From Methanobacteriota archaeon (lineage in GTDB: Archaea > Thermoplasmatota > Thermoplasmata > Methanomassiliicoccales > UBA472): DNA of 36,730 nucleotides. Shown in pieces: positions 1-36,730 of this stretch. Location: positions 1 to 36,730 of the forward strand of contig JAAYDU010000007.1 of assembly GCA_012729095.1 (NCBI GenBank), written 5' to 3'. The position numbers and the translations under genes were made by a program. The number at the start of each line of letters is the position of its first letter. Positions within the stretch are counted from its first letter, which is position 1. Under the pieces are notes generated by a model. The model was not told where the DNA came from and made no database searches. It saw only the letters and a list, made by a program, of their open reading frames with translations.

Positions 1-3000
1 GACCCCACTGTCAACGTGTACCGTTGGGTCGACATCATTGTGACCGATTCGAACGACCTCCCGGTCGCTGGAGCAACGGTGAACGCCACCAACTCCAAGG
101 GTATGCCGATATACTACTACAACAACTCCGAGAGCACCGTTCCACCGCAGTACATAATGGATTACCTGGGTAAGAACACCACGAGCTTCTTGATGACCGA
201 CGATTCAGGTATGATCATGATGCCGGTCCTGACCGATATGATCAACGAGGACTGGGCTCCCAATTCCATGCCCTCTGATTCATACAGGATCGAGATCAAC
301 TATGTGAACGCCACCATGGTCTCGTTCACCCCGGCCGTTCAATACACCTGGTTCGAGGCGTATCCGGACCTTGCCTCGCAGATCATGGAGATGGAGTTCG
401 TGATAGACGACCTGGTCCTTCAGCTCCCTGACATCGCCGTCATCGGTTTCGCCACCGATCTAGTCACGATATACCAGGGCGATGATGTGCAGATCAACTT
501 CACGGTCATCAACTACGGTCTCACCACCGCCAGCGAGTTCGTGATAAGCATCAGGGACGTTCTGGGCAACAAGACCAACTATCTTGACAACATCACCGTC
601 ACCAACCTGCTTCCAGGCGAGTCCAGGAACATGGTAGTGAACTGGGATGGAAGCCTTACCACCGCGGGTCTGCACAGCATAATAATAACCGCCGATTCCG
701 AAGGGCAGGTCCTGGAACTATCCGAGAACGAGGCGAACAACGTCCTCTCTCCCACCGTGAATGTGTGGGAATTCCTGCCCGACCTGGCCATAACCGGGGC
801 CTCCATCGAGTTCTCTCAGGCCCAGGGGTACGCCAACATACCCATGTACATCAACGTCACTGTGAGCAACGTGCTGGGAAAGAAGGCGGCCATAGGTGCG
901 CAGGTAGCTTTCTACATAGGCGACCCGATGGCTGGCGGGTTCCAGGGCAACACCACGATCGACGTGGCATCCGGCGGCAACAATGTCACCAGTTTCCTGT
1001 GGACACCCACGCAGATCGGCAACTACTCCATATACGTCTGGGTTAACTACGACGGAGCCATAATCGAATACTCCGATCTGAACAACATAGCATCCAGGTC
1101 CCTCGAGGTCATACTGGTGGCCGAGAGCGGCGATTGGGTGGTGGACACCGAATACGCGATGACAGCGCCCTCCTTCTCCCATCAGCACAACATAATTGTG
1201 GAAGGGAGCGGGCACCTGACATTCATGGGGACCAACGTCCTCATGATAGAGAACTCCACCATAACCCAGATAGTGGTCAGGGGCGATGGCGTCCTTGTCC
1301 TGGACGGGGCGACCATAAACGCTGACTTCTCCCTGAAGGTCTACCTGTTCGACAACGCGCGCCTCTACCTGAACAGCTCGATACTGCTTCAGAACGTCAA
1401 CCTGATCATGGACGACGATTCGCAGGTGTTCATGGACAATTCGAGGGTAAGGGGCAAAATGAGCGCCCCTTCCTCCTCCTCCGTGAACCTTGTGGCGTAT
1501 AATTCCACGTTCGATCAAGCGTTGAGCGACTTCGGAGGCAATTCCGTGGCCGTGCTCACCGCCGCCACGATAAACGGTATCGCGCCAGTGTCCCCCAAGG
1601 ACAACGCGGTGGTCCACCTGTACAGCTGGATAGTCGCTGAGGTGTTCGACGGCACCGGCCTGCACCCCTTGACCGGCGTACACGTGGAGGTCAATTCCTT
1701 CCCGTCCACGCCGTACTACACTGGAAACACCGATGAGAGCGGCATCGTACTGGTGCAGGCCCTCAGCGCCATAGTGAGCTCTTCCGGCCCGCAGCTGTTC
1801 GGCAACTACGTTCTCAACGCCACGTACTGGTACGACGGAGATCGCTACGATTCCTCGACCTCTCCCCTGGCAAGCGTGCTGTACCAGCAGGGACGCACAC
1901 TCGTCCGAAGCGACGCCTATGTTCGCCTGGACCTGCCAGACGCCAAGCCGGACATCGATCCGCCCTTCTACGTGTCCAACATACAACCGCTACGGGGAAG
2001 CGAGGTAAACCTTTCCACGGTCATCAATAACATAGGGGTCGTTGCCGGGTACGACATACTGATCAGGTTCTCAGACATAAGCTCGACAGGCACGGTCGTA
2101 ATCGAGGATTACGTCATCGACGTACTGGCCCCGCAGTCCAACGTGACGGTCAACGTCACCTGGATCGCGGCGTACCCGCTCGGCTGGCACAACCTGACCG
2201 TGACCGTTGACCCGTTCGATGAGATACCCGAACTGGACGAGGAAAACAATGTCAACTATACCCCGGTCGAAGTGCTAGGCGTTCCGGACCTAAGCGTGGT
2301 GGATGCGGACGTGACCATCGGTACCGAGGCGGCAAGGGGCCGCACGGTCGTGATATCCGCTCTCGTCTCGAACATGGGCGATCGCATAGCCAACAATGTC
2401 AGCATCACCTTCATCGACAGTGTTGGAGGGATCATCGGCGTTGACACGATATCCAACATACCTACAGGGTTGAAGAGGGAGGCCACCATGGAATGGGTTC
2501 CCGGCGAGGCCGGGCCTCGTACGATAACCGTCCAGGTAAGCATGGAAGGCTCGGTGGAGGAGGGTGACCTTAACAACAATGAGGCGGAGATAGATGTCAC
2601 CGTGGCCGACTACCCAGATCTTGTGGCCGTGGACGTTAGCTTCCTGGTAGACGGGGTCGCCAAGAACGAGGTCAACCTGAACGACGACATAACCGTAATG
2701 GCCATAGTGTACAACGATGGGGAATCGTCCGCTGTCAATTTCGACGTGGTGTTCTGGCTGGACGGCGAGGTCATAGCCGGAACGGTGAACGTGGCCAGTT
2801 TGGCCCCCGGAGGCACGACCTCCGTGTCTCTGGAGTGGGACCCGAGCAGCATGCCGAACATCGGCCAGCTCAATGAGATAACCATGCTGGTCGAGGTCAA
2901 CCCGGACAGCAATTCCACGTACACCCACCTGATCGAGCTGGACGACCCGCTCAACCTCAACAACCGCGCATCGAAGGACCTTCTGGTGAAGGACAACCGG

Positions 3001-4419
3001 CCGGACATCGAGGTGACGAACGCACTGATCAGGTCCAATAGCGTCAACGTGACCGCGGGCGTTCTGAACGAGGTGATCGACATATCCTTCGATGTGAACA
3101 ACATCGGTCTGGTCGACGGCACCAACATCGTGGTGGGCGTGTACCTGGACGACGACGAGCGCGTGGTCCTCTACGAACAGGTCCGCAACATGGCCGTGGG
3201 CGGAACAGCTCATTATGCCATAGAGTGGACGGTCAACGTGACCAAGGCCCAATACCAACTGGTCATCAGCACCAATGTTGGACTGGATGCCAACCAGAGC
3301 AACAACGAGCATCAGGTGGCCTTCGAGGTCATGGCCATGGACCCTGACATAACCGTCTCCCTGAACAAGGCGAACTATGCCCCGGGAGATGCAATACTGG
3401 TATCCGGCCGTATCACCCAGGGAGACCAAATGGCCCCGCTCGGCAAGCTGTCGGTGACGATCGTGCTTGTAGATTCCAACGGGTTCTTCCTGACCGCGGC
3501 GCAGGTGGAGGAGACAGACGATGATGGCTACTTCTACGCCACCCTCACCACACCCTCAGAGAAGGAAGGGAGCCAGATCGTAAGGGCCACCATCTCCAAC
3601 GCTGATGGCAACTTCACCGGTCTTACCAACATAAACATAATCGCTCCGTTCTCCCCGCAGTCCATACCCAACTGGGTTTACCTGCTGATCATCGCAATCG
3701 TGATAGCGGTGATCGTGGCGTTCTCCATCTTCCTTTACAAGGTGGGGCTGGGACGCATGGTGGAATGCGGCAACTGCGGCGCGTTGATCCCCGAGGTCTC
3801 CAAGCACTGTCCGAAGTGCGGGGTGGAGTTCGAGACGGACACGGCCAAGTGCAGTGAGTGCGGGGCATGGATACCGGCCAAGGCCGAGAGCTGCCCGGAA
3901 TGCGGCGCCAAGTTCATGACCGAACCGCTGGAGGGCGAGGTCAGCTCGGGATACATCCAGGCCATGAGGAAGCAGTACGACGAGTACGTGGACGGCTTCC
4001 GCAACCAGGCCAAGACCTCACTGGGCGGCAAGTACTCGGAGGAGAAGTTCCAGGAGTGGCTGAAGACCGAGCCAAGCTTCCTGCCCTTCGAGGAGTGGCT
4101 GAGGAAGGAGGAGATGGGCCGGAAGTCCGGTGTCTTCCCCTGCCCCGCCTGCGGAACACTGAACCCCCGCGAGGCCAAGGTGTGCAACCGGTGCGGCACG
4201 GTGTTCGAGCAGGTCAAGGCAGAGTCCGAGGCTCCCAAGCCGGAGCAGAAGGAGAAGAAGAGCACCTTCAGGCGCATAGTCCGCCGCTCCAACGAGGGGA
4301 AGCCCAAGGGAGAGGCCCCCTCCGATGAAACCCCGGCTGCCCCGGCGGAGGAGCCCCCTGCCGTCGAAACCCCGGCGGAAGGGGCCAGCAAGCCCGATGA
4401 GGGCGGCGAGAAACCCTAG
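1..4419 (+). CDS. Large surface-anchored CARDB-repeat protein (5' truncated by window edge): about six CARDB/APHP-like domains, a beta-helix-like insert, one C-terminal TM helix, then cytoplasmic zinc ribbons
   Basis: Frame is open from base 1 (DPTVNVYRWVDI...), and the ORF-track 'M' at 16 is an internal GTG. Repeated 'PDLxVxxx...VxNxGxxxA' units; TM 'WVYLLIIAIVIAVIVAFSIFLYKV'; CGNCG..CPKCG, CSECG..CPECG, CPACG..CNRCG. Confidence 0.85.
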   Translation, partial: DPTVNVYRWVDIIVTDSNDLPVAGATVNATNSKGMPIYYYNNSESTVPPQYIMDYLGKNTTSFLMTDDSGMIMMPVLTDMINEDWAPNSMPSDSYRIEINYVNATMVSFTPAVQYTWFEAYPDLASQIMEMEFVIDDLVLQLPDIAVIGFATDLVTIYQGDDVQINFTVINYGLTTASEFVISIRDVLGNKTNYLDNITVTNLLPGESRNMVVNWDGSLTTAGLHSIIITADSEGQVLELSENEANNVLSPTVNVWEFLPDLAITGASIEFSQAQGYANIPMYINVTVSNVLGKKAAIGAQVAFYIGDPMAGGFQGNTTIDVASGGNNVTSFLWTPTQIGNYSIYVWVNYDGAIIEYSDLNNIASRSLEVILVAESGDWVVDTEYAMTAPSFSHQHNIIVEGSGHLTFMGTNVLMIENSTITQIVVRGDGVLVLDGATINADFSLKVYLFDNARLYLNSSILLQNVNLIMDDDSQVFMDNSRVRGKMSAPSSSSVNLVAYNSTFDQALSDFGGNSVAVLTAATINGIAPVSPKDNAVVHLYSWIVAEVFDGTGLHPLTGVHVEVNSFPSTPYYTGNTDESGIVLVQALSAIVSSSGPQLFGNYVLNATYWYDGDRYDSSTSPLASVLYQQGRTLVRSDAYVRLDLPDAKPDIDPPFYVSNIQPLRGSEVNLSTVINNIGVVAGYDILIRFSDISSTGTVVIEDYVIDVLAPQSNVTVNVTWIAAYPLGWHNLTVTVDPFDEIPELDEENNVNYTPVEVLGVPDLSVVDADVTIGTEAARGRTVVISALVSNMGDRIANNVSITFIDSVGGIIGVDTISNIPTGLKREATMEWVPGEAGPRTITVQVSMEGSVEEGDLNNNEAEIDVTVADYPDLVAVDVSFLVDGVAKNEVNLNDDITVMAIVYNDGESSAVNFDVVFWLDGEVIAGTVNVASLAPGGTTSVSLEWDPSSMPNIGQLNEITMLVEVNPDSNSTYTHLIELDDPLNLNNRASKDLLVKDNRPDIEVTNALIRSNSVNVTAGVLNEVIDISFDVNNIGLVDGTNIVVGVYLDDDERVVLYEQVRNMAVGGTAHYAIEWTVNVTKAQYQLVISTNVGLDANQSNNEHQVAFEVMAMDPDITVSLNKANYAPGDAILVSGRITQGDQMAPLGKLSVTIVLVDSNGFFLTAAQVEETDDDGYFYATLTTPSEKEGSQIVRATISNADGNFTGLTNINIIAPFSPQSIPNWVYLLIIAIVIAVIVAFSIFLYKVGLGRMVECGNCGALIPEVSKHCPKCGVEFETDTAKCSECGAWIPAKAESCPECGAKFMTEPLEGEVSSGYIQAMRKQYDEYVDGFRNQAKTSLGGKYSEEKFQEWLKTEPSFLPFEEWLRKEEMGRKSGVFPCPACGTLNPREAKVCNRCGTVFEQVKAESEAPKPEQKEKKSTFRRIVRRSNEGKPKGEAPSDETPAAPAEEPPAVETPAEGASKPDEGGEKP

Positions 4420-4439
4420 TAAACCCCTTTACCGTTCTT

Positions 4440-4457
4440 CTTTTTTTTAGAAAAAAG
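4440..4457. terminator. Possible bidirectional U-rich terminator between convergent genes
   Basis: CTTTTTT-TTAG-AAAAAAG, a perfect A/T inverted repeat between the convergent stops at 4419 and 4459; gives a U-run on both strands. Confidence 0.5.
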
Positions 4458-4458
4458 A

Positions 4459-6174
4459 TCATACCCGCGAGTCACGGCTAAGGACCTCGCGGACCTCCTT
4501 CATGACCTTGTCCGGGTTCTTGTAGTAGGTGGAGATTATCCTGGCGACCTGGCGGTAATGGGTGACGTCGATCTTCTTCATGTACTCGAGAATATCGATG
4601 CGCCGCCTCCATTCCCTCTCGATCTCCCTCGGGGACCAGCTCTTGACCGTGCGTACCTTCTCGAAAATGTACGAGTGGCCGCTGTAGTTGAACGAATCGT
4701 CGGCCGGGTTCCAGGTGAACACGGAGTTGGTGATCAGCTCGCCGGTCTCCGGGTCCATGCCCACTATCTCCGTAAGGGACTTCACCCGCCTGGTCATCTT
4801 GGTACCCACCTTGACCTGGGCCTGCAGCATGACGACGTCAAGGGCGGTTATCAGAGCCCGGGGCAGGTTGATGGGATCGTTCTCCATCCTGTGCACCATG
4901 GCCTGCACGTCCTCAGCGTGGAAGGTGGAATAGGATATCGTCCCGGTGGCCATGGCCTGGAAGACGACATACGCCTCCTTGCCGCGCACCTCTCCTACCA
5001 TCAGGTACTGGGGGCGTTGCCTCAATGCCGCTGTCAGCAGGTCGTACATGTCCACCGATCCGGCGGAAGCGCTCTTCCTTCCTCCGAACGATTCCCTGGT
5101 AAGCCCGGGGATCCAGTTCTCGTGCGGGAGGTTAAGCTCCCTGGTGTCCTCTATGCTGATGATCTTCATCTGCGGCGGAATGAAAAGCAGCACCGCGTTG
5201 AGGGTGGTGGTCTTTCCGCTGGCCGTGCCTCCGCACACCAGCATGGAGCTGCCGAACTCGGTGGATATCCAGAGATAGGCCATCATCTCCGTGCTCATGG
5301 TCTTGAAGCGCAGCAGATCCACCGGGGTGAAGGGGTTGTCCTTGAACCGTCTGATGGTGAACGACGAACCGCGCTTGGTGACATGCTTGCCCAGCGTGGC
5401 GTTCAGCCTGGACCCGTCCGGAATGGTGGCGTCCAGCAGGGGCTCGGCCACCGATATGTGCTTGCCGCAACGCTGAGCCAGCCATACCACGAAGGAGTCC
5501 AGCTCCTCGTCGGATTCGAAGCGCACGTTGGACTTTATGGAACCGTACTTGCGGTGGAATATGTACAGGGGGATGCGCACCCCGTCGCAGGAGCAATCCT
5601 CCACGCTGGGGTCGATCATCATCACGTCGATAGCCCCGTACCCGATGAAGTCGCGGCGCAGGTAGTAATGGATGCGCTCCCTGGACTCCATGGTCAGGTT
5701 GACGCCCATCGTGCTCAGCAGCTCATCGGTGACCGCGCGCAGTATGCTCTCCTTCTCCCGGTCCAGCTTTCCCTCTGAATTTTTTATGGTGAGGACGACG
5801 CTGTTCTTCAGCATCTCCAGCAGTATGCTCTCGTCCTCAGAAAGCATGGGCTCGATGACCTCGTACAGGTACTCCGAGGAGATGTTGTCGAACTTGATCC
5901 TCACATAGGAATAGGGCTCAAGGATCTTGGATATCTCCACCTCGTCCACATAGGACTCGGCGATCTTGGGCACATCGGTGATGTTCCCCTTCAGCACGTC
6001 ATCGCTGGCCTTGCTGGAAGGGACCATGACCCGTACCGGGTCCTTTGACATGCGATGCACCAGCTCCATATAGCGGTCCTTGAAGGTGATCTTCTTGCTC
6101 TTCTCGATCTGCAGGTTCCCCTTCTCGATAAGCTGATCGAGGTCCTTCAACGGTTCACTTTCGATCATGGCCAT
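4459..6174 (-). CDS. Type II/IV secretion (FlaI/TadA/VirB11-like) ATPase, paralog A
   Basis: 571 aa; Walker A GGTASGKTTTLN, IEDTRELNLPHENW, Walker B-like LMVGEVRGKEA, HAED box. Confidence 0.93.
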   Translation of the reverse strand: MAMIESEPLKDLDQLIEKGNLQIEKSKKITFKDRYMELVHRMSKDPVRVMVPSSKASDDVLKGNITDVPKIAESYVDEVEISKILEPYSYVRIKFDNISSEYLYEVIEPMLSEDESILLEMLKNSVVLTIKNSEGKLDREKESILRAVTDELLSTMGVNLTMESRERIHYYLRRDFIGYGAIDVMMIDPSVEDCSCDGVRIPLYIFHRKYGSIKSNVRFESDEELDSFVVWLAQRCGKHISVAEPLLDATIPDGSRLNATLGKHVTKRGSSFTIRRFKDNPFTPVDLLRFKTMSTEMMAYLWISTEFGSSMLVCGGTASGKTTTLNAVLLFIPPQMKIISIEDTRELNLPHENWIPGLTRESFGGRKSASAGSVDMYDLLTAALRQRPQYLMVGEVRGKEAYVVFQAMATGTISYSTFHAEDVQAMVHRMENDPINLPRALITALDVVMLQAQVKVGTKMTRRVKSLTEIVGMDPETGELITNSVFTWNPADDSFNYSGHSYIFEKVRTVKSWSPREIEREWRRRIDILEYMKKIDVTHYRQVARIISTYYKNPDKVMKEVREVLSRDSRV

Positions 6175-6180
6175 ATAGCA

Positions 6181-7080
6181 TCACACAAACCTCAGCGCTA
6201 TCAGTCCCATCAACAACATTATGAAAGAATGGCGGAAACCGTTCGCTATCCTGCCATCCTGCAGCACCCCTGCCAATATTCCATCCCCGAAGGCGTGGAT
6301 GACCACCGAGATGAAGAATATCAGGTTGATCTGGGGCACCACGTCCGATTGCACCTGCACTGGTATGCTCGCGCCGATGTTCTCGGTACCCTCCGATATC
6401 GAGGAACCGGCCTTGACCATCTCGGGCAGGAAGGTGGAGTTCAGGATGAATATCGTGGCCAGGAACACGGCGAACGCCACGTAAATGACCACGGTATAGG
6501 TGGACATGGCTATGGAGCGCTCGTTGCGGTCGAGCAAGGTCTCGCGGGCGTCGTGCGCCACCATGTTCAGCACGTCCGCCACGTTCCCCCCCGCCTCATT
6601 GGCCTTTATCACTATGGTGGTCATGCGCCTCACCAGGGGCGTGTCCACCCGGTCCACGAACAGCTTCAGGGCATCGGTTGCCGGAACTCCCCAGTCGATC
6701 TGGGCCGCCATGCGCTGTATCTCCGGAGTTAGCCGGCCATACCTCCCGCGGGAAGACACCTTGATCGAATCGGCCAGGGTCATGCCGAACCGGCCTCCCT
6801 CGGAAACGTCGCGCAGGAAGTCCGGAAGCCTGGACTCTATCTCGATGATCTTCTTGTGCTGATAGCTGGTGTAGAACCCGTAGGGGCCGCACATGGCCAT
6901 CAGGCCTATGGCCACCCAGTCTATCCACTCCAGGCCGGTCTCGAAACCCTCTATGGCGTCGATCACGCCGATAACCAGGCACAGGACAAGGCCCACGATA
7001 CCCACGATGAACAGCGGTTTGCTGTAATCGTTCTTCTTGAGGTTCAGTTGTTCTATGTCCAACATCTTTTCGTCAGTCAT
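6181..7080 (-). CDS. T2SSF/TadC/FlaJ-like pilus platform membrane protein
   Basis: 299 aa; 'LPDFLRDVSEGGRFGMTLADSIKVSS' and 'TPLVRRMTTIVIKANEAGGNVADVLNMVA' T2SSF-like repeats with C-terminal TM segments; directly between secretion genes. Confidence 0.85.
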   Translation of the reverse strand: MTDEKMLDIEQLNLKKNDYSKPLFIVGIVGLVLCLVIGVIDAIEGFETGLEWIDWVAIGLMAMCGPYGFYTSYQHKKIIEIESRLPDFLRDVSEGGRFGMTLADSIKVSSRGRYGRLTPEIQRMAAQIDWGVPATDALKLFVDRVDTPLVRRMTTIVIKANEAGGNVADVLNMVAHDARETLLDRNERSIAMSTYTVVIYVAFAVFLATIFILNSTFLPEMVKAGSSISEGTENIGASIPVQVQSDVVPQINLIFFISVVIHAFGDGILAGVLQDGRIANGFRHSFIMLLMGLIALRFV

Positions 7081-7089
7081 ATCAGGACC

Positions 7090-8133
7090 TCACATCGTGG
7101 ACTCCTTGGTCGTGTTCCAAATGAAGAAGATGAAACCGAACTGGGAGAACGGTATCATCAGCCCCACCACCAGGTACAGCAGCAGAATGGTGGTGTCCGA
7201 GTTCCCTCCCGCGCCCGGCACTATGGCCATGATGGCCATGATGACCACCAGGAACAGGGGGAAGGCCACCACCACTGTGACGAACGTCTCCGCCATAAGC
7301 CCCAGCGTTTCCAGCTGCGACTTCATCTCCAACTTCGCTTCCTTCTCGAACTGATCGGCCTTCTGCAGGAAATATGGTTTCAGCTGCCCTCCGGATGTGG
7401 AGGTGGTCACCACTCCCTGCAGGAACTCCTGGAACCGCGTCGAGGGGCTCCTTTGGGCGGCCCTGTTTATGGCGGTGAGTATGTCCGTGCCCAGGAGCTC
7501 CGTGTCCCTGGTGATCCATTCCGCCTCGCTCTTGATCTCCCCGTATATCGGCTGTCGGGCCAGCTCCTTGAATATGGTGTCAATGTTCACGTCGGCGCTA
7601 GCCATGGCCGAGATGAAGCTCATAGCCGCCCCCATGCGCTTGTTTATGTCCCGCCCCCTGGTCTTGGCCTTGGAACCGGGCAGGGCCCCGAGCACCACGT
7701 AGGCCAGGACTATTGGCAGCACTATCATGCCCACGGTGGCCGCGGCCACCATGCCCGCGCCGATCCCCAGGAAGGCTATCAGTATCCCTCCGAACAGGGC
7801 GCCCAGGACGCCAGTGAGGACTCCGACCAAGAGGGTGGTCATCCAAACGTAGGCGGTGTATTCCTCGGGCCTCAGTCTCATGTGGGCCTGCATGAGGGAA
7901 AGTTCCAGCCGGGGATTGGGCTTCATCCGCCTGACCACCGCTTTCCCTATGGTCCTCCAGCAGAACTCCTGGTAAGGGGTAAGCTTGACGTAATCGGGCA
8001 CCACGCCCTCGGGCAGCTTGACCACCCTCGGCCCCGCGTCCTTGGAATGCTTGGGGGCGGCGCTTTTGGTGCGCAGGTAGGACTTCTTGGTGGAGTCCAT
8101 GCGGGTGAAAAGGTCCGTCTCGCCAGCCATCAT
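7090..8133 (-). CDS. T2SSF/TadB/FlaJ-like pilus platform membrane protein
   Basis: Start taken at ATG 8133 or 8130 (overlaps upstream stop), not the ORF-track start at 8385. T2SSF-like 'GAAMSFISAMASADVNIDTIFKELARQPIYGEI' and 'FQEFLQGVVTTSTSGGQL', TM clusters on both sides. Confidence 0.85.
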   Translation of the reverse strand: MMAGETDLFTRMDSTKKSYLRTKSAAPKHSKDAGPRVVKLPEGVVPDYVKLTPYQEFCWRTIGKAVVRRMKPNPRLELSLMQAHMRLRPEEYTAYVWMTTLLVGVLTGVLGALFGGILIAFLGIGAGMVAAATVGMIVLPIVLAYVVLGALPGSKAKTRGRDINKRMGAAMSFISAMASADVNIDTIFKELARQPIYGEIKSEAEWITRDTELLGTDILTAINRAAQRSPSTRFQEFLQGVVTTSTSGGQLKPYFLQKADQFEKEAKLEMKSQLETLGLMAETFVTVVVAFPLFLVVIMAIMAIVPGAGGNSDTTILLLYLVVGLMIPFSQFGFIFFIWNTTKESTM

Positions 8134-9875
8134 TTCACCTCCATCGCCGCCAGGTCCGCGCGTAACCTGGCCAGGGTCTTCTCGTGGTCCTTGTAATAGG
8201 AGTTGACGATGTTCCATATCTCCCGGTGGTCGCGCACGTCCTTCTTCACGAGGTAGTTCATCACTTCCACCCGGCGGTCGAACTCGGACATCATCTCGTC
8301 GTTGGTCAGCGACCTCATCTCCATGATCTTGTCGAACAGGAAGGCGTGGCCCTTGAAGATGAAGCGGTCTGTGGCGGGGTCCCATTCATACACCGTGTTG
8401 GTGATGAGCTCGTTCGTCTCCGGCTCGTACCCCACTATCTCCACGATCTGCTTCATGCGGCGCACCATCTCGTTCCCCACCTTGACCTGGGACTGGATGA
8501 GCACATTTCGCAGGGCGGTCAGCAGTATCCTGGGGCAGTTGATGGGCGGGTTCTCCAGCCTGTTCACCATGCTCTTCACCGAATCGGCGTGCATGGTGGA
8601 ATATGTGCTGTGCCCGGTGGCCATGGCCTGGAACATGATGTAGGTCTCCTTGCCGCGGACCTCTCCCACGAGGATGTAATTGGGACGCTGCCTCAGGGCG
8701 GCCCTCACCAGGTCGTACATGTCTATCTCCCCGGCGGAACGCCCCTCGCTGTCCTTCTCTCCCACCCCGGTGCGCGTGGCGCCAGGTATCCAGTTCTCGT
8801 GCGGCAGGTTGATCTCTCGCGTATCCTCAATGGTGACTATCTTGGCCCCCGGGGGAATGAATATGGCCAGGGAGTTCAGGGCACTGGTCTTGCCGCTGGC
8901 CGTCCCTCCTACCAATATCATGGACTCCCCGTTCTCCACTCCCATCCACAGGTAGGCCATCATCTCCGGGCTGATCGTCTTGTAACGCAGCATATCGGTG
9001 GGGGTGAAGGGCTTGTTCTTGAACCGCCTGATGGTGAAGGTGGACCCCCGGGTGGTCACCTCCCGTGAATAGGTGGCCTGTATGCGATGGCCCTCGACCG
9101 TAGTGCCGTCCAGGATAGGGGAGGCCACCGATATCTGCTTCCCGCTGCGCTGGGCCAGGGTGACCACGAACGAGTTGAGGTCATCCTCGCTAGTGAATAT
9201 TATGTTGGAGCGTATGCTCTCCCATCTGCCGTGGAAAACGAACAGGGGCACGTTGTACCCATCGCAGGATATGTCCTCTATCAGGTCGTCCCGCATGAGC
9301 ACGTCCACCACGCCATGGCCTACGAAATCGCGTATGATGTAGTATCCAATGCGCAACTTGGTGACGTTCTCAGCCTTGATCCCTCTGGTGCGCATGAAGG
9401 AATCCACGCTCTCTCTTAGGTACTCCTCCTTGTCCAATCGGGTAAGCTTCTCCCATTCGTAACCGAGGGTCTTGTGCAAGGTATCCTTGACCAGATCGAG
9501 CAGGTCCTTCTCCTCCTCGCTCAATGTGGGTTCTATCACCTCGTACAGATACTCGCTGGTGGCGTTGTTGAAGGTGATACGGACATAAGCGAAGTCGGGA
9601 ACCACAGTGTATGTTTCCAGGACCTCCACGTCGATATCCTCTATCGGCGGTACGAAGGTGACCGCCGAGCCGGGGCGAACCGCTTCCGCTTCAGGCCTGA
9701 CCGGGACCCTGACCCTGCTGGCCCGGTTCGGGGTCATTCTCCTGAGGAGCTTGAGGTAGGCGTTCCTGGCCTTCTCGGCCCTGCCTATGGCCTCCCACTC
9801 CCTTTCCTCCGATATCGGAGTGCGGAACTCGCCATCCCCTTTATCGGTCCCCTTTGCAGCGTTCTCCATCCTCAC
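8130..9875 (-). CDS. Type II/IV secretion (FlaI/TadA/VirB11-like) ATPase, paralog B
   Basis: 581 aa; Walker A GGTASGKTSALN, IEDTREINLPHENW, ILVGEVRGKETYIMFQAMATGHSTYSTMHAD. Confidence 0.93.
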   Translation of the reverse strand: MRMENAAKGTDKGDGEFRTPISEEREWEAIGRAEKARNAYLKLLRRMTPNRASRVRVPVRPEAEAVRPGSAVTFVPPIEDIDVEVLETYTVVPDFAYVRITFNNATSEYLYEVIEPTLSEEEKDLLDLVKDTLHKTLGYEWEKLTRLDKEEYLRESVDSFMRTRGIKAENVTKLRIGYYIIRDFVGHGVVDVLMRDDLIEDISCDGYNVPLFVFHGRWESIRSNIIFTSEDDLNSFVVTLAQRSGKQISVASPILDGTTVEGHRIQATYSREVTTRGSTFTIRRFKNKPFTPTDMLRYKTISPEMMAYLWMGVENGESMILVGGTASGKTSALNSLAIFIPPGAKIVTIEDTREINLPHENWIPGATRTGVGEKDSEGRSAGEIDMYDLVRAALRQRPNYILVGEVRGKETYIMFQAMATGHSTYSTMHADSVKSMVNRLENPPINCPRILLTALRNVLIQSQVKVGNEMVRRMKQIVEIVGYEPETNELITNTVYEWDPATDRFIFKGHAFLFDKIMEMRSLTNDEMMSEFDRRVEVMNYLVKKDVRDHREIWNIVNSYYKDHEKTLARLRADLAAMEVK

Positions 9876-9881
9876 ACCCCC

Positions 9882-10850
9882 TCAGTACTCCAGGTCCAGG
9901 TTCACATAGGCCCGGTTATGCGTGAACTCGTTTACCTTGAAAACGGTCAATGTCAGCTCGTAGATCGCCCTCGCCTCTCCGCTGACCAGCGTGGGCACCA
10001 GCGTGTAATCGCCGCCCGCCCCGGCCACCAGTCCCGCCCCTTCCGCCGTCTGGTTGAGGTGGGACCACAGGGCGCTCAAATATCTGGTGGTGAACTTCAA
10101 CATCACCGCCCCCTCTTCCTCCGTGCCCGTGTCCCCGCTTACTATGTAGGTCTGCGAGTCGTGGTATATAAGGTCGATGACTATGCCCGCAGTGCCCATG
10201 CCAGCCACGGATTCGTTGCTGCCGATAAGGTCCACCTGGTCGAACTGCAGGTTCACGGTGCCGTCTGAATTGGGAACGAACACCAAGGAAGGCGAGGCGC
10301 GCATGGCCACCCCCTCCTTCTGGTATATCATCAGGGCACCGTTCTCATAACCGTACCATTGCTGTACGTAATAGCGGTTGGGGGCGTAGTACTCTATGCA
10401 TCCGCCGCCCTCCTCAGAGACGTGCAGCATCGAGCCGCTATAGTTGTAACGGAAGTCCACAGTCACCCCTGTATCATATGTGGTCATGGGCTTCAAGTAC
10501 AGGAAACCTCCCGTGGGCGATGTGAACACAGGCACGCTGTCGGAACCCAGGCTGAGGGGCTGGAACATGTTGATGGTGGGCCTCTGGGTGACCTGGGCGT
10601 TGACTATCAGAGTGTCGATCTTCCCCTTCAGATCCCCGAACTGGCTCAGGACCTGGTCCATGTGGTCCCTCTCGTTCTCCTTCATCCAGACCGGGATGTA
10701 GGTGTTGGTGAACATGCTGATAACTGTCAGGAAGACCAGCAGAGCCATGATCGTGCCGATGGTCGAGGCCACTCCTTCCTTGTCCTCTTTGATGAACTTC
10801 GACCTGTTAGACGAGCTAAATGGTCTACGGGCCCGTTTACCTTCCCCCAT
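9882..10850 (-). CDS. Archaeal type IV pilin-like / secretion-associated protein with N-terminal TM
   Basis: N-terminus 'RSKFIKEDKEGVASTIGTIMALLVFLTVISMF' resembles a class III signal/pilin helix; first gene of the pilus operon; ATG at 10850. Confidence 0.6.
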   Translation of the reverse strand: MGEGKRARRPFSSSNRSKFIKEDKEGVASTIGTIMALLVFLTVISMFTNTYIPVWMKENERDHMDQVLSQFGDLKGKIDTLIVNAQVTQRPTINMFQPLSLGSDSVPVFTSPTGGFLYLKPMTTYDTGVTVDFRYNYSGSMLHVSEEGGGCIEYYAPNRYYVQQWYGYENGALMIYQKEGVAMRASPSLVFVPNSDGTVNLQFDQVDLIGSNESVAGMGTAGIVIDLIYHDSQTYIVSGDTGTEEEGAVMLKFTTRYLSALWSHLNQTAEGAGLVAGAGGDYTLVPTLVSGEARAIYELTLTVFKVNEFTHNRAYVNLDLEY

Positions 10851-10894
10851 GCTGGTAACCTCAAAATCGCCTGGATGATTTAGTACCTGCAGAC

Positions 10895-10906
10895 TATATA
10901 AATATG
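10895..10906 (-). promoter_or_regulatory. TATA-box candidate of pilus operon
   Basis: Minus strand 'catatttatata', about 45 nt upstream of ATG 10850. Confidence 0.5.
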
Positions 10907-10968
10907 TCGAACAAAAAGAATTTAGCAAAGGGAACTGGCAGATAGTAAAAACGGCTCAAGTTCCCGGG

Positions 10969-11021
10969 GCAAGCGCACCTTGTAGCATGCCCAAGCCTCT
11001 CAAGACCAGAGTGCGCCTTGC
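10969..11021. repeat. Imperfect inverted repeat GCAAGCGCAC ... GTGCG(C)CTTGC in pilus/tRNA intergenic region
   Basis: 10-bp arms with one bulged C and a 32-nt loop. Confidence 0.35.
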
Positions 11022-11029
11022 GTAGGTAA

Positions 11030-11038
11030 ATTATTTAA
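11030..11038 (+). promoter_or_regulatory. TATA-box candidate for tRNA-Phe
   Basis: 'attatttaa', about 26-34 nt upstream of the tRNA 5' end. Confidence 0.55.
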
Positions 11039-11063
11039 TCGTCCTCAAGCATGGGGTGGCTAA

Positions 11064-11169
11064 GCCGCAGTAACTCAGTTGGGAGAGTGCAAGACTGAAG
11101 TCCCCGAAGGCGCAAGCCCGGGGGATCGAAATCTTGAAGTCGCTGGTTCGAGCCCGGCCTGCGGCACCA
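11064..11169 (+). tRNA. tRNA-Phe(GAA) with 30-nt intron (about 11101-11130) and encoded CCA
   Basis: Acceptor GCCGCAG/CTGCGGC; D-stem ACTC/GAGT; anticodon stem CAAGA/TCTTG with loop CTGAAG^A; T-arm GCTGG-TTCGAGC-CCGGC; ACCA 3' end. Intron lies at the canonical 37/38 position. Confidence 0.95.
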
Positions 11170-11234
11170 ATATTATCTCTGAACGTCCGAGCGGGACAAT
11201 GTTCTTTAATGCCCAACACCGATTCGGTGCCGAA

Positions 11235-11660
11235 ATGCATATCACGTCCTTCGAAACCTCGGCCATAGAGGCCAAACGCTTCTCCAAGAGCGGGGAGAAG
11301 GTTATGAACATCAAGATAGAGAACAACAGCGCCATCACCCAGGTCTCCAAGGTGGACGGCGACCTCTATCAGATCGATTACCGCTTCACGGCCAACTACA
11401 CCGGCATGGGCTACATAAAGATCGAAGGGCACCTTAACGTCACTGGCATGGGAGAGAGCGTTATGGAGGACTGGAAAAGGACCAGCAACCTGCCTGTGGA
11501 CGATGCCAACAACGTGCACAACGCCATTGTCAGCAACTGCATGGTGTCCGCCATTCTGATATCCCGGGAGATCAAGCTCCCCGCTCCCATACCGATCCCG
11601 CGCATAAACATGCAGAAGAAGCCGGAGATCCGGCCCAGCGACGGGGTCGAGGTCGCTTAA
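11235..11660 (+). CDS. SecB-like archaeal chaperone-domain protein (tentative)
   Basis: 'DLYQIDYRFTANYTGMGYIKIEGHLNVTG' and the C-terminal 'NAIVSNCMVSAILISREIKLPAPIPIPRI' resemble archaeal SecB-like proteins. Start placed downstream of the tRNA (ATG 11235), not at the ORF-track start inside the tRNA. Confidence 0.55.
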   Translation: MHITSFETSAIEAKRFSKSGEKVMNIKIENNSAITQVSKVDGDLYQIDYRFTANYTGMGYIKIEGHLNVTGMGESVMEDWKRTSNLPVDDANNVHNAIVSNCMVSAILISREIKLPAPIPIPRINMQKKPEIRPSDGVEVA

Positions 11661-13381
11661 CGGATGTGGTCCAGGGCGAAGGAGCCGATGGTCAGGGCGC
11701 TCTTCGTCGCGGTGTACCTTATGTAGGAGCGGGACTGCACGTCGCTTATTCCCCTGATCGCAAAGAAGGTCTTCAACTGGTCCACCTTGAATTCCACCAT
11801 GCCGTCCATTATCGAGCCCAGCATCTGCAGCTCCTGCTCGCTGTGCATTCCCTTCTCCACTATGAACAGCGACACGGCCTGGTCCCTCTTGCGGCGCCCG
11901 CACATCGGGCTTAGGAACCGGAAGGCCAAGTTAGGGTCGGAATAGGCTATCAGGGTGGACACCGAACGGAACAGCATCCGGTAGTACTCGTGCTTCTCCT
12001 TGAACGCCTTGGCTATGGACTCTATCGCCTCGGCCAACTTCTCGTGGTCGTTGGGCCTGTCAATGTAGATGGTATGCGGGTCAGCGTCATCCCCTCCCAT
12101 GGCCCGGGCGTAGGTGTCCACGTACTTCACCAGGCCAAGCTTCTCGTACTCCTCGTAACCGGACATTATGAAGCGCATCTCATCGCGCACGTCCTTGGGC
12201 GTCTTGTCCGTCAGGACTATGATGGCCGGGATGCCTTTCCGCAGCCCCTCCATAATGAAGGTGTTGGCCAGCACCTCCTTGCCTATGAACGGGGGGCCGT
12301 GTACCATGATGTTCGAGCCGATGGGCATGCCGCCAAGCAACAGGTCGTCCAGACGCGGGATGCCGGTCTTGACCTTGCGCTCCTGTATCTCGAGGGCGCG
12401 CTCCTTCTCCCGGTAGGTGATCTCATCCTCTATGAGGCCCTGCTCCCTCATGCGCAGCTCCTCCTGCTTGGCCAGGACGTACTTCTCCTTGGACCTGAGC
12501 TCGTCCTCCTTGTTGGCAACCTCGGCCTTCAGGGACTCCAGCTTCTTCATGAGCTCAGCCTCCTCCAGCCCTCCGGTCTCCCGCTTCATCTCCTCCAGCT
12601 TCTGGCGCTCCGCGGTGTAGACCTTCTCCCGGTACATCAGGTCCTCCTCGCGGCGGATAAGCTCGTCCTCCTTGTAGGCGATGGCCTCTCGGATGCGGTC
12701 CATCTCCTCCTCCCTCTCCTTGAGCCGGACGCGGAGATCGCCGACCTCGTTCTTCAGGGTAAGGAACTCCCTCTCCTTTGACTGTAGCGCTTCAAGTTTG
12801 GCCAGAAGGTCGGAGCTCACGCCCCCTCCCCCGTTCCGTATGACGGCCAGCTCATCGTCCTTGAGCTTCAGCTCGATCTTGATGTTGGCCAGGTCCTTCT
12901 CCAATGCCGAGTTCCGGGCGGTCAGCTCGTCCTCCAGGTGCCTCCATCGATCGTCCTTGTCCTTGAGCTCTGAATGATAGCGCTCGAGCAGCTCTTTCTC
13001 CCTGCTCTCCACAAGGCCGTTGCTACTCCTCCCCTCATCATCACTGGCCCCCTCCAGCAACCTGTTCCGCTCGTCTATGAGCGCTTGGACGCGCTTGACC
13101 GTTCCCCCTTCCACATCCGCCGTTCCATCCACGGCGAGCAGCTCCCTGATCGTGGCCAGCTCCGACTCGTAACGGGCAAGGCGCTCCTTGATCTCGGTGA
13201 CCTCGTCCTCGGGGACCGCGTCCGCTCCCTCTCCCAGCCAGGTAAGCAGAGTGGAGTCCTCCCCCTCGCCGTCCAGCCATCTGCTGAGGCGTTCCATGTC
13301 CGCTTGTTCAGCAGCATGGCTGCCATTGTCCTTCTCGGCATGCTCCGTCCGAGCGTCCATACCATCCTTGCCCTCGCTCAT
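11657..13381 (-). CDS. KaiC/RecA-superfamily (RAD55-like) protein with long N-terminal coiled coil and degenerate Walker A
   Basis: 574 aa; heptad-rich Glu/Lys/Leu region followed by 'TGIPRLDDLLLGGMPIGSNIMVHGPPFIGKEVLANTFIMEGLRKGIPAIIVLTDKTP'. Confidence 0.78.
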   Translation of the reverse strand: MSEGKDGMDARTEHAEKDNGSHAAEQADMERLSRWLDGEGEDSTLLTWLGEGADAVPEDEVTEIKERLARYESELATIRELLAVDGTADVEGGTVKRVQALIDERNRLLEGASDDEGRSSNGLVESREKELLERYHSELKDKDDRWRHLEDELTARNSALEKDLANIKIELKLKDDELAVIRNGGGGVSSDLLAKLEALQSKEREFLTLKNEVGDLRVRLKEREEEMDRIREAIAYKEDELIRREEDLMYREKVYTAERQKLEEMKRETGGLEEAELMKKLESLKAEVANKEDELRSKEKYVLAKQEELRMREQGLIEDEITYREKERALEIQERKVKTGIPRLDDLLLGGMPIGSNIMVHGPPFIGKEVLANTFIMEGLRKGIPAIIVLTDKTPKDVRDEMRFIMSGYEEYEKLGLVKYVDTYARAMGGDDADPHTIYIDRPNDHEKLAEAIESIAKAFKEKHEYYRMLFRSVSTLIAYSDPNLAFRFLSPMCGRRKRDQAVSLFIVEKGMHSEQELQMLGSIMDGMVEFKVDQLKTFFAIRGISDVQSRSYIRYTATKSALTIGSFALDHIR

Positions 13382-13720
13382 CTTCCCGCAGCATCCTCTT
13401 CCCAGCAGGGCACCAGTAGCGGCCAGAGAACACTGTCCAGCAAATTATTTAATGCTTTAGTGTCAGCGTCCATCGTCCGTTCCCGGATGCAAGCATATTG
13501 CGGCAGCCCCAATTCCGATCATGTGGTAAATATGCTTTAAATATATATTTATATTATATATTATTTCGATCCCTCCTAGAACATCGCGTCGTTCAGAGGC
13601 CCCGATCATCGGACAGGGGAATACATGGCCAGTGCGTTCCTGGACAACGTTCCGTGATAAAAAGTTATATATTCAGCGTTACATCTAAGAAACTGCTTGG
13701 ACCGAGCCAGAGGACTGTCG

Positions 13721-13891
13721 ATGGAAAAAAGGGTGCATGTCAAGATCGATCGCAACAGCGATTTCACGCTACGCGAGGTCTTGAAGAAGATCGAGGAGAT
13801 CCAGGCGGAGAACCCCGACCTCGACGTCTTCTTTGACGGGGACGATTATGCGATCTGCAGCCGGCCCCGGAAGGTCAAGGGCCGGGTATGA
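13721..13891 (+). CDS. Small conserved-looking protein, unknown function
   Basis: MEKRVHVKIDRNSDFTLREVLKKIEEIQAENPDLDVFFDGDDYAICSRPRKVKGRV; TATA-like 'agttatatatt' about 50 nt upstream. Confidence 0.5.
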   Translation: MEKRVHVKIDRNSDFTLREVLKKIEEIQAENPDLDVFFDGDDYAICSRPRKVKGRV

Positions 13892-13933
13892 GGCCTGGAC
13901 CTCAACATTTTATGCTTCAAATGTCAGCGAGGG

Positions 13934-14998
13934 TTGGAATTGGTAAGTAAGAAGGACGTTCTGAGGGAGAAGGTAAAGCAGATCGATTTCGATGAGATCG
14001 TGACCGTGAAGGACCTGATGGAGGCGTACAAGGACTCCTCGATACAGAGCCGGGCCCTGGCCACCTGCGCCATCGCCTACGAGAAAGCTCTGAAGGACAG
14101 TTCCCGCCCCACGATCATCCTTGGTCTGGCGGGACCTCTGGTGGCCGCCGGCCTGCGCAAGGTGATCGCGGACATGATCAAGTTCGGCGTGGTGGACGCC
14201 ATAGTCACCATCGGGGCCATACCCTACCAGGACTTCTACCAGGCACGGGGGTACGGCCATTACAAGTGCTCTCCGCGCTGCGACGACCTGGCCCTCCGCG
14301 AGGTGTTCGTTGACAGGATATACGACACCCTGGTGGATGAGGACAAGTTCCGGGAGACCGACGAGTTCATCGGCGACATCGCTGGAAGGCTGGAGCCCAG
14401 GGGCTACGGCAGCCGGGAGTTCATGAAGATACTGGGCGAGGCCATCGACGATGAGGGTTCGATACTGTACAACGCCGCCAAGTATGGAGTGCCGGTTTTC
14501 GTTCCGGCATTGAACGACTCCTCCATCGGCATAGGGCTCACCGGTCTCTATCACAAGAGGCGCATGGCGGACGAGCCGTTCATGCGCATAGATCCCATAA
14601 GGGACAACTGGGAGCTGACCCAGCTCAAGATACGCTCCGAAAAGACGGCGGTCATATACATAGGAGGGGGGGTTCCCAAGAACTTCATACAGCAGACCGA
14701 GGTCATCTGCGAGACGCTGGGCCATGACAAGGGCGGCCACCATTACGCCATACAGATCACCCAGGACGCCCCGCAGTGGGGCGGTCTAAGCGGCTGCACC
14801 TTCGAGGAGGCCCAGTCGTGGGGCAAGATCAACCGCGAGGCCAACAAGTCAGTGGCATACGTGGAGGCATCCATCGGCCTGTCCCTGTTGGCGGGGTACA
14901 TACTGCAGTCCGGCGCCTGGAAGGGAAGGGAGCGGCTGAAGTACACCTGGAAGGACGACATGCTGACCGAGGTCGGCAGGGTCCCCCTGGGCCTGTGA
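13934..14998 (+). CDS. dys: Deoxyhypusine synthase (or DHS-family homolog); TTG start
   Basis: 354 aa; 'IILGLAGPLVAAGLRKVIADMI', 'GGGVPKNFIQQTEVI', 'QWGGLSGCTFEEAQSWGKI' DHS-family motifs. Confidence 0.88.
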   Translation: MELVSKKDVLREKVKQIDFDEIVTVKDLMEAYKDSSIQSRALATCAIAYEKALKDSSRPTIILGLAGPLVAAGLRKVIADMIKFGVVDAIVTIGAIPYQDFYQARGYGHYKCSPRCDDLALREVFVDRIYDTLVDEDKFRETDEFIGDIAGRLEPRGYGSREFMKILGEAIDDEGSILYNAAKYGVPVFVPALNDSSIGIGLTGLYHKRRMADEPFMRIDPIRDNWELTQLKIRSEKTAVIYIGGGVPKNFIQQTEVICETLGHDKGGHHYAIQITQDAPQWGGLSGCTFEEAQSWGKINREANKSVAYVEASIGLSLLAGYILQSGAWKGRERLKYTWKDDMLTEVGRVPLGL

Positions 14999-15030
14999 GC
15001 GCCGTGGAGCGCAGGGCCGGCCGGGCCACC

Positions 15031-15555
15031 ATGGTCATCTACAACTCCTACGACCCCCGGGTCTTCCGCGAGGCGCACCGTAGGATACTGGCCAGGGCAG
15101 GCCCTCTGGCCCTGGCCTACGACCTCAACCTGGCCACCCTGGGTTTCCCCTTTCCGGAAGACCTCAGGCTTCCCACGGAGGTCGCCGGCTGGGTGGCCTC
15201 CTCCACCTCCATAGGCGAGGACGGTTCCTACCTCAAGGAGCTGGCCGCCAGGGGGCGCTTCCAGGGGTTCCCCTATCCTTCCAAGGGCTTGCCGCCGCAG
15301 CTAGGGACCCCCGTTCTGACGACATGCGACCCCGATCCCCGAAAGAGCATCGAACTGAAGCAGATCGTCTCCTTGCTTGAGAACGGCCAAAGCGTCTGTC
15401 TTCTTTTCGGCGCCGGGCCCAAGGGCGTTCCCAAGGAGGTCCGCGAGATGGCCAAGAACCATTTGGACATAACGTTCGGAGGGCATTCCCTGGAGACCTG
15501 CACCGCCCTGGGGGCGGTGGCCGGGGCCTTGGCCCACGCGCTGAGAAGGGTCTGA
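15031..15555 (+). CDS. DUF531-family archaeal protein
   Basis: 'MVIYNSYDPRVFREAHRRILARAG...LLFGAGPKGVPKEV...DITFGGHSLETCTALGAVAGAL'; resembles DUF531/SPOUT-like archaeal proteins. Confidence 0.65.
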   Translation: MVIYNSYDPRVFREAHRRILARAGPLALAYDLNLATLGFPFPEDLRLPTEVAGWVASSTSIGEDGSYLKELAARGRFQGFPYPSKGLPPQLGTPVLTTCDPDPRKSIELKQIVSLLENGQSVCLLFGAGPKGVPKEVREMAKNHLDITFGGHSLETCTALGAVAGALAHALRRV

Positions 15556-15594
15556 AAAGCAAGATTAATACATCCCGAGCGGCTTTACTTCCAC

Positions 15595-16260
15595 GTGGAA
15601 TACACAAGGCTACGGTCGAGGGTAAGGCTTTGGTCCCTCCCGTCCTTCCTGATGCTGGCCGCCGCTCTCGCCATGTTCCATCTTGGCGGCCCGGAACTGA
15701 ACCTCAGTGGCCACTGGGTGGGGGTGGCACAGTTAGTTTGGGTGCCGAGCCTGATAGGCTCCTGCGTGACGCTCTGGCTTCTGCTGACCATGAGCGGTGC
15801 CCGCGGCAACCGGTCACTGCCGCTTTCCCTGGCCTTCCTGGCAGGGGCGGAGTTCTGCGCGTTACTGCTTCCCGTGACGGAGGTGTCCGGTCTGAGCTGG
15901 GGAAATGGCAACGGTCTGATGCCGGCCATATCCTTCGCCGCCCTGGCCCTGACCGCCATAATCTGGACGGCCACCGGGATCGTGGACCCCGCGCGCAGCA
16001 GCCGCTCCGTTTACGCCGTGGCGATGTCAGCGGTGCTCATCGTCGGCTTCCTGCTCTCCTACGCGTTCTTCTACATGATGCAGGGGGCGATGGTGATGGG
16101 ACCCGCCTCCGCCTTGCTGTGGGGAGCGTCATACGACCGCCGCCTGCGCCCGTACGGAAAAGGGACGAAGGCCGGCAGGGCGCCCCTGGCCACCCTGACG
16201 TTCGTGACGTTCCTGGGGCTTCCGATGCTGCTTTTAGGGCTCCCCTATCTGCTCAACTAG
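15595..16260 (+). CDS. Multi-pass membrane protein, unknown function; GTG start
   Basis: 221 aa, about 6 hydrophobic segments; unbroken ORF between genes. Confidence 0.6.
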   Translation: MEYTRLRSRVRLWSLPSFLMLAAALAMFHLGGPELNLSGHWVGVAQLVWVPSLIGSCVTLWLLLTMSGARGNRSLPLSLAFLAGAEFCALLLPVTEVSGLSWGNGNGLMPAISFAALALTAIIWTATGIVDPARSSRSVYAVAMSAVLIVGFLLSYAFFYMMQGAMVMGPASALLWGASYDRRLRPYGKGTKAGRAPLATLTFVTFLGLPMLLLGLPYLLN

Positions 16261-17282
16261 TAGGTGTCGTAGTGCACCTTGATGCCAGGTATCCCGCATC
16301 CGGAGCCCTTGCGCACCTCCCCGACCACCTTGGCCTGGTCCTTGAGGATGGATAGCGCCTCCTCCACGCCCTCCGGCCGCATCACGATAGCGAACCCCAT
16401 TCCCATGTTGAACGTCTTGTACATCTCGTGGTCAGTGACCCCGCCGATGCGCTGTATGGCCCGGAATACGGGCTGCGGCACTATGGGATCGGTGATCCGG
16501 TACTCGAAACCCTTCCTGAGGCGGATGAAGTTCTTCAGGCCGCCGCCCGTGACGTCCACCATTCCGGTGACCTGATCCGCCTCCAACACCTTGAGAACGT
16601 CCCGAACGTAGATCTTCGTGGGGGTGAGCAGTTCCATTCCGACGCTTCCGTCCAGCTCGTCCACGTCATCGTGCAGGGAAATCCCGGCCGAGGACAGCAC
16701 CTTGCGGGCCAGGGTCATGCCGTTGGAGTGCACTCCCGAGGATAGCAGGCCAATGATGGCATCCCCCTCCCGAACCCCCGCTCCCGTGACCATACGGTCC
16801 TTCTCGAGGAATCCCAGGGCCGTCCCGGAGAGGTCCACGCCCTTGACCATCTCCGGAAGCACGGCCACCTCCCCCCCCACCAGGTCGACGTTGGCCATCT
16901 CCGCGGCCGTGTTCAGCCCCTTTCCGATCCGGTCGGTGATCTGCGGGTTCGGTTCGTCTATGGCGATGTAGTCCACGAAGGCGATCGGCTCCGCGCCCAC
17001 GCATATGGTGTCGTTGACGTTCATGGCCATGCAGTCGATGCCCACGGTGTCCCACTTGTCGAGCGCCTCGGCCACCAGCAGCTTCGTTCCTACCCCGTCG
17101 GTGGCCAAGGTAAGGACGTGGTCGCCCATGTCCACTAGGCCGGTGAACTGCCCGGGAAGATCGATCATCCGGCCTCTCCCGGTGCGCCGGTACTTGAGGT
17201 GGCCAACCAGGGCCGTGATGGCCTGGGATTTACGGTCGATGTCCACTCCGGCCTTGGCATAGGTCCACTCTTTCTCGGTCAT
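16257..17282 (-). CDS. purM: Phosphoribosylformylglycinamidine cyclo-ligase
   Basis: 341 aa; 'TYAKAGVDIDRKSQAI', 'LATDGVGTKLLVAEALDKWDTVGIDCMAMNVNDTICVGAEPIAFVDYIA', 'DVTGGGLKNFIRL'. Confidence 0.95.
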   Translation of the reverse strand: MTEKEWTYAKAGVDIDRKSQAITALVGHLKYRRTGRGRMIDLPGQFTGLVDMGDHVLTLATDGVGTKLLVAEALDKWDTVGIDCMAMNVNDTICVGAEPIAFVDYIAIDEPNPQITDRIGKGLNTAAEMANVDLVGGEVAVLPEMVKGVDLSGTALGFLEKDRMVTGAGVREGDAIIGLLSSGVHSNGMTLARKVLSSAGISLHDDVDELDGSVGMELLTPTKIYVRDVLKVLEADQVTGMVDVTGGGLKNFIRLRKGFEYRITDPIVPQPVFRAIQRIGGVTDHEMYKTFNMGMGFAIVMRPEGVEEALSILKDQAKVVGEVRKGSGCGIPGIKVHYDTY

Positions 17283-17368
17283 GTTCCCAATGCTGAATCC
17301 CCCCTGTCGATAAAATAGAATCGGTCGTGCAATGGTTTTTTATCCTGCGAGGGCTTGGACGAATCGAC

Positions 17369-17992
17369 ATGTCCAAGAACTGGATGCAGGAGCGGAGGCG
17401 CGACTACTACTATCGAAAGGCCAAGCAGCTGGACTACCGCAGCCGGGCCTCGTTCAAGCTTATCCAGATCAATGACCGCTTCAACCTCTTCGAACCGGGC
17501 ATGGCCGTCGTTGACCTGGGCGCGGCACCGGGCGGCTGGCTGCAGGTGGCCGCGGAGCGCGTGGGCCCCAAAGGTATCGTGGTGGGCGTGGACCTGCAAC
17601 CCATAGAGCCCCTGGAGGGAGTGCGAACGATAAAGGGGGACATACGAAGGGAGGAGGTGCGCGAGGAGCTCCTGGCCATGACCGGTGGAAAGGTCGATAT
17701 CGTCCTTTCGGACATGTCGCCCAACATATCCGGCAGCTACTCCATGGACCACGCCCGCTCCATAGAGCTGTGCGAGATGGCGCTGTCATTCGCGCTGTCC
17801 ACCCTGTCCCGCGGCGGCAAGCTGGTCTTCAAGATGTTCGAGGGGGACATGAGCCGCGACCTGGTGGACGAGGTTCAGAAGCACTTCGCCTCGGTGAAAA
17901 GATATTCCCCGCAGGCTTCCCGCTCCAGCAGTTCCGAGGTCTATGTCGTGGCCAAGGGCTTCGGCAAGGTTCCAAAGGGCCAGAGCGGCTAA
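17369..17992 (+). CDS. rlmE: FtsJ/RlmE-family rRNA 2'-O-methyltransferase
   Basis: 'YYRKAKQLDYRSRASFKLIQINDRF', 'VVDLGAAPGGWLQVAAERVG', 'IVLSDMSPNISGSYSMDHARS'. Confidence 0.93.
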   Translation: MSKNWMQERRRDYYYRKAKQLDYRSRASFKLIQINDRFNLFEPGMAVVDLGAAPGGWLQVAAERVGPKGIVVGVDLQPIEPLEGVRTIKGDIRREEVREELLAMTGGKVDIVLSDMSPNISGSYSMDHARSIELCEMALSFALSTLSRGGKLVFKMFEGDMSRDLVDEVQKHFASVKRYSPQASRSSSSEVYVVAKGFGKVPKGQSG

Positions 17993-18007
17993 GTTTTTTA
18001 TTCCGAC

Positions 18008-18268
18008 ATGGTCATGGCAGGGGCGATGCTGACATACATAACCATAATGTTCAGTTCCGACGGGGGCCGCCCCTCCGACATATTCAACGCCCTGCACAAC
18101 ATGGGGTTCGAGCCGACCACGGGCAACTACGATGGAGTGTTCAAGTGGGACAAGAGGGCCACCCTGGATGACGCCATATACCTGGCAGACCGCGTTCACA
18201 TAACTCTGAACGGCACCGGGGCCATTTTCAAACTGGAGACCGTGGCCGAGGCCAACGATACGTGCTGA
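18008..18268 (+). CDS. Small protein of unknown function upstream of FAH-family gene
   Basis: 86-aa ORF, stop 3 nt before the FAH ATG; start uncertain (18008/18014/18026). Confidence 0.5.
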   Translation: MVMAGAMLTYITIMFSSDGGRPSDIFNALHNMGFEPTTGNYDGVFKWDKRATLDDAIYLADRVHITLNGTGAIFKLETVAEANDTC

Positions 18269-18270
18269 TC

Positions 18271-18894
18271 ATGCGCTGCGGCAAGATCGTCTGCGTCGGC
18301 CAGAACTACCGGGAGCACATAAGGGAGATGAGGTCGGAAGAACCGGCCGAGCCGGTCCTGTTCCTGAAGCCTTCCACCTCGCTTATCGGTGATGGCGAGG
18401 AGATAATCATCCCCGAGGGCATCGGGATGGTGCACCACGAGGTGGAGCTGGCACTGATCATCGGAAAGGGCGGGAAGGGCATATCCGAAGCCGACGCGCT
18501 GTCCCACGTCTCCCACGTGGCAGTTTTCAATGACGTCACCGCCCGCGACGTTCAGACGGAGGCCCGCAAGGCCGGCCTGCCCTGGGCCCTTGCCAAGGGC
18601 ATGGACACCTTCGCCCCCTTGGGCGAGAGGGTCCCGTTGGACCGGGTGCCGGACCTGCGCTCCCTGGACCTGGAGATGCGGGTGAACGGCGCGCTCCGGC
18701 AGAAGGGGAACACCGCCCAAATGATATTTTCTCCCCAGAGGCTGATATCCTACATCTCCCGGTTCATGACCCTGGAGGAGGGGGACGTGATCGCCACAGG
18801 AACGCCCAGCGGGGTCGGGCCTCTTGGGCCGGGGGACGTGGCGGAGGCGACCGTGCATGGCGTGGGAACGCTGCGCAACCCGGTGCGGCGCTAG
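18271..18894 (+). CDS. Fumarylacetoacetate hydrolase (FAH) family protein
   Basis: 'CVGQNYREHIREM', 'VHHEVELALIIGKGGKGI', 'FNDVTARDVQTEARKAGLPWALAKGMDTFAPLG', 'GDVIATGTPSGVGPL'. Confidence 0.92.
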   Translation: MRCGKIVCVGQNYREHIREMRSEEPAEPVLFLKPSTSLIGDGEEIIIPEGIGMVHHEVELALIIGKGGKGISEADALSHVSHVAVFNDVTARDVQTEARKAGLPWALAKGMDTFAPLGERVPLDRVPDLRSLDLEMRVNGALRQKGNTAQMIFSPQRLISYISRFMTLEEGDVIATGTPSGVGPLGPGDVAEATVHGVGTLRNPVRR

Positions 18895-21632
18895 TCCCAG
18901 AAACGCTTGGTGCGGGCGTAGGTGACCTCCGCGCTAAGTATGTCCCGCAGGAGATCGTCCTCATTCTCGCTGAAGCTGGATAGTATGCGCGCGGCGGTGT
19001 CCGCCCCTATGCCGCGTCCGGCGAAGGCCAGCATCGCCTTCCTTCCGTTGCCCTGCACCAGGGAAGCGTTCTTGAACAGCCGTCGCAGCTCCTTTTCCTC
19101 CTCTTCCTTAAGGTCCCTCTTCTTCACCAGGCGGATAATGTCACGGTTATAGCTGTTCAAGGCGGCTATCATCTGCCCGCCGCAGTTGTGGCAGACTATG
19201 AAACGGCCGGCCTCCTTGGCCTTGAGCCTCCACTGCGAACCGCAGTTCAGGCAGGACATGTGAAGGCTCTCCTCCTCCAGGCGCTTCTTCAAGGCCATGA
19301 GTATCGAGTGGTCGGCGCGCTGCGGCGTTATGAGCTCCTTCGATTGCGTGAGTCCGGCGCGGCCGATGGGAGAGAGGCCGCAGATAGTGATGTCCATCTC
19401 CCCCGACTCGATGGCCTGTATGACCTGCACGGTACGCCTGACGTCAAAGTCCTCCCACAGCACCTTGTCCACTGTCTCCTGCATCAGCGGCGAGCTCTCG
19501 TACGCCTCTACCAGGCGGGCGAAGCTCACGTTCCGGTAGTCGGCGTCCCTCTCCACGGCCCCGAACTTCTTCGCCACGAAGACAAAGCGCCAGCGCGTGT
19601 GGCTGGAGTTCTTCATGACCAGGCGTATCAGGCTCTCCACGGCCGAGGCGTTTATGGAGCGCAGGGTGTCCACTATGGTGGAGGGCGCCACGTCCCTGGG
19701 CAGGTCGATCATGACCCGGTAGGGGTCGGTGGTGACGGCAACGCTCTCCCCCAATCTGGCCGAGAGCAGCACGGACAGCATCTTGGATATCGTTTCGTTC
19801 ACCTTGCTGCCGAAGCACATGTTGAGTATGGCCAGCCGCTTCCCCATTTCCAACGTGATGCGCTGGTCCGTGGGCATGGGGAACTTTTCCCGGTGCCCGT
19901 CCAGATAATCGTCCAGGGCCTTGTACGTCGTGCTGTCGCCATGATAGGCCGCGCGGTCGTAACCCCGGCGCATGCGCCCCACCTCCTGCGCCACCTCGAA
20001 CGGGACCGGAATGTCCTCGCCCACCCAGGAAGGTATGGAGCCTATCTCCTTGACCTGTTCGACAAGCAGCTCCTCGTCCATGATCTCCACTATGCGCCAG
20101 GAACGGCCGCGGGTGATGAAGGTGGCGAAAGGTTCCGCGAACGAGATGACAAAGCTCTCGTCCAGGGTGCCCACTATCTTGCGGGAGCCTATGTCCCTGA
20201 TCCGGTAGGTGCGCTCGTCCGGGATCATGGATATGTTATCGTAGAAGTACTTGCGGCCGCGCCCGGAGCGCTTGTACTCCTCGCCGTTAATGTAGACCAG
20301 CCCGATCTCCGCGATCTGCCTGAGCACCGTATCGAACTTCGCCCGGCTCAGCTCCCTGAAGGGATAGGAACGACGGACGATGGCGTAGGCCCTCTCAACA
20401 AGCACCGGCCCGGCGGAGGCCATGGCCACAAGCTGGTTGGCTAGGACGGTCAAAGGGTCCTGTCGGACCATCAGCGGTTCGTACCTCTCGGCCATGGCCA
20501 TGCGGGTGACCACCAGGCTCTCGGCTATCTCGTCCGGGGTGGAGGCGATGATCGCGCCCTCCGACCTCCTGCCGATCTTGTGCCCGGCCCGGCCCATGCG
20601 CTGCACAAGTCGGGACACCTGGCGCGGGGAGTTGTACTGGATGGCGAAATCGGACGAGCCGATGTCTATGCCCAGTTCCAGGGACGACGTGCATATAAGC
20701 CCCTTCAGGCGCTCGCTCTTGAAGTCATCCTCCATCTCCACCCGGGTCTCCTTGCTCAGCGAGCCGTGGTGGACGCCAACGTTGAAACTCTCGTCCCAGA
20801 TGTGATAACGGGCGGCCAGCGCCTCGGCTGTGTCCCTGGTGTTCACGAACAGCAACGTGGAGCTGTGCCTCTCGATGAGGTCCTTGGCCATTCTCATGCA
20901 GGCGATGAGCTGCGGCTCGCTCTGCAACGTCCCCGCCAGGTCCTTGTCCTGATCCACTATCTCTGGGCATCGTACCCCTATGAGCATCTCCTTGGTGACC
21001 TTGGCCCGGACTATGCGCACCTTCCTGCCGACGCCGCCAAGGTAGTTGGCCACCTCCTGGTGGGAGCCGACGGTGGCCGAGAGGCCTATGCGCTGGAACT
21101 CCCCCGCCATTTCCACCACCCTCTCCAAAGCCACGGCCAGCTGGGCTCCCCTCTCATCGTTGGCCAGCTCGTGTATCTCGTCCACCACCACGTAGCGAAC
21201 GTTGGAGAGGTGCGCCCTCAGGTTCTTCCCGGTGAACATGATCTGCAGGGTCTCCGGCGTGGTGATCAGAACGTCCGGAGCGAACTTGGACTGTCTCTGC
21301 CGCTCGGACTGCGAGGTGTCGCCGTGGCGCACCGCCACCCTCAGGTCCAGGGCCTCGCCGAACTCCTCCAATCGCTTGAGCATGTCCCTGTTGAGCGCTC
21401 GGAGAGGGGTTATGTACAGCAGCCTTACCCCCTTCCCAGGGGTGTTGATCAGGTGATGCAGCAGTGGCAGCATGGCCGCCTCCGTCTTGCCTATGCCGGT
21501 CGGCGCTACGAGAAGCACGTTCTCCCCGGCCAGCACCGGAGGTATAGCCTCGCTCTGAGCCCCGGTCGGCTCATTGATGTCCTTGTCCTCCATCACCTTG
21601 CGGATGCGAGGGTCCAGCAGTTCGAATACCAT
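18891..21632 (-). CDS. Lhr-like superfamily 2 helicase (archaeal aLhr) with Zn motif and HhH-like C-terminus
   Basis: 913 aa; 'APTGIGKTEAAMLP', 'DEIHELANDERGAQLAVALERV', 'VQRMGRAGHKIGR', late 'CLNCGSQW...CHNCGGQ'. Confidence 0.9.
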   Translation of the reverse strand: MVFELLDPRIRKVMEDKDINEPTGAQSEAIPPVLAGENVLLVAPTGIGKTEAAMLPLLHHLINTPGKGVRLLYITPLRALNRDMLKRLEEFGEALDLRVAVRHGDTSQSERQRQSKFAPDVLITTPETLQIMFTGKNLRAHLSNVRYVVVDEIHELANDERGAQLAVALERVVEMAGEFQRIGLSATVGSHQEVANYLGGVGRKVRIVRAKVTKEMLIGVRCPEIVDQDKDLAGTLQSEPQLIACMRMAKDLIERHSSTLLFVNTRDTAEALAARYHIWDESFNVGVHHGSLSKETRVEMEDDFKSERLKGLICTSSLELGIDIGSSDFAIQYNSPRQVSRLVQRMGRAGHKIGRRSEGAIIASTPDEIAESLVVTRMAMAERYEPLMVRQDPLTVLANQLVAMASAGPVLVERAYAIVRRSYPFRELSRAKFDTVLRQIAEIGLVYINGEEYKRSGRGRKYFYDNISMIPDERTYRIRDIGSRKIVGTLDESFVISFAEPFATFITRGRSWRIVEIMDEELLVEQVKEIGSIPSWVGEDIPVPFEVAQEVGRMRRGYDRAAYHGDSTTYKALDDYLDGHREKFPMPTDQRITLEMGKRLAILNMCFGSKVNETISKMLSVLLSARLGESVAVTTDPYRVMIDLPRDVAPSTIVDTLRSINASAVESLIRLVMKNSSHTRWRFVFVAKKFGAVERDADYRNVSFARLVEAYESSPLMQETVDKVLWEDFDVRRTVQVIQAIESGEMDITICGLSPIGRAGLTQSKELITPQRADHSILMALKKRLEEESLHMSCLNCGSQWRLKAKEAGRFIVCHNCGGQMIAALNSYNRDIIRLVKKRDLKEEEEKELRRLFKNASLVQGNGRKAMLAFAGRGIGADTAARILSSFSENEDDLLRDILSAEVTYARTKRFWD

Positions 21633-21643
21633 GTCCTTACCGT

Positions 21644-23356
21644 TCAGTATAGCCGATGTTCCTCATCTCTGTGCTCAAGGTACTCCATGAGGTCTATCCG
21701 GGTCAGAACGCCCAGCAATATCTCGCCATCGTGCCCGACCACCAGCATGCGGGATATCTGCTTGGAGTTCATGTCCTCGAATGCCTGGTAGGCCGAGGTT
21801 CCGGCCTTCACCCTCTCGAAGTGCCTGACCAGTAGCGATCCCACGGCCGCCTCGGGATCGGCGTGACCCTCAAGCTGCTCCCTGAGCACCACTCCAAGCA
21901 CCCTACCTCCCGCGTCGACCACCGGATAAAGATAATGCGGTTCGGCGTCAATACCCTTGCGCGCGTCCGCCACGCTCATCCCGTAGGACAGGGTTATCGG
22001 GTCACCTCTCATCACCTTTTCCACCGGGACCCCGTCCAATGCCGCGGGGTCGTACAGGAAGGGGCGCCTGGCGACCTGGTTCCTGAACAGCGTCTGGTCC
22101 CCGGTGACCATGTAGGCGACCACGGAGGCCAGCATCACCGGGATCAGCACCGTGTACCCTCCGACCACCTCGGCCATGAGCACCGAGGCGGCGATGGGGG
22201 TCTTGGAAACGCCAGACATCATGGCCCCCATGCCGGCGATGGCGAAAAGGGGGAGGGGGGAAAGGCCCAGCAAGGAGGCGAAGGCCGTTCCCAGCGCCCC
22301 GCCCATCATCAGCGAGGGAAAGAAGACCCCCCCGCTGCCGCCGCTTCCGACGGTGAAGCAGGTGGCGATCATTTTCGCCAGGAACAGGACGATCAGGAAC
22401 CAGATGGAGGTTATCGACCCATCGATGAGCATGGCGATCTCGTTCTCCGCCAGTCCCAGGACCTCCGGGACGAAGAGGCCGAGGCATCCGACCAGCAGCC
22501 CTCCGTACATGATCTTGGTGGCCACGGGAAGCTTGCTGCGCGCCGTCAGCCGCTCCGTGGCCCGCATGGTCACTATGAACAGGCGGCCGGCCAGGCCGAT
22601 CGCTGCTCCCAGCAGGACGATGGCCAGGACTATCAGGAGGTTCAGGTCCATGACCATATCGGGCGCCTTGAAAAGAGGCTCGTAACCGTTGAAGGACACG
22701 AACACAAGGTAGGAGACCACGCTTGCTATCATGGATGGTATGGCCGCTCCAGGCTCCAGGTCGTTCTTGTAGGGCACCTCTATGGCGTATATCGCCGCTC
22801 CCAGGGGCGCCCGGAAGACCGCGGACAGGCCGGCCGCCGCCCCCGCGATGGCGAAGGTGCGAAGGTCCCCCTTCCTGAGCTTAAGCTTCCCGCCGAAGAA
22901 GGAGGCAACCGCCGCTCCGATATGCATGATCGGGCCCTCGCGCCCCCCGCTTCCGCCCGTGCCTATGGTCAGGGCGGAGGTGACGATCTTGAAGATCCCC
23001 GAACGGGGCGATACCGAACCTCCACGGTGGTGTATGGCCTCGATGACGTGTCCGGTACCACCCCCGCCCGATTCCGGGGAGAGCTTGGATATGATCAGGC
23101 CGGCCAGCAATCCTCCCGCGGCCGGCAGGAACAGGCGGACGTACCAGGGCATTCCCGCCGCTTCATAGGAGGTGTGCCATATCCCCATCAGCAGCCACTG
23201 GAACGCCATTGCCCCCAGGCCGGAGAATATGCCGATCATCAGGGACAGCGGTATCCACCTCTTCAGGTATTCCCTGAAGTCCTCTGTTACCAATCCGTGG
23301 TATCCCCGAAGTATGTACTGGGCGGCGCGAAGCGCCGCGGGCTCGTCCTGGTTCAT
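21644..23356 (-). CDS. ClC-family chloride channel/antiporter with C-terminal CBS pair
   Basis: 'GTGGSGGREGPIMHIGAAVAS', 'TVGSGGSGGVFFPSLMMGGALG', CBS-like region 'PVEKVMRGDPITLSYGMSVADARK'. Confidence 0.93.
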   Translation of the reverse strand: MNQDEPAALRAAQYILRGYHGLVTEDFREYLKRWIPLSLMIGIFSGLGAMAFQWLLMGIWHTSYEAAGMPWYVRLFLPAAGGLLAGLIISKLSPESGGGGTGHVIEAIHHRGGSVSPRSGIFKIVTSALTIGTGGSGGREGPIMHIGAAVASFFGGKLKLRKGDLRTFAIAGAAAGLSAVFRAPLGAAIYAIEVPYKNDLEPGAAIPSMIASVVSYLVFVSFNGYEPLFKAPDMVMDLNLLIVLAIVLLGAAIGLAGRLFIVTMRATERLTARSKLPVATKIMYGGLLVGCLGLFVPEVLGLAENEIAMLIDGSITSIWFLIVLFLAKMIATCFTVGSGGSGGVFFPSLMMGGALGTAFASLLGLSPLPLFAIAGMGAMMSGVSKTPIAASVLMAEVVGGYTVLIPVMLASVVAYMVTGDQTLFRNQVARRPFLYDPAALDGVPVEKVMRGDPITLSYGMSVADARKGIDAEPHYLYPVVDAGGRVLGVVLREQLEGHADPEAAVGSLLVRHFERVKAGTSAYQAFEDMNSKQISRMLVVGHDGEILLGVLTRIDLMEYLEHRDEEHRLY

Positions 23357-23419
23357 GCGGCACCTAGCCTGGCGGCATCGAAATAAATGAGAAACGGGGA
23401 AGGGATTTGTTCAAAACGT

Positions 23420-24604
23420 TCACTGCTTCGCCGGTTCTGCCGGGGCCTCTGGCTCGGTGACCATGGCTAGCATCTCAGAGACATCCATGACCTTGATCTT
23501 GGCCCCGATCTTCTTGGCCGCCTGCTGCATGTTCAGCACGCAGAACGGGCAGGTGGTGGCCAGTATATCGGCCCCGGTTTCCATGGCCTCCTTGACCCTC
23601 TCGACGCCGATGGCTGTGGCCATATCGTTGTACTGGCTCTTGTACCCGCCGCCAGCGCCGCAGCACCTGGAGTTCTCGCGTATGTTCTTCATCTCCACGA
23701 ACTCCACGCCCGGAATGGCCTTTATGACCTCGCGCGGCTCGTCGTAGACCTTGGCGTGCCGGCCCAGGTGGCACGGGTCGTGATAGGTGACCTTGGCCTT
23801 GAGCTCCTTGGTGAACTTCACCTTTCTGCTCTTGATCAGGTTGTTCGCGTATTGTGCGAAGTGGAGCACCTCGAACGTCGGGTGGGCATAGTACTTGCCG
23901 AAATCGTGCAGGATGGTCTTGTAGCAGCCCGCGCACGCGGTGACCATGGCCTTGGCCCCCATATGCTCCACGGTGGTTATGTTGTGCTCCGCGAATCTGT
24001 ACGTGAGGCCGGTCTGCCCCGTCCTGAGGGCGGGGGAGGTGCAGCACCACTCGTCACCCTCCATGATATTGGTGGAGACGCCGCAGCGGTTCAGGAACAG
24101 GACGCTGTCCCTGGCCAATCTCTGCGTGCGGTAGGATGCGGTACATCCGGCGAAGAACACCACGTCAGGGTTATCGGCCTTGGGGACGTCAGGATACCAG
24201 GCTCCCCTTTTGTCCCTGGGCTCACCGTACGGATTGCTGCCCGCCTCGAGGCGTTCCCTGATCTTAACGTGGGCGGGCATGGGGCCATGCCCGTTCTCGA
24301 TGCACCATTCCCTGACCTTCTCCCAGAATTCTGCGAAATCGATGCCCACGTGGCAAACAGTGGAGCACGCTGCGCACGTTGTGCACATGAACAGGGCGTC
24401 CACGAACTCATCGTCGATCTCGACCTTTCGGCCCAGCAACTTGTCCAAGGCGGTGCGCTTGCCCAGCTGGGAGATGTAGAACACCTTTCCCCTGGGGGTG
24501 ACGGACTCCCAAGGCGTCTGCTTCCACGTCTCGCAGACGTGAATGCAATATCCGCATTGAAGACAAGCTTGAACCTCTCTGTCGATGTTCGGTAATTTGA
24601 CCAT
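23420..24604 (-). CDS. HdrD-like (Fe-S)-binding CCG-domain protein
   Basis: Start at ATG 24604 (ORF track is over-extended). Two 4Fe-4S motifs (CLQCGYCIHVCE, CTTCAACSTVCH) and two complete CCG units (C..WCCTSP..CAGC; C..RCCGAGGG..CPFC). Confidence 0.9.
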   Translation of the reverse strand: MVKLPNIDREVQACLQCGYCIHVCETWKQTPWESVTPRGKVFYISQLGKRTALDKLLGRKVEIDDEFVDALFMCTTCAACSTVCHVGIDFAEFWEKVREWCIENGHGPMPAHVKIRERLEAGSNPYGEPRDKRGAWYPDVPKADNPDVVFFAGCTASYRTQRLARDSVLFLNRCGVSTNIMEGDEWCCTSPALRTGQTGLTYRFAEHNITTVEHMGAKAMVTACAGCYKTILHDFGKYYAHPTFEVLHFAQYANNLIKSRKVKFTKELKAKVTYHDPCHLGRHAKVYDEPREVIKAIPGVEFVEMKNIRENSRCCGAGGGYKSQYNDMATAIGVERVKEAMETGADILATTCPFCVLNMQQAAKKIGAKIKVMDVSEMLAMVTEPEAPAEPAKQ

Positions 24605-24775
24605 TGCGATACCTCTAAGCCCCAGTGAGGAGGGTGGGCGAGTCCCAACCCCGTTTAGATTGTGCAGTATGCATGTCGGACGGGTATTAAAGTTTTTTTC
24701 AGCCCTTCCATCGAGATGGCCAACCCCGGTCACGGCAAAAAATACTTCCAACTCCATTATAAACCGTCATCGGGG

Positions 24776-25288
24776 TCATCCCTCCAATATCGGCGAGTAT
24801 CCATACCAGGCTCCCTGGTCGCGCAGCATGCGCATGCTGTCCTCAAGGAGCTTGCGATGGCCCTCCTCGATATCGGCCAGGCTCTCCAAGAGCTTCCTTG
24901 TTCCCGGCTCCTCCACGATCAGAGCGGCGCCCCGGTACATTTTTGAGGAAGATATCTCCACCTGTATCCCGACCTCCAACGCCTTTATCTCGTCCTCCAG
25001 GGTCATGCACCTGTCTGGAGGGAAGGGGAAAGCGTTCTCGGGAACGATGCCCAGCAACGTTCGGGCAGGGGCCACGCTGCCCGGTTCCACGTCAGGGGCC
25101 ATGCGGCGCATTTCCCGCTCCACCTGCTCCCTGTGCGTTTCCTCGTCCCTTCCCAAACCCCTCAGCAGGGCGGCGCCGTTCTCGTCGCTCACGCACTCGC
25201 TGAAACGGCGATAGAACTCGATACCGAACTTCTCCACGCTCAGCGCGGAACTCAAGATCGACAGCTCAAGACTGCCAGGATCGCTCAT
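24776..25288 (-). CDS. Rubrerythrin/ferritin-like diiron protein
   Basis: 'EKFGIEFYRRFSE', 'RDEETHREQVE', 'ALEVGIQVEISSSKMYRG', 'IEEGHRKLLE': four-helix carboxylate/ExxH pattern. Confidence 0.78.
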   Translation of the reverse strand: MSDPGSLELSILSSALSVEKFGIEFYRRFSECVSDENGAALLRGLGRDEETHREQVEREMRRMAPDVEPGSVAPARTLLGIVPENAFPFPPDRCMTLEDEIKALEVGIQVEISSSKMYRGAALIVEEPGTRKLLESLADIEEGHRKLLEDSMRMLRDQGAWYGYSPILEG

Positions 25289-25567
25289 GGTACATGCACC
25301 GTCACATAGACGGAGCTTCTCGCTAAAAAACTATCTCACTATCTGAGCCGACCACTGGAAACCAGGGAGGGCGCTCGTGACCGTTGAGTAACAGGCGGGA
25401 GATCAAACCATCACTTGGAAAATTTCCGTTGTTGTCGCTCAGATATCTTTAATACGGGAATCGATTGTGCGGCCATTCTAGGCAGGTCTTAAAAACGTCA
25501 TCTTGCACGATCTCGCATCGAACTATGGAAACGCGAATGGCAATATCGATCATGGAACGGTAGGCCC

Positions 25568-27589
25568 TTGTTCGTCGACCAACTGTTCTTAGCCCTTATC
25601 GTTCTGCCCTTCGCAGGGGCCATTCTCGCGGCGACACTCAACGGCCACGCTAAGACCAGTGTCCGCATAGCCTTCACCGTCTCTTCCCTGTCGTCCCTCC
25701 TGGGCCTGGCCGTCGCATTCCTGATCTTCCTGGACGGTGAGATGCGATGGGAACTGCCTTTCTCGTCCCCTTTCGGCCCCCTCAGCTTCTACTTGGACAC
25801 CTTGGCGGCATTCTTCCTGGGCACGATATCAGTGGTGACCTTCGCAGTATCCGTGTACTCCTTCGGTTACGCAAACCATTACGAGGGGAAGTACCCGGTC
25901 GGCCTGCTGGGCGCCATGTTCAACATCTTCTTCTCGTCCATGGTCATGGTCGTCTCATCATCCAACGCCATCCTATTCCTGATCATGTGGGAGACAATGT
26001 CCCTCTCCTCTTTCTTTCTGGTCATATTCGAGCACCGTCAGGAGGGGACGGTGGGTTCCGGTCTGTTCTATCTCATCATGACCCACATCGGGACTGCGGC
26101 CATCGGCATGGGCCTACTGCTGATGTACGTCAATTCCGGTTCCTTCGACCTCTCCTCTTTCCCTGGGGCCGCCCAGGGCATGTCCGACGTTCTCCGTTCA
26201 GCGGTGTTCCTGCTGTGGCTGGTCGGGTTCGGGGCCAAGGCAGGAATCGTCCCGCTGCATGTCTGGTTGCCCATGGCCCATCCCGCGGCCCCCTCGAACG
26301 TCTCCGCGTTGATGTCCGCGGTCATGGTCAAGACCGCCATCTACATGCTCATCCGCTGCTGCTTCGGTCTCCTGGGCGTTCAGGACACCTGGTGGGGCAT
26401 CACCGTTCTGGCCATCGGCTGCGTCTCCGCTCTTCTGGGGGTGATGTACGCGCTCATCGAGAGCGACATCAAGAGGATGCTGGCCTTCTCCACCGTTGAG
26501 AACGTGGGTATAATGCTCATCGCCCTGGGCGTGGCCATGGTGTTCGGGTCGTACGGGCTGAAGGAGCTTGCCGGGCTGGCCCTGATCGCCTGTCTGATGC
26601 ACGTCCTCAGCCACGCGCTGTTCAAATCCCTCCTGTTCATGGGTGCGGGGAGCGTGCTCCTGGCCACGCACACCAAGGACATGGAGCGCCTGGGGGGATT
26701 GGCCAAGCGTATGCCGTACACCGGTGCCATGTTCCTCATCGGGGCCCTCTCCGCATCGGCCATACCCCCGCTGTCCGGGTTCATAAGCGAATGGTTGATA
26801 TTCCAGGCCATGCTGCAATCGTTCAGCATACCCGATGCCATGGTCAAGATACTGATAACCGTCGCGCTGGGCACATTGGCCATCACCGGTGCCTTGGCCG
26901 CCGCAGCCTTCCTCAAGGTCTTCGGGATAACGTTCCTGGCACGCCCGAGAAGCAGGGACGCCGATGAGGCCCGCGAGGTACCGAAGAGCATGCTATTGGG
27001 GATGGGGCTGATGGCGGCCCTTTGCGTGCTGGCGGGGGTGCTCTCCTTCGCCATCCTGCCCGGCTTGGACCAGGTATCCGCTCCCTTGGCAGGGGCCTCC
27101 ATAGCAGACAGCCTTGTGAACGGCATTGAGATAGTACCGACCGTCGGCGAGTTCTCCCAGGCGTCGCCCCCTCTGATCGCGGTCATCATCCTGGCGGTGA
27201 TGGGACTTGTCCTGACGCTGAGCCAGGCCTACGGCGGGCGTCGCAAGGTGGTCCGGGCGGACACATGGGACTGCGGGACACCCCTCACGGCCAGAACGGA
27301 ATATTCCGGGCGGGGATTCTCCAACCCGATCAACCGCATGTTCTCCTGGGTGTACCGCCCCATCCGCACCTTCCGGGCCACAAGGTCACCATCCCCTTAC
27401 ATCAGGACGGAAATGAGGTACACCAGCACCACCCAGCCCGTGTTCGAGAAATACCTGTACGGTCCCACCGAGGCCGGGGTACGGTGGGCCGCCAAAAAGA
27501 TCAGCGTCATACAGACCGGCAGCATACAGACCTATCTGGGGTACATCTTCGTGGTGCTGGTCCTTCTCCTGGTCGCCCTGAGGTTGTGA
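25568..27589 (+). CDS. HyfB/NuoL-like antiporter-type membrane subunit (Ehr complex); TTG start
   Basis: 673 aa; 'GFGAKAGIVPLHVWLPMAHPAAPSNVSALMSAVMVKTAIYML', HyfB-like C-terminal tail. Confidence 0.92.
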   Translation: MFVDQLFLALIVLPFAGAILAATLNGHAKTSVRIAFTVSSLSSLLGLAVAFLIFLDGEMRWELPFSSPFGPLSFYLDTLAAFFLGTISVVTFAVSVYSFGYANHYEGKYPVGLLGAMFNIFFSSMVMVVSSSNAILFLIMWETMSLSSFFLVIFEHRQEGTVGSGLFYLIMTHIGTAAIGMGLLLMYVNSGSFDLSSFPGAAQGMSDVLRSAVFLLWLVGFGAKAGIVPLHVWLPMAHPAAPSNVSALMSAVMVKTAIYMLIRCCFGLLGVQDTWWGITVLAIGCVSALLGVMYALIESDIKRMLAFSTVENVGIMLIALGVAMVFGSYGLKELAGLALIACLMHVLSHALFKSLLFMGAGSVLLATHTKDMERLGGLAKRMPYTGAMFLIGALSASAIPPLSGFISEWLIFQAMLQSFSIPDAMVKILITVALGTLAITGALAAAAFLKVFGITFLARPRSRDADEAREVPKSMLLGMGLMAALCVLAGVLSFAILPGLDQVSAPLAGASIADSLVNGIEIVPTVGEFSQASPPLIAVIILAVMGLVLTLSQAYGGRRKVVRADTWDCGTPLTARTEYSGRGFSNPINRMFSWVYRPIRTFRATRSPSPYIRTEMRYTSTTQPVFEKYLYGPTEAGVRWAAKKISVIQTGSIQTYLGYIFVVLVLLLVALRL

Positions 27590-27590
27590 A

Positions 27591-28517
27591 ATGCTGACAT
27601 CAATGGTCCAAGCCCTGCTCGTACTGGCGCTGTCCCCCCTCTTCACCGGACTGATCAGAAGGTCGAAGGCCTATTTCCAGGGCCGCCAGGGGGCGTCCGT
27701 GCTGCAGCCGTACCGGGACCTAGCCAAGCTGTTCCGCAAGGATTCCGTGCTGTCCCACGATGCTTCCTGGATCATGACCATCACTCCGTACGTGTGCATG
27801 ACCGCCGTGATCGCCGCCGCGCTGATGGTGCCCTTCATAACCGACAGTTCCCTGGGGTTCGTCGGCGACCTGATCGTGGTGGTCTATCTCTTCGGAACGA
27901 TGAGGTTCTTCATGGCCCTCGCCGGGCTGGACGCCGGATCGTCGTTCGGCGGCATGGGCAGCAGCCGGGAGATGACAGTGTCGGCCATAGTCGAGCCGAC
28001 CATACTGCTCTCCATATTCACCATGGCTCTGATATCCGGGACCACCGACCTTAGCGGGATATCCCGCAACCTGGCCACCAGCGGTCTCGACCTGGTGCGT
28101 CCCGCTCTGTTCCTGGCGCTCGCTGCCTTCTTCATATCCACCCTGGCCGAGAACGCCCGCGTGCCAGTGGACAATCCTTCGACGCACCTGGAGCTGACCA
28201 TGATACACGAGGCCATGGTCCTGGAGCATTCCGGCAAGCACCTGGCGCTCATGGAGTGGTCCAGCATGACGAAGCTCCTGCTATACGCGGTGATAATGGC
28301 CAACGTGTTCCTTCCCTGGGGCATAGCCACCGACCTTACCGCGATCGGGCTGGCCACCGGCATCGTCGCCATGTCGCTCAAGCTGCTGCTGTTCGGCCTG
28401 GCCATAGCCCTGGTGGAATCCTCAATGGCCAAGCTGCGCCTATTCCGACTGCCCAACCTGCTGACCGTATCCTTCTCGCTGTCCCTGCTGGCGGTGATAT
28501 CCTATTACATACTGTGA
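27591..28517 (+). CDS. HyfC/NuoH-like membrane subunit (Ehr complex)
   Basis: 'GRQGASVLQPYRDLAKLFRKD', 'AENARVPVDNPSTHLELTMIHEAMVLEHSGKHLALMEW'. Confidence 0.92.
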   Translation: MLTSMVQALLVLALSPLFTGLIRRSKAYFQGRQGASVLQPYRDLAKLFRKDSVLSHDASWIMTITPYVCMTAVIAAALMVPFITDSSLGFVGDLIVVVYLFGTMRFFMALAGLDAGSSFGGMGSSREMTVSAIVEPTILLSIFTMALISGTTDLSGISRNLATSGLDLVRPALFLALAAFFISTLAENARVPVDNPSTHLELTMIHEAMVLEHSGKHLALMEWSSMTKLLLYAVIMANVFLPWGIATDLTAIGLATGIVAMSLKLLLFGLAIALVESSMAKLRLFRLPNLLTVSFSLSLLAVISYYIL

Positions 28518-28526
28518 GGGACGAAC

Positions 28527-29186
28527 ATGGTGAACGATCTCAGCCTGGACACGATAAACGCCCTGGCCGCACTGATACTGCTGGCGGATTTCATGCTTGT
28601 GGCCAGTAGCCGCATGAGGTCCCTGACCCGCATATTCGCCCTGCAATCCCTGGCCATGGGGGGCCTGGCCGCCGTGGTGGCCTTCGAGACCGGGGTCGGG
28701 CACATATACGTGGTAGCGGTGCTCAGCATAGCGCTAAAGGCCGTGGTCATTCCCCGCTTCATAGACTACACCGCCGACAAGATACAGGTGAACCGGGAGG
28801 TGGAGCCCCTGGTCAAGATACCGGGGTCGCTGCTCATTTGCGCGGCCATCACCATGCTGGCGTACTTCGTCACCGAACCCATAATGGAACTGGGCACGGC
28901 CATAACCAGCAACTGCCTGGCGATATCGTTCGCCACCGTGCTGATAGGGATGTTCATGATGGTCTCCCGGAGAAAGGCCATCACCGAGGTCGTCGGTCTG
29001 CTGGTGGTGGAGAACGGGGTCTTCCTGGCCGCCGTGTCCACCACCTACAGCATGCCGATGGTCGTGGAGCTGGGCGTGTTCTTCGACATATTCGTGGGCG
29101 TCATCATAATGGGCGTGTTCGCCTTCCGCATCAACCGCACCTTCGAGACCGTGGACTCCACAGTGCTCAGGAGGCTGAAGGATTGA
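28527..29186 (+). CDS. HyfE-like membrane subunit (Ehr complex)
   Basis: 219 aa, position in operon; 'VVENGVFLAAVSTTYSMPMVVELGVFFDIFVGVIIMGVFAFRINRTF'. Confidence 0.88.
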   Translation: MVNDLSLDTINALAALILLADFMLVASSRMRSLTRIFALQSLAMGGLAAVVAFETGVGHIYVVAVLSIALKAVVIPRFIDYTADKIQVNREVEPLVKIPGSLLICAAITMLAYFVTEPIMELGTAITSNCLAISFATVLIGMFMMVSRRKAITEVVGLLVVENGVFLAAVSTTYSMPMVVELGVFFDIFVGVIIMGVFAFRINRTFETVDSTVLRRLKD

Positions 29187-30646
29187 TCGAGATCGCGCTG
29201 ATATCGCCAGCGGTCCTGGCCATAATCTGCCTTCTGCTAGGCCGCCACACCAGGGCCATAGAGGCCATCAGCGTGGCGGGGGCCGGGTCCCTGCTCGTGT
29301 CCGGGTCCTACCTGGCCTTCAGGACGTTCGATGAGGGGGCCATTGACGAGGGCATCTGGTTCATGGACCAGTTCAGCGGCCTTATGATGTTCATCATCGT
29401 TCTGATAGGGTTCCTGGCCGTGGTGTACTCCGTGCCCTATATGAGGCAGGAGATGGCCACCGGAGAGGTCGGCAAGAGGAAGGTCTCCTACTACTACGGT
29501 TTCCTGTTCCTTTTCATGCTCACCATGGTGATGGTGGTGGTCTCGGACAACCTGGGCATGGTCTGGATAGCGGTGGAGGCCACCACTCTGGTCTCCGCCT
29601 TCCTGGTGGGCTTCCACAACAAGGCGACCTCCCTGGAGGCCACCTGGAAATACCTGATAATCTGCTCCATAGGTATATCGCTGGCGTTGCTCGGAACGAT
29701 ATTCGTGTACGCCTCCTCGCTGCCGGTATTGGGGGAGGGCAGCGATCTTCACTGGACCTCCCTGATGGCCGTGGCCGGACAGCTGGACCCCGCCTTCCTG
29801 AAGATCGGTTTCGTGCTGGTCCTCATCGGTTACGGGACCAAGGCCGGTCTGGCGCCCATGCATACCTGGCTGCCGGACGCGCATTCCCAGTCCCCCAGCC
29901 CGGTGAGCGCCCTTCTGTCGGGCGTGCTGCTGAACTGCGCCATGTACGCCGTGCTTCGCTACCACATACTGCTCACCCACTCCCCTCTGGGAGGGGGGTT
30001 CAGCAGCGGCATGCTCCTTCTGTTCGGAATGCTGTCCCTGGGGGTCGCTGCCGCCTTCATCATCACCCAGAAGGACTACAAGCGACTGCTGGCGTACTCC
30101 AGCATCGAGCACATAGGCATAATCGCGATCGGTTTTGGTTTCGGAGGGTTCTGGGGTGTGTTCGGTGGATTGCTGCACATGCTCAACCACTCGCTTACCA
30201 AGGCCCTGCTGTTCTTTGGCGCAGGCAACGTGCTGCAGAAATATGGCACCAAGAACATCAGCGAGGTGCGGGGGGTGGGCCGAACGATGCCCTTCACCGC
30301 CGCTTTGCTGTTGCTGGGGGCCCTGGCCATTACCGGGTCCCCCCCTTTCAGCATATTCATCAGCGAGATCATGGTCCTTGCCGCGGGCATTGGCCAGGGG
30401 AGCTTCCTTCCCGTCATCATCTACTCAGGTATACTGGTGGTGGTGTTCGCCGCTTTCATGGGGCACGTCGTGAGGATGATATTCGGGGAACCTCCCCCGG
30501 GAATTGAAAAGGGAGAGATATCCAGGTCCGGGCTGCTGCCGATGGTGGCCCTGGCCGCCGCCATAATGATCATGGGGCTGTACATCCCTGGCCTGCTCGG
30601 GGACGCATTGAAGGAGCTGATCGGTCTGTTCGGAGGTATGGAATGA
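29183..30646 (+). CDS. HyfF/NuoN-like antiporter-type membrane subunit (Ehr complex); TTG start
   Basis: TTG overlaps the hyfE-like TGA; 'GYGTKAGLAPMHTWLPDAHSQSPSPVSALLSGVLLNCAMYAVLR'. ORF-track start 28838 belongs to an out-of-frame extension over the previous gene. Confidence 0.92.
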   Translation: MIEIALISPAVLAIICLLLGRHTRAIEAISVAGAGSLLVSGSYLAFRTFDEGAIDEGIWFMDQFSGLMMFIIVLIGFLAVVYSVPYMRQEMATGEVGKRKVSYYYGFLFLFMLTMVMVVVSDNLGMVWIAVEATTLVSAFLVGFHNKATSLEATWKYLIICSIGISLALLGTIFVYASSLPVLGEGSDLHWTSLMAVAGQLDPAFLKIGFVLVLIGYGTKAGLAPMHTWLPDAHSQSPSPVSALLSGVLLNCAMYAVLRYHILLTHSPLGGGFSSGMLLLFGMLSLGVAAAFIITQKDYKRLLAYSSIEHIGIIAIGFGFGGFWGVFGGLLHMLNHSLTKALLFFGAGNVLQKYGTKNISEVRGVGRTMPFTAALLLLGALAITGSPPFSIFISEIMVLAAGIGQGSFLPVIIYSGILVVVFAAFMGHVVRMIFGEPPPGIEKGEISRSGLLPMVALAAAIMIMGLYIPGLLGDALKELIGLFGGME

Positions 30647-32211
30647 GCGAGGACGGGCTGGAAGGTATCGTGAAGGAACTGCGGCGCGAGATCGGTGAGG
30701 ACCTGCGCCACTCCGGTCCATGGGACAGGGGGATGCAATGCGAGGTGGAGCGATCGCACCTTGCGGGGGCGGTCGGGACGCTGATCGCTAAGCACGGGGC
30801 GTCAATGGTCTCAATGCACGCCACCGACGACCGGCAATCCCGGGGGTCGTTCGCCCTTCACTATCTCCTGTCTTTCCCGTCCAAGCGCGAGCTGCTCATG
30901 CTTTCCGGCGAGACGGACGGCAGCTTCACCTCCCTTACCCCCCAGATCTACCACGCTAACTGGTACGAGCGGGAGGTGATGGACATGTTCGGCCTGGTGG
31001 CTACCGGTCATCCCGACCCCCGACCCCTGGTCCTCCACGATGGCTGGTACAAGGGCTCTCATCCTCTTCGTAAGCATATCGGCTGCGACGACGGGCTGGC
31101 GCCAGAGCGCCGTCGATACGAATTCAACGTCTTGAAAGGGGACGGGGTCTTCGAGGTCCCTGTCGGCCCGGTGCACGCGGGGGTCATCGAGCCCGGGCAC
31201 TTCCGCTTCTCCGCCGCCGGAGAGTCCATACTGAACCTGGAGGTACGCCTGGGATATGTGCACAGGGGCGTGGAGAAATGCCTGGAGGGGGCGCCCCCCG
31301 GCAGAGCTCTGCGCATGACGGAGAGGATATCTGGCGATAACGGGGTGGCGCACTCCCTGGCCTTCTGCCAGGCGTATGAGGCAGGCCATGACGTCCCTCC
31401 GCGCGCCCAGTACGCCCGTTGCATACTGGCCGAGCTGGAGAGAGTGTACAACCATCTGGGCGACATCGCCGGGCTGGCGTTGGACACCGCCTTCGCCGTT
31501 CCCGCCGCTGACATTTACGCCCTCCGGGAGGTCATGCTCGGCCTCAACGCCCGTATCACCGGTCACCGGATGCTATGGGGGGCGGTCACCCTGGGCGGGA
31601 CCCGGGACCTTCTGAGCGAGGCGGATGTGGACGACGTGCAGGGCACTCTCATGAAGGTTGGCAACGAGCTGCGCACCTCCGTCGAAAGGATGAGGTCCAG
31701 CCCCTCGTTCATGGACCGGGTGGATACCACTGGTATAGTGGAGGAAAAGGTCGCAAGGGACCTGAGGGTGGTAGGGCCGATCGGACGGGCCAGCGGCCAG
31801 GACCTCGATGTCCGGCGGGACCATCCCTACGAGGCCTATTCGAAGCTGAACTTCAGGGTGCCTCTGTTCAGGGAAGGCGATGTCAGCGCCCGCATGAACG
31901 TCCGGGTCCAGGAGGTCGACGAGTCCATTAGCCTGGTAATGGAGGCCCTGGACCGCATGCCGTCAGGCGGAGGTTCCAGCCGTCCAGGGCCGCCCCGGGA
32001 CGGGGTGCACGTCGGACTGGTCGAAGCTCCCAGCGGGGAGCTCGTCCACATCATACACACGGAGGGCGGGAAGGTCGTCCGTCACAAGGTCCGCGATCCC
32101 TCCTTCTGCAACTGGCCGGCGATACAGGAGGCGGTCCTCGGGGACATAGTGCCGGACTTTCCCCTGATAAACAAGAGCTTCAGCCTGTCCTACGCGGGCA
32201 ACGATCTGTAG
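30643..32211 (+). CDS. HyfG-like NuoC-NuoD fusion large subunit lacking Ni-Fe ligands (Ehr catalytic-subunit homolog)
   Basis: 'YHANWYEREVMDMFGL' (NuoC), 'LGYVHRGVEKCLEG' (NuoD); L1 reads ERISGDNGVAHS and L2 reads RDPSFCNW. Confidence 0.92.
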   Translation: MSEDGLEGIVKELRREIGEDLRHSGPWDRGMQCEVERSHLAGAVGTLIAKHGASMVSMHATDDRQSRGSFALHYLLSFPSKRELLMLSGETDGSFTSLTPQIYHANWYEREVMDMFGLVATGHPDPRPLVLHDGWYKGSHPLRKHIGCDDGLAPERRRYEFNVLKGDGVFEVPVGPVHAGVIEPGHFRFSAAGESILNLEVRLGYVHRGVEKCLEGAPPGRALRMTERISGDNGVAHSLAFCQAYEAGHDVPPRAQYARCILAELERVYNHLGDIAGLALDTAFAVPAADIYALREVMLGLNARITGHRMLWGAVTLGGTRDLLSEADVDDVQGTLMKVGNELRTSVERMRSSPSFMDRVDTTGIVEEKVARDLRVVGPIGRASGQDLDVRRDHPYEAYSKLNFRVPLFREGDVSARMNVRVQEVDESISLVMEALDRMPSGGGSSRPGPPRDGVHVGLVEAPSGELVHIIHTEGGKVVRHKVRDPSFCNWPAIQEAVLGDIVPDFPLINKSFSLSYAGNDL

Positions 32212-32222
32212 GTGGACCTCGA

Positions 32223-32957
32223 ATGATGCAAAGCATGCTGTTCAAGAAAAGGAGGACATTGTCCCTGCGGGAACTGCTGGACCAGCGTGTCGGCTGTCCC
32301 CTGGCCGACCCGCTGATATGCGACATGTGCGGCAAATGCTCCGAAGCTTGCCCGACCCAGGCGATCAGCGTGAGCGACAGGTGGTCGGTGGACCTGGGAA
32401 AATGCTTGTGGTGCGGGGACTGTTTGGAGACATGCGAGAAGGGAGCATTGTCCATGGCCGGCGGCTGCGAGGCCGCGGGCCGCAGGCAGGACCTCATTCT
32501 CTCTGCCGAGACCGAACGGTCGGCCTTGCGACTTAAGGATGAGACCAGAAAGGTGCTGGGCCGCTCCCTGGCCATAAGGGAGGTTGACGCTGGCTCGTGC
32601 AACGGCTGCGAGGTGGAGGTGAACTCCCTCTCGAACCCGATGTACGACCTGGAACGTTTCGGCATCAGGATGGTGGCATCCCCTAGGCACGCCGACATGC
32701 TGCTTGTGACCGGCCCGGTCACCCGGAACATGCTCCCGGCGCTGATGAAGACCTATGCGGCCACGCCCGAGCCCAAGCTGATCGCGGCCCTGGGCACATG
32801 CGCCATCTCCGGATGCCCCTTCGGGAACAGCTACGCCTCGGGCAAGGGGGTGTCGGACGTCCTGCCGGTGGACATATTCATACCCGGTTGCCCTCCGCAC
32901 CCCCGCACCATAATCATGGCGCTGCTCGAAGCGTTGGGGCGGCTGCAGGTCACTTGA
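32223..32957 (+). CDS. 2x[4Fe-4S] ferredoxin domain fused to NuoB/HyfI-like small subunit
   Basis: CDMCGKCSEACP and CLWCGDCLETCEKG, then SCNGCEVEVNS ... GTCAISGCPF ... PGCPPHPRTI. Confidence 0.92.
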   Translation: MMQSMLFKKRRTLSLRELLDQRVGCPLADPLICDMCGKCSEACPTQAISVSDRWSVDLGKCLWCGDCLETCEKGALSMAGGCEAAGRRQDLILSAETERSALRLKDETRKVLGRSLAIREVDAGSCNGCEVEVNSLSNPMYDLERFGIRMVASPRHADMLLVTGPVTRNMLPALMKTYAATPEPKLIAALGTCAISGCPFGNSYASGKGVSDVLPVDIFIPGCPPHPRTIIMALLEALGRLQVT

Positions 32958-33339
32958 CCACTATTACCGTGCAGGGAGAGTTGCGCACCACGTGCTCGGA
33001 CACGCTGCCAATGAGAACCCGGTCCAGGACCGTCTTGCCCGACGTCCCGACGATTATGGCCGAGGCGCCGACCCTTTCGGCCACGGCGATCGCGGACTCG
33101 GCGGGCGCCCCGGTCTCCAGCAGGGTGGTGGTCTCCAATCCCTGCTGTGTGGCCCTTTCCTTGATCTCCTCGAGATGCTTCTTGGCCTCCCCCACGGTAC
33201 CCTCCCGGTTCTCCTCGTGCCGGGGGCCTATGACGAAGACGACGTACAGCTCCTCGCGGTGCAGACGAGCATACTCCAACGCATAATCGACCGCCTTGGC
33301 CGTGTGCGCCCTGCCATCGGTTGCCAGAACAACGCTCAT
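32950..33339 (-). CDS. Universal stress protein (UspA family)
   Basis: 'MSVVLATDGRAHTAKAVDYALEYA', 'GASAIIVGTSGKTVLDRVLIGSVSEHVVRNSPCTVIVVK'. Confidence 0.93.
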   Translation of the reverse strand: MSVVLATDGRAHTAKAVDYALEYARLHREELYVVFVIGPRHEENREGTVGEAKKHLEEIKERATQQGLETTTLLETGAPAESAIAVAERVGASAIIVGTSGKTVLDRVLIGSVSEHVVRNSPCTVIVVK

Positions 33340-33398
33340 TTTTTCCCTTCTTGACTTGAAAGCGTTTCGCCAGGATATAAGGTTGTCAATGCCACAGT

Positions 33399-33832
33399 TC
33401 ACCCATCCGGTCCTGGCCTCTTGGAACAGTAGACGATGTCCTCATGTTCCAGGTGACCAAGCTCGGCGAAGAGCCTCCGGGACCTCCGGTTGCCTTCGTG
33501 TACCTGCACTGCCGTGATGTTGACCCCTAGGGATGCAAGCTCCTCCTCGGCCCTCTGGACAAGCTGCCTGGCTATGCCCCTGCCCTGCTCCTCTGGCAGA
33601 ACGGCCGAACGGTTCAACCAACCCTTGCGAAGGTCATGGGTGGCCAGCACCGCGCCGACGATCCCGCCCCGGTCCTCGGCCACCAGGTAAATTGAGGGGT
33701 CCCTTCCCACCTGTTCGAGCGCTCGCTCCCAGAGTCCCTTCCCCCCGGCTGGTGGGCAAGCCCCGACCTCCTCCACAGTTCGGCGACCTTGTCGTGGTCG
33801 CCAGGGCGCATGCGGCGGACCTCCGCGCTCAT
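33399..33832 (-). CDS. GNAT-family N-acetyltransferase split by an apparent frameshift at 33741-33746
   Basis: N-terminus [31 protein letters not shown] lies in one frame; the rest [75 protein letters not shown] lies in the -1 frame; the switch is at a G6 run. Confidence 0.75.
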
Positions 33833-34605
33833 ACGTCAAGCTCCAGGCCGATGGGGCAATGGTCCGAGCCCATCACATCTGGCAAGATGAAAGCGTTGCG
33901 GCACTTCGATCGCAGCCCCTCGTCCACGAAGAAGTAGTCTATGCGCCACCCGACGTTCCTCTCCCTGGCCCTGGTCTTCATGTCCCACCAGGTATATCGC
34001 TCCGGGGACCTGTCGAACATTCTGAACGTGTCTACGAACCCGGCCGCGAGGAGATCGTCTATCCATTTCCTTTCCTGGGGCAGGAACCCCGAGGTCCTCC
34101 CGTTCTCCTTTGGCCGGGCCAGGTCTATCTCCGTGTGCGCGGTGTTCACGTCCCCGCAGACCACCACGTGCCTTCCTCCCTCTACGATGCTCTTGACAAT
34201 CTCCAGGAACTCCTTGTAGAAATCCATCTTGTAACGCAGCCGTTCAGGGGAGGCCTTGCCGTTCGGGAAGTAGACGTTGAACAGAACCAGGTCGTCGAAG
34301 TGGGTGACCAGGGTCCGTCCCTCCATGTCGAAGCGCCCCTGCCCCAGTCCAGGGACCACCTTGCTCGGTTCGACCTTGGTGTACGTGCACACCCCGCTGT
34401 ACCCCTTCCTCACCTCAGAGGATGCGAAATACGAGTGGTAGCCAGGAACGTTCCGCAACCCTTCCGGAAGCTGTTCAGGGGTGGCCTTGGTCTCCTGCAG
34501 GCAGATGATGTCCGCCCCGTCCTCTTTCAGCAGGTCCCCAAGTCCCTTCTTGTAGGCCGCCCTTATCCCGTTCACGTTCCAGCACAGCAGGCGCGTTCCG
34601 ATCAC
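33829..34605 (-). CDS. xth: Exodeoxyribonuclease III / AP endonuclease
   Basis: '[16 protein letters not shown]', '[10 protein letters not shown]', '[20 protein letters not shown]', 'WRIDYFFV', '[11 protein letters not shown]'. Confidence 0.95.
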
Positions 34606-34724
34606 CGTCCAGCAGATTGGAGCTTCTCGATTATAAAGTGTGCTGAGCGAACATTCATGCCCTGTCCCGAGCAGTGTTCACCGTTGATGCGCGTGACATT
34701 GCCAAAGCGTATGCTGGTCGGGAT

Positions 34725-34964
34725 GGGCGGCTCGTAGAGCTCCCTGCGCGCAGCGAGGTTCGCTGGAACAGTGGCCATCGCGCTCGGTTCGGAGAGCAGC
34801 GGATGAAGGGCTGATGGAGGGGACGGGGCTCAAGCACCGCTCGGAGGTGAAGGTCGGCCCTTTCAAGGAGGCCCTTATCGGCAGCACCTCCCACCACCTG
34901 GTCCAGGGGGCCAGGCGCCGTTTCTCATCGTCTTGCGAGGGAAGGTCCGGACGAACCGCCCCCC
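34725..34964 (-). ncRNA. Candidate structured RNA (unassigned, speculative)
   Basis: Minus-strand ends pair GGGCGGUUCG/CGAGCCGCCC (10 bp incl. one G-U), enclosing hairpins GGAGGUG/CACCUCC, CCUGG/CCAGG and CAGCG/CGCUG; no convincing ORF. Confidence 0.25.
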
Positions 34965-35080
34965 TTTTTTTGTCAAAGGACATATTTACATAAGACGTTG
35001 GAGGGGCAGGTGGGGCGGTCAGCGGCACCGGTCACTTCTGCCCGTTCAGTTGAAAACCGGTGCCCATCGTTCTTGAGGCC

Positions 35081-36334
35081 ATGAACGGAGAAGGCAGGAG
35101 CAGGAACTGGAAAAGGGACTTCTTCACCATATGGGGAGGGCAGTCCATCTCCCTTGTGGGAAGCGGGCTGGTGCAGTTCGCCCTGGTCTGGTGGCTGACG
35201 GTGGAGACCGGCTCGGCCACCGTTCTGGCCCTGGGAACCCTGATGGGGGTGCTTCCGCAGATACTCATCACCCCCTGGGCCGGGGCGTACGTGGACCGAT
35301 GGAACCGCCGGCGGACGATGATCGCCGCGGATTCTGCGATATCCTTCCTGGCACTGCTGCTCATGCTGGCCTTCCTGGCAGGGACGGCGGAGGTGTGGAT
35401 GGTTCTCCTGGCCATGTTCGGGCGCGCCGCCGTCTCCGGGTTCCACTGGCCGGCCATGCAGGCCGCCACCTCCATGATGGTGCCGGAGCGGCACCTGGGA
35501 AGGGTAGGAGGTCTCAACCAGGCCATGTTCGGCCTATCCAGCATCATAGCCGCCCCGGCCGGCGCGGTGCTGATAGCACTGTTCCCGATGTGGGCGGTGC
35601 TGTCGGTGGACCTGGTAACCGCGGTCCTTGCCATCGTTCCGCTGCTGTTCATCCCGGTGCCCCAGCCGAAAAAGGAGGCGGCGGGAAGGCCATCGCTCAT
35701 GAAGGAGATGAAGGAGGGCCTGGCATTCCTCAGGGAATGGCACGGCGCAATTCCCATCATAGTGCTGTTCATGATCGCCAACCTCCTGCTCAGCCCGGCC
35801 TTCTCCCTGCTGCCGTTGCTGGTGATGGACCATTTCCAGGGAGGGGCCGCGGAGTACGCGGCCATGGAGGCCCTGGCCGGCATCGGCATGCTCATCGGCG
35901 GGATACTGCTGGGGGCGTGGGGAGGCGGCAGACGCAAGATAGTGACCATGCTGGTCTCCACGTTCGCGCTCAGCCTGGCCATCACAGCCATGGGGATGGT
36001 CCCGGCCGAGCGGTTACTTCTGGCCTACGGCCTTGCGGCAACGGTCGGGCTCTCCCTTTCCCTTGTGAACGGTTCCATGATGGCCATGATGCAAGCGTCC
36101 GTGCCCTTCGCAAAGCAGGGAAGGGTGTTCGCCCTGATCAGCGCCGGGGTGGCCGCCATGATGCCGGCAGGGCTGCTGATGGCCGGGCCCCTGGCCGACG
36201 CGTTCAGCGTTAGGACCTGGTACCTGGTGGCCGGCGTTCCCATGATAGCGCTCTCCCTGGCGTACATGTCGTCCAGGTCGGTGCTTAACATCGAGGACCA
36301 GGTAATGAAAGGGTCGGCCAAGGACCGCCAGTAG
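35081..36334 (+). CDS. MFS transporter (multidrug/siderophore exporter-like)
   Basis: About 12 TM segments; 'FFTIWGGQSISLVGSGLVQFALVWWLTVETGSATVLALG', 'AGAYVDRWNRRRTMIAADS' MFS loop. Confidence 0.92.
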   Translation: MNGEGRSRNWKRDFFTIWGGQSISLVGSGLVQFALVWWLTVETGSATVLALGTLMGVLPQILITPWAGAYVDRWNRRRTMIAADSAISFLALLLMLAFLAGTAEVWMVLLAMFGRAAVSGFHWPAMQAATSMMVPERHLGRVGGLNQAMFGLSSIIAAPAGAVLIALFPMWAVLSVDLVTAVLAIVPLLFIPVPQPKKEAAGRPSLMKEMKEGLAFLREWHGAIPIIVLFMIANLLLSPAFSLLPLLVMDHFQGGAAEYAAMEALAGIGMLIGGILLGAWGGGRRKIVTMLVSTFALSLAITAMGMVPAERLLLAYGLAATVGLSLSLVNGSMMAMMQASVPFAKQGRVFALISAGVAAMMPAGLLMAGPLADAFSVRTWYLVAGVPMIALSLAYMSSRSVLNIEDQVMKGSAKDRQ

Positions 36335-36401
36335 AGGGACGAGAGGGCACCGTCGGACCGATGCGCCTTGCTCTGCCATCTGATAATCGTCACCCACATC
36401 A

Positions 36402-36409
36402 CTTATATC
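36402..36409 (+). promoter_or_regulatory. TATA-box candidate for the last gene
   Basis: 'cttatatc', about 35 nt upstream of ATG 36443. Confidence 0.4.
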
Positions 36410-36442
36410 GATCCGGGGCAATCCGCCCCGGTCAGGACAACC

Positions 36443-36730
36443 ATGGACCACTACGGAGCTGTCGTCATCGTACCCAACCTCTTAGCGTCCGCCTTCACCG
36501 CGTGGGTCGCCTACAAGGTCATCTCCGGTAAGGAGACGGAGCACCGCAATGCCATGGCCATCTGCTTCGCCTTCGTTTCCTTGAACTCGTTGGTGCTGCT
36601 GTCAGAGAAGATGGTCGGGGATATGGACCTGGCCTTGGCCATCGTCGCCCTCGAGTACGTCTGCGAGTCGATGATACTGATATCCCTGCTGGTGTTCGTC
36701 ACGCAGTACATCGGCCTGGGCAGGCACGTC
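36443..36730 (+). CDS. Partial membrane protein (3' truncated); possibly the N-terminal sensor of a signalling protein
   Basis: ATG 36443 opens a frame to the window end: MDHYGAVVIVPNLLASAFTAWVAYKVISGKETEHRNAMAICFAFVSLNSLVLLSEKM...; three TM-like stretches. Confidence 0.6.
   Translation, partial: MDHYGAVVIVPNLLASAFTAWVAYKVISGKETEHRNAMAICFAFVSLNSLVLLSEKMVGDMDLALAIVALEYVCESMILISLLVFVTQYIGLGRHV

Follow-up and report, generated by a model that had tools for sequence, protein, structure and literature searches.

An Ehr complex of a Methanomassiliicoccales methanogen, with all four [NiFe] cysteines of its large subunit replaced

What does a membrane complex built like a hydrogenase do when the ligands of its metal centre are gone? 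The question is raised by a 36,730-nucleotide stretch of DNA (the window), contig C43 in an archaeal genome of 1.68 Mb that is 99% complete, carries mcrA and has its named relatives in Methanomassiliicoccales. Six co-directional genes at 25568-32957, separated by short gaps or overlapping (the TTG start of ehrD overlaps the ehrC stop), follow the order EhrA-B-C-D-L-S and encode HyfB-, HycD/HyfC-, HyfE- and HyfF-like proteins, a large subunit and a ferredoxin-NuoB fusion:

25568..27589, plus strand: ehrA, HyfB/NuoL-like antiporter subunit, 673 aa, TTG start (NCBIfam hydrogenase 4 subunit B, 710 bits, above cut-off)
27591..28517, plus strand: ehrB, HycD/HyfC/NuoH-like membrane subunit, 308 aa (PF00146; best PDB match 7z0s_D, HycD)
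28527..29186, plus strand: ehrC, HyfE-like membrane subunit, 219 aa (NCBIfam HyfE family, 103 bits, under cut-off)
29183..30646, plus strand: ehrD, HyfF/NuoN-like antiporter subunit (NCBIfam hydrogenase 4 subunit F, 527 bits, under cut-off)
30643..32211, plus strand: ehrL, fused NuoC-NuoD/HycE-like large subunit, 522 aa, without [NiFe] cysteines
32223..32957, plus strand: ehrS, two-[4Fe4S] ferredoxin domain (8 Cys) fused to a NuoB/HycG-like subunit (PF12838 and PF01058)

The antiporter channel residues Glu/Lys/Lys/Glu are retained in EhrA, and EhrD has Glu/Lys/Asn/Glu like HyfF (TM5 Glu, TM7 Lys, TM8 Asn, TM12 Glu). Alignment with HycG/HyfI shows that EhrS also keeps its proximal-cluster cysteines (C126, C129, C193 and C223). 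The same genome encodes an Fpo-like cluster on contig C39 and two group 3-like [NiFe] hydrogenase genes on C41 and C49. We found no group 4 hydrogenase in it, Ech included, the only PF00346 matches being ehrL and the FpoD-like gene.

An earlier note on this DNA had reported, at 30643-32211, a hydrogenase-like large subunit in which all four Ni-Fe ligands are replaced. The frame is intact and its coordinates hold, as does the loss of the four cysteines, though one of the two motifs has to be moved:

31321..31356, plus strand: L1 site, ligands lost; ERISGDNGVAHS, residues 227-238, with S230 (31330-31332) and N233 (31339-31341), opposite HycE DRVCGICGFAHS
32092..32115, plus strand: RDPSFCNW, residues 484-491, taken for L2 in the earlier note; a conserved stretch equivalent to HycE RAATYANW, no ligand motif
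32173..32208, plus strand: L2 site, ligands lost; KSFSLSYAGNDL, residues 511-522, the C-terminus, opposite HycE GSLDPCYSCTDR

The earlier reading of L1 was right, with codons tct (31330, S230) and aac (31339, N233) confirmed. For L2, the letters RDPSFCNW are present, but profile, PDB and multiple alignments agree in setting them opposite HycE RAATYANW and complex I RTPSFAHL. It is the C-terminal KSFSLSYAGND that lies opposite HycE GSLDPCYSCTD; the HycE L2 motif DPCYSC (residues 529-534) falls on EhrL residues 514-519, S-L-S-Y-A-G, and the ligand positions are now S516 (tcc, 32188-32190) and G519 (ggc, 32197-32199). This placement comes from aligning E. coli HycE (7z0s) with a profile built on 28 relatives, and it recurs in a MAFFT alignment with HycE, HyfG, NuoCD, FpoD, three intact-motif Ech and about 25 other group 4 proteins. 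In the formate hydrogenlyase (FHL) structure, the terminal Ni ligand is Cys531, the earlier of the two cysteines in DPCYSC (PMC9474812). The replaced positions are thus S230, N233, S516 and G519, and in place of the group 4a patterns RxCGxC and DPCxxC the protein has RISGDN and SLSYAG. Because alignment with HycE, Ech and other group 4 proteins fixes both motif positions, a displaced cysteine pair elsewhere in EhrL is ruled out. Past the L2 region EhrL has no C-terminal tail for a HycI-type protease, where HycE has 32 residues; the missing tail alone is not decisive, since intact-motif Ech is tail-less too. With all four [NiFe] cysteines lost, the prediction that the complex should not make or use H2 is supported.

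Decay, which the earlier note had already discounted, and sequencing error are excluded as causes: the frame is open, dN/dS of ehrL against congeners is about 0.13-0.27, and the four-cysteine loss recurs in 34 of 34 diverse homologues. Judged from sequence comparison, the loss is ancient. Few parts of the protein are as well conserved as the former catalytic pocket: S230, G231, D232, S516, Y517, G519 and D521 are invariant across 51 EhrL sequences drawn from archaea and nine bacterial phyla, while position 233 varies (N/T/S/A/E/C). HycE Glu193, a proposed proton donor (PMC9474812), corresponds to the nearly invariant E183, and the canopy residue Asp529, called strictly conserved (PMC9474812), is S514 in the window protein, N or S in the family and D in a few members. 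At only three of the 118 columns conserved at 90% (P136Y, D145H and R464S) does the window EhrL deviate, fewer than in many homologues. The last of these is the position of the canopy arginine (HycE Arg478), present in nearly all homologues; codon 464 (32032-32034) reads AGC, Ser, which may reflect a genuine substitution or a wrong base in the assembly.

Where this protein belongs is clear from several directions. In a maximum-likelihood tree, 34 EhrL form one clade (support 100/99) with HycE/HyfG as its neighbours, and Ech, the other group 4 proteins and complex I proteins branch separately; on the sampled tree we did not see EhrL nested within active group 4 hydrogenases. NuoCD and FpoD are long branches of unsure exact position in this tree, and MbxL was not included. 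The clade contains three Nitrospira loci (L055, L080 and L101), and a Nitrospira Ehr has been named (PMC10284858). By sequence the best PDB match of EhrL is HycE (400 bits), which is also its best solved fold match (TM 0.91, 31% identity) for a single-chain AlphaFold2 model with pLDDT 88; the loops at the former site are of low confidence in the single-chain models (EhrL 176-188 and EhrB 191-208). An operon of NuoL-, NuoH-, HyfE- and NuoN-like subunits with a large and a small subunit, a group 4-type large subunit without the four Ni-Fe cysteines and a clade shared with named Ehr hosts together make the complex almost certainly Ehr; gene order, clade and ligand loss all agree with the assignment that the earlier note had offered. 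Ehr, the energy-converting hydrogenase-related complex, was reportedly described by Coppi in 2005 and by Marreiros in 2013.

Known Ehr have the same six subunits in the same order, a Hyf/Hyc-like membrane arm and none of the four [NiFe] cysteines; published descriptions of Ehr from Nitrospira, CPR bacteria, ammonia-oxidising archaea and others note missing CxxC motifs or missing cysteines. The window differs from other Ehr in its UspA neighbour, in the serine at the canopy arginine and in the fusion within EhrS, whose ferredoxin and NuoB parts are joined in the window genus and in family f2 and form two ORFs in many other archaeal relatives (32223-32957 versus loci L036, L039 and L128); no feature removes it from the class. 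An Ehr of unknown function had already been described from a Methanomassiliicoccales genome, MALP (PMC6147122), and the puzzle of the poorly understood acceptor therefore predates the present case. The window complex is a well-documented member of this known puzzle and no new kind of enzyme, and we found no biochemical result for any Ehr in the literature searched.

Closest by sequence, tree and fold are the group 4a hydrogenases 3 and 4 (HycE/HyfG) of formate hydrogenlyase, which share the NuoC-NuoD fusion and the HyfB-C-E-F-type membrane subunits. Ehr differs from them in lacking the CxxC motifs and the C-terminal protease tail, in the replaced Asp529 and in its EhrB loop, and the ehr operon contains no FdhF-, HycH- or HycI-like genes. 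A formate-oxidising Ehr coupled to formate dehydrogenase has been proposed for Margulisbacteria, with gene clusters there and in Saganbacteria in its favour (PMC6349859), and every Ehr subunit is more abundant on formate in Geobacter sulfurreducens proteomics (PMC7894505). The order, however, is described as lacking formate dehydrogenase (PMC6147122), and PF00384 molybdopterin oxidoreductases are absent from the window genome and present in only two of the 41 genomes searched. Because this genome has no such enzyme, we reject a formate dehydrogenase partner here and regard formate coupling as extremely improbable.

With the Fpo-like complex and respiratory complex I, Ehr shares the superfamily architecture, antiporter subunits and proximal [4Fe4S] subunit, whereas it forms a separate clade and the genome's own Fpo-like cluster lies elsewhere. 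The nearest functional analogy is MBS/Mbx of Pyrococcus furiosus, a group 4-derived, ferredoxin-linked ion pump that is not a hydrogenase, yet MBS/Mbx is much less similar to EhrL (163 versus 400 bits for HycE, a comparison by bit scores only).

A second signature lies in the neighbouring membrane subunit:

about 28164-28235, plus strand: Ehr-specific loop of EhrB, PVDNPSTHLELTMIHEAMVLEHSG, residues 192-215

This loop connects TMH5 and TMH6; its counterparts in FHL and complex I border on the catalytic subunit (PMC9474812). It reads P(V/F/I)D(N/D)PxTHLELTM(I/V)HE(A/G)MxLE(Y/H)SG in nearly all Ehr loci examined, with T198, H199, E201, H206, E207 and E212 invariant and T198-M209 the most conserved block of EhrB. 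HycD, HyfC, NuoH and other group 4 homologues mostly have PFDxxEAExEIxxGxxxEYSG, and the Ech counterpart is PYDVPxAHQELxSGPYxEYSG; compared with these homologues, the Ehr loop is three residues longer, and it carries two histidines. This change accompanies the ligand loss in EhrL. No earlier description of the loop or pocket motifs was met in the literature searched, which did not cover Marreiros 2013. We tentatively suggest, at somewhat below even confidence, that a substrate or a metal is bound jointly by S230, D232, S516, Y517 and D521 of EhrL and the His/Glu loop of EhrB (T-H-L-E-L-T-M-I/V-H-E), at a site that is neither [NiFe] nor quinone and is common to archaea and bacteria. If so, Ehr would add a further chemistry to the complex I superfamily, beside those of H2, quinone and MBS sulfur.

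A different occupant of the former [NiFe] pocket would be the headgroup of a quinone or other lipid carrier, which Ehr would reduce much as complex I does. Quinones are present in many Ehr hosts (Nitrospira, Methanoperedens and Desulfosporosinus), which counts for this possibility. So do the origin of the complex I quinone site from the same pocket (PMC9474812) and the genes for an undefined liposoluble carrier in Methanomassiliicoccales (Borrel et al., PMC4153887). Both quinone contacts of complex I, His38 and Tyr87 in Thermus Nqo4, are however missing from EhrL, which has I182 and G231, and the ND1-type loop of EhrB is unlike that of NuoH. The site is moreover invariant across hosts with different carriers or no known carrier, including the fermenter Ruminiclostridium papyrosolvens. 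A carrier reductase of this kind seems to us rather doubtful.

For the complex as a whole, we lean slightly towards an ion pump that is linked to ferredoxin and binds a non-H2 acceptor where the [NiFe] centre used to be, and no further, because donor, direction and acceptor are points that we infer. The frame for it is the Methanomassiliicoccales version of a complex I-like, Hyf/Hyc-type membrane complex whose [NiFe] centre was lost long ago. Reduced ferredoxin would pass electrons to the two [4Fe4S] clusters of EhrS and on through the proximal cluster in its NuoB-like half to an acceptor bound in EhrL beside the EhrB His/Glu loop, and the antiporter-like EhrA and EhrD would couple the transfer to H+ or Na+ translocation. 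The final use here may be heterodisulfide reduction, via HdrD or a membrane carrier; elsewhere, Ehr may run in reverse and yield reduced ferredoxin. In favour of this scheme are the 8 + 4 cysteines of EhrS, the antiporter residues, the EhrB signature and neighbouring genes of two kinds, 2-oxoacid:ferredoxin oxidoreductase/CODH-like and HdrD-like. Ferredoxin docking would not be universal, because EhrS lacks the ferredoxin part in Nitrospira and Methylomirabilis. It also counts against the scheme that about half of the relatives do without ehr, and that the HdrD-like gene is not tied to it.

The first kind of neighbour is found in nitrospirota. In one contig (L056, 188-4493), ehr is preceded by the alpha and beta genes of a 2-oxoacid:ferredoxin oxidoreductase and by two CODH-epsilon-like genes; about eight loci of this kind have related genes next to ehr. 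L056, L066, L078 and L114 all place ehr near genes resembling 2-oxoacid:ferredoxin oxidoreductase and genes for CODH/ACS epsilon-like proteins (PF02552). In the window itself, ehr is flanked by three genes:

23420..24604, minus strand: HdrD/TfrB-like protein with Fer4 and two CCG domains, divergent from ehr (PF02754, PF13183; NCBIfam TfrB, 246 bits, under cut-off; PDB matches are HdrB relatives)
24776..25288, minus strand: rubrerythrin-family protein, between the HdrD-like gene and ehrA (PF02915)
32950..33339, minus strand: UspA-family protein, 129 aa from ATG, in a frame open to 33402, convergent with ehrS (PF00582)

The HdrD-like protein is a candidate Ehr partner. In the window lineage, the two might form a ferredoxin:CoM-S-S-CoB oxidoreductase that works directly, alongside the Fpo-like complex; such a pair would be one particular form of the ferredoxin-linked pump. 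Most loci of families f1 and f6 have the HdrD-like and rubrerythrin genes in divergent orientation to ehr. The absence of HdrE from Methanomassiliicoccales, in which the Fpo-like complex is the proposed partner of HdrD, also counts in favour (PMC4153887, PMC10804542). On the other hand, the adjacency fails in family f2 and in one further genome (G011), Ehr is found in bacteria without CoM/CoB, and HdrD has another partner here, since the Fpo-like complex is also in the genome. In the ehr-less genomes the HdrD-like gene stands beside the same helicase. Because this pair occurs without ehr, the adjacency may be shared synteny and is weak evidence. An HdrD partnership of this kind appears unlikely. 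As an Ehr-specific gene HdrD is rejected, being present in all 101 relatives, with or without ehr.

The UspA-family gene is the most faithful archaeal ehr neighbour beyond the six subunits (L039-L051, L115-L133 and L211-L214). It lies 3' of ehrS in those Methanomassiliicoccales loci that reach that far, even where ehr is relocated, and also accompanies ehr in Methanoperedens. That constancy, together with the lack of known catalytic ligands, would suit a redox-dead Ehr that is only a regulated cation/proton antiporter, perhaps under its UspA neighbour. We consider this very unlikely: the window EhrS retains its proximal-cluster and ferredoxin cysteines, and a redox-dead pump would not need a highly conserved former catalytic pocket.

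The matter is of interest beyond this genome, as Ehr is widespread, occurring in methanogens, Methanoperedens, nitrifying Nitrospira, Methylomirabilis and Firmicutes. Residues to mutate can now be named, from the relocated L2, the invariant pocket and the loop signature of EhrB, and several candidate reactions are removed by the absence of formate dehydrogenase and Ech from the genome and of the quinone-contact residues from EhrL. The question of the Ehr acceptor thereby becomes testable.

Two further observations concern the surroundings of these loci. In family f6 (L128, 12869-17886; L129, L130, L131, L132 and L206), an Ech cluster with intact L1 (ERVCGICS) and L2 (DPCICCTDR) directly adjoins ehr and UspA, and in one genome without ehr (G026, locus L197) Ech occupies the ehr place, divergent from the HdrD-like gene. 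In the window, an ArlJ/FlaJ (TadC-like) membrane protein is apparently split into two adjoining genes (6181-8385) beside a FlaI-like ATPase (4459-6174), forming a type IV pilus-like locus.
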